This document shows, in pieces, positions 1-64,000 of a stretch of 64,000 bases of DNA. The number at the start of each line of letters is the position of its first letter. Position 1 is the stretch's first letter. The DNA lies in contig QHWB01000030.1 of assembly GCA_003222395.1 (NCBI GenBank), positions 172,221 through 236,220 of the forward strand, given 5' to 3'. Source of the DNA: Acidobacteriota bacterium. Its GTDB lineage: Bacteria; Acidobacteriota; Vicinamibacteria; Vicinamibacterales; CAVVIG01. The notes under the pieces are model-generated. The model had not been told where the DNA came from. It saw nothing but the letters and a program-made list of their open reading frames with translations, and did no database searches. The translations under genes and the position numbers were made by a program.

Positions 1-2
1 GC

Positions 3-1961
3 GAACCCGACTGGCCGCAGCTGCCGGCCTCGACTCCCTCCGTCATCCGCCGCCTGCTGCAGCGCTGCCTCGAGAAGGATCCGAAACGCCGCCTCCGCGA
101 CATCGGCGACGCACGCTTCGATATCGACGATGCGACCGAGCAGCCCACGACGAGCCGGGCCGCGATCGCCTCGACGCGAGACGCCACACGCAGGGTGCTC
201 CGATGGATGTTGCCGGCGCTTGTCGCGATCGGTGTCGCCGCCGCGCTCGCGCTCCGCTTCGCGCCGTCGGCGCCGCTGAGAGACGTGACGCGGTTTACGG
301 TACCAATGCCGCAAACGCTGCAGCTGATCGACATGATGGCGCTGTCGCCCGACGGCCGCGCGCTCGTCTATACCGGCGTCGACGACGGCGGACGGCGGCT
401 GTACAAGCGCACCGTGGACACGATCGAGTCCGTGCCGATTCGAGGCGCCGAGGGAGGATCGCATCCGTTCTTCTCGCCCGACGGCGTGTCGGTGGGCTTC
501 GTTGCGAACGGCGATCTGAAGCGCATTCCGCTCGACGGCGGCGATGCGACGACCGTCGCCAAGAACGTTGACCGGTTGTCCGGTGGGGCCTGGCTGTCCG
601 ACGGCACCATCGTGTTCGCATCGCCCAACAAAGGTCTCTCGCGCGTTCCGGTGACGGGCGGCGCGATCGAAACGCTCACGACGATTGAACGTGGGGAGAT
701 CAGGCACTCATCGCCGGCCGGCGTCGACGGCAATCGTGCCGTCCTCTTTACTGTCCATACCGGCGCCCGCGACGGCTTGCGCGTCGACGTCGTCTCGCTT
801 CAGACCGGTCAGCGCACGGCTCTGCTTCAAGGCAACGGCGCGCACGCTCTGCGTTCGGGACGTCTCCTGTTCGAGCGCGGCGGATCGCTCTGGGTGGCGC
901 CGTTCGATAACCGTCGCCTGAGGGTTAACGGCCCTCCGGTGGTGGTGTTCGACGGTATCGCCGTCGGCGAGAGCTGGAGTCCTCTCATGGCGATTGGGGC
1001 CGATGGCTCTCTGGCGTACGGAACCGGAGGGCGTCAAAGGTTCGGGATGAGAAAGCTGGTCTGGGTCGATCGGAGCGGACACGAACAGCCCATCGATGCG
1101 CCTTCGCGAATGTGGGTGTGGCCGCAGATTTCACCCGACGGCAGGCGCCTTGGTCTCCACTTCCACGATCCCGTCAACATGGATGCGTGGATCTATGAGC
1201 TCGATCACGGCCCGCTCGTTCGCGTCACGTACGATCCGGCTCAGGACGGCTATCCGTTATGGAGTCCTGACGGCTCGCACATCGCCTTCTGGTCGCGCCA
1301 GGGCGGCGGCGCGCACAATCTCTACCTGCGCGCCGCGGATCTGTCCGGACGCGACGAACGATTGACGACGAGCGTCGACGATCAGGAGCCGTTCTCGTGG
1401 TCGGGAGATGGCAAGCTGCTCGTCTATCACGAGCGCTCGCGCGACACCGGCATGGACATCGGCACGGTTTCGATCGCCGGAGAACACCGCGCTCAGCTGG
1501 TCATTCGCGGGCCGGCCGACGAGGCGCGTCCCGCGGTTTCGGCCGATGGACGCTGGATCGCGTATCAGTCGAATCTGTCGGGACGCTGGCAGGTGTACGT
1601 CCAGCCGTTTCCCGAGCTCGACGCTCGCTGGCAGATCTCGACCGAAGGCGGCGCGTCGCCCACGTGGAGCAAGGATGATCGAGAGCTGTTCTATCGCCGC
1701 GGCAATGCGATGATGCACGTGCCGATCGATGCCGTCGGGCGCGGCTTCAGATTCGGAACTGCGAACGTCCTGTTCGAGGGACCATACGTTGCTGAGGAAG
1801 ACAGCCTGCAGAGCGCACGCAACTACGCCGTCGCTCCGGACGGGCGACGATTCGTGATGATCAAAGACGACGACCGCCGCGATCGCGAGTCGGCGGCCTC
1901 GCAGATCGTCGTCGTCCGTAATTGGATCGCCGAGCTCGAGCGCTCATCCGCGCGTCAGTAA
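3..1961 (+). CDS. Serine/threonine protein kinase with PD40 (TolB-like) propeller, 5'-truncated by window edge
   Basis: The reading frame is already open at base 3 and the true start lies upstream. The first ~45 codons match the end of a Hanks-type kinase C-lobe, including the 'RCLEKDPKRRL' signature that closes these domains. A single membrane helix follows (about codons 68-85, 'LPALVAIGVAAALALRF'), then ~550 residues with repeated PD40 motifs such as 'LSPDGRALVY', 'WSPDGSHIAFW' and 'VSADGRWIAYQS'. This is the common acidobacterial layout of a cytoplasmic kinase tethered to an extracytoplasmic beta-propeller that may sense a ligand. The substrate cannot be told from sequence. The downstream neighbour is convergent. 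Confidence 0.93.
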   Translation, partial: EPDWPQLPASTPSVIRRLLQRCLEKDPKRRLRDIGDARFDIDDATEQPTTSRAAIASTRDATRRVLRWMLPALVAIGVAAALALRFAPSAPLRDVTRFTVPMPQTLQLIDMMALSPDGRALVYTGVDDGGRRLYKRTVDTIESVPIRGAEGGSHPFFSPDGVSVGFVANGDLKRIPLDGGDATTVAKNVDRLSGGAWLSDGTIVFASPNKGLSRVPVTGGAIETLTTIERGEIRHSSPAGVDGNRAVLFTVHTGARDGLRVDVVSLQTGQRTALLQGNGAHALRSGRLLFERGGSLWVAPFDNRRLRVNGPPVVVFDGIAVGESWSPLMAIGADGSLAYGTGGRQRFGMRKLVWVDRSGHEQPIDAPSRMWVWPQISPDGRRLGLHFHDPVNMDAWIYELDHGPLVRVTYDPAQDGYPLWSPDGSHIAFWSRQGGGAHNLYLRAADLSGRDERLTTSVDDQEPFSWSGDGKLLVYHERSRDTGMDIGTVSIAGEHRAQLVIRGPADEARPAVSADGRWIAYQSNLSGRWQVYVQPFPELDARWQISTEGGASPTWSKDDRELFYRRGNAMMHVPIDAVGRGFRFGTANVLFEGPYVAEEDSLQSARNYAVAPDGRRFVMIKDDDRRDRESAASQIVVVRNWIAELERSSARQ

Positions 1962-1988
1962 ACCTCGCCAGTAACCTGGAGTCCTGCG

Positions 1989-3428
1989 CTACCTGAGCGG
2001 CGCTGCGTCAACGCGAGCGGCTTGCGTGATTAAGCGCTTTCGCCGTTTCGCGTGTTCGCGTTGTTGTGGCTGGTTCTCGGCCAGAACCATCTCGAGCACC
2101 GGCAACATCATTCCCGCCCGCTTCGCTCGGATGATCAGATCCCAAAGCGGCTCGAACTTCTTCCATCCCGCCGCGTACGCGGCATGCCGCAGGCCCGCGA
2201 CGACATCGCCGTGCGCACACGCGCCGCGGGCAATCGATCGCCACCGGTAGAAGTCGCGATACGCGCGCCGGTATCCGCGTTCCAGCTCCTCGCCCGACAT
2301 GCGGGCGGGACGAAACACCGCGTGGCGGGTGTCGTACCGATCCCAGTTGTGCACGACGATGCGCCCCTGCGCCTCGAGTCGGCGATGAAGCGCGGTGCCC
2401 GGGTACGGCGTCAGGATGTGAAACGTCGCGGTCTCGATGCCGTGATCGATCGCCCAGTCGACCGTCTGTCCGAACACGGATGCATCGTCGTTATCCATGC
2501 CGAAGACGAAGCTGCCGTTGATCATCACGCCGAGATCGTGCAGGCGGCGAATCGCATCGCCATAATCGCGCCGCAGGTTCTGGTACTTGCGCTGCTCCAG
2601 CAGATTCCGGTGGTCGAGTGTTTCGAAGCCGACGAACAGGCTGCGGAGTCCTGAATCGACGGCCGCCTCCAGAAGGCCGGACGACGACACGACGGCGTTC
2701 ACCGTTCCGGCGGCCTGCCACAGGCGGCCCATGCCGCGCATGCCGTCGAACAGCGCCGTCGCGAACCGCCGATCGCCGAACAGATGATCGTCGAGAAAGT
2801 ACAGATGGCGCCCGGGCAGACGTTCGATTTCTGCGAGCGCGGCGTCGACGGTCTGGGTGTAGAACGAGCGTCCGCCTTCGAAGAACGCTTCCTTGTAGCA
2901 GAAGTCGCACACGTGCGGGCAGCCGCGCGACACCACGATGGAGTTCGGCACGAGATAGAGGCGGCGTTTGATGAGGTCGCGCCTGATTGGCGGGATGCCC
3001 GCCAGCGTACGCACGCGCGACTGATAGACGCGCCCGGCGCAGCCTCGCCGAAAATCGGCGAGGAACGCGGGCCAGGTGTCCTCGCCCGGTCCGAGAAAGA
3101 TCGTATCGGCGTGCCCGGCCGCTTCTTCGGGCAGTGACGTGACGTGAAGGCCGCCCAGAGCGACGTGCGCGCCCTTCGCGCGATAGTGATCGGCGATGCG
3201 ATACGCGCGATACGCGGACGTGATGTAGACCTGAATGACGACGAGGTCCGGCGTCCCGTCGAGGTCGAGCCGCTCCACGTGCTCGTCCTGGATCTCCACG
3301 TGGTCGTCATCGCGAAGATATGCGGCGAGCGTCGCCAGGCCGAGCGGCGGGAAGAGCGAATACTTGATGGGACGCCAGAATGCGCTCGTCGCCTCAGTGA
3401 GCGCCGGCAGGATCATCTTGACGTTCAT
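1989..3428 (-). CDS. B12-binding-domain radical SAM protein
   Basis: This 479-residue protein carries a radical SAM cysteine motif CxxxCxxC at C170, C174 and C177 ('SRGCPHVCDFCYKE'). The preceding ~150 residues resemble a cobalamin-binding Rossmann domain ('LGGLHVTSLPEE', 'FLGPGEDTWP'), although no clear DxHxxG was seen. Later motifs 'FVGFETLD', 'INGSFVFGMDNDD' and 'TPYPGTALHRRL' are typical of the Elp3/MiaB-like TIM barrel in B12-radical SAM enzymes, which methylate or rearrange small molecules, lipids or cofactors. The substrate is unknown. Its start overlaps the stop of the upstream YjbQ gene by four bases (ATGA), so translation is probably coupled. No RiPP or tetrapyrrole genes sit nearby to hint at a pathway. 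Confidence 0.88.
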   Translation of the reverse strand: MNVKMILPALTEATSAFWRPIKYSLFPPLGLATLAAYLRDDDHVEIQDEHVERLDLDGTPDLVVIQVYITSAYRAYRIADHYRAKGAHVALGGLHVTSLPEEAAGHADTIFLGPGEDTWPAFLADFRRGCAGRVYQSRVRTLAGIPPIRRDLIKRRLYLVPNSIVVSRGCPHVCDFCYKEAFFEGGRSFYTQTVDAALAEIERLPGRHLYFLDDHLFGDRRFATALFDGMRGMGRLWQAAGTVNAVVSSSGLLEAAVDSGLRSLFVGFETLDHRNLLEQRKYQNLRRDYGDAIRRLHDLGVMINGSFVFGMDNDDASVFGQTVDWAIDHGIETATFHILTPYPGTALHRRLEAQGRIVVHNWDRYDTRHAVFRPARMSGEELERGYRRAYRDFYRWRSIARGACAHGDVVAGLRHAAYAAGWKKFEPLWDLIIRAKRAGMMLPVLEMVLAENQPQQREHAKRRKRLITQAARVDAAPLR

Positions 3429-3871
3429 CGCGCCCGCTCACCGAAAATCGCGACCGAAATCTCGCGCCTGCGCGGACCGTCGAGCTCGACGACGAACACG
3501 CGCTGCCACTGCCCGAGCCGCAGCCGGCCGTCGACGACGTTCAGGCAGGCGGAGGGCGCGAGGAGCAGCGCCTGACAGTGCGCGTGACCGTTGACGCGCT
3601 CGCCGGCGGTCAGGTTGACCGTTCGGACCGCCGTATCGTCGTGCCGGTAACTGGCCTGGCGCGGCGCCGTCTTCTCGAGCAGCGTCGCGAAGTCGGCTAG
3701 CAGCAGAGGTTCGTGCTCGTTGACGATGATGCCGAGCGTCGTGTGGAGGCTCTGCACGTTCAGCAGGCCGGTGCGAACGCCGGACATCGCGACGAGCGAA
3801 GCCAGCCGGTCGGTCAGATCGATGAACTCGGTCGGACAACTGGTCTCGAGACGGATGGTCGTATGCTCCAT
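3425..3871 (-). CDS. YjbQ family protein (UPF0047, secondary thiamine-phosphate synthase type)
   Basis: This 148-residue protein matches the compact YjbQ/UPF0047 fold over its whole length. Family signatures include 'GLLNVQSLHTTLGIIVNEHEP', 'YRHDDT', 'NGHAHCQALLLAPSACLNV' and 'GQWQRVFVVELDGPRRR'. The conserved His and Glu residues of 'LHTT', 'NEHE' and 'GHAH' are present, so it should be active. Some YjbQ members have weak thiamine-phosphate synthase activity, but the physiological role is not settled. It is the first gene of a two-gene unit: its TGA overlaps the ATG of the radical SAM gene, which makes a shared pathway plausible. Confidence 0.92.
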   Translation of the reverse strand: MEHTTIRLETSCPTEFIDLTDRLASLVAMSGVRTGLLNVQSLHTTLGIIVNEHEPLLLADFATLLEKTAPRQASYRHDDTAVRTVNLTAGERVNGHAHCQALLLAPSACLNVVDGRLRLGQWQRVFVVELDGPRRREISVAIFGERAR

Positions 3872-3941
3872 GACCCCAGCATGGCCGCCGACCGCGCAAG
3901 AGTCTTGAGCAACACGTGAGCATCGCGTGAGATGTGCGTGA

Positions 3942-5300
3942 TCAGCGGCGGTAGGTCAGGCCGAGCGCCAGGCCGAGGCCGAACACCGCACCCTCGCCGG
4001 CCGCGATGACGGCGCGCGACACGGGACCGAAGTTGGACTCGCCGACGAGGCGGCCGAGCGGATTCAGCGTCGCCTTCGATCCGGCCGACGCCTGCGCAAT
4101 CGCGTGAATCGTGCCGCCGACCAGCGGCCTTCCGGCGGCGGTCAGCAGCAGCGCAGCCAGGCCGCACGCGACGGCGGTGAGCGCCGCCATGCGTGCTCGT
4201 GCGGCGCCGCGAGGGGCCGGAAGCCCACCTTCGATCCGCGCCGTCGCGATGGCGTAGCCCAGACCGGCCGCCGCGCCGATGGCGAAACCTTCGATGCCGC
4301 CGCCGACCTCGACGCTGACGCCGACGAGCGACGCAAGCGTCGCTCCGCCAAGCCATTCGACCGCGAATCCGACGACGCCGCCGCCGATCGACGCGCCGGC
4401 GATGACAGCGAGCGTGCGCTGAGATCGCGTCACCGCCTCGGCGATCGACAATCCGGCGGCGACACCCGCGCCACCGGCGGCGCCGCAGCACCATCCGATC
4501 ACGGCAAGCACGGCGGCGAGCGCAAATGGCGCGGCGCTGCCGGGAAGCGCGGCGAGAATCACCCCACCGATGGCGCCTGCGGCCGCGCCGGCGAGACCGG
4601 CGCCCACCGATGCGCCGGCCCACCGCCCCGCGACGATTCGCGCCGCGCGGCGCAGTCGCAGCCGCACGAGAGCCTGCGCCGTCGCTACCGGCGCCGGCTC
4701 GCTCAGAATCGGAACGCTGCCGGCGCCGGCCGATTCCCAGCGCGAATCGCGAAGCAGCGCGCGCGCGGACGCGTGACCGGGACGAGAGCCAAGACGTCGC
4801 AGCGCTTCGGCGGTCCCCATCGCGTGCAGCAGCTCGGCGGCCTCCCGCTGCTGCTCTTCTTCGTCGGCGTTGGCGGCGCGGCGCGAGATCGTCTGCAGGA
4901 GCGGTTCGAACGCATCGATCGCCCGTTCGCCCGCCGCCGGAGGCTGCGCCGCCGGCTCGCTTGACGGCCAGGACTGGTCGTCTTCCTCTTCGACGACTTC
5001 GCTGTAGACGAAACGGTACCCGTGGCGAGAAATCGTGCGAATGAACTGCGGTTCGCGCGAATCGTCGCCGAGCGTCCGGCGGATGGTTCGGATGGCCTGG
5101 CTCAACGCGCTGTCGGAGACGACGACGTCGCTCCAGACGCGGTCGAAGATGTCGCGCCGATGAGCCGCCTCGTGGCGGTGTTCGACGAGGAAGACGAGCA
5201 GATCGAAATAGCGCGGGATGAGCGGCTGCTCGCGCCCCTCGCGAACGAGCAGCCGGCGGCGCGGCGAGAGGATGAAGTCGCCGAAACGGTAGCGCGGCAC
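3942..5300 (-). CDS. Winged-helix (OmpR/CadC-type) DNA-binding protein with polytopic membrane tail
   Basis: Residues ~1-100 form a trans_reg_C winged helix ('[15 protein letters not shown]', '[24 protein letters not shown]', '[28 protein letters not shown]'), as in CadC and OmpR effector domains. Residues ~105-215 are charged, with an acidic patch and a possible helical region. Residues ~225-450 are Gly/Ala-rich and strongly hydrophobic, giving perhaps six to eight membrane segments, with no recognisable enzymatic or periplasmic sensor domain. No receiver domain is present. This implies a membrane-embedded one-component regulator. The tail is compositionally biased, so the helix count is uncertain. 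It lies 25 bp downstream of an ECF sigma-factor remnant on the same strand. Confidence 0.75.
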
Positions 5301-5325
5301 GTGCGTCAGGACGGCGAGGTCAACG

Positions 5326-5541
5326 TCATCGTCTATCGAGCTCGCGCAGCAGCCACGTTCGCGCCATCCGCCAGTCGCGCGCGACGGTATCGGGCGAGAC
5401 GTCGAGCACTTCGGCCGTCTCCTCGACGGTCAGGCCGGCAAAGAACCTGAGGTCGAGCGCGAGCAGATCGAGTGGCGCTCGTCCGGGCGCGGCCATGCCG
5501 GAATCGAGGGGCACATGAGCGGCACGCGCTCCATGTCTCAC
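5326..5541 (-). pseudogene. Remnant of an ECF sigma factor (region 4 only)
   Basis: Only the last ~48 residues are recognisable: '[38 protein letters not shown]' is the sigma-70 region 4 helix-turn-helix of the ECF group annotated as TIGR02999, common in Acidobacteria. Intact members have about 190 residues including region 2. Here the first ~20 residues ('[15 protein letters not shown]') have no family resemblance and the divergent kinase begins ~100 bp upstream, so region 2 is absent. In intact relatives such sigma genes sit beside the same kind of kinase. This copy is probably non-functional, though a truncated region-4 peptide could still be made. Confidence 0.75.
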
Positions 5542-5598
5542 GCATGGTCACCTTGCCCTGGCTCGATTCCGACACCGCCCCTCCACGTTGAGGACGCT

Positions 5599-5615
5599 CA
5601 TTCTACGGTAGAATG
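5599..5615. promoter_or_regulatory. 17-bp perfect palindrome upstream of kinase, contains TAGAAT
   Basis: The 8-bp arms CATTCTAC and GTAGAATG flank a single central G. It lies between the divergent sigma remnant and kinase genes, 20-29 bp upstream of the candidate kinase GTG starts. The right arm contains TAGAAT, which resembles a -10 box. It could be a dimeric operator overlapping a promoter; no regulator can be assigned. Confidence 0.35.
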
Positions 5616-5643
5616 CGCCTCCTCTCCCGGACGCGTGAGCCGC

Positions 5644-6441
5644 GTGACCTCTTCAGATCGCTTTGCGCACGTCGAGCAGCTCTATCACGCCGCGCTCGCA
5701 CGCGACGAACGCGAGCGCGCGGCGTTCCTGCGCGACGCCTGCGGCGCCGACGAGTCGCTGCGGCGCGAGCTCGAATCGCTGCTCGCCTATGCGGACGGCT
5801 CGGCCGGTTTTCTCGAAGCGCCGGCCATCGACGGCGTCGCGGCGGCAATCTTTCAATCGGACACGCCGGCGCTCGCCGGCCAGCGTCTTGGATCCTACGA
5901 GATCGGACCGCTCATCGGCGCCGGTGGAATGGGCGACGTGTATCGCGCGCGAGACACGAAGCTCGGACGCGACGTCGCGATCAAGATTCTGCCGGAGGCG
6001 TTCACCGCCGATCCCGATCGACGCGCGCGATTCGAGCGCGAAGCGCGCGCCGCGTCCGCGCTCAACCATCCGAACATCGTGACGATTCACGAGATTGGCG
6101 AAACGGATCGACATCGGTTCATCGTCATGGAGCTCGTCGAGGGCCGAACGCTGCGAGCGATGATTCCGCAGCCCTTCGATCTCGATTCGTTCGTTCGGGT
6201 GACGTCGCAGATCGTCAAAGCGCTCGCGGTCGCTCATGCTGCCGGAATCATCCACCGTGACATCAAACCGGAGAATGTCATGGTGCGCGGCGACGCGTAC
6301 GTGAAACTGCTCGATTTCGGCCTCGCGCGTCTGGCTTCCGCAGCCGGCGCACCGGCCAGCGGCATTGACGCGACGCGATCGACAAGACTCTCGACATTCT
6401 CAACATGGGCACGCCTCCTCATTGGCTGCGGATTCGGGTGA
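5644..6441 (+). pseudogene. Truncated serine/threonine protein kinase (ends just after DFG)
   Basis: From a GTG start (another GTG is at 5635) the 265-residue product begins with the usual N-terminal region of acidobacterial kinases ('[23 protein letters not shown]', '[15 protein letters not shown]'). The N-lobe is intact: glycine loop '[10 protein letters not shown]', K114 in 'VAIKIL' and E133 in helix C. The catalytic loop HRD (204-206, 'HRDIKPENV') and DFG (224-226) are present. Past '[12 protein letters not shown]' the sequence loses all resemblance and stops, so the activation segment, APE motif and most of the C-lobe are missing, as are the usual membrane helix and propeller. Phosphotransfer activity is very unlikely. 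Confidence 0.85.
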
Positions 6442-6482
6442 AATCGGCAGGTCCTTGCCCAAATCGGGACAGGTCGCATGCG

Positions 6483-6519
6483 CCACGAAAATCACGAAAA
6501 CACGAAAATCGCGAAAGAT
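6483..6519. repeat. Short 'CACGAAAA' repeat tract
   Basis: The tract consists of repeated CACGAAAA/CGCGAAA units and is A-rich within otherwise ~65% GC DNA. It lies after the truncated kinase and before the BNR gene. Related tracts occur at 17623-17716 (as an inverted pair) and around 40717-40800 in the opposite orientation, so it belongs to a dispersed intergenic family. Confidence 0.6.
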
Positions 6520-6582
6520 CTCAAAGTTTTTGCGCTGATTCGGCGAAGCTAGAATGAGTCGCTTTCTTGAGAGGATGGCTGT

Positions 6583-7983
6583 ATGAGATGGCTCGCGCTC
6601 TTGATCGCGTCAGGACTGGCAGGCATCGTCGCGGCGCCGCTTCCGGCGGGCACCACGGACGCCTACCCCGCCAATTACGTCGCGGCTACTCTCGTACAGC
6701 TCAACGACAACGGCGCGTGGTCGTGGTTCATGGATCCGCGCGTGATCGTGAACGACAGCAAACTGATCATCGGATCGGTTCGCGCGATCGGGAGCAACCA
6801 GGCCAACGTCAGCGATCCGCGCTCCGGCAACGTGGAGGTATCGATCTACGACATCGCGTCGGGCACGGCGCAGACGGTCGTGCTCCATCCGCACCTCGAG
6901 CAGGACGACCACGATGCGCCGGCATTTTACGTACGTCCGGACGGCCGGTACCTTGCGGTGTACAGCATGCACGCGCGAGAGCGGCGGATGTACTACCGCG
7001 TTTCCGAGCCGCACAATCCGCTCGCGTGGGGTCCGGCGCGCGTCGCCAACACGCCAGGAGAGGACGCCACCTACGCCGGCAACAACGCGACGTATGCGAA
7101 CCTGTTTCACATGCCGAACGGACGCCTCTACAACTTCATCCGCGCGTTCCACCACGATCCGAACTACATGTACTCGGACGATGAAGGCGAGACGTGGAAG
7201 TACGGGGGCCGCTGGCTGTACGGCAAAGGCGGCTACAGTCCGTACCTGAAATACGCGTACGACGGCAAAGGGACGATTCATTTCATCGCGACCGAAGATC
7301 ATCCCCGCAACTTCGACAACAGCCTGTATCACGGCTACGTGCGCGACGGTGCGATGTACCGCACCGACGGCACGAAAGTCGGCACGCTGAGCACGACGAC
7401 CGATACCAAGATCGCGACGTGGGACTTCACGAAGATCTACCAGGGCGATCCCGACAACGTGGCGTGGATGGTCGACGTCGAGATCGATCGGAACGATCGG
7501 CCGTACGTGCTGTTCTCGACCCAGGTTGACGGACGCGGCCTGCCGCGCGGGCAGGGCGGCATGGACCTGCGCTATCACTACGCGCGGCTGGACGCGAGCG
7601 GCTGGCACCACGAAGAGATCGCGTACGCCGGCAGGCGCCTGTACCCCGACGAGGACGACTACTCCGGGCTCGGCGCCCTCGATCCGAACGACCCCGACGT
7701 CGTCTACATCTCGACCGACGCGGATCCGGTCAGCGGCGCGCCGCTCGTGAGCGCGGCCGACAACAAACGGCACTACGAGCTGTTTCGAGGCGAACGCAGC
7801 GCCGCCGGCAAATGGACGTGGATGCCGTTCACGCGGAACTCCACGAACGACAACCTGCGGCCCGTGATTCCGAAGTGGAACGATCCGCGCACCGCCATCG
7901 CGTGGATGCGAGGCGCGTACGTCCACAACCACGGCGAATGGTACTCGGCGGTCGTTGCCGCGATTGTGCCGCCGCGCCGATGA
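6583..7983 (+). CDS. Secreted BNR_4-type beta-propeller protein (possible polysaccharide lyase/glycan-binding)
   Basis: This 466-residue protein has a short signal peptide (residues ~1-20, 'WLALLIASGLAGIVAAPLPAG'). The body matches the BNR_4 repeat family: 'WSWFMDPRVI', 'DDHDAPAFYVRPDGRYLAVYSMH', 'FHMPNGRLYNFIRAFHHDPNYMYSDDEGETW', 'GGYSPYLKYAYDG', 'IHFIATEDHPR' and 'NSLYHGY'. The conserved His and Tyr residues in these stretches resemble those of seven-bladed propeller polysaccharide lyases and related carbohydrate-acting proteins. The exact activity is inferred only. A Shine-Dalgarno-like GAGAGG lies ~10 bp before the ATG and a TAGAAT box at 6550. It is not in an obvious operon. Confidence 0.78.
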   Translation: MRWLALLIASGLAGIVAAPLPAGTTDAYPANYVAATLVQLNDNGAWSWFMDPRVIVNDSKLIIGSVRAIGSNQANVSDPRSGNVEVSIYDIASGTAQTVVLHPHLEQDDHDAPAFYVRPDGRYLAVYSMHARERRMYYRVSEPHNPLAWGPARVANTPGEDATYAGNNATYANLFHMPNGRLYNFIRAFHHDPNYMYSDDEGETWKYGGRWLYGKGGYSPYLKYAYDGKGTIHFIATEDHPRNFDNSLYHGYVRDGAMYRTDGTKVGTLSTTTDTKIATWDFTKIYQGDPDNVAWMVDVEIDRNDRPYVLFSTQVDGRGLPRGQGGMDLRYHYARLDASGWHHEEIAYAGRRLYPDEDDYSGLGALDPNDPDVVYISTDADPVSGAPLVSAADNKRHYELFRGERSAAGKWTWMPFTRNSTNDNLRPVIPKWNDPRTAIAWMRGAYVHNHGEWYSAVVAAIVPPRR

Positions 7984-8000
7984 CGGTGCGGCAATTTCAG

Positions 8001-8477
8001 CTCGCGTGGGGCCCCATTTTATTCACTGCGGCGGGACCCCACCCCGCCGGAGCTCCGGACGTCAGTGCAAGCGTGGAGCGGTCAAGTCTTCCCAACCGAT
8101 CACTGGCGTTAATCGGATAGAGCGCCAACATTTTCTTATTTCGCGTGGGGCCCCACTTTATTCACTGCGGCGGGGACCCCACCCGCGCCGCTATTGCTCG
8201 GCGCATACGCGCCTCGCAAAGGCTCAAGGCTGTCACGCGCTGACGCGCTCGCGGCGTAAACCGCTCGCGCGTTTTTAGAACAGAACGTCGCCAAGAGAAC
8301 TCAATCCACTTGACCTCGCGAGCCGTAGAAGTGTGCGTATGAGATGTCATAGTTCGGCACTTGAAGCAGCAACGTTCTGTTCTAGATACGCGCGCGGGCT
8401 ACGGCCCGCGCGCGTCTGAGCGGCGGGGGTGGGGCCCCGCCGCGTTAAGACAATGCCGGGCCCCGCCGCGATTAAGA
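8001..8477. repeat. MITE-like cluster of GTGGGGCCCCA palindromic repeats
   Basis: The non-coding interval between the BNR and DUF4331 genes holds two near-identical direct copies of a ~45-bp element (8002-8046 and 8141-8187) that begin with GCGTGGGGCCCCA and continue TTTATTCACTGCGGCGGG. Two shorter inverted copies follow near 8427-8450 and 8456-8477 (GGGGCCCCGCCGCG-TTAAG). Between them a 13-bp perfect inverted repeat TAGAACAGAACGT / ACGTTCTGTTCTA lies at 8276-8288 and 8372-8384. No ORF in the stretch has family resemblance. It looks like nested non-autonomous palindromic elements. Confidence 0.65.
8388..8415. other. Perfect 12-bp GC stem hairpin with TACG loop
   Basis: ACGCGCGCGGGC (8388-8399), loop TACG (8400-8403), GCCCGCGCGCGT (8404-8415). 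Pairing is perfect over 12 bp. There is no following T-run on either strand, so it is not a classical intrinsic terminator. It sits ~80 bp upstream of the DUF4331 start and directly beside the right arm of the 13-bp inverted repeat. It could be a transcript-stability element or part of the palindromic repeat cluster. Confidence 0.6.
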
Positions 8478-8496
8478 AATGAAGGAGGACCGCGCG

Positions 8497-9924
8497 ATGA
8501 AAAAAGCTCTTCTGTCCTTTGGCCTGGTGGCGTCGATCGCCGCCTGGCAGATTCTGCCGGGCGGGGCGTCCAGCCATCGTGAAGCGCCGCTGATCAGTCA
8601 GGATCCCATGGCCGACAACACGGATCTCTACGCATTCCGCAGCCCGGATCGTCCCGACACGGTGACGATCATCGCCAACTACATCCCGCTCGAGTCGCCG
8701 GCCGGCGGGCCGAACTTTCCTGCCTTCGACGACACGGTCCTCTACGAGATCCACGTCGACAACGATGGCGACGCGAAGGAAGACCTGACCTACCAATTCC
8801 GATTCCAGACCGAAACCCGAAATCCCGACACGTTTCTCTACAACACCGGTCCCATCGCCTCGCTCGACGATCCGAACTGGAACCGGCGCCAGACCTACAC
8901 CGTGCGGCTGATCCGGCAGGGTCGCGGCGGCTCGGAGAAGGCGGAAGTGCTTGGCGCGAGCCTGACGACGCCGCCCGACAACATCGGGCCGCGCTCGACA
9001 CCGAACTATGTTGCGCTCGCCGACGCGGCGGTGCACACGCTGCGCGGCGGCATCAAAGTCTTCGCCGGCCAGCGTGACGATCCCTTCTTCGTCGATCTGG
9101 GCTCGGTCTTCGATCTCGCGGGACTGCGTCCTTTCAACGCCTTCCACGCCATCCCGCTGCCGCCGGAGCCGGGACGCGACGCCGTCGCGCGGTACAACAC
9201 GCACTCGATCGCGATCCAGGTGCCGATCGCGCAGCTCGTGCAGAGCCCGCGGACGACGATCGGCGTCTACGCGAGCGCAAGCCGTCAGCAGGTCCGCATC
9301 CTGCGGAAGGACGGCATGAGCAACGACGAAGGACCGTTCGTGCAGGTGTCGCGGCTCGGCGAACCGCTCATCAACGAGGTCGTGATCCCGCTCGGACGAA
9401 AAGACTCGTGGAACCGAACGGACCCTGAAGACGACGGGCAGTTCGAGAGCTTCTACACCAATCCCGAGGTATCGCGGCTGGAGAACGCGTTGTACGGAAC
9501 GCCGCCGCAGGGTCACGCAGGCGGCGCGCTCATGCCGATCGCCGAAACGGGCCGCGCCGACCTCGTCGCGATTCTGCTGACGGGCGTCCCGGGACTGAAC
9601 TTCACCGGACCCAGGAAGGCCGATCTCCTGCGACTCAACACCGCGATCGCGCCGAGCGCCGCCGTCGGGATGGGCAACCGGCTGGGCGTCCTCGCCGGCG
9701 ACTTCGCCGGATTCCCCAACGGCCGCCGCCTCGAAGACGACATCGTCGACATCGACCTGCGCGCGTTCGCGGAAGGCTACGGCCCGATCCTGCACGCCGC
9801 ACTCGGCCTTCCCGACAAGAGCCCGAACGATCTGCTCGGCGACGGCGTCGACGCGAACGACAAGCCGTTTCTCAGCCGATTCCCGTACGTCGCGACGCCG
9901 CATCAGGGCTATGAGGTTCCATAG
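8497..9924 (+). CDS. DUF4331 domain-containing secreted protein
   Basis: The ATG at 8497 is chosen over 8479 because AAGGAGG at 8482-8488 is correctly spaced from it. The 475-residue product starts with a signal peptide (residues ~1-23) followed by the family signature 'SSHREAPLISQDPMADNTDLYAFRSPD'. Further conserved pieces are 'GPNFPAFDDTVLYEIHVDNDGDAKEDLTYQFRF', 'RPFNAFHAIPLP', 'NTHSIAIQVPI' and 'DDIVDIDLRAFAEGYG'. Its length spans the full DUF4331 domain. The function is not known; the Asp-rich patches might bind metal. The next gene starts immediately after its stop codon, so the TPR protein is almost certainly co-transcribed. Confidence 0.93.
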   Translation: MKKALLSFGLVASIAAWQILPGGASSHREAPLISQDPMADNTDLYAFRSPDRPDTVTIIANYIPLESPAGGPNFPAFDDTVLYEIHVDNDGDAKEDLTYQFRFQTETRNPDTFLYNTGPIASLDDPNWNRRQTYTVRLIRQGRGGSEKAEVLGASLTTPPDNIGPRSTPNYVALADAAVHTLRGGIKVFAGQRDDPFFVDLGSVFDLAGLRPFNAFHAIPLPPEPGRDAVARYNTHSIAIQVPIAQLVQSPRTTIGVYASASRQQVRILRKDGMSNDEGPFVQVSRLGEPLINEVVIPLGRKDSWNRTDPEDDGQFESFYTNPEVSRLENALYGTPPQGHAGGALMPIAETGRADLVAILLTGVPGLNFTGPRKADLLRLNTAIAPSAAVGMGNRLGVLAGDFAGFPNGRRLEDDIVDIDLRAFAEGYGPILHAALGLPDKSPNDLLGDGVDANDKPFLSRFPYVATPHQGYEVP

Positions 9925-11166
9925 ATGCTGTCCTCGACGCGTGCACGCCATCTCACTATCGCCGTCGCGATTCTCGCTGGAATCGCGGCGGCGGTCGCGC
10001 CGCACCTGATTTCGCGGGTTTCACCGCCTCGCGATGAGCCGATCACCATCGGGCCGGCCGTCGGCATGCCGGGCGGGCCGCCGACGTCGAGCGAAGGGCT
10101 GCGGCAACGCATCACGGAGATGGAGGATCGCATCCGCCGGGAACCTCGCGACATCGGCGCGGCGGTACTGCTCGCCGATGCGCTGCTGCGTCAGGCTCGC
10201 GCGACCGCCGACGGCCGGCCGGCGAATCGAGCCGGTGAAGTGTTGAAGACGGTCCTCGAAGAAATGCCCGCGCAGTACGACGCGCTGCGAATGCTCGGCG
10301 CCATCGAGCTCTCGCAGCACCGGTTCCGCGAGGCGCTCGAAGCCGCTCGACGCGCGCGCGATCTGCGGCCTGAGGACGCGTGGAACTACGGCGTCATGGG
10401 CGACGCCCTGATCGAGCTCGGCGAGTACGACAAGGCCTTCGAGGCGTTCGACACGATGGTCACGATGCGCCCGAGCGCCGCGGCGTACGCGCGCGTCGCC
10501 TACGCGCGCGAGCTGCGGGGAAACCCCGCGGGCGCGTTACAGGCGATGCAGATGGCGCAGCAGGCGACGCCGGTTCAGGATCCGGAGGCGCAGGCGTGGT
10601 ACGCCGCGCAGATCGGTGAGCTGGATCTGAAGCTGGAAAGGTTCGACGACGCGATTCGCGAATATCGTCGAGCCGCATTCGTGTTTCCGAACTATCCGCA
10701 GGCGGTGATCGGCCTTGGCAAGGTGAACGCTGCACGCGGAAAACGAGACGAGGCGCTGGCCATCTATCTCGAACAGCTGAAACGTACGCCGACGCTCGAC
10801 CTCGCATCGCGAATCGGCGATCTCTACGCCGAACGCGGCGATGTCACCGCATCGGAGCATTACTATCAGTTGGCGGAAGATCTGGCTGGACCCGCTGTCG
10901 CGCAAACCGAAGCGAACCTGGCGCTGTTCCTCGCGGAGCGGGATCGCAAGCTGCCGGAAGCGCTCGCGATCGCCCAGGCCGTCGCCGCCACACGCGACGA
11001 TATCTTCACCCGGGACGCGTTGGCGTGGGCGTACTACAAGGTTGGCCGGATCGACGACGCCTTCGCCGCGTCGGAGCGCGCGTTGCGAACCGGAACGCGC
11101 GACGAGCGGGTGCGCTCGCACGCAGCACGGATTCGCGCGGCCAGAACGTCGAAACGCAGCCGCTGA
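9925..11166 (+). CDS. Membrane-anchored tetratricopeptide repeat protein
   Basis: This 413-residue protein has an N-terminal hydrophobic anchor (residues ~8-30, 'LTIAVAILAGIAAAVAPHL') and then a solenoid of TPR motifs. Examples are 'PAQYDALRMLGAIELSQHRFREALEAARRARDLRPEDAWNY...' continuing into 'GEYDKAFEAFDTMVTMRP', 'ERFDDAIREYRRAAFVFPNYPQAVIGLGKV' and 'GKRDEALAIYLEQLKRTP'. About eight repeats can be counted by eye. Its ATG directly follows the TAG of the DUF4331 gene with no gap, so translation is probably coupled. TPR proteins scaffold complexes, and the pairing suggests it handles or partners the secreted DUF4331 protein. No catalytic domain is present. Confidence 0.9.
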   Translation: MLSSTRARHLTIAVAILAGIAAAVAPHLISRVSPPRDEPITIGPAVGMPGGPPTSSEGLRQRITEMEDRIRREPRDIGAAVLLADALLRQARATADGRPANRAGEVLKTVLEEMPAQYDALRMLGAIELSQHRFREALEAARRARDLRPEDAWNYGVMGDALIELGEYDKAFEAFDTMVTMRPSAAAYARVAYARELRGNPAGALQAMQMAQQATPVQDPEAQAWYAAQIGELDLKLERFDDAIREYRRAAFVFPNYPQAVIGLGKVNAARGKRDEALAIYLEQLKRTPTLDLASRIGDLYAERGDVTASEHYYQLAEDLAGPAVAQTEANLALFLAERDRKLPEALAIAQAVAATRDDIFTRDALAWAYYKVGRIDDAFAASERALRTGTRDERVRSHAARIRAARTSKRSR

Positions 11167-11210
11167 GCGCGCAGGAGAAATATCTAGTTCGTTCGTACTT
11201 GGAAAGAGTT

Positions 11211-12323
11211 TTATCCGGGAGCCGCTCCCTGTGTGTTGACGTAAACCGAGTAGAGCGACTGGCTCGCGGCCATGAAGAGGCGGTTGCGTTTGGGTCCGCC
11301 GAAGCACAGGTTCGCGCACGCTTCGGGCAGACGGATGCGTCCGATCAACTTGCCCTGCGGCGTCCACACGGTGACGCCGCTGTAGCCGATCGAACGTCCC
11401 GCGTTGCTCGAGCACCAGACGTTGCCGTCGACGTCGCACCGAACCCCGTCGGGCGAGCACTTCACGCCGTCGACGATGAAATCGGCGAAGCGGCGCGGCG
11501 ACGAGATCGTGTTGTCCGACGCGACGTCGGCCGCGAAGACGTCGCCCTTGCCGCCGGGACCGGCATCGCCCGGTCCTCTGCCGGTGCTGACGACGTAGAG
11601 CTTCTTGTAATCGGGAGAGAACGCGAGCCCGTTCGGATCCGGAACCTGATCCTCGGTGATCACCTGCGTCAGTTTTCCGCTCTTGTCGACGTGATACACC
11701 GCCGTCGGCAATTCGCGCGGCTCGGGTTTACCCTCGTACAGGCTGCGGCCGTACGGCGGATCGGTGAACCAGTAGCTGCCGTCGGGATGCGGTACGACGT
11801 CGTTCGGCGAGTTCAGACGCTTGCCGTTGAACGATTCGGCGATCACCGTCACCGTCCCGTCGTGCTCGTAGCGGACCACGCGGCGCGTCAGGTGCTCGCA
11901 TGAGAGCTGGCGTCCCTGGAAGTCGAAGGTGTTGCCGTTCGAGTTGTTCGCCGGATTGCGGAACACCGTGACGCGCTCGTCGTCTTCGAGCCAGCGAAGC
12001 TGACGATTGTTCGGGATGTCGCTCCAGACGAGATACCGACCCTCTCCACACCACGCCGGTCCCTCGGCCCAGAGCGCACCGGTCCAGAGCCGTTTGATCG
12101 GCGTGTTGCCGAGCACATACCTGCCGAACATCGGATCGACGACGACGATGTCGGGATCCATGTAGGTGTTCGGCGGCGCGTTCGGGCTGAAGTCGCGCGG
12201 CGGCGTGCTGACGGTGCTCGGCGGCGTCGCCGGTCCCGGCTGCGGCGGCTGCGCGTACACGCCGCGCGCGCCGAACGCCGCGACGGCACCAAGGCTCTTA
12301 ACGAAGTGACGGCGCGACAGCAT
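11211..12323 (-). CDS. SMP-30/gluconolactonase-like (LRE family) hydrolase with Tat signal
   Basis: The start at 12323 gives 370 residues beginning 'MLSRRHFVKSLGAVAAFGARG', a twin-arginine signal, so the protein is probably exported folded. The body is a six-bladed SMP-30/LRE propeller: 'WAEGPAWCGEGRYLVWSDIPNNRQLRW', 'LNSPNDVVPHPDGSYWFTDPPYG', 'DPNGLAFSPDYKKLYVV' and 'GVKCSPDGVRCDVDGNVWCSS'. These contain the Glu, Asn and Asp metal ligands expected of calcium/zinc-dependent sugar lactonases. It overlaps the end of the oxidoreductase gene by 26 bp, consistent with a sugar oxidation then lactone hydrolysis sequence. Confidence 0.9.
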   Translation of the reverse strand: MLSRRHFVKSLGAVAAFGARGVYAQPPQPGPATPPSTVSTPPRDFSPNAPPNTYMDPDIVVVDPMFGRYVLGNTPIKRLWTGALWAEGPAWCGEGRYLVWSDIPNNRQLRWLEDDERVTVFRNPANNSNGNTFDFQGRQLSCEHLTRRVVRYEHDGTVTVIAESFNGKRLNSPNDVVPHPDGSYWFTDPPYGRSLYEGKPEPRELPTAVYHVDKSGKLTQVITEDQVPDPNGLAFSPDYKKLYVVSTGRGPGDAGPGGKGDVFAADVASDNTISSPRRFADFIVDGVKCSPDGVRCDVDGNVWCSSNAGRSIGYSGVTVWTPQGKLIGRIRLPEACANLCFGGPKRNRLFMAASQSLYSVYVNTQGAAPG

Positions 12324-13272
12324 AGATCTCGTCCTCGACGGCGGCAACGCGCCGTCCCATCTCGCCGTCGACGGCCGGCGCACGATTGCCGGCGACGGCG
12401 TCGACGAAGTCTTCAATCAATGGCAGGTGCACGTTTGCAGCAGGCGGATGCGACTCGTGGCGCTCGACGCCCTCGACGCGGATACGCAGCTCGCCGCTGT
12501 TGAGATCGCCGACCTGAATCGATCCGCGCGAGCCGGCGATCTCGAGCGTGTCGCGGCGCTCACCGGCGGCATGCGTCACGGCCAGCGTGGCGCAGGGGCC
12601 GCGATCGAACTGCAGGACCACCGCAGATGTGTCCTCGACGGCGCGCGCGAAGACGACATTTGCCGTCACGCCTGCCGCACGCCGCACCGCGCCGAACAGG
12701 TGCAGCAGCACTTCGATCCGATGGCAGCCGAAGTCCATCATCGGGCCGCCACCCGCTCGCGACGGATCGAGCAACCAGATGCGCGGATGATCGGGCGGCG
12801 GATCGAACGGCTCGAACGCGGTCATCTGCGCGACGACTGGATCGCCGATCTCACACGATGCGACGAGCGCCTTGATCCGCTGCACGACCGGATAGAAACG
12901 TCGATAGTACGCGATCCCCAGCCGCACGCCGTTGGCGCGGCAGGCCGCGATCATCTGATCGCATTCGGCCGCATCCATCGCCATCGGCTTCTCACAGAGA
13001 ACGTGCTTTCCCGCTTCGGCTGCAGCGATCGTCTGCTCCGCGTGGACGTGGACCGGGGTCGCAACGTACACGCCTTCCACCTCGGGGTCGACCACGAGGT
13101 CGCGCCAGCGCGCATGCCAACGGCGAGCGCCGAAGGCCGAGGCGAACTCCGCCGCCAGGTCGGCGCGCGCGCGGCTGACCGCGACGAGCTCGCACGCCGG
13201 CGAATCGCGCATCGCCGGCGCGACGCGGCGACGCGCGATATCACCAGCGCCGATGAGACCCCAATGGAACAT
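12298..13272 (-). CDS. Gfo/Idh/MocA family NAD(P)-dependent oxidoreductase
   Basis: The start is placed at 13272, where 'MFHWGLIGAGDIARR' begins the Rossmann fold with its glycine motif at residues 8-12; the frame stays open upstream through repeat and receptor DNA but has no meaning there. The 324-residue product has the family hallmark EKP (94-96, 'VLCEKPMAMDAAE') and the C-terminal alpha/beta domain with 'GGGPMMDFGCHRIEVLLHLFG', which supplies the catalytic His. These enzymes oxidise sugars, inositols or sugar acids. The SMP-30 lactonase follows with a 26-bp overlap and the TonB receptor and IclR regulator lie upstream on the same strand. The exact sugar is unknown. Confidence 0.92.
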   Translation of the reverse strand: MFHWGLIGAGDIARRRVAPAMRDSPACELVAVSRARADLAAEFASAFGARRWHARWRDLVVDPEVEGVYVATPVHVHAEQTIAAAEAGKHVLCEKPMAMDAAECDQMIAACRANGVRLGIAYYRRFYPVVQRIKALVASCEIGDPVVAQMTAFEPFDPPPDHPRIWLLDPSRAGGGPMMDFGCHRIEVLLHLFGAVRRAAGVTANVVFARAVEDTSAVVLQFDRGPCATLAVTHAAGERRDTLEIAGSRGSIQVGDLNSGELRIRVEGVERHESHPPAANVHLPLIEDFVDAVAGNRAPAVDGEMGRRVAAVEDEIYAVAPSLR

Positions 13273-13409
13273 TGCTGATTTCAGATTGCTGATTGCTGAT
13301 TGTTCTGATTGCTGATTGTTCTGATTGCAGGCGCCGATTGCTCGTCGATTGAATGCCGCCAATCGGCAATCAATCAGCAATCTGAAATCTGCAATCAGCA
13401 ATTTCAGAT
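13271..13409. repeat. Inverted and tandem 'GATTGCTGATT' repeat
   Basis: Positions 13277-13294 and 13372-13389 form an 18-bp perfect inverted repeat (AATCAGCAATCTGAAATC in the right arm). The left half also carries two perfect tandem copies of the 16-mer GATTGCTGATTGTTCT (13291-13306, 13307-13322). The tract is AT-richer than its surroundings and separates the receptor stop from the oxidoreductase start, whose ATG lies inside the edge of the repeat. It may be a mobile palindromic element or an mRNA hairpin near the start. Confidence 0.8.
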
Positions 13410-13412
13410 GTC

Positions 13413-16400
13413 TCAGAATTTCATCTTCACCGCCACCTGCACCTGCCGCTCCGTCGTCCCGCACAGCGCGCACGACGGGCTCGCGAGCATCGCGGAGATG
13501 GTGCCGAACGCCGAGTTGCCCAGCTGGCCGTTGGGGTTGGCGAACTGCGGGTGGTTCAGGATGTTGAACGCTTCGATTCGCGCTTCGGTCTGCATCGCCC
13601 CGATCTTCGTGTTCTTGATCAGCGACAGGTCGACGTTGAAGTCGCCCGGACCGCGCACGCTGTTGCGTCCGGTGTTGCCGAACGTGCCGCTCGAATCGGC
13701 CGTCTGCCTGAAGCACGACGTGTTGAACCACTGCGCGATCGTCGGGTTCGACAGCACCGGGTCGCAGATCGTGTCGGGACGGTTGTTCGTGATGCCCGTC
13801 GACAGCATCGTCTGCGACTGCGTGATCGTGATCGGCAGGCCGGTGCGCAGATACAGGATGCCGCTGATCTGCCAGCCGCCGTACGCCCGCTGCGCCGCCC
13901 ACGGCAGCTCGTAAATCCAGTTCGAGCTGAACGTCTGCATGACGTCGTAGTCGGCCGGCCCTCGGTTGTACTCCGGATTGAAGATGTTGGTCAGCGTCAC
14001 CGTGCCGTCGTTGTCCGAGTTGAGATCGATGGCGCGGCCGAGCGTGTAGGAGTTCAGGAAGGAGAAGTGGTTCGCCGAGCGGCGCTGGAATTTCATCAAC
14101 AGGCCGTTGTATTCCACGTAACCGGTGCTCGACAGCGTGCCGACGGTGCGCAGCGCCGGATCGATCTTCGCGAACGGACGGTTGACGTTCTGATCCGTGA
14201 CGCCGACGATCGGCGGCGCCTGATTCAGATCGGTCTTGAGCGCAGCGTCCTTCGTCCGCGATCCGGAATACGCGACCTCGATCATGTAGTTGGCGCCGAA
14301 CTGCCGCTGCACGTTGACGTTGAAGTTGTGCGCGTGCGCGTCGCGGAAGTTGGGGTCGAACGCCGATCGCGTGGAACCGGCCGGCGGCAGATCGGGACGC
14401 ACGCCCGGCGGCGGCGGCAGACCGTCGGACAGATGGATGTTCGTGCCGAAGGTCGTCGTGAACGCCTGCGCCTGCAGGAACGGCTGGTTCTGCGCCTTCG
14501 ACGAGGAGGTGCCGCCGGGCGTGAAGTTCCAGAAGATGCCGTAGCCGCCGCGGACGATCGTGCGGCCGTTCCCGGTGACGTCGTACGCGAAGCCGAAGCG
14601 CGGACCGAAATCCTTGCGCGAATAGGTCTGCAGGTAGCGGCCGACGCTGATGCCGTTGATGACCGCGTTCTGCGACGCGACGACGAACCTGCCGGTCGGG
14701 ACGTCGAAATTCGACTGACGATCGTCGACCTCGACCCACGGCACGAACAGATCCCAGCGCAGGCCGGCGTTGATCGTCAGGCGATCGGTCGCGCGGATGT
14801 CGTCCTGGAAGTAGGCGGCGGCTTCGGGGCGCACCTCGTTGTAGGTGTTCGCGTCGAAGAGCGCGCGGCTCGCGTTGCTGGCGTAGCCGAGCAGGAAGCT
14901 AGCCACGTCGAATCCGGTGTTGCCGATCGGCGTGCAGCCGCTCGTGATGCCGGCGCAGTTCGAGGTGAGGTTCTGCGTGAAGTCGAAGCGGCCGACGATG
15001 GTGTCTGCGTTGAGAATCTCGCGCGAGCGGTGCGTGAAGCTGCCGCCTGCTTTGAGCGTGTGACGGCCGGCGACGTGCGTCACGTTGTCGAAGAACTGGA
15101 TGTCGTTCTGGTTCGTGATGAGCGGCTGGTTGCCGTTCGATCCGAGATTCCTCGAGCCGTTCCCGCCGCCGGTCGTCGTCGTGAAGATGATCTGGCTCAT
15201 CGCCGACGTGGCGTCGTTCAGATTGATGCCGGGCAATCCCACAGACTTTGCCGGGTTCTGCAGATAATCGACCGGCGTCATGAAGAACTTGATCGAGCTC
15301 CAGCCGAGACGGAACTCGTTCAGCCAGTTCGAGCTGAAGGTGTGCGTGTCGTTCAGCGCCAGCCCCTGCGCCTTGATGTTGCCTTCGCCGGCGCCGAAGG
15401 TGAACCCCGCGTCGCCGTGTGGCAGCGTCGCCGGCAGCACCCGGTGCGTCTTCTCGTAGCTGTAGCGCACGAAGAACCGGTTCTTGCCGGTGAGCGCGTG
15501 ATCCACCTTCGCGTCGATCTGATTGTCCTGGCGCTCGAGCGTCGGGTTGATCAGGTAGTTGTTGATCGTCTGGCCGTTCGCGCCCGCAACACCGCCGGTG
15601 TTCGCTTCAGGAATCAACTGGTTGAGGATGTTCTTCGAGGCCGGATCCCAGCGTTCCTGCGGAATGACGTTGCCGGGGAACGGCAGGTGCGTGACCGGAT
15701 CGTAGATGACGCGATTGAGCTCGGAGAAATCGCCGGCGCGCATCTTCGCCGACGGCACGGTCGACAGGTACGTCTGTCCCTGTTTCACGCGGTAGCCCTG
15801 ATAATCGAAGAAATAGAACGTCCTGTCCTTCACGATCGGGCCGCCGGCCGTGCCGCCGAACTGATGCTGGCTGAAATCGGGCTTCGGCCGCCCCGCGCGG
15901 TTGTTGAAGAAGTTGTTCGAGTCGAACGCATCGTTGCGCAGGAACTCGAACGCGCTGCCGTGCATCGCATTCGATCCCGATTTGATCTGCAGGTTCACCA
16001 CGCCGCCGAGCGAATGGCCGAACTCCGCGGAGTAGGTGCTCGTCTGCATCTTGAACTCGTCGAGCGCGTCGACGCTCGGGAACAGCACCACCGTCTGCAG
16101 CCACGTCTCGTTGTTGTCGACGCCGTCGAGCATGTAGTTGTTGTCGCGCGGACGCTGCCCGTTCGCCGAGAACGACGCCGACGCACGCCACGCCAGGCTG
16201 CCCGCGCCGTCGATGTTCGCGCCGGGAATGCCGCGCACGACGCCGGGAACGGTGCGCGTGAGGTTGACGAAGTTGCGGCCGTTCAGCGGCAGCGTCTTGA
16301 TCTGCTCTTCCTGAACGGTCGTGCCGAGCTCCGACGAGGCAATCTGCACGAGCGGCGAGCTCGCGGCGACGGTCACGTTCTCGGCGACCGCGCCGATCTG

Positions 16401-16724
16401 CAGCTGCACGTTGATGCGGACGCGCTGGTCGACGCCCAGATCGATGTCGGGAATCGTGACGGTTTTGAAGCCGGGAAGCTCGGACACGAGCCGGTACTTG
16501 CCCGTTGGGAGCGACGGCGCGGTGTATTCACCAACCGAGTCGGTCACGACCGTGCGTGTCAGCCCGGTGCCCAGATTGGTGAGCGTGACGGTCGCGCCCG
16601 GAACGGCGGCGCCCGTGGTGTCTGTTACCGAACCCAGAATGGTCCCGGTGACCGCCTGAGCGGCGACCGGCCGCGGCCACAGACTCGCGGCGACGATGAG
16701 ACACAGTACGACGGCTCTCTTCAC
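13413..16724 (-). CDS. TonB-dependent receptor with carboxypeptidase-like regulatory N-terminus
   Basis: The 1103-residue outer-membrane protein starts at a GTG (16724) with GGAGG about 10 bp upstream and overlaps the IclR stop by GTGA. Order: signal peptide (~1-22), CarboxypepD_reg-like domain ('GTILGSVTDTTGAAVPGATVTLTNLGTG', 'GKYRLVSELPGFKT'), plug ('LPLNGRNFVNLTRTVPGV', 'YMLDGVDNNE', 'EFKMQTSTYSAEFGHSLGGVVNLQIKSG'), then a long beta-barrel ending 'RQVQVAVKMKF' with terminal Phe. This is the Oar-like type found in Acidobacteria and Bacteroidetes, thought to import large substrates. Its place between IclR and sugar-acid enzymes suggests a carbohydrate-derived ligand. Confidence 0.95.
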   Translation of the reverse strand: MKRAVVLCLIVAASLWPRPVAAQAVTGTILGSVTDTTGAAVPGATVTLTNLGTGLTRTVVTDSVGEYTAPSLPTGKYRLVSELPGFKTVTIPDIDLGVDQRVRINVQLQIGAVAENVTVAASSPLVQIASSELGTTVQEEQIKTLPLNGRNFVNLTRTVPGVVRGIPGANIDGAGSLAWRASASFSANGQRPRDNNYMLDGVDNNETWLQTVVLFPSVDALDEFKMQTSTYSAEFGHSLGGVVNLQIKSGSNAMHGSAFEFLRNDAFDSNNFFNNRAGRPKPDFSQHQFGGTAGGPIVKDRTFYFFDYQGYRVKQGQTYLSTVPSAKMRAGDFSELNRVIYDPVTHLPFPGNVIPQERWDPASKNILNQLIPEANTGGVAGANGQTINNYLINPTLERQDNQIDAKVDHALTGKNRFFVRYSYEKTHRVLPATLPHGDAGFTFGAGEGNIKAQGLALNDTHTFSSNWLNEFRLGWSSIKFFMTPVDYLQNPAKSVGLPGINLNDATSAMSQIIFTTTTGGGNGSRNLGSNGNQPLITNQNDIQFFDNVTHVAGRHTLKAGGSFTHRSREILNADTIVGRFDFTQNLTSNCAGITSGCTPIGNTGFDVASFLLGYASNASRALFDANTYNEVRPEAAAYFQDDIRATDRLTINAGLRWDLFVPWVEVDDRQSNFDVPTGRFVVASQNAVINGISVGRYLQTYSRKDFGPRFGFAYDVTGNGRTIVRGGYGIFWNFTPGGTSSSKAQNQPFLQAQAFTTTFGTNIHLSDGLPPPPGVRPDLPPAGSTRSAFDPNFRDAHAHNFNVNVQRQFGANYMIEVAYSGSRTKDAALKTDLNQAPPIVGVTDQNVNRPFAKIDPALRTVGTLSSTGYVEYNGLLMKFQRRSANHFSFLNSYTLGRAIDLNSDNDGTVTLTNIFNPEYNRGPADYDVMQTFSSNWIYELPWAAQRAYGGWQISGILYLRTGLPITITQSQTMLSTGITNNRPDTICDPVLSNPTIAQWFNTSCFRQTADSSGTFGNTGRNSVRGPGDFNVDLSLIKNTKIGAMQTEARIEAFNILNHPQFANPNGQLGNSAFGTISAMLASPSCALCGTTERQVQVAVKMKF

Positions 16725-17560
16725 CTTCGACCTCCATGCGCCGGCAGGGCGGCGCGGTCCGACACGTCTTCGCCAACGGCTCCAAGGTCAATGGAAATCG
16801 CGCGCGCAGCGGCCGTCACGGCCTCGGCGAGATCGCTCCCCTCGAGCCGCTGCGGCATGCGATCGATCGGTCCGGCGATGCTGATCGCGGCGACGACGTC
16901 GCCGGTATGGTTGCGTACTGGCGCGGCGAGGCACCGCACGCCCTTCTCGCGCTCCTGGTCGTCCACCGCGTAGCCGCGCTCGTGCACGATGCGGAGCTCC
17001 TTCAGCAGCCGCTTCGCGGACGTGATCGTCCGCGGCGTGAGCGCCGCGAATTTCTGCGTCGCCGCCCACGCGGCGACTTCGGCCTCCGGACGATACGCGA
17101 GCAGCGCCTTGCCGAGGCCGGTACAGTACGCCGGCAGAATGGCGCCGGCGCGCGAGCGCATGAAGCCGGTCGGGAACGGCCCGAGAATTCGATCGAGGTA
17201 GACCACCTGCCAGTGATCGAGAATCGCCAGCTGGGTCGTCTCGCGCGTGGCGTCGCGCAGCGCCACCAGGTGCGGATGCGCCGTCTCGCGCAAATCGAGG
17301 CCGCCGGCGACGATGTTGCCGAGCACGAAGCACTTGATGCCGAGCTGATACGCGCCGTGGTGCTTCACGACGAACCCCGATTGCTCGAGCGTCGACATCA
17401 GGCGGAACGCCGTCGCGCGCGGGATGCCGGTACGCTCCGCGAGCTCGGCGAGCGACAATCGCGGCTCGCGGAACGAGAACGCGTTCAAGAGCTCCAGCGC
17501 CTTCGCGGCGGCGTCCACCGTATAGCGGCCGCCCGCGACCGCCTTCAACCGGCGTTTCAT
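16721..17560 (-). CDS. IclR family transcriptional regulator
   Basis: The ATG at 17560 gives 279 residues, the usual length; the upstream in-frame extension lacks family similarity. The N-terminal winged helix-turn-helix is clear ('VDAAAKALELLNAFSFREPRLSLAELAERTGIPRATAFRLMSTLEQSGFV'). The C-terminal effector domain has 'RETTQLAILDHWQVVYLDRI', 'AYCTGLGKALLAY', 'ERGYAVDDQEREKGVRCLAAPVRN' and 'AAISIAGPIDRM'. IclR proteins often repress sugar-acid or aromatic catabolism and are released by the substrate. Its stop overlaps the receptor start by four bases, so it is probably transcribed with, and controls, the receptor-oxidoreductase-lactonase unit. Confidence 0.95.
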   Translation of the reverse strand: MKRRLKAVAGGRYTVDAAAKALELLNAFSFREPRLSLAELAERTGIPRATAFRLMSTLEQSGFVVKHHGAYQLGIKCFVLGNIVAGGLDLRETAHPHLVALRDATRETTQLAILDHWQVVYLDRILGPFPTGFMRSRAGAILPAYCTGLGKALLAYRPEAEVAAWAATQKFAALTPRTITSAKRLLKELRIVHERGYAVDDQEREKGVRCLAAPVRNHTGDVVAAISIAGPIDRMPQRLEGSDLAEAVTAAARAISIDLGAVGEDVSDRAALPAHGGRR

Positions 17561-17569
17561 TGGGTGAAA
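17555..17569. promoter_or_regulatory. TTTCA-N5-TGAAA inverted repeat over the IclR start
   Basis: The short symmetric motif spans the IclR start codon and the bases just upstream. IclR regulators frequently bind imperfect palindromes at their own promoters, so this could serve autoregulation. The arms are only 5 bp and chance occurrence is quite possible. Confidence 0.22.
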
Positions 17570-17622
17570 TGGTATATCGCAGAGTGAACACGGAGTCAAC
17601 GCACATCGCGACGTCTGCGTTG

Positions 17623-17716
17623 GCCACGAAACCCGCGAAGACACGAAACTCACGAAATTGGATCGTCTCTCATCGTTTCGTATCTTGTGATTTCGTGTGT
17701 TTCGCGGTTTCGTGGT
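17623..17716. repeat. Imperfect long hairpin from 'CACGAAA' repeat family
   Basis: CCACGAAACCCGCGAAGACA at 17623-17642 and its near-complement ending TTTCGCGGTTTCGTGG at 17716 form an imperfect inverted repeat of about 27 bp per arm. It lies upstream of the IclR gene and just before the kinase stub. The same motif family appears at 6483-6519 and 40717-40800. A structured intergenic element of unknown function. Confidence 0.6.
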
Positions 17717-17764
17717 TTTCGTGGTCTATGCTCGGCCCGCTTCGTGCCAGCAGACGGACACGAA

Positions 17765-17869
17765 TTGTCTTACGACGTGATCGCCCTCGGCGAAACGATC
17801 TGTTACGGCAACGCCGAGCGACACGGCAGGTTTTCCGAGAACGCTCGCCTGAACTGCACGCTCGCCTAA
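17765..17869 (+). pseudogene. 5' stub of a PfkB-type sugar kinase
   Basis: From a TTG codon the frame reads (M)SYDVIALGETICYGN, which matches the first strand of PfkB/ribokinase proteins, especially 2-keto-3-deoxygluconate kinases ('SYDVIALGETM...'). Resemblance fades after ~12 residues and the frame stops at 34 residues, against ~300-330 for an intact kinase. The stub runs into the 28-bp tandem repeats. A former KDG kinase would fit the neighbouring IclR, lactonase, oxidoreductase and MFS genes. The match is short, so the assignment is tentative. Confidence 0.45.
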
Positions 17870-17880
17870 AAGGCTCGCGC

Positions 17881-17964
17881 TACCATCTCTGTAGCGCGAG
17901 GCTCGCGTTACCGTCTCTGTAGCGCGACACTCGCGTTACCGTCTCTGTAGCGCGAGGCTTTCAG
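17881..17964. repeat. Three tandem copies of a 28-bp unit
   Basis: The unit TACCGTCTCTGTAGCGCGAC with eight further bases repeats at 17881-17908, 17909-17936 and 17937-17964 with few changes. The last copy continues into CAGCCGAGC. Its core TAGCGCGAGGCTTTCAGC also occurs, reverse-complemented and again direct, at 19209-19290 on the other side of the MFS coding region. The array supplies the C-terminal codons of the transporter. Confidence 0.85.
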
Positions 17965-19449
17965 CCGAGCGGTGATCACGAGAATGCCCGAAACGACCGC
18001 GGCCGCGGCGAGGAACCGAAGCCCCGCCAGGTAATCTCCGGTCGCGTCTCTCGTCCACCCCATGACGTACGGTCCGAGAAATCCTCCAAGGTTTCCGACC
18101 GCGTTGATCAATCCGATTCCCGCCGCGGCGCCGTCGCCTCGCAAGAACGCCGTCGGCAGCGACCAGAACGGAGGTGTGAAGCTGTACAGGCCGATCGCCG
18201 CAATCGACAGCGCCCCGAAGCGCGCGGCCGGCGCGCTCAAGAGCGAGCTGGCCGTCAGACCGACCGCCGCAAGCCACGCGCACGCCGCCGCGTGCCGCCG
18301 CCGCTCCCCCGTGCGATCCGAATGCGTCGCGACGCTCACCATCCCGATCGCGGCAACGAGAAACGGAATCGCCGTCCACATGCCAACCGCGAGGTCCGAC
18401 GCGCCGGAGAACGCCTTCACGATCTGCGGGAGAAAGAAGCTGAAGCCGTATCCGCTCGTGACGACGAGGAACATGCTCAGCGCGAGCCGCCAGACCATCG
18501 GATCGAACAGGCCGGTGCGCACGGAGCTCGCGCCAGGCCGCTCCAGCGCATCGCGCTCTCTGCGCATCGCATCGATCAGCCACGCCCTTTCCTCCGCCGG
18601 CAGCCACTGCGCGTCCTCCGGGCGATCGGTCAGGTAGAACAGCGCGACGACTCCGAGCACGACGGCGGGAATGCCTTCGACCAGAAACAGCCATTGCCAG
18701 CCGTCGAGACCGCCGGCGCCGCGGAGCGACAGCAGTACGCCCGACAGCGGCGCGCCGACGATGCCCGCCGCCATGCTTGCGGTGGAGAACTGCGCGATCG
18801 CGCGCGCGCGATCGGGCGCCGGAAACCAGTAGGTGAAATACAACACGATGCCGGGAAAGAATCCCGCTTCGGCCGCGCCGAGCAGGAACCGCATCGCATA
18901 GAAGCTGCGCGGCCCCGTGATGAACAGCATCGCGATCGATACGAGGCCCCAGACGATCGCGATGCGCGCGATCCACAGCCGCGCGCCGACGCGCGCGAGC
19001 GCGAGGTTGCTCGGCACCTCGAACAGGAAGTATCCGAGGAAGAAGATGCCGGCGCCGAAGCCGTACACGCGGCTCGACAAACCGAGCGCCGAGTTCATCT
19101 GCAGCGCCGCGAAGCCCACGTTGACGCGATCGAGGTAGGCGATGAGATACAGGAGCGCGAGAAACGGGATCAGGCGTCGCCGGATCCGGCGGATCGCGGT
19201 CTGACCACGCTCGGCTGAAAGCCTCGCGCTGCCGTCGTTTTGATGTGCGCAACCTTCATCCTGTAGCGCGAGCCTTTCGGGCGAGCGGGTTGCGCGTTCA
19301 GGCAAGCGAGGTTCCACGCCGCTCCCATCCAGCTTCGAACAACCGCAAACGTCCGCCGGTCGGCGGATGCGCTCGCGCCACGGCGTGCCGACAATCGTCG
19401 TGCGGGCTTCGCCAATGGTCAGCATGTCCGAAGAACGGCTGGTCGGCAC
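17908..19449 (-). CDS. MFS transporter, anion:cation symporter (sugar-acid) type
   Basis: Twelve membrane segments are evident, starting at 'RLIPFLALLYLIAYLDRVNVGFAAL', a signature of the ACS family that imports hexuronates, galactonate, glucarate or phthalate. Other motifs are 'GYFLFEVPSNLALARVGARLWIARI', 'RFLLGAAEAGFFPGIVLYFTYWFP' and 'GFLGPYVMGWTRDATGDY'. The core spans roughly 17960-19180. The start is uncertain: the ~80 residues before it (from 19449) have no family match and pass through repeat copies, and a GTG at 19317 is one alternative. The last ~18 residues ('ASRYRDGNASVALQRR') are encoded by the 28-bp tandem repeats. Confidence 0.88.
   Translation of the reverse strand: MPTSRSSDMLTIGEARTTIVGTPWRERIRRPADVCGCSKLDGSGVEPRLPERATRSPERLALQDEGCAHQNDGSARLSAERGQTAIRRIRRRLIPFLALLYLIAYLDRVNVGFAALQMNSALGLSSRVYGFGAGIFFLGYFLFEVPSNLALARVGARLWIARIAIVWGLVSIAMLFITGPRSFYAMRFLLGAAEAGFFPGIVLYFTYWFPAPDRARAIAQFSTASMAAGIVGAPLSGVLLSLRGAGGLDGWQWLFLVEGIPAVVLGVVALFYLTDRPEDAQWLPAEERAWLIDAMRRERDALERPGASSVRTGLFDPMVWRLALSMFLVVTSGYGFSFFLPQIVKAFSGASDLAVGMWTAIPFLVAAIGMVSVATHSDRTGERRRHAAACAWLAAVGLTASSLLSAPAARFGALSIAAIGLYSFTPPFWSLPTAFLRGDGAAAGIGLINAVGNLGGFLGPYVMGWTRDATGDYLAGLRFLAAAAVVSGILVITARLKASRYRDGNASVALQRR
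19209..19290. repeat. Flanking copies of the TAGCGCGAGGCTTTCAGC element
   Basis: 19209-19230 is a 22-bp perfect reverse complement of 17949-17970, and 19262-19290 holds a direct, slightly diverged copy (TGTAGCGCGAGCCTTTCGGG). Together with the tandem array at 17881 they bracket the core MFS reading frame as inverted repeats ~1.26 kb apart. This resembles REP/REPIN-type elements or the ends of a non-autonomous mobile unit. Confidence 0.8.
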
Positions 19450-19565
19450 GTACCCGTGGCAGAACGGCTACTGCTCGGACGTTGGCGGATGCGGTGTGGT
19501 GTGACGGAATGCAGTATACGTCACGTCCCCCGGCTCGGAGCGCAGGGGGCGGATTCCGTGGTGCC

Positions 19566-19775
19566 TCAGGATTCTGCCTGTAGTCTCTCGTGAATCGCGA
19601 CGCGCATCGCCAGCGGACGGCCATCGTGGACGCTGAATACGACCGTGCCGTCCGTGCCGCCGCGGACACGGACCGTCCATCCCTCCGGCGAAGCCGTGAC
19701 GGACACCACCTCGAACGGAAACCCGTAATGGATACAGACGTCTCGCACGAGCGCCTCCATTTCGGCGCGGGTCAT
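19566..19775 (-). CDS. Small hypothetical protein (69 aa)
   Basis: The ORF reads 'MTRAEMEALVRDVCIHYGFP' and continues with beta-rich sequence ('VVSVTASPEGWTVRVRGG', 'GTVVFSVHDGRPLAMRVAI'). A GGAG sits a few bases upstream of the ATG. There is no signal peptide or membrane segment. It follows two other tiny ORFs on the same strand, so it may be the third gene of a small operon. No family was recognised; the balanced composition and clean alternation of hydrophobic residues suggest a folded protein. Confidence 0.55.
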   Translation of the reverse strand: MTRAEMEALVRDVCIHYGFPFEVVSVTASPEGWTVRVRGGTDGTVVFSVHDGRPLAMRVAIHERLQAES

Positions 19776-19857
19776 CGCTGCTCCGCGATCGCAAATGGCG
19801 TAATCACCGTTTCCTCTTCGCGTCTTCGTGACTTCGCGGCAATTATTCGACCGCCCT

Positions 19858-20028
19858 TCACTCGTCCCGGTTCAACAAGTCGGGCAGCGCGGCGATCGCT
19901 TCTTCGTGCGTGCTGAACCATCTTTCCGTCGGCAGGATCGGCAGTGCGTCGCCGTCCGCGAACTTCTCTGGCAGCCTGATCAGCGCGAACTTGTGGGTGA
20001 CCGGATCTTCGTAAAGCGTATGTCTCAT
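19858..20028 (-). CDS. Small hypothetical protein (56 aa)
   Basis: Starting at the ATG at 20028, which overlaps the previous gene's stop (ATGA), the product reads 'MRHTLYEDPVTHKFALIRLP' and ends 'FSTHEEAIAALPDLLNRDE'. It is soluble, with no motif I can name. The four-base overlap supports translation coupled to the upstream ORF. A longer in-frame start at 20064 exists but has no similarity to anything and lies within the upstream gene. Confidence 0.55.
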   Translation of the reverse strand: MRHTLYEDPVTHKFALIRLPEKFADGDALPILPTERWFSTHEEAIAALPDLLNRDE

Positions 20029-20345
20029 GCGTGCTCGGGTTCTCGTGGTCGCCGCGTCAGCCAACGGACCAGGGTCGCGATCGGTGTCCGTTCCGACGCA
20101 GGCCGCCGTTGGCTCGGCGCACCGCCTCCTTCGCGCTCGGCCTCGAGGCGTTGGCGAATGGACAACGCGTCCATCGGTGCGTGACGGGCGGACGAGCTCG
20201 TGACGACGGCCGCCGCCGGTTGAACATTCGGACGGCCAGCCCGCGCCTCGCGCGCGCCAGGGATGGGGATGGTCACGCCCGCCTGCACGGCATCGCGCAG
20301 AATCGCGGCGGTGTCTTCAGCCGGCGTCCGTCTGCGAACATTCAC
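20025..20345 (-). CDS. Hypothetical protein, first gene of a tiny-ORF operon
   Basis: The GTG at 20345 (GAGAA just upstream) gives 106 residues; an ATG at 20378 is also in frame. The sequence 'RRTPAEDTAAILRDAVQAGVTIPIPG' suggests a short amphipathic helix, followed by a low-complexity Pro/Ala/Arg-rich region with 'MDALSIRQRLEAEREGG' and a basic C-terminus. The composition is biased, so coding status is less certain than for its two neighbours. Its stop overlaps the next start (ATGA). Confidence 0.45.
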   Translation of the reverse strand: MNVRRRTPAEDTAAILRDAVQAGVTIPIPGAREARAGRPNVQPAAAVVTSSSARHAPMDALSIRQRLEAEREGGGAPSQRRPASERTPIATLVRWLTRRPREPEHA

Positions 20346-20437
20346 TTCTCGAGTATAGGCAATCGCCCCATCGGGCACTGTTCAGAACAGCACAGTGCTC
20401 GTACGGCGACTTCCAGCCGGCACGCCGGCCGTCCCGG

Positions 20438-20713
20438 TCACTCGTGGACGACGATTGTCAGCAGGGAGGGATTGATCGTGAGGCTCGTCGTGTCGTATTC
20501 GATGAAACCGAGCTTGCGGAACTTGTTCAGGAAGAAGTTCACGCGAGACCGTGTCGTTCCGAACATCACGGTGTCGCACGGATCACCCTGGGAGAAGATG
20601 AGGTCGCGGCGCCGGTACATCACGACGCGTTTCGCGAGTCCCGCCGACTCGAGAAAGGCGTAGGCGTCGAATCGCAGCTCGAAGGTCGTTCTGCGCCGAT
20701 TCGCTGTCCACAA
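20438..20713 (-). pseudogene. Crp/Fnr-type regulator with large in-frame internal deletion
   Basis: The 91-residue frame joins two separated parts of a Crp/Fnr protein. Residues ~18-52 ('YAFLESAGLAKRVVMYRRRDLIFSQGDPCDTVMF') match the start of the cyclic-nucleotide-binding barrel. From residue 53 on, 'GTTRSRVNFFLNKFRKLGFIEYDTTSLTINPSLL' is the C-terminal recognition helix and wing of the same subfamily. Some 120-140 residues between them, including the rest of the barrel, the dimer helix and the first HTH helix, are gone without loss of frame. It cannot bind cNMP normally or dimerise by the usual helix, so it is probably a relic, though it could be translated. Confidence 0.82.
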
Positions 20714-20762
20714 CGGGACAGCGCAAGTCGTGGTTTCAGATACGCTGGCAGATGGAGGACTG

Positions 20763-20918
20763 ATGTCACAGCGAAATGGAGACCGAGCACGATTTCACAA
20801 GGATCGAAAGCGCAAGCTGCTTCATCGCCAGCGAATCCGAGCGCTGCAGATCAAGCTGGGCGTGACGCGTCGCGCAGACAGTGATTCACTTTCTTCACCG
20901 ACGCGTCGTCAGGCGTGA
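20763..20918 (+). CDS. Small basic protein (51 aa) with conserved N-terminus
   Basis: ATG at 20763 with GGAGG at 20753-20757. The product begins 'MSQRNGDRARFHKDRKRKLL' and is very rich in Arg and Lys, probably one long charged helix. I recall short proteins with a similar 'MSQR.G.KARF.RERK' start in acidobacterial genomes, which I could not verify here. The charge suggests nucleic-acid or ribosome contact. It stands alone between the Crp relic and the NHL-LytM gene. Confidence 0.6.
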   Translation: MSQRNGDRARFHKDRKRKLLHRQRIRALQIKLGVTRRADSDSLSSPTRRQA

Positions 20919-20997
20919 CGTAATCCTCCGCTGAGCCGCCGGCAAAGCCTGCAGCGATTTGCCGGCGCCGCCGGCGCCGATCCGCTACAACTTAAGA

Positions 20998-23064
20998 GTG
21001 CGCCGCGCGATCTGGATTCTGTCGGCAGGCGCGCTGCTCGTCGCCGCTGCGGTCGCGGTCGCGTGGTTGACGCGGCGCGTCTCGATGCGCGAGCGTCCGC
21101 TCGACCGCGACTGGACTGCCGTCGTCTCCTCGATTGCGGGCGACGGGACGATTGGCGCTCGCGACGGCGGCGCGTGGCAGGCGCGCTTCTCGGATTTGTT
21201 CGGCGTCGCCGTGTCTCCGGATGGAACGATCTTCATCAGCGACGGCGGCGACGCGCCGCGCATTCGCCGCCTCTCGGCGGACGGCGTCGTGACGGCGATC
21301 GCCGGAAGCCGTCCCGGTTTCTCGGATGGCATTGGCGCGGACGCGATGTTCGACTCGCCGTCGGGCATCGCGCTCGACGCCGGCGGAACACTCTACGTCG
21401 CCGACACCGGCAACAACGCGATCAGGCGCGTAACGCCGGACGGACGTGTGTCGACGATCGCCCGCGACGGATTGAATGGACCGATCGGCATCACGGTCGA
21501 CCGTTCGGGCCGTGTGATCGTCGCCGATACCTACAACGATCGCGTCGGTGCGATCGCGGCCGACGGCGCAGTGACGACGATCGCAGGCGGCGCGGGGCCG
21601 GGAGCGCTCGACGGCGCAGCGGCCGACGCGCGATTCCAAACCCCGTCAGGCGTCGCGATCGACTCGAGCGGAACGATCTACGTCGCCGACACCGGCAACG
21701 GCGTCGTGCGCACCATCTCGCCCGCCGGCGCGGTCGCGACGATCGCGACGCCGCTGGTGGATGGGCTGTTTCGGCCGACGGGCATCGTGTCGGTCGCAAC
21801 CGGCGAAGTCTTCGTCACCGACGATCGCGGCCGCATAGTCGAGATGCGGACCGATGGGAGCGCACGAATCGTCGCAGGCTCGCATCCGGGGTTCGTGGAC
21901 GGCGCCGGCGCGGACGCGCGCTTTCGCCGCCTCGGCGCGCTGGCCGCTGCGGCGCCCGGACGGCTGATCCTGGCCGATTCGGGTAACGCGCTCGTGCGAA
22001 TCATCGCCGCGCCGTCGCGGATTGGATTCCACGCGCCGCCGTCGCCGCGCCTCGATCCGCGATTCGACGCCGACGCGTTCCGGTGGCAACCGCTGCTGTG
22101 GCCGATCGATCCGATGGATGGTCCGCATGAAATCGCCGGCACGATGGGCGAGGCGCGCGGCGGCGAGAGCGGCGAGCGGTTTCACGCGGGCATCGACGTT
22201 CACGCCGATGAGGGAACGTCGGTCCGGGCCGTTCGCGACGGCTTCGTCGCCGCGCCGATAGCGGTCGCCGACTTCGGCACGCTGAACGAATCGGTGCGCA
22301 TCGGCGCGGTCACGTACGTGCACCTGCGCGTCGGCCGCGACCGGCACGGCCGCGCGCTCGACGATCCCCGGTTCGTCGCCACCCGCGACGACCGCGGCGC
22401 CATCGTCGGCATGCGCGTCAAACGCGGCGCCCGGTTCACGACAGCCGACGTGATTGGCACGGTGAACGCGTTCAACCACGTGCATCTCAACGTCGGATGG
22501 CCGGGAGAAGAGCGCAACCCGCTGTCGTTCCGGCTCGTGCAGTTCGAAGACACCGTGCCGCCGACGATCGCGCGCGGCGGCGTGCGCCTGTACGACGAAG
22601 CCGGCGGGCTGCTGAAGGAGCGTGTGAAAGGCCGCCTGGTCGTGCGCGCCCGCGTGCATATCGTCGTCGACGCCTGGGATCAGACAAACGGCAACGAGAG
22701 CCGGAGGCGGCTCGGTCTGTATCGACTCGGATATCAACTACTAAAAGAGGATGGATCGCCCGCGTCCGGATTCGAATCGCCGCGCGTGACGATCGTGTTC
22801 GATCGCCTGTCGCTCAATCCCGATGCTGCGCGACTCGTGTACGCGCCGGGCAGCGGCATCCCGTTCTACGGCCGGCGGTCGACGCGCTTCCTGTACGACG
22901 TCACGAACACATTTCGCGACGGCGTCGCGTCGCCTGGCATCTGGGACACAGCGAGCGCGCCGCCAGGCAACTACATCCTGCGCGTGCTGGCGGAAGACAT
23001 CCGTGGCAACGATGCGATCGCCAACCGCGACGTTCGCGTGACGATCGCGTCCGCTGCGCCGTGA
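20998..23064 (+). CDS. NHL-repeat propeller fused to a LytM/M23-like domain, membrane-anchored
   Basis: The GTG at 20998 is preferred (a TTG at 20959 is in frame) and gives 688 residues. After an N-terminal membrane helix ('IWILSAGALLVAAAVAVAWL') come five or six NHL repeats ('FSDLFGVAVSPDGTIFISD', 'SPSGIALDAGGTLYVADTGNNAIRRV', 'TPSGVAIDSSGTIYVADTGNGVVRTI') up to ~residue 335. A LytM/M23-like section follows: 'FHAGIDVHADEGTSVRAVRDG' (HxxxD) and 'NHVHLNVG' (HxH). A C-terminal ~150-residue beta-rich domain closes the protein. The metal ligands appear present, so it may be a cell-wall endopeptidase with a propeller sensing or binding domain. The fusion is unusual. Confidence 0.8.
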   Translation: MRRAIWILSAGALLVAAAVAVAWLTRRVSMRERPLDRDWTAVVSSIAGDGTIGARDGGAWQARFSDLFGVAVSPDGTIFISDGGDAPRIRRLSADGVVTAIAGSRPGFSDGIGADAMFDSPSGIALDAGGTLYVADTGNNAIRRVTPDGRVSTIARDGLNGPIGITVDRSGRVIVADTYNDRVGAIAADGAVTTIAGGAGPGALDGAAADARFQTPSGVAIDSSGTIYVADTGNGVVRTISPAGAVATIATPLVDGLFRPTGIVSVATGEVFVTDDRGRIVEMRTDGSARIVAGSHPGFVDGAGADARFRRLGALAAAAPGRLILADSGNALVRIIAAPSRIGFHAPPSPRLDPRFDADAFRWQPLLWPIDPMDGPHEIAGTMGEARGGESGERFHAGIDVHADEGTSVRAVRDGFVAAPIAVADFGTLNESVRIGAVTYVHLRVGRDRHGRALDDPRFVATRDDRGAIVGMRVKRGARFTTADVIGTVNAFNHVHLNVGWPGEERNPLSFRLVQFEDTVPPTIARGGVRLYDEAGGLLKERVKGRLVVRARVHIVVDAWDQTNGNESRRRLGLYRLGYQLLKEDGSPASGFESPRVTIVFDRLSLNPDAARLVYAPGSGIPFYGRRSTRFLYDVTNTFRDGVASPGIWDTASAPPGNYILRVLAEDIRGNDAIANRDVRVTIASAAP

Positions 23065-23090
23065 CCGCTTCAAGCGACGAACATCTTCGC

Positions 23091-24056
23091 TCAGCGATGA
23101 TCAAAGAGCGTCAGGGCGACGACGCCGGCCGCGGCTATTAACAATCCGCGAACACGGCGGACGAGCGCCAGACTGAGTCCGGCCGCGGCTGGCAAACCGA
23201 CCGCGACCGCGAGCAACGCGTACACGCCTTCCGAGGCGCCGAGCTGGCCGGGAATGAATGCAAAGGCAACCGTCACGAATTTCACCCCGCCCTCGACGAT
23301 GATCGGAGTGATCCACGACGCCGAAAAGCCGAGGGCCTGGATCACGATCCAGATCTCCACGATCAGAAGAACGTGCGCTGTCGTCTCGATTGCGACCACC
23401 TCGGCCAACCGTCCCGGGTGTTCGTGGAGAAATCCGATGATCAGCTCTTCGACCGGACGAAAATCGCGAGCCGCACGTTCGGCGTTCTGTCGCCCGATCA
23501 ACGCGCGCGAGGTCCGCAGAAGCGGCACGATCAGGCCGACGCCGGTGATTGCGGCGAAGGCGAACGCCGCCAGGAATGCGATCACAATCCCCATTGCCAC
23601 AGACGCTGCTGGTCGCATCCCCGGGGGAAGCACGCCGCGCACAAGGAGCAGCCACAGCGCGGCGACCATCAGCCATGCAGCGACGACCGTATAGAGAAGA
23701 TACTCCGTGATGACGGCGGCGAATGCGGCGGCCGTCGTGACGCCACGGTTCCTGAGGAGCCAGCCTTTCGCCGGCTCCGCCAGAAACGGTCCGGTGAACG
23801 TCAGCATCTCCACCGCCTCGCCCGAGAGGCGGATGCGCAATACGTCTGCAAAGCGAACGGGACCATCGAGCAGGCTGCGCCACAAGGCGACGGCGCGGAT
23901 ACCGACGTGCACGGCGTAGATCGCCGCGGCGGCCGCGAAGCGCCACCCGACGCGCGCGAGCATGCCCGCAATCAGTCGCGGGCCAGCGCGCCAGACCAGT
24001 GACGCGGCGATGCCCAGGCCGAGAACGAGGAGCAAGAGCCGAATTGTTCGCGTCAC
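23091..24056 (-). CDS. Lysylphosphatidylglycerol synthase TM-region-like membrane protein
   Basis: This 321-residue protein with about eight membrane helices matches the LPG_synthase_TM (UPF0104) family: 'RIRLSGEAVEMLTFTGPFLAEPAKGWLLRNRG', 'EELIIGFLHEHPGRLAEVVAIETTAHVLLIVEIWIVIQALG', 'VEGGVKFVTVAFAFIPGQLGASEGVYALLAVAVGLPAAAGLSLALVRRVRGLL'. The conserved 'F.PGQLGASEG' is intact. There is no C-terminal aminoacyl-transferase domain, so it is the stand-alone flippase-like form that may move or modify lipids or glycolipids. It is convergent with the NHL-LytM gene, 26 bp apart. Confidence 0.9.
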   Translation of the reverse strand: MTRTIRLLLLVLGLGIAASLVWRAGPRLIAGMLARVGWRFAAAAAIYAVHVGIRAVALWRSLLDGPVRFADVLRIRLSGEAVEMLTFTGPFLAEPAKGWLLRNRGVTTAAAFAAVITEYLLYTVVAAWLMVAALWLLLVRGVLPPGMRPAASVAMGIVIAFLAAFAFAAITGVGLIVPLLRTSRALIGRQNAERAARDFRPVEELIIGFLHEHPGRLAEVVAIETTAHVLLIVEIWIVIQALGFSASWITPIIVEGGVKFVTVAFAFIPGQLGASEGVYALLAVAVGLPAAAGLSLALVRRVRGLLIAAAGVVALTLFDHR

Positions 24057-24086
24057 GATCCGGTGAGGGCTGGTCTCTCTGGTGCG

Positions 24087-24356
24087 TCACGTCGGGTGCT
24101 GGCCTCGGACTTGCGAGATCTGATCGTCATGACGAATCCCAACCGTAATCGGAAGAACCAACCGCCGACCGGCCAAGGCAAGCATCAGTCCAGGTATTTG
24201 GGCGAGCCGCGAAAGCTCGGAAAACGATCCGATGTAGTGCAAGCCCAACGGGGCCATCCCGAGTTGAATCTCGGCGATTCGGACGAAGAAGCCGCTTATC
24301 GCGAGGGCGACCAGCGCAATCCAAAGAGGCCGAAGGCCGGCCGATAGGTTCGAGCG
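24087..24356 (-). other. Open frame without start codon; possible membrane-protein relic
   Basis: Downstream of the ADOP fragment's TAA, in the same frame, lies an open stretch of ~89 codons with two or three hydrophobic segments ('LRPLWIALVALAISGFFVRI', 'LAQIPGLMLALAGRRLVLP'). The only in-frame ATG is internal. It could be the end of a lost membrane-protein gene or chance. Otherwise I see nothing in this 300-bp interval. Confidence 0.25.
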
Positions 24357-24362
24357 CGCCGC

Positions 24363-24830
24363 TTACTCCTGGCGCTGCGCTCGGATCGGGTCGATTCGCG
24401 AAGCGCGCCGCGCCGGCAGATAACCGGCGACGGCCAGACACGCGATGAGGATGGATGCCGCGGCGGTCGCATTCTGCGGATCGGCGGGGTTCACGCCGTA
24501 CAGCTGGCTTGCGATCAGACGAGTGGCGACAAACGTCATCGCAATCCCCACGACGATCCCGGCGGCAGACTGCGCGAGCGCTTCCCGGATCACCATCCCG
24601 ATGCGGGCGCCCAGAGCGATGCGAATGCCAATCTCGCTCGTGCGTCGCTGAACGAGGTACGCCATCAACCCATAGAGTCCCACGCAGCTGAGCACGAGCG
24701 CCACGAACCCGAAGAATGATGCGAGAACCGCGACGCTTCTCTCCTGGCGCAGCGTTTGGCCGACGTGATCGGACAGCGTCTCGATGCGCAACAGCGGCAG
24801 ACCCGGATCGCGCCCACCTCCTGCGTGCAC
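24363..24830 (-). pseudogene. C-terminal fragment of an ADOP/MacB-type permease
   Basis: Only the last ~155 of the usual ~800-880 residues remain. 'LPLLRIETLSDHVGQTLRQERSVAVLASFFGFVALVLSCVGLYGLMAYLVQRRTSEIGIRIALGA' and 'VAGYLPARRASRIDPIRAQRQE' are the FtsX-type C-terminal membrane domain and its usual ending. Upstream the frame closes at a TGA after ten codons. No N-terminal half is found in the window. It is a decayed copy of the two intact permeases at 25.8 and 29.9 kb. Confidence 0.9.
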
Positions 24831-24922
24831 GTAACGTCACCCGTCGGCGCTTCGTTAGCCGGCGCGCATCGCTGCGTCGCCTATTCGATCGCAGAGGAGA
24901 TGCGCTCGAAAATGGCGATCGC

Positions 24923-24951
24923 TTGTTAGACGGCCGACACGATGCTAGCAT
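24923..24951 (+). promoter_or_regulatory. Candidate sigma-70-like promoter for the toxin-antitoxin pair
   Basis: TTGTTA at 24923-24928 and TAGCAT at 24946-24951 are separated by 17 bp, each matching the consensus at four of six positions. The antitoxin ATG is 30 bp downstream, with GAGGAG at 24963-24968 as a somewhat distant ribosome site. Confidence 0.4.
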
Positions 24952-24981
24952 TGTGCTTGCAGAGGAGCAACGATCAACAGG

Positions 24982-25209
24982 ATGCCTACATTGACGATTC
25001 GCAACGTCCCGGCCAGAACTGTCAAGTCGCTGAAGGCACTCGCGCGCCGTCGGCGCCGCTCCATGGAGCAGGAAGTCCGCGACTTGCTCGAAGCGCACGT
25101 GGCAGAACGGCGCTCGGTGCTCGAACAGATTGAAGCGGGGTGGGCTCGCCAAGCGCGGCGGCCGACGCCTGCCGAGGTCGATGCCTGGATCGGGGCCGGC
25201 CGCGCGTGA
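24982..25209 (+). CDS. FitA-like ribbon-helix-helix antitoxin
   Basis: This 75-residue protein begins 'MPTLTIRNVPARTVKSLKALARRRRRSMEQEVRDLLEAHV', a typical RHH strand followed by two helices, as in FitA/StbC-type antitoxins of PIN toxins. The C-terminal part ('VLEQIEAGWARQARRPTPAEVDAWI') would wrap the toxin. The stop overlaps the toxin's GTG by four bases (GTGA), so the pair is translationally coupled. By analogy the complex would bind its own promoter. Confidence 0.9.
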   Translation: MPTLTIRNVPARTVKSLKALARRRRRSMEQEVRDLLEAHVAERRSVLEQIEAGWARQARRPTPAEVDAWIGAGRA

Positions 25210-25619
25210 ACGCCGTCGTCGACACGAACGTCGTGGCGTATTTCGTCCTCGGCACGCACCGTTTCGTCGAGGAAGTCCGCACCTTTATGGCGACGCTCGA
25301 TGAGGCGTGGGCGCCTGCCCTCTGGGAGGCCGAGCTCGCCAACGCGCTCTGGATGGCGACGCGTCACGACGTCCTGACGATCGACGAAGCCACCCGCCGC
25401 TTGTCATTGGCCGACGCCTTGCGCATTCACGCGATTCCGAACCGAACGTTATGGCAGGCGGCCCTGATTCGCGCCCACCAATCCAAGATCGCGGTGTACG
25501 ACACGCTGTTCGTCGAGCTGGCGGCACGTGAGCACTTGCCGCTCGTCACCTTCGACGCTGCGCTCCTGAAAGCCTTTCCGGATATCGCGGTCCGCCCCGG
25601 CGCTGTGAGCTCCGAATAG
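25206..25619 (+). CDS. VapC-type PIN-domain toxin (ribonuclease)
   Basis: GTG start at 25206; 137 residues, a normal PIN length. The acidic active-site set is visible: D6 ('VVDTNVV'), E43 ('WEAELANAL'), D99 ('AVYDTLFVELA') and D117 ('VTFDAALL'). PIN toxins cut tRNA or rRNA when freed from the antitoxin. The gene directly follows its FitA-like partner. All key residues being present, the module looks intact. Confidence 0.92.
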   Translation: MNAVVDTNVVAYFVLGTHRFVEEVRTFMATLDEAWAPALWEAELANALWMATRHDVLTIDEATRRLSLADALRIHAIPNRTLWQAALIRAHQSKIAVYDTLFVELAAREHLPLVTFDAALLKAFPDIAVRPGAVSSE

Positions 25620-25753
25620 CTCTCACCGGAGACACGTTGCGGCAACTGACGGACGTCGCGTCAACGGCCGCCGCGAACATCTGAAGTTCACCATGTCAGC
25701 GGGCGTCACCGTCGAGGCGGATCGTCACAGCGCCACTTCGCGCAAAACGGGCG

Positions 25754-25782
25754 TTGACACGATGCATCGCCCGTCGTAGCGT
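25754..25782 (+). promoter_or_regulatory. Candidate promoter giving a near-leaderless ADOP mRNA
   Basis: A perfect TTGACA (25754-25759), 17-bp spacer and TAGCGT (25777-25782) end only 9 bp before the permease ATG at 25792. No Shine-Dalgarno sequence lies upstream of the ATG. If the promoter is real the transcript would start at or within a few bases of the start codon. Confidence 0.4.
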
Positions 25783-25791
25783 TCATGGATC

Positions 25792-28350
25792 ATGTTCCGC
25801 GATGTGCGTCAAGCCGTGCGCATGCTCGCTCAGGCCAGAGGATGGACGACCGTCGTCGTCGTCTCGCTCGGTCTAGGGATTGGCGCGAACACCGCGCTGT
25901 TCTCGGCGGTCAACGGACTGCTGCTGAAAAAGGTTCCGGTCGACGATCCCGGCTCGCTCGTGCGGCTGCGCGGCATCGGCGGCAACCAGATGGCGACGAG
26001 CTCGAGCGACTACGGGTTCACCAATCGCGACGCCTACGGTGGCCGCGAACGGACGGTCCGCACCACTTTCTCGTATCCCATGTACGAGCAGTTCCGCGCC
26101 GCGAATCAGACGATGACGGATCTCTTTGCGTGCGCCCCGTACGGCCGCGTGAACGTCGTCGTCGATCGCCAGGCCGACATCGCGACGGCGTTCATCTCGT
26201 CCGGCAACTATTACCAGCTGCTCGGCGTGTCGGCGATTGTCGGACGAACGATCGTCCCGGACGACGACCGTCGTACCGCGCCGCCCGTGGCCGCAATCAG
26301 CTATCGGTACTGGCGTTCGCGATTCGCCGGCGATCGAGCGGCGATCGGCAGGGTTGTTCAGATCAACAACGTTCCGGTGACTATCGTCGGCGTGCTGCCG
26401 GAGTGGTTCACCGGCGTTCAGCAGCCGTCCGCGACGGCGCCGGACGTATCCGTTCCGCTTGCGCTCGATCCGCAACTGAGCACCGGTCTTCCACGGGATC
26501 CCGGCGTCGCCTCATCGCGCCTGGACCAGCCGACCTATTGGTGGCTGCAGGTGATGGGACGCCTGAAGCCGGGGGTCACGCCCGCACAAGTGCAGGCAAA
26601 TCTCGGCGGTATGTTCCAGCAGACGGCACGCGCCGGGTTCGATTCATATCTCGCGTCGCTGCCGGAAGGGGGCAGATCGGCGTCGTACCTCCGGAACCGG
26701 ACCGCCGTGTCGCAGCTGCGGGCAGAGCCGGGCGATCGCGGCATCTACGACGCGAACACCGAGGATCTCCGCGCGGTCACGATTCTGACGATCGTTGTCG
26801 CGCTGGTGCTGCTCATCGTGTGCGCGAACGTCGCCAACCTGCTGCTCTCGCGCGCGACCGGGCGGCAGAAGGAGATCTCGGTCCGTCTGTCGCTCGGCGC
26901 CACGCGCGCGCGGCTCGTCCGGCAACTGCTGACGGAAAGCCTGCTGCTCTCTTCGCTCGGCGGCGCGTTCGGGATTCTGGTGGGGTACTGGGGCAGGCAA
27001 CTGCTGCCCGGCAGTACGGGACGAGCGACGGTGATGGACTGGCGAGTAGTCGCATTCGTCGCCGCGGTGACGACGCTGACCGCGATCGTGTTCGGGCTCG
27101 CGCCTGCGCTTCGGGCCAGCAGCGCGAACGTGAGCAGCGCACTGAAAGACACCAGCCGCACTGTGGCCGGCGGGCGCAGCGCGCTGAGCAGGGCGCTCCT
27201 CGTCGTGCAGGTCGCCATCTCGCTCGTGCTCCTCATCGGCGCCGGGCTGTTTCTGCGCACGGTCCAGAATCTTCGTCACGTGAACGTCGGATTCGATCCG
27301 AACAACGTAGTGCTCTTCCGCGTGAACCCGCAGTTGAACCGATACGACGACAAGCGAATCAAAGCGCTGTACGCCGAGATGATGGACCGGCTGCAAGCGG
27401 TGAACGGCGTTCGCGCAGTGGCGCTATCCGATCCCGCGTTGCTCTCCGGCAACGTCAGCGGCACGGGCATGTTCGTTCAGGGCGAGACCTACGCCGAAGG
27501 CGAAAAGCACGACGTGAACCGCGTGGTCGTGTCGCCGAGCTTCTTCGAAGCGATGCAGATTCCCGTCCTTGTCGGCCGCGGCTTTACGTCTCGGGATGTC
27601 GACGGAGCCCCGTTCGTCGCGATCGTCAACGAAGCGGCCGTCAAGAAGTACTTCGCGAATCGAGATCCAATCGGACGGAGATTCGGCAGCAGCGTCGAAA
27701 ACAGCGGCAAGCTCGAGGTCGTCGGCGTGCTCAAGGACACGAAGTACGACAGCTTGCGCGAGCCCGCGCCACCGACGATCTACGTGCCCTACACGCAGAT
27801 GCCGACGCGGGGCGGCGTCGTTTTCGAGGTGCGCACCGCTGCCGATCCGCTCGCGTCGATTGCTGCGATTCGGGAAGCCGTCAGGCAGATCGATGCGAAC
27901 CTGCCGCTGCAGGACGTCTCCACGCAAATGGAGCAGGTCGAGCAGCGGTTCATGCAGGAAAAGCTGTTCGCGCAGGCGTACGCGCTCTTCGGCGGCCTCG
28001 CGCTCGCGCTCGCATCCATTGGCCTCTTCGGGTTGATGTCGTACAGCGTGGCGCGGCGCACGAACGAGATCGGCATCCGCATGGCGCTCGGCGCGCAGCG
28101 CGAAGATGTGCTCCGGCTCGTCATGCAGGAATCGATGACCCTGGTCGGCGTCGGCATGGCCATCGGCCTTGCGGCAGCCGTGGCGGCGAACCGCCTCGTG
28201 ACGACGCTGCTCTTCGGCCTCGCACCAACCGATCCGCGTTCGATCGGGCTGGCGCTGATCGCGATGATCGCCGTATCGACGGTGGCTGGGTATCTGCCCG
28301 CCCGCCGCGCGTCACGCGTCGATCCGATGACGGCGCTGCACTACGAGTGA
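25792..28350 (+). CDS. ADOP/MacB-type FtsX-domain permease
   Basis: This 852-residue permease has the acidobacterial ADOP duplicated layout. The first helix is at ~20-42 ('TTVVVVSLGLGIGANTALFSAVNGLLLK'), followed by a MacB periplasmic-core domain with 'SYRYWRSRFAGDRAAIGRVVQINNVPVTIVGVLP'. The central FtsX helices are around 'LLIVCANVANLLLSRATGRQKEISVRLSLGATRARLVRQLLTESLLL', then a second periplasmic domain, and the closing membrane domain 'LFGLMSYSVARRTNEIGIRMALGAQREDVL...VAGYLPARRASRVDPMTALHYE'. No ATPase gene is adjacent. The function in export or envelope remodelling is not established. Confidence 0.95.
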   Translation: MFRDVRQAVRMLAQARGWTTVVVVSLGLGIGANTALFSAVNGLLLKKVPVDDPGSLVRLRGIGGNQMATSSSDYGFTNRDAYGGRERTVRTTFSYPMYEQFRAANQTMTDLFACAPYGRVNVVVDRQADIATAFISSGNYYQLLGVSAIVGRTIVPDDDRRTAPPVAAISYRYWRSRFAGDRAAIGRVVQINNVPVTIVGVLPEWFTGVQQPSATAPDVSVPLALDPQLSTGLPRDPGVASSRLDQPTYWWLQVMGRLKPGVTPAQVQANLGGMFQQTARAGFDSYLASLPEGGRSASYLRNRTAVSQLRAEPGDRGIYDANTEDLRAVTILTIVVALVLLIVCANVANLLLSRATGRQKEISVRLSLGATRARLVRQLLTESLLLSSLGGAFGILVGYWGRQLLPGSTGRATVMDWRVVAFVAAVTTLTAIVFGLAPALRASSANVSSALKDTSRTVAGGRSALSRALLVVQVAISLVLLIGAGLFLRTVQNLRHVNVGFDPNNVVLFRVNPQLNRYDDKRIKALYAEMMDRLQAVNGVRAVALSDPALLSGNVSGTGMFVQGETYAEGEKHDVNRVVVSPSFFEAMQIPVLVGRGFTSRDVDGAPFVAIVNEAAVKKYFANRDPIGRRFGSSVENSGKLEVVGVLKDTKYDSLREPAPPTIYVPYTQMPTRGGVVFEVRTAADPLASIAAIREAVRQIDANLPLQDVSTQMEQVEQRFMQEKLFAQAYALFGGLALALASIGLFGLMSYSVARRTNEIGIRMALGAQREDVLRLVMQESMTLVGVGMAIGLAAAVAANRLVTTLLFGLAPTDPRSIGLALIAMIAVSTVAGYLPARRASRVDPMTALHYE

Positions 28351-28354
28351 GCAT

Positions 28355-29512
28355 TCAACCCGCGCACCGATCGCGAAACGTCATCATCGCCGCGTATGCG
28401 CTCTGGAGTCGCTGTTCGAGCAGCATGCGATCCGCCTCTGATGCGTTCTCGACGATGCGGCGGCCGATAGCCTCCAGGAAGCGTCCGTACTTGGCGAGTG
28501 CCGGGATGTCGTTCGCGAGAAGGGCGCGCGTGATCTCGTTCGTTGCTGCAGGAGTGACGAGCTCGGTCCGCGCGACGAACACGCGAGCGACATCGTCCGC
28601 GGGAGGATTGATGTCCAGCGGCAGGACGCTGTCGATCACGCGACGCGGAACGACGTAAAAGAGCCGCGTTCCTTCCTCGAGCCATGAATCGCGCCACGTC
28701 TTCACCATGGCGTTCGCTTCTTCCGGGTAGAGGCCATTCGCCACGAGCATCCTCTGAAGCTCGAGCGAAGGCTCCTGATCGGTCACCGGTGGATCGACGG
28801 TGACGAGACCATCGGCAGCGCGTCGGACTTCGTATCGAAGCCGTCCGCGATCATTCGAGAAGAGAATGATCTCGTCGATTCTGCCCGGTCCCTGCTTTCG
28901 AATGCTCACCTGGCCCGCGGCGTCCATCGTCGCCGCGATTGGAAGCGTGAAGCGGCCGACTCCTCGGTAGAAGAGAAACTTCTCCGTTTGCGATCCGGAG
29001 CGGACCGCCGCGGCGTTGGTCTCGCGAGCGGTGTAGTAGTGACTCGTCCCCCGCTCGACCGGAAAGTCGTGCGCACCGCCGGGTGAGACCTTCACACGGG
29101 TCCACTCAATCGCACTCGTGGATCCCGGAGCAGTCGGAGCGTTGGTCTGCGCGACGGATGCGCGAGGAAACCATTCCGTGATCACGCCGCTGTGGAACCG
29201 AACACGAACATCGACGATCGTCTCCCGCGGAGCGTAGAAGTACAGGACCGGCGTCTCCATGCGAACGGTGCCCGCGAGCGCTCCTTTGATGTTGAAGGCG
29301 CTGCGCTCGACGAAACACGGCAGATCCGACGGGCCACCCAGCGCATGCCATTCGACCGCCGTTCCATCTGAACCGGCAATCGATGTAAAGGTGCCCCACT
29401 CGTGAACGGTCAGCGCATCTGGATCGTTGGCTCGCGTGGGCGCCGGCATCGCGGAACAGATGGCGGCTGCGATCGTTGAAACGACTGCTGCGACAACAGA
29501 GTGCCGCATCAC
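28355..29512 (-). CDS. Secreted protein of unknown function (385 aa)
   Basis: A signal peptide covers residues ~1-29 ('VVAAVVSTIAAAICSAMPAPTRA'). The mature start 'LTVHEWGTFTSIAGSDG' is a distinctive motif that I associate with an uncharacterised secreted family in Planctomycetes and Acidobacteria; this recollection is unverified. Other conserved-looking pieces are 'METPVLYFYAPRETIVDVRVRFHSGVITEWFP' and 'EKFLFYRGVGRFTLP', which suggest beta-rich structure, and a helical C-terminus ('FGRFLEAIGRRIV...' type, 'LLEQRLQSAYAAMM'). No catalytic motif was recognised. It is convergent with the permease, 4 bp apart. Confidence 0.8.
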   Translation of the reverse strand: MMRHSVVAAVVSTIAAAICSAMPAPTRANDPDALTVHEWGTFTSIAGSDGTAVEWHALGGPSDLPCFVERSAFNIKGALAGTVRMETPVLYFYAPRETIVDVRVRFHSGVITEWFPRASVAQTNAPTAPGSTSAIEWTRVKVSPGGAHDFPVERGTSHYYTARETNAAAVRSGSQTEKFLFYRGVGRFTLPIAATMDAAGQVSIRKQGPGRIDEIILFSNDRGRLRYEVRRAADGLVTVDPPVTDQEPSLELQRMLVANGLYPEEANAMVKTWRDSWLEEGTRLFYVVPRRVIDSVLPLDINPPADDVARVFVARTELVTPAATNEITRALLANDIPALAKYGRFLEAIGRRIVENASEADRMLLEQRLQSAYAAMMTFRDRCAG

Positions 29513-29876
29513 GCCCTCCAGTCACGGTCCCATGAGCTCGCCAGTCGGCTCGGGACGTCGTGCGTGTCAGATTGCAGGACGTTTGGAATAACCGAACGTT
29601 AACTATCGGTGCGAGCAGCTATCACTGCAAGCCCGATCCTCACGTGTGAGCTCGTGCGGACGATCGGTGCGTTGGCGGAAGGCACTCGTGGCTGACATCT
29701 ACAAGTCAGGGACCGGATAGAACGACACGGGCGCGATACGCGTATCATCTCCTGGAAGACGTCGGCCACATCCTCCCCCCTCAGACAATGGCCATTGCCG
29801 AATTTCTGAGGAATGTGACAGCTGAGCACACGATTTTCACCGTGTCCGACGCGGTCAACGTCCGATACATCGGAGC
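29513..29876. other. Divergent intergenic region with a 12-bp palindrome
   Basis: This 364-bp gap separates the divergent secreted-protein and permease genes. GATACGCGTATC at 29736-29747 is a perfect 12-bp palindrome and a candidate operator. No family-like ORF or RNA gene was seen. Confidence 0.4.
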
Positions 29877-32393
29877 ATGCCCGTGAAAGAACCGACGCAG
29901 ACTTTATGGGGATTGGTCTGGCTGGAGCGGCTGTGGCAGGACGTCCGGTACGGGTGCCGCACGCTCGCCGCCAGTCCAGGTTTCGCAGCGGTCGCGGTCC
30001 TTTCGCTGGCGATCGGCATCGGCGCCAACTGCGCGATCTTCAGCTTTGCCGATGCGCTGCTGTTGCGGCCGCTTCCGGTCGCGCGCCCGGGCGAAGTCCT
30101 CACGGTCGGCTCGACGACGTCGGTCGAGGCTTTCGGCGCCAGCTCTCTCATCTCCTCGTATCGCGATTACGTGGACATTCGCGACCGCAGCAAGAGCTTC
30201 GAGGGACTTGTCGCGTTCACGTACCTCACGGCCGGCTTCGCTGCGGATCCAACGAGCGCACCGAAACTGAAGATGGGCATGCTGGCCAGCGGCAACCTCT
30301 TTACCGTGATGGGCGTCGAGCCGACGTTCGGACGCGGCTTCAGGCCCGAAGAGGATCAAATACCCGGACGAGACGCCGTCGTCGTGCTCGGGCGAGCGCT
30401 GTGGGAGCAGGAATTCGGGTCAGACCCGGCGGTGCTCGGCCGCCGCCTGCGCATCAACGGCAACGAGTTGACCGTGATCGGCGTGGCGCCGTCCGAATTC
30501 ACCGGCATGGACCAGTACGTTCGATCCGATTTCTTCGTGCCGCTGATGATGTCGCCGCGTCTGATGAGCGATCCCAAGACCGGTTCTCTCGAGGCGCGCG
30601 ACGCCAGGAATCTCCAGATCAAGGGACGGCTGCGGCCCGGAGTCACGCAGGCTGCGGCGCAGGCGGAACTGACAACGATCGCCGCGGATCTGGAGCGCGC
30701 GTATCCCGACACGAACAAGAATCGCCGGCTCGCAGTGCGCACCGAACTGCAGGCGCGAATGGCGGAAGATCCACCGGACGCGACGTTGCTTGCGATGCTG
30801 TCGACGCTCGCGCTCGCGGTGTTGCTCGTCGCATGTGCCAACGTCGCGGGTCTCTTGACGAGCCGGGCGCCCGCGCGCGCACGCGAGATGGCGCTGCGCC
30901 TCGCCATCGGCGCCGGCCGCGGCCGCCTCGCACGGCAATTGGTGACGGAGAGCCTGCTGCTCGCCCTGACGGGCGGTATCGCGGGGCTCGGCGTCGGCTA
31001 CGCCGGCATGACGCTGTTCCGGCAGATCGAACTGCCGACGGATCTTCCCATCACGCTCTCGATTCAAATGGATCGCCGCGCGCTCGCGGTCAGCCTCATC
31101 GTCGCCGTGGCCAGCGCGGTGATCTTCGGCCTCGTGCCGGCGATTCAGGCGACGCGTACGGATCTGACCGCCGTGATGAAAGCCGGCGACAGCGTCGGGC
31201 CGGGCCGGCGGCGCCGCTGGGGACGCGCCGTGCTCGTCGGCGGACAGATCGCCGTGTCCGTCGTACTGCTCGTCATCGCGCTGTTCATGTACCGCGGCTT
31301 CCGCCAGCAGCTCGCGGACGGACCCGGGTATCGCATCGATCATCTGCTCATGATGAGTTTCGATCCGACCCTTCTGCGTTACACCGACGCGCAATCGACG
31401 CAGTTCTTCGAACAGGTCGCCGAACGAGCGCGGGACGTAGCTGGCGTCAAGGCCGTGACGATGACGACGTGGGTGCCGATGACAAACGCGATCGACTCCG
31501 AGACGCTCGTTCCGGAGGGCTTTCAATTCCCTCCGGGGAAGGACAACGCCAGCGTGCTCGCCTCGGGTGTCGACGAACATTACTTCGACACGATGGGGAT
31601 CACGATTCTGGAGGGACGCAGCTTCCGCCGCGACGATTCCGTCGACGCGCCGCGAGTCGCCATCGTGAACCAGCAGTTTGCGCAGCGTTACTGGCCGAAC
31701 CAGGATCCGATCGGCAAACGCATTCGGCTGGTCGATCGCGACGGAACCTGGTTTCAGGTCGTAGGGCTCGCGAAGACCAGCAAGTACATCTTCATCGCCG
31801 AGCCGCCGACGGAATTCGTGTACTTTCCGTATCGCCAGAAGAAAGTGGAGCGGATGATCATGCTGGTCCAGTCTGCCGGCGATCCGTCCTCGCTCGCTGC
31901 GCCCTTGAGAGCGGCGGTGCACCGCCTCGACGCGAACCTGCCGATCTACAACGTACGCACGATGGAAGCGCTCTATCGGATGCGTGCCACGAGCATCATC
32001 AACGTGCTCGTCGGCACCGTCGCTGCGATGGGGCTGCTGGGACTCGGCCTCGCGATCGTTGGCCTCTACGGCCTGGTTGCGTATGCGGTGAGCCGGCGCA
32101 CGCGCGAAATCGGGATTCGCATGGCGATTGGCGCCGACCGCGCCGCCGTGCTGCGGCTGGTGCTCGGTCAAGGTCTCGTGCTGGCTGTGGTCGGTCTGCT
32201 GCTGGGCCTTGCGGCCAGTGTCGCCGCGGGAAAACTGCTGATGGCCGCGTTCCCGATGGGTGACAACGAGCGCGATGTCGCCGCGCTGTTCATGGTCGTC
32301 CCGCTCGTGCTGGCGGTCACGTTCCTCGCGACCTACGTCCCCGCGCGTCGTGCGTCGCGCGTGAATCCGATGCAGGCGCTGCGCTACGAGTGA
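29877..32393 (+). CDS. ADOP/MacB-type FtsX-domain permease
   Basis: This 838-residue second intact ADOP permease opens with 'LWQDVRYGCRTLAASPGFAAVAVLSLAIGIGANCAIFSFADALLLRPLPV', the standard first helix. It has the central domain 'LLVACANVAGLLTSRAPARAREMALRLAIGAGRGRLARQLVTESLLL', a second periplasmic region 'VDEHYFDTMGITILEGRSF', and ends 'LATYVPARRASRVNPMQALRYE'. Compared with the 25.8-kb gene it differs throughout, so this is not a recent duplication. It stands alone without ATPase or PadR gene. Confidence 0.95.
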   Translation: MPVKEPTQTLWGLVWLERLWQDVRYGCRTLAASPGFAAVAVLSLAIGIGANCAIFSFADALLLRPLPVARPGEVLTVGSTTSVEAFGASSLISSYRDYVDIRDRSKSFEGLVAFTYLTAGFAADPTSAPKLKMGMLASGNLFTVMGVEPTFGRGFRPEEDQIPGRDAVVVLGRALWEQEFGSDPAVLGRRLRINGNELTVIGVAPSEFTGMDQYVRSDFFVPLMMSPRLMSDPKTGSLEARDARNLQIKGRLRPGVTQAAAQAELTTIAADLERAYPDTNKNRRLAVRTELQARMAEDPPDATLLAMLSTLALAVLLVACANVAGLLTSRAPARAREMALRLAIGAGRGRLARQLVTESLLLALTGGIAGLGVGYAGMTLFRQIELPTDLPITLSIQMDRRALAVSLIVAVASAVIFGLVPAIQATRTDLTAVMKAGDSVGPGRRRRWGRAVLVGGQIAVSVVLLVIALFMYRGFRQQLADGPGYRIDHLLMMSFDPTLLRYTDAQSTQFFEQVAERARDVAGVKAVTMTTWVPMTNAIDSETLVPEGFQFPPGKDNASVLASGVDEHYFDTMGITILEGRSFRRDDSVDAPRVAIVNQQFAQRYWPNQDPIGKRIRLVDRDGTWFQVVGLAKTSKYIFIAEPPTEFVYFPYRQKKVERMIMLVQSAGDPSSLAAPLRAAVHRLDANLPIYNVRTMEALYRMRATSIINVLVGTVAAMGLLGLGLAIVGLYGLVAYAVSRRTREIGIRMAIGADRAAVLRLVLGQGLVLAVVGLLLGLAASVAAGKLLMAAFPMGDNERDVAALFMVVPLVLAVTFLATYVPARRASRVNPMQALRYE

Positions 32394-32615
32394 TCAACCG
32401 GCTGGATGCCTGAATCGCCGATAGCGATCCTCAGTCTTGCGCGTTGCGGCGCTCGCCCCACGCCTTCCAGCGGCATTGTCGACCCCGAAAAATCCAGCGC
32501 TTGCGTAAAGAAACGCTATTTCCGCGCCGTCACGATTGATCCCTTAGTCGGAGTTCCATAGATTCTGATTCCGCCTAGACAGCGCTCGTCTGCCAGCCAA
32601 CTGAAAGGAGCCCAT

Positions 32616-33947
32616 ATGCACCCGAAAACAATGGGATCGCTTCTGGTGACTTTGGTTATCGCCATGCCATTGACGATGCGCGCGGATCGCGACGATCGCC
32701 GGCATGACGATCGCGACTGCCGCGAGAGCGAACATCACGAGCACAACGTGAACACGCCGGTTCAGCTGCTCGGCGTGATCGCTGTGCCGGGTAATCCGAT
32801 CATGAGCACCGACATCGGGTGGGTCGATCCGGGAACGGAGCGGTTCTATCTCGCCGATCGATCGAACTTCGGCGTCGATATCATCGAGGCGGAGGACAAT
32901 TTCTACGCGGGCCGTGTAGCCGGGATGGCCGGACCGAAACCGAGCGGTGGCGGTACGTCCACGACCAACGGGCCCGGGCCCAACGGCGTCCTGGTAACGC
33001 CGAATCGACGCCTGTGGGCAGGCGACGGCAACAGCACGGTCCAGGTCGCCGATGTCGATCCCGACTCGCCAACGTACCTGATGATCCTCAAGTCGGTGAA
33101 CACCGCGAACGCGACGTGCGACACGAACACGCCGCCTGGAAATCCCGCGAGCACCACTGGACACTGGTGCGGTCGCGCCGACGAGCTCGGGTACGATCCG
33201 AAAGATCATCTCATTCTCGTGGCGAACAACGCGCCGCTCTCGCCGGCGAAAATCTGCCCGACACCGACCAATCCTGCCGCGCATTGTGCGGTCGCCCCGT
33301 ACGCGACGCTGATCGACGCGAGGACGTACGGCGTCCTTGGTCAGATCACATTCACGGGCGCGGGAGGCTTGGAACAGCCGCTCTGGGACGCGGCGCTGCG
33401 GAGGTTCTGGATCACTGTTCCAGGTCCGGCCGGCGGCAGCCCGATGATCGCCCGCATCGATCCGACGAAACTTCCCCTGACCGTCGACAAATCGATCGTG
33501 CTCGACTGCCAAGCGCTCACCGGTACTGCCAGCGCAAGCATCACGGGCATCGCGCTCGGACCATTTCAACACCTGCTGGTCGCGGCGTGTGGGTTCCCGA
33601 TCGTCCTGAGCGCGCTGACCGGTCACATCTTCAACGTCATCACCGAGGTCGGCGGTGGCGACGAGGTGTGGCACAACCCCGGCGACAACCGCTTCTACGT
33701 CACGGCGGCCGATACGACGACGCTCGTGCAGTCGCTCGGCGTCATCGATGCCGAAACCAGCACGTGGCTTCAGAACGTCCAGGACGTGCGGGGGCGGAAC
33801 GCTGCCGCGTTTGCAGAGAACAACCACGTGTTCAATGCCGTGACAACTCCCGCTCCGCCGACGGTCGAGGATCCGAGGAGTCCGTGCGTGCAGTTCGGTC
33901 TGGTGGGCCGCGGTTGCATCGGCGTGTTCGGTCACTCGGGTGAGTAA
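32616..33947 (+). CDS. Secreted YncE-like beta-propeller protein
   Basis: AAGGAG lies ~8 bp before the ATG. The 443-residue product has a signal peptide (~1-23) followed by a His/Asp/Arg-rich linker ('DRDDRRHDDRDCRESEHHEH') that might bind metal. The rest is a propeller-like domain with 'STDIGWVDPGTERFYLADRSNFGVDIIEA', 'LVTPNRRLWAGDGNSTVQVADV', 'DELGYDPKDHLILVANNAP' and 'GGGDEVWHNPGDNRFYVTAA'. Several cysteines suggest disulphides. It resembles YVTN/YncE-type proteins; no enzymatic residues were recognised. It is convergent with the large Asp-box protein. Confidence 0.75.
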   Translation: MHPKTMGSLLVTLVIAMPLTMRADRDDRRHDDRDCRESEHHEHNVNTPVQLLGVIAVPGNPIMSTDIGWVDPGTERFYLADRSNFGVDIIEAEDNFYAGRVAGMAGPKPSGGGTSTTNGPGPNGVLVTPNRRLWAGDGNSTVQVADVDPDSPTYLMILKSVNTANATCDTNTPPGNPASTTGHWCGRADELGYDPKDHLILVANNAPLSPAKICPTPTNPAAHCAVAPYATLIDARTYGVLGQITFTGAGGLEQPLWDAALRRFWITVPGPAGGSPMIARIDPTKLPLTVDKSIVLDCQALTGTASASITGIALGPFQHLLVAACGFPIVLSALTGHIFNVITEVGGGDEVWHNPGDNRFYVTAADTTTLVQSLGVIDAETSTWLQNVQDVRGRNAAAFAENNHVFNAVTTPAPPTVEDPRSPCVQFGLVGRGCIGVFGHSGE

Positions 33948-33961
33948 AGGAGCGATGTTCC

Positions 33962-36900
33962 CTACGGCGCGCACGACGGCGTCGTTGGAACCGTGATTTC
34001 GCCAAACGGCGGCAGGCTCAATCGTGCGAGCGCCGCGTTGACGGCCGGAAGATCGGTTGCGTTCAGCCGGCGCCAGGAATCGAGCGCCGTCCTCAGCGCC
34101 TGACACGAATCGCCGACCGACGCCTGAAGCCGCTCGGCCGGGCGCGCATCGCCGCTGAGCAGCATCTGGTAGAGCCGTGCGATGTCGCGGTTGACGAGGC
34201 CAAGGCCCGGCACGGCGGCGGTACCGATTTGAATCGCCTCGACCTTTTTGTCGAACGCTTCCACCGTACTTGCGACGTCTTTCGCGTCGCGCGCGTCCGC
34301 GAACGCTTTCACGCGCGCCGCGATCGTCGCGCGCAGCTCCTTCAGTCCGGTGTAGCCATCGTAGGTGACGGCGAGCGCTTCGACGAGGCGCGACGCCCAC
34401 TCGAACTGTGAGATCAAATCGGCTGGCGACGCGACTACTCTGGGATCCGGACGCACGGTCAGCGTCTGCCGATCGCGTCGGCCCCCGGCAGAGAGCTCAA
34501 TGGTGTAGTCGCCGGGGAGCGCGAGCGGCCCTTCGGGCTGATCGCGCGGTGTGTGTCCTGGCACAGCGTGCTCGGCAAGCGTGTACTCGACGAACGGGAG
34601 CAGTCCGCCAAAGTACCCGAAGGGCAGAATCTTCGGATTCGGATAGCGAAGGTTCCACGCGAACCGGTTCAGACCACAATTCTTGGTCAGCACCTCGGGC
34701 GGCGCGAACCAGTAGCTCGGCACGTTCGCCAGCCGCTTCGCCTCCGGCGGCGCGACCGACGTGAACGTGCGCACGATCTTCCCGCGCGCGTCGGAGATCG
34801 TCAGCATGACGTCGCCGTCGGGAATCGATGTCAGCGAATAGTCGATGATGGCGCCCTCCGGTGGATTCGGCGCCGTCGGCGTCTCGATCGGCAGCGGCGT
34901 GTCGCCGTACACGTCCCATCGCGCGCGAATCGCCGGCGCCGGCTTCAGCAGCCGGAGATCTGCCGTCCCGGTCTCCGTCCCGATCTGCCGGAGCGGAGTG
35001 ACATCGTCCAGAATCCACAGCGCGCGCCCGTAGGTCGCCAGCACGAGATCGTCTTCGTGAACCACGATGTCGCGCATCGACGAGGCCGGTAGATTGAGCT
35101 GGAGCGACTGCCAGTGGTCGCCGGCGTCGAACGACACGTGGACGCCGCTCTCGGTGCCGCAATACAGAAGCCCTTTCCGCACGGGATCTTCGCGGACCAC
35201 GCGCGCGAACGCCGTGTCGGGAAGTCCCTCAACGATCGGCTGCCACGTGACGCCTCCGTCGCGCGTCCGGTACACGTGCGGATGCACATCCTGCGGGACG
35301 ATGAGCGTCGCGAAGGCGGTGGCGGGATCGTGACGGCCGGCGTCGATGATTTCGAACGCCGCGCCGGGCGGCAGACCGGATGGAGACACGTTCTTCCATG
35401 TCGCGCCGTCGTCTGCGGTCATCTGGACGATGCCGTTGTTGGTCGCCGCCCAGATCAGGCCTGCTTTCAGCGGTGACAACGAGAACGTCGTGATCGCCGG
35501 CACCTGCGGCGACCGCGTCGACGTCGGCGGGCGGCCGGCCACTTCGGTGAGATCGGGACTGATCTCCTGCCATGTCACGCCGGCATCCGACGTCGTCATC
35601 ATGTACTGCGTGCCGTAGTACAACGTGCGCGGAGCGTGCGGCGAGAATGCCATCGGCGCGTTGTTCACCGACCGGTACTTCGTGCCGGGGACGAAGACCG
35701 TCACGATCTGCCCGGTCCTGCGATCGAAGCGCACGACGGTCCGGTACCAGCCGCCCGCGAAGACGATGTCGGCGTCCTGCGGATCGGGCGCGAGATAGCC
35801 GAACTCGAACCCACCCGGCGAGTACCAGTCGCGAAAATTGATCGCGCCGTAATCGCTGCGGTTCGGGACCGCGACGGTTCCGCTGTCCTGCTGCGCGGCG
35901 AACACGTGATAGGGAAACCGGCCATCGGTGACCACGTGGTAGAACTGCCCGGTCGGCTGGTTGTACCAGCTGCTCCACGTCACGCCGCCGTCGACGCTCA
36001 CGATCGCGCCCTGATCGACTCCGGCAAGAAGGCGCCTCGAGTTGTGCGCGTCGATCCACAACAGTTGAAAATCGTCGCCGCTCGGCGCGCCGGCGAGGGC
36101 GTCGAATGTCCGGCCACCGTCCTTCGATCGATAGAGCGACGTCTGCGTGATGTAGACCACGTCCGGCAGGCCCGGGTCGGTGACGACGCCGACAGGAATG
36201 ATGCGCGGATCGTCGGTGGCGCGCGTCCACGTCTCTCCGCCATCTTCTGATCGATACAGACCGTCGCGGAGTCCCGCGAGCACGATCCGGCCGCCGCTCT
36301 TCGCGACGACCCCGAGCCCCTGCCGGCCGACGGGTGGCGAAGGCAGTCCCTTCGCCGCCAGCGGCGCCCAGGTTGCTCCACCATCGACGGACTTGAAGAT
36401 CGCGGGCGCCCGGCTCGGCGGCCGATCGCCTGGAGCAGGGGCGGGCCGTGCCGGATCGAACGCTGCGACGAGCGCCGCGCCGCGCGCGCCGGCCGCCGGA
36501 TACAGCGACGCGAACACCACGCGCGGCGCGTCGGGCGCCGCGACGATCGACGGACAGCCGGCGCGGTCGTCGACGAACACCATCCTCGCCCACGTGTTCC
36601 CGCCGTCGGTCGTCCGGAACACGCCGCGATCCGGTCCCGGCGTGCGATCGCCGATGGCGCCGACGAGCACGACGTCCGGGTTGTCGGCGCTGATCACGAT
36701 CGATCCGATGAAGTGCGTATCGCGCAGCCCGACGTTCGTCCACGTCGCGCCGCCGTCCGTCGATCTGTACACGCCGTCGCCGCGCGTCTCCTCGCCCGTG
36801 CCCACGTAGATGATGCGCGGATTCGATGGCGCCACTGCGAGCGCTCCGACCGATGCTATCCGCGTCCCGTCGAAGATCGGAGCCCACGTCTGCCCCGCGT

Positions 36901-37135
36901 TGGTGGTTTTCCAGACGCCGCCGCCCGGCGCGCCGAAGTAATACGTGTTCGGATCCGCCGGATCGACTGCGTCCGCCGACACGCGGCCGGCGCGGAACGG
37001 CCCGATCAGCCGCCAGCGCAGCGCGGCGAACGCGGACGGATCGATCTGGTCCGCGAATGCGGGCAGCGGCATCAAAGCCGAGGCGAGAATGAAAACAGCC
37101 GACAACCGGCGGGCAATTCTCGACGTGCGGCTCAT
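33962..37135 (-). CDS. Secreted multi-Asp-box (sortilin/VPS10-like) propeller protein
   Basis: The ATG at 37135 gives 1057 residues with a signal peptide (~1-28). At least ten Asp-box motifs S/T-x-D-x-G-x-T-W are seen ('VWKTTNAGQTW', 'VYRSTDGGATW', 'VFRTTDGGNTW', 'IFKSVDGGATW', 'LYRSEDGGETW', 'YRTRDGGVTW'), giving one or two beta-propellers over ~residues 40-720. The last ~330 residues form a non-repetitive beta-sandwich plus helical end ('GALVLATYGRALWILDDVTPLRQ'-like, 'RFAWNLRYPNPKILPFGYFGG'), a pattern seen in large 'glycosyl hydrolase' annotations. Catalysis is unproven. It is divergent from the M28 gene with a 74-bp gap. Confidence 0.88.
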   Translation of the reverse strand: MSRTSRIARRLSAVFILASALMPLPAFADQIDPSAFAALRWRLIGPFRAGRVSADAVDPADPNTYYFGAPGGGVWKTTNAGQTWAPIFDGTRIASVGALAVAPSNPRIIYVGTGEETRGDGVYRSTDGGATWTNVGLRDTHFIGSIVISADNPDVVLVGAIGDRTPGPDRGVFRTTDGGNTWARMVFVDDRAGCPSIVAAPDAPRVVFASLYPAAGARGAALVAAFDPARPAPAPGDRPPSRAPAIFKSVDGGATWAPLAAKGLPSPPVGRQGLGVVAKSGGRIVLAGLRDGLYRSEDGGETWTRATDDPRIIPVGVVTDPGLPDVVYITQTSLYRSKDGGRTFDALAGAPSGDDFQLLWIDAHNSRRLLAGVDQGAIVSVDGGVTWSSWYNQPTGQFYHVVTDGRFPYHVFAAQQDSGTVAVPNRSDYGAINFRDWYSPGGFEFGYLAPDPQDADIVFAGGWYRTVVRFDRRTGQIVTVFVPGTKYRSVNNAPMAFSPHAPRTLYYGTQYMMTTSDAGVTWQEISPDLTEVAGRPPTSTRSPQVPAITTFSLSPLKAGLIWAATNNGIVQMTADDGATWKNVSPSGLPPGAAFEIIDAGRHDPATAFATLIVPQDVHPHVYRTRDGGVTWQPIVEGLPDTAFARVVREDPVRKGLLYCGTESGVHVSFDAGDHWQSLQLNLPASSMRDIVVHEDDLVLATYGRALWILDDVTPLRQIGTETGTADLRLLKPAPAIRARWDVYGDTPLPIETPTAPNPPEGAIIDYSLTSIPDGDVMLTISDARGKIVRTFTSVAPPEAKRLANVPSYWFAPPEVLTKNCGLNRFAWNLRYPNPKILPFGYFGGLLPFVEYTLAEHAVPGHTPRDQPEGPLALPGDYTIELSAGGRRDRQTLTVRPDPRVVASPADLISQFEWASRLVEALAVTYDGYTGLKELRATIAARVKAFADARDAKDVASTVEAFDKKVEAIQIGTAAVPGLGLVNRDIARLYQMLLSGDARPAERLQASVGDSCQALRTALDSWRRLNATDLPAVNAALARLSLPPFGEITVPTTPSCAP

Positions 37136-37209
37136 GGACGCGGAGTCTATCACCGGCGCCGCGGCGCCTTGATGTTGAAGCCGACTGGCCGGCCGCGTAT
37201 CGTACCGCG

Positions 37210-39021
37210 ATGACGCTTCTCAAAGGCGCTGCGGCCGCGGCGTCGATCGTGCCGGCAATTCTCCTGTCGTGGACCGCTGGTCACGTCCAGTCGCCGCCGA
37301 ACACAAAGGGCGTCCAATCGGAGGTCTCGGCCGCGGAGATCGAACGAACGTTGCGCACCATCGATGTCGATCGAACGTCCGGGAGTGATGGCGAGCGCGC
37401 CTCCGCGGAGTACCTGGATCGCAAGTTGGCGGAGTACGGGATCGCGCACACGACCTACCGCAGCCGTGCGTATCTGAGCTGGCCCGGTCGTGCCGAAGTG
37501 ATCGTGCCGTCAATCGGAACGATCCATGGAAAGACGGCCGCCTTCGCCGCTGCGACCCCGAAGGATGGACTGCGAGGACAACTCGTCTTCGAGCCAACGC
37601 TCACGCGACGCGTCGATCAGAGCCTCGCATTCGATTCCGGTGTCCGCGACCAGATTCCAGTCGTCCGCGGCATCGCCGACACCGAGGCGCTCGTGCTCGC
37701 CGGCCAGCAGGCTGGCGCGCTCGCCGTTCTTCAGATCGACGCCACCGACACGCTCCACGAGGACATCGTCACCACGATATGGGGAACGCCGACTCCGGAG
37801 AGCGCGAGTCGATTGCCGAAAATCCCCTACATCGACATCACGAAATCCGATGGTGAACGTCTCGCCGGCGCTGCGGCGAAAGGGCCGATTACCGTCACGC
37901 TGACGGCTGAAGTGACGCGCGGCTGGCGAACGATCCCGATCGTCGTCGCCGACGTACCGGGGCGCACGGCCGACTTCGTGCTCGTCGCGACGCATCTCGA
38001 CGCCTGGTATCACGGCATGACCGACACAGCCGGGTCGGTCGCGTCGATCCTCGATATGGCGCGCGTGCTGCAACGCCACGCGGGTGAACTGCAGCGCGGC
38101 GTGCGCTTCGCGTGGTGGACCGGCCACTCGTTCGGCCGCTACGCCGGCTCCGGCTGGTACGCCGATCGTTTCTGGGCGGATCTCGATCGTCAGTGCGTCG
38201 CGTACACGAATCTCGACGGACCGGGGCGACGCGGATCGCGGATCGACGCCGTGTCGTCGAGCGGATGGCCGGGACTGGCAGAGTACGCGCGCGAATCCGC
38301 AGAGCGGATCACCGGCAAAACCCCGGTGGCGCCCCCAAGCGGCGAGCGCGCCTTCCGGCCGGGTCGAGACAGCGATTCGGCGTTCCAGGGCCTCGGAATC
38401 CCGTTCTTCTCGGTTGGCGTGCCCGGTCCGGAGAAAGGAAGTTCAGACGTGGACGCCGCCGGCCGCATCGTCTACTGGCACACGCCGGAGGACACGTTCG
38501 ACAAGCTCGATATGAAAGTGCTGCAGCTCGATACGCAGTACCGCGTGGCGCAACTCTATGATCTGGCGACGATGCGGGTGCTGCCTCACCGGCTCGAGCC
38601 GATTGCCGCTGCGTACGTGGCCGCCGTGAAAGATCTGTCTGCCACCGCCGGTCCGGCGTTCGACCTCGGATCGACTCTGAAGCTCGCGACCGCACTCGAC
38701 GATGTCGCCTCGCGTTTCGATCGGGCGGCAAAGCCGGTCACCGCCACCGAGAGCGTGGCGCTCAATGCGCTCGTCGTCCGCCTGACGCACGAACTGAACT
38801 CGACCCTCTACACGAAGTCGGGCCGATTCGATCAGGATCCGGCCGCGGAGCTCGCGGTTCTTCCGCTGCTCGCGCGCGTGAAGGACCTGGCGACGCTTTC
38901 CCGCGACGGAGACGACTTCGGGTTTCTCGAGACTGACATGATTCGCGAGCGCAACAAAGTCGAGTCGACGCTGCGCGAAGCGACCGAAGCGATCGACAGC
39001 TACCTTTCGCGACGCCCGTAG
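37210..39021 (+). CDS. M28-type (aminopeptidase Y-like) peptidase with altered active-site motif
   Basis: This 603-residue protein has a signal peptide (~1-28), a PA-like insertion and an M28 catalytic fold. Visible zinc-ligand candidates are H262 ('VATHLDAW'), D272 ('MTDTAG'), D336 ('TNLDGPG') and H424 ('YWHTPEDT'). Where most M28 enzymes have the Glu-Glu pair (catalytic base and ligand), this one has G305-H306 ('WWTGHSFGRYAGSGWYAD'). The rest of that segment is well conserved, suggesting a subfamily trait rather than decay. Whether it is an active peptidase is open. A ~150-residue helical C-terminal part follows. Confidence 0.85.
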   Translation: MTLLKGAAAAASIVPAILLSWTAGHVQSPPNTKGVQSEVSAAEIERTLRTIDVDRTSGSDGERASAEYLDRKLAEYGIAHTTYRSRAYLSWPGRAEVIVPSIGTIHGKTAAFAAATPKDGLRGQLVFEPTLTRRVDQSLAFDSGVRDQIPVVRGIADTEALVLAGQQAGALAVLQIDATDTLHEDIVTTIWGTPTPESASRLPKIPYIDITKSDGERLAGAAAKGPITVTLTAEVTRGWRTIPIVVADVPGRTADFVLVATHLDAWYHGMTDTAGSVASILDMARVLQRHAGELQRGVRFAWWTGHSFGRYAGSGWYADRFWADLDRQCVAYTNLDGPGRRGSRIDAVSSSGWPGLAEYARESAERITGKTPVAPPSGERAFRPGRDSDSAFQGLGIPFFSVGVPGPEKGSSDVDAAGRIVYWHTPEDTFDKLDMKVLQLDTQYRVAQLYDLATMRVLPHRLEPIAAAYVAAVKDLSATAGPAFDLGSTLKLATALDDVASRFDRAAKPVTATESVALNALVVRLTHELNSTLYTKSGRFDQDPAAELAVLPLLARVKDLATLSRDGDDFGFLETDMIRERNKVESTLREATEAIDSYLSRRP

Positions 39022-39041
39022 TGCGGCAGGCCCGCCGACGT

Positions 39042-39329
39042 TTAGAACACGTCGTCGCCCTTGCGGGGAAATCGCGTCGCACCAACGAGGCGTTCGTCCT
39101 GTTCGACTGATGCAGGTGAACGGCGGCGCGATCGTCTCAGGCTTTTAACCACCGAGATCGCCGCCGGAACGGTCGTCGCCGCGCCAATGGTGACAAGCGC
39201 TGCTCCGATCAGTCGGCGACTATTCGCCGGCAGGTTCTCTGCGGCGATCAGACCGATGCCGACGCCGAGCGCGGCCCGTGTGCTGACGATGAATCCGAAC
39301 GTCGGGAGACTCAGTACCAACTCTTTCAT
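39042..39329 (-). CDS. Small membrane protein (95 aa)
   Basis: The ATG at 39329 follows a G-rich GGGGGT and begins 'MKELVLSLPTFGFIVSTRAA'. Two hydrophobic helices are predicted ('ALGVGIGLIAAENLP', 'RRLIGAALVTIGAATTVPAAISVV'), followed by a basic tail. The pattern resembles short conserved acidobacterial membrane proteins, but I cannot name a family. It is convergent with the M28 gene. Confidence 0.6.
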   Translation of the reverse strand: MKELVLSLPTFGFIVSTRAALGVGIGLIAAENLPANSRRLIGAALVTIGAATTVPAAISVVKSLRRSRRRSPASVEQDERLVGATRFPRKGDDVF

Positions 39330-39619
39330 TAGACCCCCTGGAATCCTCAGCGCGAGGTGTCTCGATCGGTTACGACGCCGGACGGCGTGGCGCTGGCGGC
39401 GTCGCGGTTCCTTTCGAGGATGCAAGCGACAGACCGCTCACGCCTGGCCCGGCCGGCGCGTCTCCTGCGCCTCAGCTTGCGCGACGCGCGCGGCAGCCCG
39501 TCCGTTCGCAAGCCATCCGGCGGGCCCACGAGTGTCAACGACGGACGGTCGCTCGCCGAGGCCGAGCAGGGCATGAGGCACGGCGTATTCGAGGGGATGC
39601 GGAAATTGTCGCAACGGCC
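39330..39619. other. Intergenic region with no recognised feature
   Basis: About 290 bp between the small membrane protein and the tandem duplication. The forward frame here is open but the encoded sequence (Arg/Ser-rich, 'SRMQATDRSRLARPARLL') has no family resemblance and looks like GC-driven read-through. Confidence 0.4.
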
Positions 39620-39671
39620 AGGAGGATTTGGCGTATCTGTTTCACAGGAGGATTTGGCGTATCTGTTTCAC
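39620..39671. repeat. Perfect 26-bp tandem duplication containing AGGAGG
   Basis: The unit AGGAGGATTTGGCGTATCTG plus TTTCAC occurs twice without a mismatch (39620-39645, 39646-39671) and ends at the ATG of the miniature permease gene. Each copy begins with AGGAGG, so two Shine-Dalgarno sequences are present, 20 and 46 bp from the ATG. Perfect identity suggests a recent slippage or duplication event. Confidence 0.95.
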
Positions 39672-40067
39672 ATGATTCGATCGTTCGAGATTCGCTACGC
39701 CCTGAGGCTCGTCCGGCGCCACAAAGGCTTTGCGCTCGCCGTGCTCGTGTCGACGGGGCTCGGCGTTGGCGCCACCGCCTCGATCTTCAGCCTCATCGAC
39801 GCCTTCCTGCTGCGTCCGCTGCCGGTTCCGGCGACAAATCGAGTCGTGCGCCTGACGGCGGTCACGCAGAGCAATCCCGTCGGGCTGCTGTTCACGCTCG
39901 CGTTGAGCACCGTCATCGGCGACCTGCTCAACGGCGTAAATCCTCGCGATCCGACGGTCTATGTCATTGGCACGGCGGTGTTGCTGTCAGTCACGATCTT
40001 CGCGACATATTTGCCCGCGCGCCGCGCGTCACACGTCGATCCGCAGGCGGCGCTGCGAGCTGAATGA
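39672..40067 (+). pseudogene. Miniature ADOP permease: first helix joined to last helix, middle deleted
   Basis: The 131-residue frame begins like an intact ADOP gene ('MIRSFEIRYALRLVRRHKGFALAVLVSTGLGVGATASIFSLIDAFLLRPLPV') and ends like one ('GDLLNGVNPRDPTVYVIGTAVLLSVTIFATYLPARRASHVDPQAALRAE'). Around 700 residues between ~'VRLTAVTQSNPVGLLF' and the final helices are missing and the frame is kept. Both periplasmic domains are lost. It may still insert in the membrane but cannot act as a normal permease. It lies 6 bp before the Clp-N gene. Confidence 0.9.
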
Positions 40068-40073
40068 ACGGTG

Positions 40074-40676
40074 ATGTTCGAACGCTATTGCGAGGCGGCG
40101 CGGCGCACGCTCTTCTTCGCTCGCTTCGAGACCTCGCAGCTTGGCGGCGTGGCGATTGAGACCGAGCACGTCCTCCTCGGGTTGCTGCGGGACAAGAAGG
40201 GGCTCACACGGACGATCTTCACGCGCGCACAGCTCACCTACGCCGACGTGCACAGGGAGATTGAGGCTCACGGCGCCGGGGAGAGAGTGTCGACATCGGT
40301 AGAAATCCCGTTCAGCACCGAGACGAAGCGAGTGCTGCAATACGCTGCCGAGGAAGCTGACCTTCTGCATCACGCCCATATCGGCACCGAGCATCTCCTC
40401 CTGGGCGTGCTCCGCGAGGAACGTTCGGCGGCGGCATCGATCCTGACGCGTCACGGCCTGACGCTGGAGCGCACGCGAGAATCAGTCGGGGCGTTATTGA
40501 ATGAGGGTGTGAAACCGTCGTGGGACCGTGAAAGCGCCACGACCGATTCGCACGACGAGATCGACATCATCAAGGGCCAGATCCAGCAGCTCGCGCGCCG
40601 CGCTGACGTCCGACCTCACGATCTCGTCAACCGCATTTTGGGCGATCTCGACGAGCTCAGACGGTTTCTGAAGTGA
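40074..40676 (+). CDS. Stand-alone Clp N-domain protein
   Basis: This 200-residue protein consists of the double Clp-N repeat and a short tail. Repeat 1 is 'MFERYCEAARRTLFFARFETSQLGGVAIETEHVLLGLLRDKKGLTRTIF'; repeat 2 is 'FSTETKRVLQYAAEEADLLHHAHIGTEHLLLGVLREERSAAASILTRHGL'. No Walker A or B motif or AAA+ module follows, unlike ClpA/ClpC. The last ~50 residues form a probable helix ('EIDIIKGQIQQLARRADV', 'LVNRILGDLDELRRFL'). It may act as an adaptor or decoy for a Clp ATPase. An ATG at 40074 is used; a GTG at 40071 adds one residue. Confidence 0.92.
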   Translation: MFERYCEAARRTLFFARFETSQLGGVAIETEHVLLGLLRDKKGLTRTIFTRAQLTYADVHREIEAHGAGERVSTSVEIPFSTETKRVLQYAAEEADLLHHAHIGTEHLLLGVLREERSAAASILTRHGLTLERTRESVGALLNEGVKPSWDRESATTDSHDEIDIIKGQIQQLARRADVRPHDLVNRILGDLDELRRFLK

Positions 40677-40716
40677 CGCGACCGGACGCTGAGCACGTTC
40701 GCTAGTCTTCTTCGAG

Positions 40717-40957
40717 GTTTCGTGTTTCGTCGTTTCGTGCGATAGGTGCCGAACCGAAGATCGGCAAAGATGATCTCCGGTTTCGTATTATCTCGTTTCG
40801 TATTACCTATATTCGACGGCGGTGCCTCCGTTACGCGCTGACGAGCGAGCGTCTACGTTTTCCGAAATTACCTCTTCACCGCGGAGGACACGAGGACGCG
40901 GAGCTTCATACCCGTCAAAAACGGGCTCTTCCTCCGCGTCCTCCGTGGCATCCGTGG
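40717..40957. repeat. TTTCGTG repeat tract and long inverted 'GGAGGACGCGGAG' hairpin
   Basis: GTTTCGTGTTTCGTCGTTTC at 40717-40736 and two TTTCGTATTA units near 40780-40804 belong to the CACGAAA family seen elsewhere in reverse. Further on, ACCGCGGAGGACACGAGGAC... (40878-40903) pairs imperfectly with CCTCCGCGTCCTCCGTGGC (40931-40949), enclosing a small CCCGT-CAAAA-ACGGG stem (40911-40925). It lies between convergent genes and could end transcription from both sides. Confidence 0.6.
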
Positions 40958-40971
40958 TGGCGAGCGTAAGA

Positions 40972-41733
40972 CTAGGTGCCGCAGGTCGTCGCTCCGGAGC
41001 TGTCTGTGGTGCAGTTGAAGCTGTTGACCAGGCGGACGGCGTCGACCGTCAGCGACCCCAGGCCGAACAACGCGTTGGACTCAGAGACTCCGCCGTTGAT
41101 GTTGCTCATCACGCTCGTGTTCTCGGTCGAGATCTGCGCCTGGATGACCAGCGTGTGTGTGCCGACGCCTACGTTCGGCAGAAGAAAATTGAACGCATGC
41201 GCGGCGCTCGTGTCGAGAACCAGCGTGATTTGCTCCGGCGTCAGCGTGCAGGTGGTCGGATCGGCCGCGCACTGGCCGGTGAAGATGAATCCCAGGTTCG
41301 CTGACAACGTCTGAATCCGTTGGTCGAACACCACTCCGTGGTTCAGATCGGGCAGCGTGCGATAGCTTGTGCAGTCTGTCTGGCATTGCAGGCTGGATGG
41401 GTCGAGTAGCGCACGGACCCTCACGGTCCCCTCAGCGACGGCGGTGCTTGTCGCGCCCGTGGTGTTGCCCTTCACGGTGGTCGATGTGTAGATCCCTGTT
41501 ACGAGCGATACGCCGGCAAACAGATCCGTAACATTTGAGGTTTTGATCTGCGTACTCATGACAGGCAACCAGCGGCCGGAGTTGTCTGTGTTCGTGCAGG
41601 GATTGCTGCCAAACGCACCGCACGTCGTGACGGTGTTGACTTGAGCGGCTGCCTTCGACGAAGGGAGGCTGGCGGCAGAAGTCAGCACCGTGCCGAACAA
41701 CACCAAACATGCCGCTAAACAAAATGCTCTCAT
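40972..41733 (-). CDS. Secreted protein of unknown function (253 aa)
   Basis: A signal peptide is clear (~1-20, 'FCLAACLVLFGTVLTSAAS'). The mature protein is Thr/Ser/Asn-rich with six or more cysteines in pairs ('TCGAFGSNPC', 'LQCQTDCTSY', 'GQCAADPTTCTL', 'FNCTTDSSGATTC'), suggesting disulphide-linked loops, and long beta-prone stretches. No known domain was recognised. The composition fits an extracellular or surface protein. Confidence 0.7.
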   Translation of the reverse strand: MRAFCLAACLVLFGTVLTSAASLPSSKAAAQVNTVTTCGAFGSNPCTNTDNSGRWLPVMSTQIKTSNVTDLFAGVSLVTGIYTSTTVKGNTTGATSTAVAEGTVRVRALLDPSSLQCQTDCTSYRTLPDLNHGVVFDQRIQTLSANLGFIFTGQCAADPTTCTLTPEQITLVLDTSAAHAFNFLLPNVGVGTHTLVIQAQISTENTSVMSNINGGVSESNALFGLGSLTVDAVRLVNSFNCTTDSSGATTCGT

Positions 41734-42359
41734 ATACGTCTCCTGTGCTACCGGATTGTCGACCCGAGTGATGTAGTCGATCGAGCGGCCAGTCGGGATC
41801 CGTCGGCTGGCACGAAGCCCAGGCGCCGCGCAACCTTGACGGCTGCGGCGCTCGGGATCGTCTACGTCGGGTGATCCGCAAGAGTGCTGCCGTCAGAGTC
41901 CGGTTTGAATTGGTTCTGTCCAACTGACGGTCAACGGGTGGCTTGTTCGAATTGCGCGCAATCCGATCGACGGCTCGAGACTTCGCGCATCTGCCGGAAC
42001 CGTCACAGCACTGCCGAATGTTGTTCGCATGCGATGTTTCTCACGCCGGAATCGATTCCAGATCTGACGTGTCGTTCATCGAACACGAAGGCATCTCGTG
42101 ACCGAATGCATGGTAAGCGCTCGGATGGATCCGCGCAGATTGTCCGTGATACTGCGCGCCTGCGGAAGCACTCGCGAAAGCGCAACGCCTGCAGGACGAC
42201 GCGGCCCGCCCTCATCGCCGAACGCGGCGTTGCCAGCATTCACGGTCAACGCTCAAGGCTCGAGTTCAGGGCCGAAGTTGAGCGCTGAAATTTGCGTGTA
42301 CGGCGGTCTGTTCTTGAGCCCGAGGAAAATCCAGAGAGACTATGAGCGGGCCGCGCGAT
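41734..42359. other. 626-bp region without recognised gene
   Basis: It lies between the divergently placed upstream end of the secreted-protein gene and the 3' end of the esterase gene. Several open frames exist but none has a ribosome site with family-like sequence. No tRNA-like or strong hairpin structure was seen. Confidence 0.5.
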
Positions 42360-43364
42360 TCATCTTAAGGGCGGCTTGCGTGTCTTCAACTGGCGCGCGA
42401 TGAACGCCTTGACCATTTCGCGCGCGCGGTCGGTCTGCGGACCGGGCTTGGCCACCCACTCGTGTTCGGAATCTTCGAACACGTGGAACTGACAGTCGCC
42501 GCCCGCGGCCTGATACGTCTTGACGAACTTCTCCTGAATGGACGGCAGCACGTTGTCGTCGAGGGCTCCCTGCATGATCAGGAACGGCACCAGCGTGACC
42601 TTCTCGTGCCGCTCGAGCATTTCCTGCGGATTGCTTTCGTGGATCGCGTCCCACGGATTGAAGAAGATCGTGTGGTTCTTGACCATGGCGTCGCGCTTCA
42701 GCCGCTGGGCGTTCTGGAAGCGCGCGTACGGATCGCTGATCGGCGATCGCATCGCGACGTAGGCGACGCTCGCGTCGACGTTCGGCGCTTCGGGCAGCGG
42801 AATCGCGTTGTAGCGTGGATCATACGGGCGCATCGCCAGCAGCTCGGCGACGTGACCGCCGCTCGAGCTTCCGTATACGCCGATCTTCGACGGATCGCCC
42901 TTCCACGAGGCCGCTTTCCACTTCAGCCAGCGCACGCCGTAGTTCGCGTCCTGCACGCACGCCGGGTACGGCGCTTCAGGCGCCAGCGTCATGTCGATCG
43001 CGACGACGAGCACGCCGCTCGCCGCCAGCGCGCGGTCCATCGGCTCTTCGGCGTGGCGGTCTTTGCCGTTCCAGGCGCCGCCGTGCAGATCGAGGACGGT
43101 CGGAAACGGCCCGGCGCCGCTCGGCTGATAGACGCGCGCCATCAGCATCCGCCCCGCGGAATTGCGCCGGAACTCGACCTCGCTCACCGTGATCTCGAAC
43201 TTTGCGCCCGGATCGTAGGCCGTGGCCGTCGTGGCGCCCGCCGCGGGATCGAACGCACGAACAAAACGCGAGGTCGCATCGCGCCGGACCACAGGCAGGC
43301 CGACGATGCCGAGCGCCGTCATCGTCATGAGAAAGTCTCGACGTCCGGGAGGATAGGAGCTCAT
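42360..43364 (-). CDS. Tat-exported alpha/beta hydrolase (HSL/BD-FAE-like esterase)
   Basis: The ATG at 43364 is chosen because GGAGGT lies 4-9 bp upstream. The 334-residue protein starts with a Tat signal ('GRRDFLMTMTALGIVGLPVV'). It has the oxyanion motif HGG (94-96, 'LDLHGGAWNGKDRH'), the nucleophile S167 in 'GSSSGG', and a C-terminal Asp/His pair ('QGALDDNVLP' and 'DSEHEWVAK'). This layout matches HSL-type carboxylesterases and BD-FAE-like enzymes. The substrate, probably an ester in the periplasm, cannot be predicted. Confidence 0.9.
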   Translation of the reverse strand: MSSYPPGRRDFLMTMTALGIVGLPVVRRDATSRFVRAFDPAAGATTATAYDPGAKFEITVSEVEFRRNSAGRMLMARVYQPSGAGPFPTVLDLHGGAWNGKDRHAEEPMDRALAASGVLVVAIDMTLAPEAPYPACVQDANYGVRWLKWKAASWKGDPSKIGVYGSSSGGHVAELLAMRPYDPRYNAIPLPEAPNVDASVAYVAMRSPISDPYARFQNAQRLKRDAMVKNHTIFFNPWDAIHESNPQEMLERHEKVTLVPFLIMQGALDDNVLPSIQEKFVKTYQAAGGDCQFHVFEDSEHEWVAKPGPQTDRAREMVKAFIARQLKTRKPPLR

Positions 43365-43575
43365 GCTGACCTCCATCGATTCGCGGCCATGGCCGGCGGG
43401 TCGAACGCCGCGGCCGGAGAATAGACTGCCGGGCCACAGCAGGTCCACAAGATTCGCGATGAGGTAAGCCGCGACGATTCGGCGGTCTTTTGGCGGCGGA
43501 GACGAGTTCACGAACGGACAATGTTGTGCAAAGATGTCCCGGCACAGCGCGTCGCGAATGATTCTGGAGGAACAG

Positions 43576-44172
43576 ATGCGAATTCAATTCGGAAAAACAT
43601 GTTCCGTGTGTGCGCTGACGATCGTGTGTTTGTCGACGGCCGCCAGTTCACAGACGCCGGCGCCCGCGGGCCAGGCTGCACCGCCTGCCGCCGCCAGCAT
43701 CGTGGTGGCTTCGCCGACCTACACCTTCATTCCGCTGGAAATCACCGTCAACCGGCCCGCCGCCGACGTGTGGAAGCGCGTCGGCAAGTTCTGCGACATC
43801 GGCGAATGGCTGCGCATCCCGTGCACGATCACATCGGGCAGAGACGGCGAATTCGGCGCGGTCCGTTCGGTCGCGAACGAGGTCCTGGTGGGAAAAACGG
43901 AATTGTCCTACACCTACACTCAGCCTGTGAGGGAGGGCCGGCCGTACAACCTGTATCACGGCACGCTCGAGGCGCGGCCCGTGACGGCGACCACCTCGAA
44001 GCTTGTCTACACGCTGTTCTTCGACAATTCGATGCTGGCCGATGACGCCGCGCGTGAGGCAGACAGGGCGCGACGGACCACGCAGTTCAACACCGCGCTC
44101 CAAAACATGAAGATACTTGCCGAAGGCGGCACGCTGCCGCCGGCGCCGACGCGGGGCCGCGGGCAGCACTGA
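43576..44172 (+). CDS. Secreted SRPBCC (polyketide cyclase/START-like) protein
   Basis: The ATG at 43576 follows GGAGG with good spacing. A signal peptide covers residues ~1-25 ('CSVCALTIVCLSTAASSQ') and a Pro/Ala linker follows. The SRPBCC domain runs from 'YTFIPLEITVNRPAADVWKRVGKFCDIGEWLRIPCTI' to 'LVYTLFFDNSMLADDAAREADRARRTTQFNTALQNMKIL', the usual helix-grip fold that binds hydrophobic ligands. The family includes cyclases and lipid-binding proteins; a signal peptide is less common. It is divergent from the esterase gene. Confidence 0.82.
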   Translation: MRIQFGKTCSVCALTIVCLSTAASSQTPAPAGQAAPPAAASIVVASPTYTFIPLEITVNRPAADVWKRVGKFCDIGEWLRIPCTITSGRDGEFGAVRSVANEVLVGKTELSYTYTQPVREGRPYNLYHGTLEARPVTATTSKLVYTLFFDNSMLADDAAREADRARRTTQFNTALQNMKILAEGGTLPPAPTRGRGQH

Positions 44173-44187
44173 ACCGCAGCGCCCGCG

Positions 44188-44436
44188 TCAGCCGATCCCG
44201 ACGTCAGCTTTGAAGATCGTGAAGACGAGCGCGATGTCGAGCAACGCGACGTACGATGGAAACATCGCGCGGGCTGGGTCGTACGGTATCTGCGACAACC
44301 CGATCAAGCCCGTGAGCCACAGGATCAGGAAGATCGCCAGTCGCTTCAGACTCAGCTCGCCGAGCGCGAAGCCATACACGAGGAGACCCCAGAACGCGAC
44401 GTGAGCGATCCACGATGCGATCGACGGTGAGCCCAC
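44188..44436 (-). CDS. Small polytopic membrane protein (82 aa)
   Basis: Three hydrophobic segments are visible ('IAHVAFWGLLVYGFALG', 'LAIFLILWLTGLIGLSQI', 'YVALLDIALVFTIFKA'). No family could be named. It lies downstream of the BlaI/BlaR1 remnants on the same strand and is convergent with the SRPBCC gene. Confidence 0.65.
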   Translation of the reverse strand: MGSPSIASWIAHVAFWGLLVYGFALGELSLKRLAIFLILWLTGLIGLSQIPYDPARAMFPSYVALLDIALVFTIFKADVGIG

Positions 44437-44470
44437 GACTCCGAAAGTCTATTTCACGCAGTTCAGTCCT

Positions 44471-44527
44471 GCACCGGCTTCTCCGCGCGATCGACTGCCA
44501 GAGGTGATCGGTGACGATGGCGATCAT
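44471..44527 (-). pseudogene. N-terminal stub of a BlaR1/M56-type sensor protease
   Basis: The frame starting at 44527 reads 'MIAIVTDHLWQS', which matches the first residues of M56/BlaR1 proteins ('...DHLWQSTLF'). Similarity is lost directly after, and membrane helices and the HExxH protease motif are absent. The start overlaps the BlaI remnant's stop by ATGA, exactly as in intact blaI-blaR1 operons, which supports the assignment despite its short length. Confidence 0.65.
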
Positions 44528-44736
44528 CGGTTTTTGTCCTCCTTGGCGAGCCTGCGAAGCGTCCGCTTCGCTTCCTCGACGTCGTCGAGCGTCAGCTTGC
44601 CTGATTCAATCAGATGCGCGACGACGGGCTGAATGCGGCCGCCGAAGAAGCTGAGGAGATCGTCGATCAATCGGCGCTGCGCCGCGCTCTTGGAGATGGC
44701 CGCTTCGAAGACGTGCGCGTTGCCGATTTTCTTCAC
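44524..44736 (-). pseudogene. C-terminal half of a BlaI/MecI/CopY-type repressor
   Basis: The ~70 residues 'GNAHVFEAAISKSAAQRRLIDDLLSFFGGRIQPVVAHLIESGKLTLDDVEEAKRTL' match the dimerisation half of BlaI repressors. The N-terminal winged helix (about 55 residues) is missing, so DNA binding is lost. The only start codon is a GTG at 44736, next to the point where a PadR remnant begins on the opposite strand. The frame remains open a little further but encodes antisense PadR sequence. Confidence 0.85.
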
Positions 44737-44744
44737 GCGCTTGA

Positions 44745-44927
44745 TTCCTCTACAAGCTCGAAGAGCGCAAGTGGATCCAGGGCCGGTGGGTTGAAAAGCC
44801 GGGACAGCGCCGGCGCCGCTACTACCGCATCACCGCGGAAGGCCGTGAGGTGCCGGCGGCCCAGCGGAAGGAATGGCGGCTCTTCTTCGAGCTGATTCGT
44901 GATCTCGCAGGAGTGGGATATGCGTGA
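44745..44927 (+). pseudogene. C-terminal fragment of a PadR-type regulator
   Basis: After an in-frame TGA at 44742-44744 the frame reads 'FLYKLEERKWIQGRWVEKPG' and continues 'RRRRYYRITAEGREVPAAQRKEWRLFFELIRDLAG', the end of the ADOP-associated PadR family. The first ~50 residues of the DNA-binding domain are missing. Its stop overlaps the start of the downstream ADOP gene (ATGCGTGA), the normal arrangement of an intact PadR-ADOP operon. Confidence 0.85.
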
Positions 44928-46073
44928 TCGGCTGATGCGGCAGTGGCGGACGCTGATCCGCGAGCGCGCCAATCGCCAATGGCGCGAACTCTCGCTCGAC
45001 ACCGTTGACGAGCTCGCGTGTCATCTTTCCGAGCTGCAGGAATCGTCGACTCGTCGCGGAGCCTCCGACGAGGAGGCGCGTCAGATCGCGCTCGACGCGC
45101 TGAATGCAGCGTCGTTTCTCGAGCTCTCGAACCGGCCGCGAGCGAGGCACGGCGGGTACCTCCACGATCTCCGAGTCGCGGTCCGGCAACTGATCGGAAC
45201 GCCCGTCGTGACGACGGTCGCCATCCTGTCGCTCGCGCTCGGGATCGGCGCAAATACCGCGATCTTCTCGCTCGTCAACAGCCTCGTCCTGCGCGCGCTG
45301 CCCGTCAAGGACCCGCATCGGCTCGCGATCCTGACCGACGCCTCCGCGCAGGGGAACGATTCCTGGACGCCAATCCGATCGGTCACACGCTTCGGCGATT
45401 TCCGGCACGCGCCGACGAGGCGATCCTGGAAATCGTCGGCGTGGTCGGCGACGCCGTGTACCGGCGGCTTCGCGAACCCATTCCGCCGACCGTCTATTCA
45501 CCGGTGACGCAGCCGAGCCCTGGCCTGCCGTCGAACGAATTCAATCTCAACGTGCGCGCCGCTTCCGGATCACCAGCTCTGCTCGCGCGGAGCGTTGCGG
45601 ACGCGATCGGCGGCGTGAACCACGACCTCGCGCTCACCTTCCGACCGCTGTCGGACCAGGTCAATGCATCGCTGACGCAGGAACGGATCGTGGCGATGCT
45701 GTCGGGATTTTTCGGCGCGCTGGCGCTGCTGCTGGCCGGCCTCGGACTCTACGGTGTGACGTCGTACGCCGTGTCGCGCAGGCGTACCGAGATCGGCATC
45801 CGCATGGCGCTCGGCGCCGCTCCGGAGAGCGTGATCCGTCTCGTCCTCGCGCGCGTATCGGCGCTCGTGGGCATCGGTATCGTTGTCGGCACCGGCGTGA
45901 GCTTTTGGGCGTCGCAGTTCGTGTCGGCGCTGCTCTATGGCCTCGAGCCGCGCGATCCGGCGACGCTGGTCGGATCGGCGGGCGTTCTCGCAGCTGTCGG
46001 TGCAATGGCCGGCTGGCTGCCCGCACGTCGCGCGTCGCGCATCGACCCGGCCGAAGTCTTGCGCGATTCGTAG
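44920..46073 (+). pseudogene. ADOP permease with internal deletion and frame change
   Basis: The N-terminal part (44920 to ~45365) encodes a PadR-linked ADOP start: a helical cytoplasmic region ('RQWRELSLDTVDELACHLSELQESS') and the first helix ('TPVVTTVAILSLALGIGANTAIFSLVNSLVLRALPV'). Near 45365 similarity jumps, in a different frame, to the second periplasmic domain ('FLDANPIGHTL', 'EIVGVVGDAVYRRLREPIPPTVYSP') and the complete C-terminal membrane domain ending 'LPARRASRIDPAEVLRDS'. Roughly 400-450 central residues are lost and the two halves are out of frame. Confidence 0.9.
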
Positions 46074-46079
46074 CCGTCG

Positions 46080-47147
46080 TCACTTCGGCTGCGTCGGGAC
46101 GGCGCCTTTGCGGACCGCCTTCTGATCTCCGGCTGCGCCGCGCACCATCAGGTGCGTGACCTTCCCCTGCGCGTCCCTGACGAACTCGAAGCCGGTCGGA
46201 TTCGCCGTCGACATGAACTGCGTTTCCGACTGCTCGAGAAGCGGAAGCTTCGGCTCATTGAGGCCGCGCACGAACAACATGTCGCCGCTGGCCGTGACCA
46301 CGACCTCGCGTCCCGACGGGAGCTCATAGACTCCGGCATAGGTTGCGAGCAGCGCCGGGCTCAATCTGATCCCGCTGCCTCCGGTCATGTGAGGCGCATC
46401 CCGCTCGTTATCGCACACGTCTTCCAATAGCTCGGTATCCGGCGCCAGCAGCCGTTCCCGCTTCACGGTGATCGGCCTGGTGAACACTTTCGCATCGTCG
46501 AGCGTCATCTCGAAATCCATGTGGCCGAAATCCCGGCGCCGGAACCGTTCGGTGACGCGGAGCGATTCGGTCTGTGGATGTCCGGCGCTGTCGAGCCACC
46601 CCTTGTCGTTGAAACCGGCGGTCGTCACGACCAGCGTGTCTCCGTCCCACCGCCCGACGGAGTACCCGAACCAAGTCGGGTTGGGGTCTTTAGGAAGGTC
46701 ACGGCCATCCATGAAGACGGTTCGGTACGGGCTGTTTGGAGACTCGTACAAGATCAAGACCAACGCCGGCGTCTGGACGATCCTGGTCATGTTGAAAAAC
46801 GTGTGGAACGGAATGCTGACCGGCAGGCATTTCGCGAGCGGACTGTCCTTTCGCGAGTCGCGCACGCGCTGCAGGAACAGCGCCTCGGCCCACGGCTGAA
46901 CATCCTCGGGTTGGAGATCCTGAGCGATGTTGAAGCGGTAGAACGGGCCTGCGCCTCTCCAGACGCCGGACAGATCCGGCTTGCCGTCAGCGGTCCGCGG
47001 CGCCGGGGCGGAAAGGTTCGGCGTGCCGTCGGGCAGACGCGGCGTTCCCGGAGCGGGATAGTTCAGCCACTGTGCAGCGGCTGTCGTCGACAGAAGCGAC
47101 GCCAAGACGGCCAGGGCGGCCGCACCGGACAGGCCGAGAGATCTCAT
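46080..47147 (-). CDS. Secreted protein of unknown function (acidobacterial type)
   Basis: This 355-residue protein has a signal peptide (~1-25) and then 'WLNYPAPGTPRLPDGTPNLSAPAPRTADGKPDLSGVWRG', a motif found at the start of many paralogous secreted acidobacterial proteins. Further conserved pieces are 'MTRIVQTPALVLILYE', 'RTVFMDGRDLPKDPNPTWFGYSVGRWDGDTLVV', 'GFNDKGWLDSAGHPQTESLRVTERFRRRDFGHMDFEMTLDD'. The last ~90 residues resemble a DUF3471-like beta domain ('LATYAGVYELPSGREVVV'). The function is unknown. It is convergent with the broken ADOP gene. Confidence 0.85.
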   Translation of the reverse strand: MRSLGLSGAAALAVLASLLSTTAAAQWLNYPAPGTPRLPDGTPNLSAPAPRTADGKPDLSGVWRGAGPFYRFNIAQDLQPEDVQPWAEALFLQRVRDSRKDSPLAKCLPVSIPFHTFFNMTRIVQTPALVLILYESPNSPYRTVFMDGRDLPKDPNPTWFGYSVGRWDGDTLVVTTAGFNDKGWLDSAGHPQTESLRVTERFRRRDFGHMDFEMTLDDAKVFTRPITVKRERLLAPDTELLEDVCDNERDAPHMTGGSGIRLSPALLATYAGVYELPSGREVVVTASGDMLFVRGLNEPKLPLLEQSETQFMSTANPTGFEFVRDAQGKVTHLMVRGAAGDQKAVRKGAVPTQPK

Positions 47148-47190
47148 GGGCCCTCCTCGCGATGCGATACTCTACGCCCGAAGGCTTGAA

Positions 47191-48417
47191 ATGGCGCATG
47201 ACATTTCGCGGCGTGATCTGCTGGGTGTTCTCCCTGCCTCGTTCGTGGCGCCTTTATTGGCGCAACAACGCGCGGCGCCCCGGCCGTTCATGGCCAGCGT
47301 CCCGCAGCCGACGATCGACAGGATTCTCAACCGTGTCAAGGAAACGCGACTGCCCGACCGTCTCGACGCGCCCGACTGGCGCTACGGCGCCAACTGGGCA
47401 TTCATGCAGACGTTGACCGAATACTGGACCAGCACATTCGACTGGCGTAAAGCGGAAGCGAACCTCAATCGCTATCCCCAGTTCCTCGCGCGCGTGGATG
47501 ATTTCGATATCCACTTCTATCATGTCAAAGGGCGCGGTCCGAAACCGCTGCCGCTCGTGCTCACCCACGGTTGGCCCGGGTCCGTGTTCGAATTCATCGA
47601 AGCGATCGGTCCCCTGTCCGATCCCGCGCGCTTCGGCGGCTCGGCTGACGATGCGTTCGACGTCGTCGTGCCGTCCATCCCGGGCTTTGGCTTTTCTTCG
47701 AAACCGAAGGTCCCCATCGGTCCGCCCACCGTCGCCCGCCTCTGGCACAAGCTCATGACGGAGGCGCTGGCGTACTCTCGGTTTGGCGCGCAGGGCGGCG
47801 ATTGGGGAAGCGCGATCACGCGAGCGCTGGCGCGCGAGTTCCCCGACAGCCTCGCCGGAATTCATCTCAACATGGGCGGCGGAGTCCCGCCTCCTGAAAA
47901 CGAAATGACGGATGAAGAGCGAGCCTGGCAACGTGCCGCGACGACGTACCGCGCCGAGGAGCTCGATTACCTCGACGAGCAGCAGCACAAACCGGGCACC
48001 GTCTCGTTCGTGCTCTACGACAACCCCGTGGGAACTGCGGCGTGGATCATCGAGAAGTTCAAAGTATGGAGCGATTCGGGCGACGACATCGAGCGCACGT
48101 TCACCAAAGATCAGCTTCTCACGAACGTCATGATCTATCTCGTGAGCGATACTGTCGCCACTGCCGTATGGATTTATCGCGGAAATGCGGACGACCGCTC
48201 CGGCCCGCCATCGTCCGGCAGGCTGTCGGTTCCTGTCGGCATCGCCTCTTTCCCCCGTGAGATGCGGGTGTTCGATCCTCCGCGCAGCATACTGGAGCGC
48301 AACTTCAATCTGGTGCATTACACGAGAATGCCGAGGGGCGGTCATTTCGCCTGCCTCGAGCAGCCGCAGCTCTTCGTGGAAGACGTCCGTGCGTTCTTCC
48401 GCAAAGTGCGGTCGTGA
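47191..48417 (+). CDS. Epoxide hydrolase (EHN-type) with Tat signal
   Basis: The ATG at 47191 gives 408 residues; the Tat motif 'SRRDLLGVLPASFVAPLLA' is at the N-terminus. The EHN domain (~35-145) reads 'TIDRILNRVKETRLPDRLDAPDWRYGANWAFMQTLTEYWTSTFDWRKAEANLNRYPQF'. The alpha/beta hydrolase part has the HGWPG oxyanion motif (126-130), nucleophile D204 ('QGGDWGS') and catalytic H385 ('GGHFACLEQP'). These residues define the microsomal-like epoxide hydrolase family that opens epoxides with water. The Tat signal suggests a periplasmic enzyme. It is divergent from the preceding gene with a 43-bp gap. Confidence 0.93.
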   Translation: MAHDISRRDLLGVLPASFVAPLLAQQRAAPRPFMASVPQPTIDRILNRVKETRLPDRLDAPDWRYGANWAFMQTLTEYWTSTFDWRKAEANLNRYPQFLARVDDFDIHFYHVKGRGPKPLPLVLTHGWPGSVFEFIEAIGPLSDPARFGGSADDAFDVVVPSIPGFGFSSKPKVPIGPPTVARLWHKLMTEALAYSRFGAQGGDWGSAITRALAREFPDSLAGIHLNMGGGVPPPENEMTDEERAWQRAATTYRAEELDYLDEQQHKPGTVSFVLYDNPVGTAAWIIEKFKVWSDSGDDIERTFTKDQLLTNVMIYLVSDTVATAVWIYRGNADDRSGPPSSGRLSVPVGIASFPREMRVFDPPRSILERNFNLVHYTRMPRGGHFACLEQPQLFVEDVRAFFRKVRS

Positions 48418-48501
48418 CGGCTGACGTTCGGAACGGTGATCGGCCGCGACGCGGTCCAGCGTGCGTTCCACAACTGGTTCACCGCCGACGGTCGCCTCAC
48501 C

Positions 48502-48945
48502 TTACCGGCTGGCGATGTAAGGGATAAAACTCAAACGGAGCGCGATGATCTGAAGGGTACCAAACAAGACGAAGAGGCCGAATGCTGCGACTGGACGAAC
48601 GACAGTTCTCCAGCGTACGGCGGCAGACAGGCCGATGATCGAACTGGCCCCTACAACAAGCGTCATGGCGACTTCGATTGGCGAAAAGTGTCCTGTGATG
48701 ATTCGCGCCCAACCGAGCAGGAACAGCCAGATAGAGATCATGAGCGTCAGCCAAAGAATGAAACAAGGTACCGCTGCCCACTTCGCGACCTCCCGGTTCT
48801 GAAACCCTGCCACGATTGGGAACCACAGTGGCAAGGTCTGCACTTCGTGCCGCAAAGATCCAGGCGGTACACTCACGGCGCCGACGACGTACAAAGCCAA
48901 CAGCGCAGCGAGCGAAGAGTAAGCAACCGCCCTTGCGTACGTCAT
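48502..48945 (-). CDS. Small integral membrane protein (147 aa)
   Basis: The ATG at 48945 gives a protein with four hydrophobic helices ('AVAYSSLAALLALYVVGAVSV', 'WAAVPCFILWLTLMISIWLFLLGWARI', 'VAMTLVVGASSIIGLSAAV', 'VAAFGLFVLFGTLQIIALRL'). No conserved family motif was recognised. It is convergent with the epoxide hydrolase gene and divergent from the SnoaL-like gene, with a TATACG near the divergent gap that could be a -10 box. Confidence 0.75.
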   Translation of the reverse strand: MTYARAVAYSSLAALLALYVVGAVSVPPGSLRHEVQTLPLWFPIVAGFQNREVAKWAAVPCFILWLTLMISIWLFLLGWARIITGHFSPIEVAMTLVVGASSIIGLSAAVRWRTVVRPVAAFGLFVLFGTLQIIALRLSFIPYIASR

Positions 48946-48992
48946 GGGCGGATTATACGAAGGGAGTGGCGCACGTTCGAGGGCGGCAAGCA

Positions 48993-49394
48993 ATGATAAT
49001 GCGCATCGCACGAACGGCGGAGGAATGCGATCGGCTCTTCGCAGAGTTCGTGAAAGCCGCGGACCTCGACGGTCTGGTGTCGCTATACGAGTCCGCCGCA
49101 TGCCTGGTGCATCGTGACGGCACCGTGGCTACCGGACATGACCAGCTGAGGAACGGTCTGTCGCGCCTGACAACCGAACCGACCGAGATGCGAATGCGTA
49201 TCGTGCAGATGATCGCTTGCGATACGGTGGCGGCGATTTACAACGATTGGGTCGTGACGCGCACGCGAACAGATGGTTCCGTGACGGAATGGTCGGGCAA
49301 GGCGATTGAGATTGTGCGGCGTCAGCAGGACGGCAGGTGGCTGTTCGCCATCGACGACCCGTTCGCGCGAAGCCGCGCCGATGGCGGCGGGTGA
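48993..49394 (+). CDS. SnoaL-like/DUF4440 (NTF2-fold) protein
   Basis: The ATG at 48993 gives 133 residues (another ATG is at 48999). 'AEECDRLFAEFVKAADLDGLVSLYESAACLVHRDGTVATGHDQLRNGLSRL' and 'RTDGSVTEWSGKAIEIVRRQQDGRWLFAIDDPFAR' are typical of the NTF2-like superfamily, in which 'Y(E/D)..A' and 'DG.W....D.P' recur. Such proteins may be ketosteroid-isomerase-like enzymes or ligand binders. No substrate can be inferred. Confidence 0.85.
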   Translation: MIMRIARTAEECDRLFAEFVKAADLDGLVSLYESAACLVHRDGTVATGHDQLRNGLSRLTTEPTEMRMRIVQMIACDTVAAIYNDWVVTRTRTDGSVTEWSGKAIEIVRRQQDGRWLFAIDDPFARSRADGGG

Positions 49395-49492
49395 CCTGAT
49401 CCGGTCACGAGCGTGCAGGCGTATCTCAGCATTCGGCGGCGACTTCTTCCGGGTCCTGGTGCAGTCGGCTCGCGACAACGTGCGCGCGGCGC

Positions 49493-50656
49493 TCAAGGAC
49501 CTGTTTTGAGACCTGTTTTAACTGCGGGCACTCGCCTCTTGTCGATCTTCACGAGCACGGTGTATTCCGGATCGACGAGCTGAATGATCGGCGCGCGCGC
49601 AACCTGTGAGACGAACTGATACGCGTCCAGCTCGGTCATGCCGCTCCGCTCGCGCACCCAGCGAACCATCGCCTTGAACGCCACGCGCGCGGCGTCCTCG
49701 AGTGGACGTCCCGAGCCGACGAACATCACGTCGTCTGCATTCTCGATCCGCGGCACCGGCGTCGGCTGGTGCTTCACGAGCTCCACGAAGAGCTCGACGT
49801 TCATCGCGCCCTCGATCGCCGCGCCCATGATCTCACCGTCGCCCATGGCGTAGTGGCCATCTCCAAACGACAGCAGCGCGCCGGGCACGTTCACGCCGAG
49901 GAACACCGTGTTGCCTGCGCGAACCTCCGGACAGTCCATGTTTCCGCCGAACGTGCCGGGAACGATGGTGCTCCGGACCTCCGCGGCCGACGGCGCCACC
50001 CCGAGGCAGCCGAGAAACGGCGCGAGCGGCACCTCCCACGTGTGCCGGCCGTCGCGCGACGAGGCGCGTGCTGTCGTGCGATCGGCGTCGAGATCGTAGC
50101 GCCACGATGTCTCGGGCAGATCCGCAGCGAGGATGGCCGTGCGATCCGTACCGACGAGCGCACCAAAGCCAGGCGCGAACGCCGACACGGCGTAGCTGCG
50201 CGCGGGCTCGAGCTTCACGAGATGCACTGCGATCGTGTCGCCGGGCTCGGCGCCTTCCACGTAAAAGGGACCGGTCTGCGGATTGTCGTGGCCCGGCGGC
50301 ATCACCTGCGACGGCAGGTCGCTTGCCGTCTTCACGAAGCCGTCGAAGCAGTCCTCGGTCCAGGAGACGATGCGCGTGTCCGGAGCGATGCGATGTTTCG
50401 GCGCGGCGCCGCCGAACGTATACACGAGATCGCGGTGCTCGGGCGTCCACCGCAACGTGGGCGCGTCCGCGGGAATCTCATCGAGGAGCGGCGCCGGCCG
50501 AGTCACACCAGCACCAGTCGATCCAGCGACCGCTGTCGCGCTGTTCGTCGGCGACGGCCCGGACGAAGGCGCGTCGCCGTCGCGCGCCCTACAGGCCGCC
50601 GCGACGCTGGCGACGCCCAGAGAAATTTGAGTCAGAAACGTTCGTCGTCGATGCAT
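49493..50656 (-). CDS. Acetamidase/formamidase family amidohydrolase, exported
   Basis: The ATG at 50656 gives 387 residues; longer in-frame starts lie in antisense of the S1 gene and are rejected. The N-terminus has a Tat-like/lipoprotein signal ('RRRTFLTQISLGVASVAAAC', with a possible lipobox Cys). The FmdA_AmdA domain has 'DCFDG', 'NPQTGPFYVEGAEPGDTIAVHLV', 'PGTFGGNMDCPEVRAGNTVFLGV', 'SFGDGHYAMGDGEIMGAAIEGAMNVELFVELVK', including the Asp/His/Glu residues typical of the family's active site. These enzymes hydrolyse formamide or acetamide. It is divergent from the S1 gene by 31 bp. Confidence 0.92.
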   Translation of the reverse strand: MHRRRTFLTQISLGVASVAAACRARDGDAPSSGPSPTNSATAVAGSTGAGVTRPAPLLDEIPADAPTLRWTPEHRDLVYTFGGAAPKHRIAPDTRIVSWTEDCFDGFVKTASDLPSQVMPPGHDNPQTGPFYVEGAEPGDTIAVHLVKLEPARSYAVSAFAPGFGALVGTDRTAILAADLPETSWRYDLDADRTTARASSRDGRHTWEVPLAPFLGCLGVAPSAAEVRSTIVPGTFGGNMDCPEVRAGNTVFLGVNVPGALLSFGDGHYAMGDGEIMGAAIEGAMNVELFVELVKHQPTPVPRIENADDVMFVGSGRPLEDAARVAFKAMVRWVRERSGMTELDAYQFVSQVARAPIIQLVDPEYTVLVKIDKRRVPAVKTGLKTGP

Positions 50657-50687
50657 CAGCAGCACTCCCGGCTGCATACTGTACGGG

Positions 50688-52124
50688 ATGACCGAACCTG
50701 AAGAAGACTTCGCCGCGATGTTCGAGGCTTCGACGAAACCGAAGCGCTTCGAGAGAGGCCAGACCCTCGAGGGCACGATCGTCGCCATTGGCCCGGAAGT
50801 GGCCTTCGTCGACGTCGGCGGCAAAGGCGAAGCCACGATAGAAATCGACGAACTGAAGGACGCGAAGGGCGAGCTCGACGTGGCCGTCGGCGACCGCATA
50901 CAGGCGATGGTCGTGTCGACTGAGGGAGGGCTGGCGCTCTCGCGGAAGCTGGCGCGATCGGCTGCGACGAGCCGGCACCTCGAAGACGCCTTTCATACCG
51001 GTCTTCCGGTGGAAGGGAAAGTCGAACGGGCAGTGAAGGGCGGATACGACGTCCGCCTCGGCCGGCAGCGCGCCTTCTGTCCGATCTCGCAGATCGACAC
51101 GCTGCGGACCGATCCGTCGGCGCACGAAGGACACGTCTACGAGTTCCGAATCACGGAATACAAGGAAGGCGGCAGGAACATCGTGGTCTCGCGCCGTGTC
51201 CTTCTCGAGGAGAGACAGCAGGCGAGCGCCGCCGAGATCCGGCGATCGATCGTCGCCGGCGCCGTGATGAAAGGGCGCGTCACGTCCGTGCGCGAGTTCG
51301 GCGCCTTCGTCGACCTCGGTAGCGGCGTGCAGGGCTTGCTGCACGTGTCCGAGATGGGATGGTCTCGCGTGGCGGACGCGTCTGAAGTCGTCAAGCCCGG
51401 CGAGGAGATCACCGTCAAGATTCTGCGCGTCGACGACGACAAGCAGAAGATCTCACTCGGGTTGAAACAGCTCACAGAAGATCCGTGGTCGAGAGTCCAC
51501 GAGACATACGAGGTCGGCCAGGTGCGGACCGGCCGCGTCACACGCGTCACCGAGTTCGGCGCGTTCGTCGAGCTCGAGCCCGGAATCGAAGGGCTGGCAC
51601 ATGCATCGACGTTCGCGCCGACGGGGCGATCAGACGGATGGTCCGCCCTGGTCGCGCCCGGGAGGATGGGGACATTCGAAATCCTCAGCATTGACCTCGA
51701 GAAGAAGCGAATCGGCGTCGCGCTCGTTCCGGAAGGCTCGGCGCGCGCCGGGGGAATGGCGCCTTCGCAACCGGAGATCGTGCCGGGCGCGCGGCTCACG
51801 GGAAAAGTCGAGCGTCACGAGAAATTCGGTGTGTTCGTGTTCCTCGCTCCGGGGCGCACGGGTCTCATCCCGCTCAGTGAAACCGGCGTGGCGAACGAAG
51901 CGAACGTCGCGCGCGAGCTTCCCGTCGGTGGCGACGTCGACGTGATCGTTCTCGAAGTCGACTCGTCGGGGCGGCGGATTCGTCTCAGCGCCAAGGCGGT
52001 GCAGGGCGCGCGCGAAGCGGATGAAGTTCGCGAGTACACCGAACGCCGAGATTCCGCGCCGGCGGAAGGATTTGGATCGCTCGCCGACAAGTTCCGCGAC
52101 GCGCTCAAGCCGCGGCAGAAGTGA
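50688..52124 (+). CDS. Multi-S1-domain RNA-binding protein (ribosomal protein S1-like)
   Basis: This 478-residue protein contains five S1 OB-fold repeats at about residues 24-88, 107-170, 188-260, 273-346 and 365-436. The third and fourth are the most canonical ('GAVMKGRVTSVREFGAFVDLGSGVQGLLHVSEMGW', 'GQVRTGRVTRVTEFGAFVELEPGIEGLAHAS'). Classical ribosomal S1 has six repeats. The starting 'MTEPEEDFAAMFEAS' resembles short-S1 proteins annotated as RpsA-like. It should bind mRNA or rRNA; it may be a paralogue and not the essential S1. It stands alone. Confidence 0.9.
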   Translation: MTEPEEDFAAMFEASTKPKRFERGQTLEGTIVAIGPEVAFVDVGGKGEATIEIDELKDAKGELDVAVGDRIQAMVVSTEGGLALSRKLARSAATSRHLEDAFHTGLPVEGKVERAVKGGYDVRLGRQRAFCPISQIDTLRTDPSAHEGHVYEFRITEYKEGGRNIVVSRRVLLEERQQASAAEIRRSIVAGAVMKGRVTSVREFGAFVDLGSGVQGLLHVSEMGWSRVADASEVVKPGEEITVKILRVDDDKQKISLGLKQLTEDPWSRVHETYEVGQVRTGRVTRVTEFGAFVELEPGIEGLAHASTFAPTGRSDGWSALVAPGRMGTFEILSIDLEKKRIGVALVPEGSARAGGMAPSQPEIVPGARLTGKVERHEKFGVFVFLAPGRTGLIPLSETGVANEANVARELPVGGDVDVIVLEVDSSGRRIRLSAKAVQGAREADEVREYTERRDSAPAEGFGSLADKFRDALKPRQK

Positions 52125-52130
52125 CGTCGA

Positions 52131-53006
52131 TCATCTGCGTGCGCGCTCTCGCGCCAGTTGATCCCGATACGTCTTCTCCAGCTGCTCGACCGCCGCCTTG
52201 AAGCCCTGCGGATCGACGAAGCGATCGGGATTGAAGGCGTCGCCAGGCTTGTACTTGTCGTGCAGCTTGAATTGGGCCGCGTGTGAAGCCAGCCAGACGT
52301 CGATCTGCATGTCCTTCTGCGCCTTGAACGTTCGCGCGTAGTCCTCGGCGATCCCTGGATAGTTCGGCATGCCGCTGACGGTGACGCCGGGATTGATCGA
52401 TCCCATGTTGGCAATCACCACGCGGTACGTCTTGCCGCTGTCCGGCACGTTGAGCGTGAAGCTCGTCGCGCCCTTGGTGTGGCCAGGATGATGGTGCGCG
52501 GTGAGGACGGTCCCCCCGAGCGAGATGGTGTCGCTGTCCTTGAACGTGCCGTCGACCTTGACGGGTTCGAAGCGGGCGCCCGGCGTGTCGCCGAAGCGGA
52601 AATCCGACTTGCCGCCGGACTCGAGCAGCTCCTTCTCCTGGTCCGAGACAATGAGCCGCGCGCCGGTCATCCGCTTCAACTCCGCCATGCCGGCGACGTG
52701 GTCGAAGTGGCCGTGCGTGGCGGTCAGAATCTTCGTGTCCGCGAGGTTGAAGCCGAGTTGTTCCACGCTCGCCTTGATCTGCTTCGCCGTGTCACCGACA
52801 CCCGTATTGATCAGGATGTGCCCTTGCGGCGTGGTGATCAGATACGTGGCCAAATCGTACGAACCAACCCAGTAGATGTTCCCGATGATGCGAAACGGAG
52901 GAAACGGACGAGTCCAGTCCGGGTTGCTCTGCGCGACGGATGGGGAGGCGGCCGCGAAGCATCCGAACATCAGGAGCGCGATCAATCTTGGTGGCATGAG
53001 GGGCAT
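52131..53006 (-). CDS. Subclass B3 metallo-beta-lactamase
   Basis: From the ATG at 53006 (52997 is an alternative) the 291-residue protein has a signal peptide (~1-25). It carries the full B3 set of zinc ligands: H98, H100, D102, H103 ('THGHFDHVAG'), H176 ('HHHPGHTKGA') and H242 ('LASHAAQFKLHDKYKPGD'). B3-specific features are 'RPFPPFRIIGNIYWVGSYDLATYLITTPQGHILINTG' and 'GMPNYPGIAEDYARTFK'. With all ligands present, hydrolysis of beta-lactams in the periplasm is likely. There is no mobile element or resistance cassette around it, so it looks like a resident environmental gene. Confidence 0.93.
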   Translation of the reverse strand: MPLMPPRLIALLMFGCFAAASPSVAQSNPDWTRPFPPFRIIGNIYWVGSYDLATYLITTPQGHILINTGVGDTAKQIKASVEQLGFNLADTKILTATHGHFDHVAGMAELKRMTGARLIVSDQEKELLESGGKSDFRFGDTPGARFEPVKVDGTFKDSDTISLGGTVLTAHHHPGHTKGATSFTLNVPDSGKTYRVVIANMGSINPGVTVSGMPNYPGIAEDYARTFKAQKDMQIDVWLASHAAQFKLHDKYKPGDAFNPDRFVDPQGFKAAVEQLEKTYRDQLARERARR

Positions 53007-53134
53007 ATTGTATGCGCGAGATCTCCGAATCGGCGAGCCCCGCGACGACATCGTGCCTTCCTCGAGCGGCGAATGACTGACAGGAACAATTGAACGATGC
53101 GGAACGCGGTTACGATAGCCTCCGGAGGCGCGTG

Positions 53135-53290
53135 ATGGCGATCCGGATGACACGTAACGCGGGGATGCTCCTGTTGGCGATTTGGTTGATCCTCACCGGC
53201 ATCGCCGGATTCGCGCCGATGCCGGTTCCTGGGGTGCTGATGGCCGCGCTTGCGCTCATTGCGGGTGTATTGATTCTGATTGGGATGTGA
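53135..53290 (+). CDS. Small two-helix membrane protein (51 aa)
   Basis: The ATG at 53135 has GGAGG 8-12 bp upstream (53123-53127). The product is 'MAIRMTRNAGMLLLAIWLIL' followed by a short loop with 'GFAPMPVPG' and a second helix 'VLMAALALIAGVLILIGM'. Strong hydrophobicity and the good ribosome site argue that it is real. I recognise it only as a generic short membrane protein. Confidence 0.65.
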   Translation: MAIRMTRNAGMLLLAIWLILTGIAGFAPMPVPGVLMAALALIAGVLILIGM

Positions 53291-53449
53291 TGCGCGCAGC
53301 GTCCCGCATCTGACGCTCAGTCGATCGAATGCGCATTTGCCGGCGGCGCTCGCCTCTCAACATTTTCTTCGTCGCCGCGATCGTCTCCGATGCGCGCGCG
53401 GCCGCGCGCGGATGTCTTTCCGGCGCGCATGTTAGGCTAACGGCTTCCA

Positions 53450-55099
53450 ATGACGACCACGGCCGCAGACCCCGTGTATGTCACCTCAGGACTGGTTCGC
53501 CTGACCAGGCCGCAGCTGATCGGCACGATGACCGGTCTGCTGCTCGCCGCGCTGCTCGCCGCCATCGATCAGACGATCGTCGGCACCGCGGAGCCGCGCA
53601 TCATCGCGTCGCTGCAGGGATTCGACCGCTACCCGTGGGTCGCGACGATCTACATGCTGACGTCCACCGTGTCGGTCCCGATCTTCGCGAGCCTGTCGGA
53701 CCGCTATGGCCGCAAACCGTTCTTCATGCTCGGCGCGATGCTGTTCGTCGCCTCGTCCGCGCTGTGCGGCGCGGCCGGCCAATTCACGTTCCTGCCAATC
53801 GACGGCATGGGCCAGTTGATCGTCTTCCGCGGACTGCAGGGCGTCGCCGGCGGCATGGTCGTCGGCATCCTCTTCACGATCGTCGGCGACATCTTTTCGC
53901 CGATCGAGCGCGGACGCTACCAGGGACTCTTCGCCGCGCTGTGGGGCGTCGCGTCGATCTTCGGCCCGACGCTCGGCGGCTGGCTGACGGATCACTGGTC
54001 GTGGCGCGCCTGCTTCTACGTCAACCTGCCGTTCGGCGTCATCGCGGTGTCCGCGATCCACTTCGAGTTCCCGAACATGAAGCCGCGCCACATCGATCAC
54101 GTCCTCGACTGGGCCGGATTTGCGACGCTCATCGGCTGGATCGTACCGCTGCTGCTCGCGCTGACGTGGGCGACGCAGTACGGCTGGGGCGCGACGCGCG
54201 TCGTGTCGCTGTTCGTCGTCTCCGCGGTGATGCTTGGCGCGCTGCTGTACGCGGAGTCGAAGGCCGCGGAGCCGATCATCCCGCTGACCTTCTTCACACA
54301 GCCGGTGATCGCGGTCTGCTCCGTCGCGGCGTTCGTGCTCGGCGTGGGCATGTTCGGAACGATCATCTATTTGCCGCTGTTCATGCAGGGCGTCCTCGGC
54401 GTGTCGGCCACGCAGTCCGGCAACCTTCTCACGCCGCTCCTGATGGGCGTCGTCGTCGCGAGCATCGTCGGCGGCCAGACGATTTCGCGCACGGGCGAGT
54501 ACAAGATGCTCGGCGTCGCCGGATCGGTGCTGGTCGCGATCGGCATGATTCTCTTCGCGCGCATGGACGCGGCGACGACGCGGCTGTACGTGGCGACGGC
54601 GATGGTCGTCGCCGGCTTCGGCATGGGACTGCTGCAGCCGGTCTACACGCTCGCGGTGCAGAACGTCGCTCCGCGGGAGCGCATGGGCGCGGCGACTTCG
54701 TCCACGATATTCTTTCGATCGATCGGCAGCACGGTCGGCGTCGCGGCATTCGGCTCCGTGATGCTGACGCGGTATCACAACGAGTTCACGCGGACGATTC
54801 CGTCGGTGGTGCCGAAGATCGCGCGCCCCTACTTCGAGAATCCGCTGCTGCTGATGCAGGTCCGCCCGCAGCTCGAAGCCGGGTTCGGCCGCGTGCCCGG
54901 CGGCGCCGCGCTGCTGCAGCGGCTGCTGGCCGGCGTCAAGGCGGCGCTGCTCCATGGACTGCAGGAGATCTTTTTCTGGAGCGCCGTCATCATGACGGCA
55001 TCGATCCTGATCCACATGATCCTCAAGCGCGAACCGCTGCGCGTCCGCGCGCCGGTCGACGCGCCCGAGCGCGCCGCCGCATTGGCACATCGACCGTAG
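53450..55099 (+). CDS. DHA2-type MFS drug efflux transporter
   Basis: This 549-residue, ~14-helix protein has the DHA2 hallmarks: 'LLLAALLAAIDQTIVGTAEPRIIASLQG' (motif D1-like, with the DQTIV signature), 'ASLSDRYGRKPFF' (motif A), 'FRGLQGVAGGMVVGILFTIVGDIFSP' (motif B/C region) and 'LWGVASIFGPTLGGWLTDHWSWRACFYVNLPFG'. The second half has 'SGNLLTPLLMGVVVASIVGGQTISRTG'. Such proteins export drugs, dyes or lipids by proton antiport. A MarR or TetR regulator, often adjacent to such pumps, is absent. Confidence 0.95.
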   Translation: MTTTAADPVYVTSGLVRLTRPQLIGTMTGLLLAALLAAIDQTIVGTAEPRIIASLQGFDRYPWVATIYMLTSTVSVPIFASLSDRYGRKPFFMLGAMLFVASSALCGAAGQFTFLPIDGMGQLIVFRGLQGVAGGMVVGILFTIVGDIFSPIERGRYQGLFAALWGVASIFGPTLGGWLTDHWSWRACFYVNLPFGVIAVSAIHFEFPNMKPRHIDHVLDWAGFATLIGWIVPLLLALTWATQYGWGATRVVSLFVVSAVMLGALLYAESKAAEPIIPLTFFTQPVIAVCSVAAFVLGVGMFGTIIYLPLFMQGVLGVSATQSGNLLTPLLMGVVVASIVGGQTISRTGEYKMLGVAGSVLVAIGMILFARMDAATTRLYVATAMVVAGFGMGLLQPVYTLAVQNVAPRERMGAATSSTIFFRSIGSTVGVAAFGSVMLTRYHNEFTRTIPSVVPKIARPYFENPLLLMQVRPQLEAGFGRVPGGAALLQRLLAGVKAALLHGLQEIFFWSAVIMTASILIHMILKREPLRVRAPVDAPERAAALAHRP

Positions 55100-55175
55100 A
55101 ATCCGCGCATGGTGCGCACGCTACGTTCCTCGAGCGAGTGCAAGTCCCGCGGATCTACAATACGTGTCCGTCTCG

Positions 55176-55826
55176 ATGCGACTGCTGCCCGTTCCAATCG
55201 TCGTGGCTGGTGCGTTCGCGGTCGCTCTTGTTCGTTGCCAGGCCGTCGCGCAGCACGAAGAAGTCGGCAACCGCGACGACTGGCAGCGGCCCGGGGCGGT
55301 GATGGACGCGCTGCACATCGGACCCGGAACGCGCGTCGCGGACATCGGCGCCGGCACCGGGTACTTCACCTTCCACCTCGCGAAACGGGTCGGCCCCGCC
55401 GGCCGCGTGTACGCGGTAGACGTTCAGCAGGAAGCGCTCGCCGATATCGGCCGTCGCGCATCCTCCGATCGGCTGTCTCAGATCATCACCGTGCGCGGAA
55501 CCGAAGAAGATCCGCATCTGCCCCCGCTGAGCGTCGACGTCGTTCTCGTCGTCAACACGTATCATGAGCTGCGCGCTTACGACGCGATGATGGAGGGATT
55601 CCAGCGGGCCCTGAAACGCGGCGGCCTCCTCGCGATCATCGACTGCGAGGCCGAGCGCGGCGAGCCGCCCGACAGCTACACGCAACATCACCGCGTGCCG
55701 TCGGCCGCAGTCCGCGACGAGGCGATCCGCAACGGTTTTCGATTCCTCCGAAACGAGATCGGATTCGTCAATCCGGCGACGCCGTTCTCGTACTGGTTCT
55801 TCCTCGTCTTCGAGCGGCCGTCGTAG
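55176..55826 (+). CDS. Secreted SAM-dependent methyltransferase-like protein
   Basis: The ATG at 55176 (GTG at 55164 possible) gives 216 residues. The N-terminus is a clear signal peptide ('LLPVPIVVAGAFAVALVRCQAVAQ'), after which comes a class I methyltransferase domain: motif I 'VADIGAGTGYFTFHLAKRVG', post-I 'GRVYAVDVQ' and motif IV-like 'DVVLVVNTYHEL'. The residues for SAM binding appear intact. Export of a SAM-dependent enzyme is odd because SAM is cytoplasmic; a similar family with signal peptides is known in Acidobacteria and Planctomycetes by my recollection. It is downstream of the MFS gene. Confidence 0.88.
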   Translation: MRLLPVPIVVAGAFAVALVRCQAVAQHEEVGNRDDWQRPGAVMDALHIGPGTRVADIGAGTGYFTFHLAKRVGPAGRVYAVDVQQEALADIGRRASSDRLSQIITVRGTEEDPHLPPLSVDVVLVVNTYHELRAYDAMMEGFQRALKRGGLLAIIDCEAERGEPPDSYTQHHRVPSAAVRDEAIRNGFRFLRNEIGFVNPATPFSYWFFLVFERPS

Positions 55827-55871
55827 CGACGTCACGATCAACCCGGAACACGCAGAACACGTCTGCGTTCC

Positions 55872-58835
55872 TTACCAACCCACCCGGACCGCGAGTTCCG
55901 CCTGCTGACGGTTGTAGGCCTGGTTGATCCGGCCAAACACGTCGGATCGGACGTTCAGCGTCCAGCCCGGCGGCACGCCGTTCTGGCCGCCGGCGCCGCC
56001 GGACGCGGCCAGGTTGTCGCGCCCGAACACGTTGAAGACTTGCGCGATCAAATCGATCTTTCGGTGACTGCCCAGCGCGAACGACTTGTTCACGCGCATG
56101 TCGACGGCGTTGTAGTCATTGCTGTCGAGCTGCGACGCCGGAAACGGCGCGAGGCCCAGCGTTGCTCGGTACGCATTGACCGCAGTCAGCAGCGTGGCAT
56201 TGTCGCGGTTGCCCATCGCGCGCGTCGTACCAGGAACGAAGTCCGACACGACTCCGTCGCCGTTGAGATCGGCGCCGGCGACCGCGTTGAACGGCATCGT
56301 CGTGCGGAGGGTCCAGACCGCGCCGATCTGCACGTCGCCCGGCAGCAGATATGCGCCGCTCGCGACCAGGACGTGCCGGCGGTCGTTGGCCGACGGGCCG
56401 GTGTCGAGACCGCGGTTCTGCGAATCGGTTACACGGCCGGAGTTGCCGGTGAACGGGATGTTGCCGTCGCCTTTGGCCAGGGTATACGAGACGAGGAACT
56501 GGAAGTTCTTGTCCTGCCGCTTCTCGAGACGCAGCAGCAGCGCCTTGTACTTGTTGTAGCCGAGGTTCTTCAGCTCGTCGATGCGCGCGAAGGTTGGATT
56601 GGGCCGATTACCGGTCGTTCCGTTCGCGCGCGGGTTGATGTTGGTGAGGAGCGGCACCCCCTCCATGTCGTTGTAAACAACGTCGGCATGGATCGCCATC
56701 AGGCTGGTGATGCCCTGCGAGATGCCCACGGTCGACGCCACGGCGCGCGAGTTCTGAAGGCCGTTGTCGACGATGCTGATGTTCTGCGGCGCCGTCGACG
56801 CGAAGGCGAGCGGGTCGCGGCCGCCGTACGGGTCCGGATAGCTCGGGTTGCTGATGTTGATGGCGGCCTGGCGGAAGTTCGTTTGCTCGCCGCGCATCAA
56901 CGTCGCCCAGATCGGGTTGTAGTAGACGCCGAAGGCGCCGCGGACGACCGTGCGGCCGTTGTTCCTGGTGTCCCACGCGAAGCCGACGCGCGGTCCGAAG
57001 TTGTTCTTGTCGCCGCGGTTCTTGAAGTCGTAGAACGCGCTGAGGTCGCGAGCCGTCCCGAACGTCGGGAAAATTGACGTATCGCTCGCGTTCAGCGTCG
57101 TGTTGAGAACCTTGGCCTGGTAGTCGTACCGCAGACCGAGGTTCACCGTCAGGTTGCTGACCGGCTTCCACTCGTCTTGCACGTACACCTCGGTGTAGAC
57201 ATTCGGCAGATCGCGGCGGATCGAGGTGTTCGGCCCGGTCGCCGTGAACAGGATCGGGTTCCTCAAGAGGGCCTGCGTCGCCGGCGTCCCGTCGAATACC
57301 TGATCGGTGCCGAACGTCCACGCGCCATTGTTCGGCGGGACGTCGTCCTGGCTCGGCATGCTGCGGACGCCGCCGCCGAACTTCCAGGTATGAGCCCCCG
57401 TGGTGATCGACAAGTCATCACGGACTTCCTTCGCCCATTGCAGCACGTAGAGGCCTGCCGGCCAGCCGTAGGTTGCGCTCGGGAACGCGAACGTCGGCAC
57501 GAACTGCTTGAGGCGCTGCGCTGGATAGTCGGCGAAGTCGAACACGGTGGTATCGGACACCGGGTGCGGGTAGTAACCGTAGAACGAGTACTGGCCGCGA
57601 ACCTCGTTCAGCGCTCGGGACGAGATGACCCAGGTGTGCGCGGCGGCGACCGATCGCCGCGGCTGGTTGATGCCGCCGTCCGAGTTGTACGCCGCCGAGC
57701 CGCCGCAGCTGTCGCAGGTGTAGTCCTGCTGCTGGCCGGCGAAGCGTACGAAGACGCTTTGATTCGAATTGATCTGCCAGTCGGTCTTGCCGAAGTACGT
57801 GTTGCTGTACTCCGGCTCGGGAAAGCTCCCTTCGAGCAGCGAGTAGAACTGCGACTTCCCGGTGCTGACGGTGACGAACTTGTCTTCCTTCGTGCGCTCG
57901 ACCGCACCGAAGAAATGGACTTTGTCCTTGACGATCGGTCCGCCGATGGAGGCGCCGAACTGGTTGCGGCGGTAGTTCGGCTTGGGCGAGCCCTTGGTGT
58001 CGTGGGCGGCCTGCTCGAACCTGTTCATCGTGTTCAGCGACTTGTCGCGGAAGTACTCGAAGGCCTCGCCGCTGATCAAGTTGGTGCCGCTCTTGGTCGC
58101 AATCGAGACGACGCCGCTGGCGGTCCAGCCATATTCGGCCGTGGCGTTGCTCAGGTTCACCTTGAACTCGCGGATGGCGTTCTGAGGAAAGTCCTGTCGC
58201 GGCTCGCCCGTGCACGGCTCTTTGTTCCACAAGCCGTCGATCAGGAACGCGCCGGCGTTGGTGAACGCGCCGGCGCCGAGATTCGCGTTGAACTTCCGCG
58301 GCCGCACGGCGTCCTGGCTCGTGCCGGGCATGAGCAGCGCGAGCGCCACGGGCTGTCGCGTCGCCAGCGGCAGCGACTCGATCTGCTGCTGCGAGATGAC
58401 GCCCGACACGTCGGTCCTGGTCGCTTCGACCACCGGCGCCTGGCCGGTGACGGTCAGCGACTCCTGGACCCCCTGCAACTGCATCGTGATGTTGTGCGTC
58501 ACTTCGAGGCCGATCGTCAGCGTGATGTCTTTCAGGTCCACGACCGAAAAGCCCCCCAGTTCCGCTTTCACGTCGTACCGGCCGGGCGGCAGTCCCGCCA
58601 TGCGGTACCGACCGTCGGCTTCGCTCACGGTGGCGCGAACCACGCCGGTTTCGGCGTTTCGCGCGGTCAGCGTGACACCGGGCAGCACGCCGCTCTGGAC
58701 GTCAGAGACAACGCCCACGATGGCGCCGCCGGTGGTCTGCGCGTACGCCGGCACTACAACAGCGGGTCCGATCGTCAGCGCAGCGGTGAGCCCGATGAGG
58801 AACGACGAAAACGACGGACGGAGCTTGCGTAGCAT
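55872..58835 (-). CDS. TonB-dependent receptor with carboxypeptidase-like regulatory N-terminus
   Basis: The ATG at 58835 has AGGGAGG five bases upstream. The 987-residue protein has a signal peptide (~1-33), a CarboxypepD_reg-like domain ('GGAIVGVVSDVQSGVLPGVTLTARNAETGV', 'PPGRYDVKAELGGFSV'), a plug ('VISQQQIESLPLATRQPVALALLMPGTSQ', 'NAIREFKVNLSNATAEYGWTASGVVSIATKSGTN') and a beta-barrel. The plug has a CDSCGG-type Cys pair on an extracellular loop. It is unlike the receptor at 13.4-16.7 kb in detail, though of the same class. No regulator or enzymes flank it, so its ligand is unknown. Confidence 0.95.
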   Translation of the reverse strand: MLRKLRPSFSSFLIGLTAALTIGPAVVVPAYAQTTGGAIVGVVSDVQSGVLPGVTLTARNAETGVVRATVSEADGRYRMAGLPPGRYDVKAELGGFSVVDLKDITLTIGLEVTHNITMQLQGVQESLTVTGQAPVVEATRTDVSGVISQQQIESLPLATRQPVALALLMPGTSQDAVRPRKFNANLGAGAFTNAGAFLIDGLWNKEPCTGEPRQDFPQNAIREFKVNLSNATAEYGWTASGVVSIATKSGTNLISGEAFEYFRDKSLNTMNRFEQAAHDTKGSPKPNYRRNQFGASIGGPIVKDKVHFFGAVERTKEDKFVTVSTGKSQFYSLLEGSFPEPEYSNTYFGKTDWQINSNQSVFVRFAGQQQDYTCDSCGGSAAYNSDGGINQPRRSVAAAHTWVISSRALNEVRGQYSFYGYYPHPVSDTTVFDFADYPAQRLKQFVPTFAFPSATYGWPAGLYVLQWAKEVRDDLSITTGAHTWKFGGGVRSMPSQDDVPPNNGAWTFGTDQVFDGTPATQALLRNPILFTATGPNTSIRRDLPNVYTEVYVQDEWKPVSNLTVNLGLRYDYQAKVLNTTLNASDTSIFPTFGTARDLSAFYDFKNRGDKNNFGPRVGFAWDTRNNGRTVVRGAFGVYYNPIWATLMRGEQTNFRQAAINISNPSYPDPYGGRDPLAFASTAPQNISIVDNGLQNSRAVASTVGISQGITSLMAIHADVVYNDMEGVPLLTNINPRANGTTGNRPNPTFARIDELKNLGYNKYKALLLRLEKRQDKNFQFLVSYTLAKGDGNIPFTGNSGRVTDSQNRGLDTGPSANDRRHVLVASGAYLLPGDVQIGAVWTLRTTMPFNAVAGADLNGDGVVSDFVPGTTRAMGNRDNATLLTAVNAYRATLGLAPFPASQLDSNDYNAVDMRVNKSFALGSHRKIDLIAQVFNVFGRDNLAASGGAGGQNGVPPGWTLNVRSDVFGRINQAYNRQQAELAVRVGW

Positions 58836-59146
58836 CACGCCTCCCTAATGGGGATAGGCTGCCGAGGAGCCCGAGCCCGACGCTGACACACGGGAACTGG
58901 GAGCGAATCGATTGCGGTGAGATGAACTGTATCCGAAGGGGCCGGCGCTGAAAACCATCGCAATCACCGGTTCAACGATGCCAGCCGTCGCAGCGTGCAC
59001 CTTTTCCGCCGCGCCGTCAAGCGCGTCTCTTCGCGACACTCGTCACACGTCGCCAACGGTGGAATAAATTCCCTTATTCGAAGTTCACGCTTCAGGTTCG
59101 GATCCGATTGCGTGTCGCAGGCCTCGTCACGTGCGATCGAAGGTCG
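58836..59146. other. Intergenic region upstream of the TonB receptor gene
   Basis: A 311-bp gap between the receptor's start and the response-regulator stop, both transcribed leftward. It must hold the receptor promoter, but I could not single out a convincing -35/-10 pair. No ORF with family resemblance is present. Confidence 0.4.
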
Positions 59147-59506
59147 TCACAGCCGCTCAGAATCGTATTTCCTTGCGTACCGCAGAATGTCATCGATGTC
59201 CGCCGGCTTGGCGATCGTTGCCGTTACGCTCAGCACTTGTCCCTCGTGCTCGAGGTTCATCGCTGCGGAGACAATGATCAGCGGGATCGCCGCCAGATCC
59301 GGCGACTGCTGCTGGAGTCGACGGAAATTCCAACCATCAAGACCCGGCATTCTCAAATCGCTGAAAATAAGTGACGGACGATGTTCTTCTAGGATCGTCA
59401 GAGCCTGTCGTCCATCTTCGGCGGTAAGCACGGTATGACCCTCCAGCATGAGGATCCTTGCCGTCACTTCCCGTGTTGTCTCGTCGTCCTCGATAATCAG
59501 TATCAT
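59147..59506 (-). CDS. Single-domain response regulator (receiver only)
   Basis: The ATG at 59506 gives 119 residues, one complete CheY-like receiver. The acidic cluster E6-D7-D8 ('IIEDDE'), the phospho-acceptor D50 ('IFSDLRMPGLDGW'), S80 ('IIVSAAM') and K100 ('TIAKPADI') are all present. There is no output domain, so it must act by protein-protein contact or as a phosphate sink. No histidine kinase lies within the window near it. It is preceded by AGGCGA. Confidence 0.93.
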   Translation of the reverse strand: MILIIEDDETTREVTARILMLEGHTVLTAEDGRQALTILEEHRPSLIFSDLRMPGLDGWNFRRLQQQSPDLAAIPLIIVSAAMNLEHEGQVLSVTATIAKPADIDDILRYARKYDSERL

Positions 59507-59624
59507 CCGTTCGCCTGGGTTCGAAGTGGAATATGGCAGCCCGGTATCTTCGGTCGGGGTCCTGCCGCTGGTGGCCCCGTGCATTACAAATTACAGCATG
59601 CCTCAACGAAGGCACGTGCTGAAT

Positions 59625-59644
59625 GCACGACATTTTTGTCGTGC
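59625..59644. terminator. Perfect 8-bp stem-loop (GCACGACA-TTTT-TGTCGTGC)
   Basis: It lies in the 344-bp gap between the response regulator start and the MBL hydrolase stop, both leftward. The stem is perfect over 8 bp with a four-base loop. No T-run follows on the relevant strand, so termination for the MBL transcript is only possible, not shown. The rest of the gap holds no recognised feature. Confidence 0.3.
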
Positions 59645-59850
59645 CTGTGCACGCTGGTGCACAACTTTCGGCGCAGTGGCGCACGTTCGCGTTCATTCAA
59701 TTCGTTGCGTCAGCCGTGGCTCGGGTGGAGTTCTCGATCCCTCAAACGTTTTCAGGTCACATGACCCGGTTTTTGGGTACCAACCCGCGCGCTGCCTAAC
59801 GGCGCGATACGGGAGTGAACTTCTAGAACGGAACAACCTCCGACCTCGCG

Positions 59851-60957
59851 TCACCTCGAGCCTGCTTTGTACTCCTTGCTGTATCCATTGCGTGTGTTGA
59901 CGACGACGAAGCTCCCGTCTGGCCGCACCGAGAGTTTGAGCGCGTACGCCGGAGCGTGCGTTGGGGGCGCGTCAACAAGATTCGCGATGAACGATTCGGG
60001 AGCGTTCAGATCGGGCCCTCCGGGCTGTCCGTTTTCTTCGAACCGAGGTTGCGCCGGCCGCTGAACGGAGAAATGGAGCTGCCAGACGTCCTCCAGGCCC
60101 GGCGAGCGTTTGAGCGTCTCCCACGTCTCACGTGAGTTGCCCTTCTGCGGTCCGTTGTTCACGATGGCGACACGTGGCCGTATCGCATGCACCAGCGCCG
60201 GCGGACCCGAGCGCGCCAGGCCGTGGTGGGTGGTCACGTAGACATCCACCACGCCGAGCAGATTGTCGGGACACACCAGGTCGTGCTCGGTGTTCCAGGT
60301 GAGGTCACCCAGATCCAGCAGACGGAAACGGCCGAACGCCCCGATCATCATGCCCACGGAAAAAATATTCTCGCTGGTGTCTTGCGGGTGCGGGGCGAAA
60401 TCGCGGCAGAGCGGATTGTTGGTCCGGCGGCCGGCGAGTGGTTTCGTGATCACCGCGCCTTTGCTGGATACCACCTGGACGTCCAGGCCTTGAATCGGAA
60501 TCGTATCGCCGGCTCTCACTTCGATATGGCGGCCTGCGGCGCGCGCCTCTGCGTACTGGCGATCGACGCGGTCGACGTTGGCTTGCGCCTCCGGCGTCAG
60601 CGGCGACGATCCGGGAGGCGGCATCCGCGGCCCGTGATCGACGAATGTGCGGATCGGCAATCGGCTTGCGACGTCCTTGACACCGCCGACGTGATCGCCG
60701 TCGTAGTGCGTGATCACGAGATAGTCGATCCGGCTGACCCCCGCTTCCTTCGCCGATGCCGCAATCCTATCGGCATCGCGGTCGCCTGGATTGCCGGCGT
60801 CGACGAGGAGGGACTCGCCGGAGGGCGAGACGAAGAGTGTGGCTTGTCCGCCTTCGACGTCGATCGAGTAAATGTCGAGCGTGCGACTCTTCTGCATGCG
60901 AGCCGTCTGCGAAAAGACGAGCAGTACCGCCACGACCAGTACACACCGCTTACTCAT
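59851..60957 (-). CDS. Secreted ComEC/Rec2-like metallo-beta-lactamase-fold hydrolase
   Basis: The ATG at 60957 gives 368 residues with a signal peptide (~1-20). The MBL fold has the motif H84-Y-D86-G-D88-H89 ('ITHYDGDHVGGV') and 'DVEGGQATLFVSPSGESLLVDAGNPGDRDADRI', the pattern found in the C-terminal domain of ComEC/Rec2 and related 'competence-like' hydrolases. Later 'YVTTHHGLARSGPPALVHAIRPRVAIVNNGPQKGNSRETWETLK' adds further His residues. The membrane channel domain of ComEC is absent, so it is probably an extracellular nuclease or phosphodiesterase; the substrate is uncertain. Confidence 0.9.
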   Translation of the reverse strand: MSKRCVLVVAVLLVFSQTARMQKSRTLDIYSIDVEGGQATLFVSPSGESLLVDAGNPGDRDADRIAASAKEAGVSRIDYLVITHYDGDHVGGVKDVASRLPIRTFVDHGPRMPPPGSSPLTPEAQANVDRVDRQYAEARAAGRHIEVRAGDTIPIQGLDVQVVSSKGAVITKPLAGRRTNNPLCRDFAPHPQDTSENIFSVGMMIGAFGRFRLLDLGDLTWNTEHDLVCPDNLLGVVDVYVTTHHGLARSGPPALVHAIRPRVAIVNNGPQKGNSRETWETLKRSPGLEDVWQLHFSVQRPAQPRFEENGQPGGPDLNAPESFIANLVDAPPTHAPAYALKLSVRPDGSFVVVNTRNGYSKEYKAGSR

Positions 60958-61225
60958 ACGCGCTCCCTTCCGTTCCTGAAATGTGACTGGCGGGCACAGT
61001 TGTAGCACTTTCATGCGTCGTCGCCTGCAAACGGAGCGTGGGCAGGTCCGTCGTGCGGACGTTCGCGAGCTGTTGCGGATACCCGAGCGCGATTGAAGTG
61101 CTGGTCATCGAATCGTAAACGGATCGGCGTTTCGCGGTAACCTTTCGCTGATCTTCTCGACAGGCCAGTTGCACAGGCGATTGATCGTGTGACATTGCCT
61201 CGAGACCTTTGGCATGGAGCAATGA

Positions 61226-61648
61226 ATGGCGTCTGCAGACACCTTGCGCGAGCGAAGTCAGACCACTCCCTCACCCGCACCCCGACCCGATGTCGATGAA
61301 CGGCGCGCCACAGCTTGGATCGGACAAGGCGTCGTCGTCGAGGGCCGAATCACCAGCTCTCAGGATCTCAGAATCGACGGGAGGGTCGAAGGCACAATCG
61401 AGGTCGGCGATCACGTGTTGATGATTGGCGCACGCGCTGCCGTCAAAGCGAGTCTGGTCGCCAGATCGATCTTGATCAGCGGAACAGTGATCGGGAACGT
61501 CACCGCTACGGACAGGCTCGACTTGCAGGCGACGGGGTCCGTAGAAGGTGATATCAGCTCACCTCGACTGGTGATGGTCGATGGCGCGGTCGTCAAGGGC
61601 AGGGTCGATGCGAGCGGCAATCGCGCGAAGAAGACTCAGGGCGGCTGA
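61226..61648 (+). CDS. Bactofilin (polymer-forming cytoskeletal protein)
   Basis: This 140-residue protein has a disordered N-terminal tail ('SADTLRERSQTTPSPAPRPD') and then the beta-helical bactofilin core: 'WIGQGVVVEGRITSSQDLRIDGRVEGTIEVGDHVLMIGARAAVKASLVARSILISGTVIGNVTATDRLDLQATGSVEGDISSPRLVMVDGAVVKGRV'. The regular hydrophobic spacing and 'DGRVEG' signature are diagnostic. Bactofilins form filaments at the membrane and guide cell shape or polarity. A LytM/M23 gene is the typical neighbour; here none is adjacent, although an NHL-LytM protein lies at 21-23 kb. Confidence 0.95.
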   Translation: MASADTLRERSQTTPSPAPRPDVDERRATAWIGQGVVVEGRITSSQDLRIDGRVEGTIEVGDHVLMIGARAAVKASLVARSILISGTVIGNVTATDRLDLQATGSVEGDISSPRLVMVDGAVVKGRVDASGNRAKKTQGG

Positions 61649-61897
61649 GTCCCGCGCCTTTGCCGTAGGTCGCCGCACAAGGCTCACGAGCTTCCCGTGC
61701 GGGATCCATGCGTTGACGCGACCTTTGTCGATTGACGCGACCTCTGTCGCAATCTCGGATGAAACCGAGTCCGGTCGCGTGTGACCGCTTCCTGGCCGCA
61801 CACCCCGTAGATTCTTTATATGACGCGGTCTGACAATGCCGGCTCGAAGGCGTGGTCTAAAAAGCGTCGCGACGTGCAGGACCAAACAGGAGACGAG

Positions 61898-64000
61898 ATG
61901 ACACGTACCGCGTTCGGTGCGCTCGTCGGTCTGACGGCCATGATCCTGGTCGGCCAAGTACTGGTGATTCAGGGACAAACGGCCACCGGAAGAATTCTCG
62001 GCACGGTGCGGGACTCCACCGGCGCTGTGCTGCCTGGCGCGACGGTTTCCGCGACGAGCCTGGAAACGAGAGCGGTGCGCACGGTTGTCACAGACGTGGC
62101 TGGCACGTACCAAATCCTCAGCATTGCTGCCGGAGACTACGCGGTCGAAGCGACGCTCAGCGGATTTCAGACGGCAACTCGAAGTCCCGTCACCGTCACG
62201 GTCGGGGCGGCAGCGGTCGCGAACTTCGATCTCTCGCTAGGCGGAGTCACGCAGGACGTCACCGTGACCTCGGAGGTGCCGCAAGTCACCACGATCGATG
62301 CGAGCCTCGGTGGGCTGGTGGGGGAACGAGAGGTTCGCGAGCTGCCGTTGAACGGACGCGATTGGCTGCAACTCACAACGCTCGAGGCGGGTGTCAAGGG
62401 CGGCATCGGACAGCAGTCGGCCGCGAGCTTCTCGAATTCTCGCGCGGCACGCGGCAACGGCCTTGCGCTGTCCATCTCCGGAAATCGGCCCACCGGCAAT
62501 GTGTTTCTCGTCGACGGCCTCGTTGTGAACGACTTTGCCAACGCGAGCCCCGGCAGCGGACTGAACGTCAATCTCGGCGTCGAGGCGGTCCGCGAATTCC
62601 GCGTCCTGACCAACGAGTACACCGCCGAATATGGCCGGTCCACCGGAGGCGTGGTGACGGCGGTCTACAAATCGGGCACCAATGCCTTCCACGGGAGCGC
62701 GTTTGAATTCCTGCGGAACAGCGCGCTCGACGCGCGGAATTTCTTCGACGCCGAGAGGCCGGACTTCCAGCGCAATCAGTTCGGCGGCTCGGCTGGCGGA
62801 CCGGTCAGAAAGAACACGACGTTCTTGTTCGCCGACTACGAAGAGCTGCACGAGACCAAGGGCCTGGCGCACAACTCCGATACGCTGTCGCCAGACGCCC
62901 GCAACGGCCTCGTGTGCGTCGCGGCCGGCGGCAATGCGTGCGCGTCCAAGACCCCGATCCCGATCGCGCCGCGCATCATCCCGTATCTGGCGTTCTTCCC
63001 AATCGCGAACGGACCGATTACCGGCGACACGGCGAAGTTCATCTTCGCGGGAAACCGGATCGGCCTCGAGCGATACGCGGTCGCGAAGATCGACCACAAC
63101 TTTTCCAATCGGACCACTATCTCCGGAAGTGTCCAGTACGACAACACCGACGAGTCGCAGCCGGATCCCTATAACCTGAAGCGCACGGGATCTCCGTCGC
63201 GGCATGCGAACGGTGTCGTGACCCTGCAGCGCGTTTTCACGTCTCACTTCCTCAACAGCACGCTCGTCGGCGCCAGCCATTCGCACGTGACCGATGCGCT
63301 CGACACGTCCGCTATCGATCCGATCGCGACCAACAGCTCGCTCGGGTTTCAGCCTGGCGTGCCGGCGGGCATCCTCGCGGTGGCGGGGTTGACCGGCACG
63401 CAGGGCGGGATCGGATCGTCGGGCTCCGACATCCTCGACTACACCTCGTTCCAGGTTGGCGATGATGCGTCGTGGATTACGGGGCGGCAGACGTTCAAAT
63501 TCGGCGGCAAAGTGGAGCGGATCCATTACGACAAGAACTCGCTCGTCGGCGCGCCAATCGGCGAGTACGACTTCGACACGGTGGCACTGTTTCTTCAGGG
63601 CATCCCCGGCCAGTTCAGGACCGACGTCCCCGGCACCGACGACGTGCGCGGGTTGCGCACGTCGTATACGGGTTTCTATCTCGAGGACGGCTTCGCCGTT
63701 CGCAGCAATCTGCACATCACCTTCGGGCTGCGGTACGAGTACGTCGCGCCGACCACGGAAGTGTCGGACAAGGTGGCCGTTCTGGTCGCCCCCGGATCTG
63801 CGGTGCCGAAGACAGGCGGCGCCTACTTCAACACCACGACGAAGAATTTCGCTCCGCGTTTGGCGCTCGGCTGGGATCCGTCGGGTGACGGCACGACGGC
63901 CGTCCGCGCCGGCCTTGGCGTGTATGACGTGCTGCCGTTTCCCTATTTGATGGAGAACCGCACGAACAGCTTCCCATACTTCGAGGAAGGCACCGTCAAT
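61898..64000 (+). CDS. TonB-dependent receptor with carboxypeptidase-like N-terminus (3' end beyond window)
   Basis: The ATG at 61898 follows AGGAGA and the frame stays open for 701 codons to the window's edge. It begins with a signal peptide ('FGALVGLTAMILVGQVLVIQG'), then a CarboxypepD_reg-like domain ('GRILGTVRDSTGAVLPGATVSATSLETRAVRTV', 'AAGDYAVEATLSGFQT'), a plug ('EREVRELPLNGRDWLQLTTLEAGV', 'VNLGVEAVREFRVLTNEYTAEYGRSTGGVVTAVYKSGTN') and the start of the beta-barrel ('RNQFGGSAGGPVRKNTTFLFADYEEL'). It is the third receptor of this class here. Its ligand is unknown. Confidence 0.93.
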   Translation, partial: MTRTAFGALVGLTAMILVGQVLVIQGQTATGRILGTVRDSTGAVLPGATVSATSLETRAVRTVVTDVAGTYQILSIAAGDYAVEATLSGFQTATRSPVTVTVGAAAVANFDLSLGGVTQDVTVTSEVPQVTTIDASLGGLVGEREVRELPLNGRDWLQLTTLEAGVKGGIGQQSAASFSNSRAARGNGLALSISGNRPTGNVFLVDGLVVNDFANASPGSGLNVNLGVEAVREFRVLTNEYTAEYGRSTGGVVTAVYKSGTNAFHGSAFEFLRNSALDARNFFDAERPDFQRNQFGGSAGGPVRKNTTFLFADYEELHETKGLAHNSDTLSPDARNGLVCVAAGGNACASKTPIPIAPRIIPYLAFFPIANGPITGDTAKFIFAGNRIGLERYAVAKIDHNFSNRTTISGSVQYDNTDESQPDPYNLKRTGSPSRHANGVVTLQRVFTSHFLNSTLVGASHSHVTDALDTSAIDPIATNSSLGFQPGVPAGILAVAGLTGTQGGIGSSGSDILDYTSFQVGDDASWITGRQTFKFGGKVERIHYDKNSLVGAPIGEYDFDTVALFLQGIPGQFRTDVPGTDDVRGLRTSYTGFYLEDGFAVRSNLHITFGLRYEYVAPTTEVSDKVAVLVAPGSAVPKTGGAYFNTTTKNFAPRLALGWDPSGDGTTAVRAGLGVYDVLPFPYLMENRTNSFPYFEEGTVN

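Follow-up and report, generated by a model that had tools for sequence, protein, structure and literature searches.

Repressors of the BlaI/MecI type, together with a BlaR1 M56 sensor that carries a TIGR03435-like tail, are frequent in Acidobacteriota. The BlaR1 considered here is of this kind, an M56 sensor with a TIGR03435-type tail. A second arrangement of acidobacteria is the operon of a PadR regulator (TIGR03433) and an ADOP permease gene (TIGR03434). Bacterial pseudogenes can arise by illegitimate recombination at short repeats.

The locus described here belongs to a soil-type acidobacterium with a draft genome of 7.74 Mb in 118 contigs (99.26% complete, 2.97% contamination). Within a stretch of 64,000 nucleotides of contig C1, hereafter the window, four broken genes lie at positions 44463-46073, BlaR1 and BlaI on the minus strand and PadR and ADOP on the plus strand (Table 1). 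Like the BlaI/MecI-BlaR1 system, the locus has the C-terminal half of BlaI, both ends of BlaR1 and the same ATGA overlap of the BlaI stop and the BlaR1 start as the related locus L021, but it lacks the DNA-binding half and nearly all of the sensor. Like the PadR-ADOP operon, it has the C-terminal half of PadR overlapping the start of ADOP, the prefix domain and both ADOP ends, whereas the winged helix of PadR and about 1.55 kb of ADOP are missing and the ADOP frame is changed. Comparison with relatives showed three junctions, one inside BlaR1, one between BlaI and PadR and one inside ADOP, and at all three the sequence of the relatives continues where that of the scar stops. It is most probable that a redundant, dispensable locus decayed by stepwise illegitimate recombination, in at least three separate large deletions.

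Table 1. Features of the scar, its flanking genes and the cored ADOP genes (positions in the window)
Feature	Position	Strand	Basis or remark
Esterase, left flank	42360-43511		looks intact; relatives up to 84% DNA identity
SRPBCC gene, left flank	43534-44172		looks intact; relatives up to 87% DNA identity
BlaR1 last 10 codons, DRAEKPVQD-stop	44463-44492	-	matches 3' ends in L021 and L023
BlaR1 internal deletion junction, 4-bp TCGA	44489-44494	-	parent sites read in L021
BlaR1 first 12 codons, MIAIVTDHLWQS	44492-44527	-	start codon overlaps BlaI stop as ATGA
BlaI C-terminal remnant, DNA-binding half gone	44745-44527, stop 44526-44524	-	PF03965 and relatives
BlaI/PadR junction	44743-44748	.	codons compared with L021-L023 (BlaI) and L025-L029 (PadR)
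PadR (TIGR03433 type) C-terminal remnant, DNA-binding half gone	44748-44927	+	TIGR03433
ADOP N part: prefix domain, first membrane segment, start of periplasmic part	44920-45369	+	TIGR03434
ADOP internal deletion junction, frame-changing	about 45360-45380	+	parent sites in L063-L067
ADOP C part: end of second periplasmic domain and last FtsX domain	45370-46073	+	TIGR03434
Right-flank gene	46080-47147		orthologues in G010 and G011, 83-84% protein identity
Second cored ADOP remnant in the window	39588-40064	+	TIGR03434 4-65 and 742-803, in frame
Cored ADOPs, own genome	L266, L261/L267, L270, L271, L073, L088 and the two in the window
Cored ADOPs, other genomes	L281, L282, L287, L288, L290, L294 (G010); L017 (G014)

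Remnants of BlaI, BlaR1, PadR and ADOP

The BlaI remnant is 86% identical to its nearest relative (MNEX01000216.1) and matches the Pfam family Penicillinase_R (PF03965) at positions 53-113 of 115 (E 7.6e-7). The C-terminal dimerisation region is thus present, and the N-terminal winged-helix DNA-binding domain is absent. Codon comparison with L021-L023 placed the beginning of homology at the Ile codon 44745-44743. The PadR remnant matches TIGR03433 at positions 46-97 of 101 (E 1.2e-11); the winged helix is incomplete, and the score of 44.6 bits is below the family cut-off of 101.8 bits. The end of this remnant overlaps the ADOP start by 8 nt. The ADOP N part, which can be read against relatives as far as the SWT codons, matches TIGR03434 at positions 2-66 of 803 (E 3e-22, 78.5 bits), with a weak match to perm_prefix_1 besides. 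In a different frame, the C part matches positions 573-802 (E 5e-74, 249.8 bits). Against the TIGR03434 cut-off of 622.3 bits, these two pieces do not make a full-length gene. The family matches and the points where they break off bear out the scar described in the initial annotation, in which truncated BlaI and BlaR1 on the minus strand abut truncated PadR and ADOP on the plus strand. They confirm in particular that BlaI and PadR had each been correctly described as lacking the DNA-binding half and ADOP as having a frame-changing internal deletion.

The remains of BlaR1 consist of only its first 12 and last 10 codons, and the M56 peptidase domain is absent. After the 12 codons the frame changes, into DRAEKPVQD-stop. 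The BlaR1 3' ends in relatives read IDRAEKPVQP (L021) and IDRAEHPVED (L023), and those in L034, L040 and L037 are alike. Since both ends of the gene are retained, there is a third junction at about 44494-44489; the DNA match of the scar to genome G017 starts at 44491. In that genome, the BlaR1 beside the nearest BlaI (L021) begins MIALVADHLWQS and has its own two parts in different frames. The first parent site in L021 is CAGTCGACG and the second CATCGATCG, and the scar reads CAGTCGATCG; comparison of these sites with the scar shows that TCGA is common to both. The span between the two sites ranges in relatives from 1658 nt (L021) to 1785 nt (L023). The "BlaR1 stub" of the initial annotation is therefore a truncated BlaR1 on the minus strand, as stated, but it is made of both gene ends fused, with about 1.7 kb lost.

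Among relatives, the BlaR1 next to the nearest BlaI is whole in G010 and divided over two frames in G017. In the G006 locus (L022, positions 6820-7016 of G006:C96), BlaR1 breaks off some 20 codons in and is fused to its own tail region, and the BlaI beside it is intact. The cut point in L022 differs from that of the window BlaR1. The same BlaI-BlaR1 pair is failing in relatives as well.

An 82-aa membrane-like frame at 44436-44188 (minus strand) adjoins the BlaR1 remnant. Against this frame, Pfam gave nothing below E 0.3 and NCBIfam nothing up to E 0.01, and in the 27 genomes searched in the family the DNA matches did not exceed about 33 bp in length.

Origin of the three junctions

BlaI is matched up to 44745 and PadR from 44748, leaving at most 2 bp (44746-44747) assignable to neither gene. 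The remnants had been said to meet within about 10 bp, and the actual gap of 2 bp agrees with this. The same annotation took a single deletion or inversion as the likely cause. If an inversion had broken both BlaI and PadR, the two genes would end up joined head to head, each cut at a similar relative point, as is seen here. It predicts a reciprocal junction or orphan N-terminal halves of the two genes; neither was found among the 6 PF03965 and 29 TIGR03433 places listed for the own genome. Such halves are detectable, because one PadR N-half (63 bits), from a frameshifted gene, did appear in the TIGR03433 list. Inversion was rejected on this ground and we regard it as very unlikely. A single deletion between divergent genes would suffice for the BlaI/PadR junction and is favoured, since orphan N-halves are absent from the own-genome lists. 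The part of the claim naming one deletion therefore stands for this junction and the part naming inversion does not. One event for the whole locus is not borne out, given the two further junctions inside BlaR1 and ADOP.

The inferred ancestor would have been a divergent pair of operons, BlaI-BlaR1 on the minus strand and PadR-ADOP on the plus strand, which other DNA may have separated. One deletion would have removed the DNA-binding halves of BlaI and PadR, all DNA between them and any shared promoter region. Another would have removed about 1.7 kb inside BlaR1 at the 4-bp repeat, and a third about 1.55 kb of ADOP, from one site to another of similar motif. The parent sites, read from relatives of other genera, share 4 bp for BlaR1 (from L021) and at most 2 bp for BlaI/PadR.

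For ADOP, the sites lie 1546-1591 nt apart in five relatives (L063-L067), and about 1.55 kb is missing from the scar. Similar Asn-Pro motifs stand at both parent sites in these relatives. The N site is Trp-Thr-Asn-Pro, followed by Ile in four of the five, and the C site is Asn-Pro-Ile in two, Asn-Pro-Val in two and Asn-Ala-Ile in one. As these relatives are of other genera, their sites do not pin down the exact letters shared at this junction. Homologous recombination between similar ADOP halves was also considered and is unlikely, model positions 66 and 573 having been judged, not computed, to be non-corresponding. The best match of both the N part (residues 81-150 only) and the C part (74% identical) is L063 of genome G016. 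A flank scan with small models detected no PadR directly upstream of that gene, and the ADOPs behind the nearest PadR relatives (L026, L028 and L029) are only 34-40% identical to the scar C part. In view of these identities, the missing upstream PadR and the restricted match of the N part, the two ADOP ends could stem from two neighbouring ADOP genes, in which case the deletion would have been larger than 1.55 kb.

Every remnant piece is open in its own frame and retains its codon bias. Three large deletions, with frames open and no visible point decay, are more than slow decay alone predicts. The state of the pieces implies junctions of similar, recent age, as if one complex event, namely template switching during replication repair, had made them all together; the second cored ADOP, 4.4 kb from the scar, would also fit such an event. 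The esterase and the SRPBCC gene, however, lie between this second remnant and the scar and look intact, and no filler was recognised at the junctions. In addition, the deletions hit dispensable genes, as expected of separate events filtered by selection. A single complex event thus seems improbable. In a 19-nt inverted match (79%), probably a chance one, 42993-43011 pairs with 44477-44495, a segment that includes the BlaR1 junction.

In a draft of 118 contigs with 2.97% contamination, the contig might have been misjoined at one or more of the three junctions. Few letters are shared there, however (4 bp, at most 2 bp and few for ADOP), and three errors within 1.6 kb, each on gene ends in native orientation, are unlikely. 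Cored ADOPs also occur in a second assembly (G010). An assembly artefact is therefore quite unlikely. The open frames would also permit the remnants to act as small proteins, such as a mini-ADOP or a BlaI C-half able to poison the dimers of BlaI. The ADOP halves are in different frames, though, BlaI and PadR are without DNA binding and without starts, and the same fusion was not encountered in any relative, so that we consider retained function extremely unlikely. Under the preferred reading of separate deletions, no product of the locus would be expected to work. A promoter scan of the locus found none; with a chance expectation of 0.1 it has little power.

The stepwise reading agrees with the general picture of pseudogenes formed by illegitimate recombination in its large deletions, its few bases shared at junctions and its dispensable genes. 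There is no difference in principle, except that three deletions in 1.6 kb without visible point decay are dense. As a kind of event this is not new: the scar most probably records decay through deletions at short repeats or at none.

Related arrangements in other genomes

BlaI was searched in a collection of genome contigs, which gave 32 loci, and also in 162 genomes of the order; the search for PadR covered 40 relatives. Close relatives of the scar BlaI are distributed patchily: any match was obtained in 28 of the 162 genomes, and matches at E 1e-14 or better were found at 10 places outside the own genome. The loci contain 62 distinct BlaI copies including the scar, 56 of them with 1 kb or more available upstream. 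Apart from the scar, one of the 55 such copies faces a PadR; the flanks were scanned with small models built from few sequences, which may miss distant PadRs. In this one case (L182, positions 1821-5486 of G161:C116), an orphan BlaI faces a PadR-ADOP operon 306 bp away. No BlaR1 follows this BlaI, and the PadR is unlike the scar PadR in the retained part, apparently belonging to another subgroup. L182 shows that a divergent BlaI / PadR-ADOP arrangement exists, not that L182 is the ancestor. BlaI copies within 3 kb of an ADOP number 10, with one gene (on contig C53) counted twice. Genome G010 has PadR, ADOP, BlaI and BlaR1 in tandem (L033).

No syntenic relative with an intact divergent BlaI-BlaR1 / PadR-ADOP ancestor was found, the genomes searched being of other genera, and in none of the fetched relatives do both flanks of the scar occur together. 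Single members of the four families do occur near orthologues of the flanking genes. In L249 (positions 3239-4642 of G009:C484), the left-flank esterase orthologue lies 136 bp from a divergent PadR that is 39% identical to the scar PadR. An ADOP lies 371 bp from the SRPBCC orthologue in G053 (L247), and an ADOP end is near the esterase orthologue in G017 (L241). In G010, a BlaI/BlaR1 pair that is only distantly related (40 and 90 bits) lies about 4.7 kb from the right-flank gene (L227). One of these four places may be the ancestral neighbourhood; since the PadR, ADOP, BlaI and BlaR1 families are abundant, no conclusion is drawn from single members near flank genes.

Age of the decay and possible recurrent coring of ADOP genes

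Because the pieces are open in their own frames and keep their codon bias, the decay appears recent relative to the split between genera. Unconstrained sequence is expected to have about 0.67 of its changes at first and second codon positions. For the ADOP C part, this share was 0.39-0.51 on the branch leading to the window, against 0.28-0.58 for relatives, and the window was higher in 7 of 20 overlapping comparisons. For BlaI, with L022 as outgroup, changes at the three codon positions numbered 3, 3 and 11 in the window against 1, 2 and 8 in L021. In the own genome, where 67 of 175 ADOP candidates were scored, at least 56 ADOP places exceed the curated cut-off, and 20 PadR places exceed that of their family. 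For this reason, the loss of one PadR/ADOP set was plausibly neutral.

Other ADOP genes have lost their middle parts as well. Pairing of ADOP ends in the own genome, with 65 N-ends and 65 C-ends (150 of 186 candidates scored), gave, among the ends listed, 46 pairs spanning 2254-2550 bp and three short pairs, two of which are in the window. Another 16 N-ends and 16 C-ends were unpaired among the ends listed, in part for the reason that not every candidate was scored, and 10 of these N-ends belong to full-length genes. Cored remnants were then defined, on a profile of 883 positions built from 30 own ADOPs and among fetched loci only, as an N part plus a later part with at least 100 profile positions absent between them. 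N-only remnants were left out of the count. The fetched loci contain 15 distinct cored remnants (Table 1): 8 in the own genome, 6 in G010, where 150 of 219 candidates were scored and 20 regions fetched, and 1 in G014. Some cases have lost little or have a weak second piece, for instance L287, which lacks 128 of the 883 positions, and L282, with a second piece of 17 bits.

In 12 of the 15 remnants the N part breaks off at profile position 109-160 (all 8 of the own genome, 4 of 6 in G010, and not the one in G014), and the start of the following piece varies between 280 and 854. Positions 109-160, as read from the sequence, correspond to the end of the first membrane segment or just past it. In 12 artificially cut ADOP proteins, alignment ends tracked the true cut to within about 40 positions. 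With uniform ends the chance of 12 out of 15 would be about 5e-8, for a post hoc test on loci chosen by the authors and matches listed only; this null takes the left end at 109 or later, and remnants with shorter N parts cannot be seen. Two N-only remnants speak against the cluster, L188 (own genome) ending at 412 and L293 (G010) at 453; a third, L289, ends at 124.

Two further observations concern the same family. The second window remnant of ADOP has at its front a perfect 26-bp tandem duplication (39619-39670), a sign of recent local rearrangement. In L025 (positions 5637-6274 of G000:C117), the PadR is intact, but of the ADOP that begins within about 60 nt behind it only the final part is left, so that this ADOP too has lost most of its length.

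We put forward only tentatively that ADOP, and BlaR1, are repeatedly cored in this bacterial family with the left end at or just past the first membrane segment, through a hot spot or selection. With a hot spot, a DNA feature near the first membrane segment would promote deletion. With selection, a partial periplasmic domain would be harmful, and mainly truncations right after the membrane anchor would survive. A literature search gave no paper on ADOP decay, which does not prove its absence from print.

The single scar matters little in itself; it shows the trimming of expanded regulator-permease families in large acidobacterial genomes. The recurrent coring of ADOPs is the part that could surprise a specialist. 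If the clustering is real, the ADOP families, with dozens of copies per genome, would be natural replicates for deciding if DNA sequence sets the breakpoints of pseudogenes or selection against harmful partial membrane proteins does.
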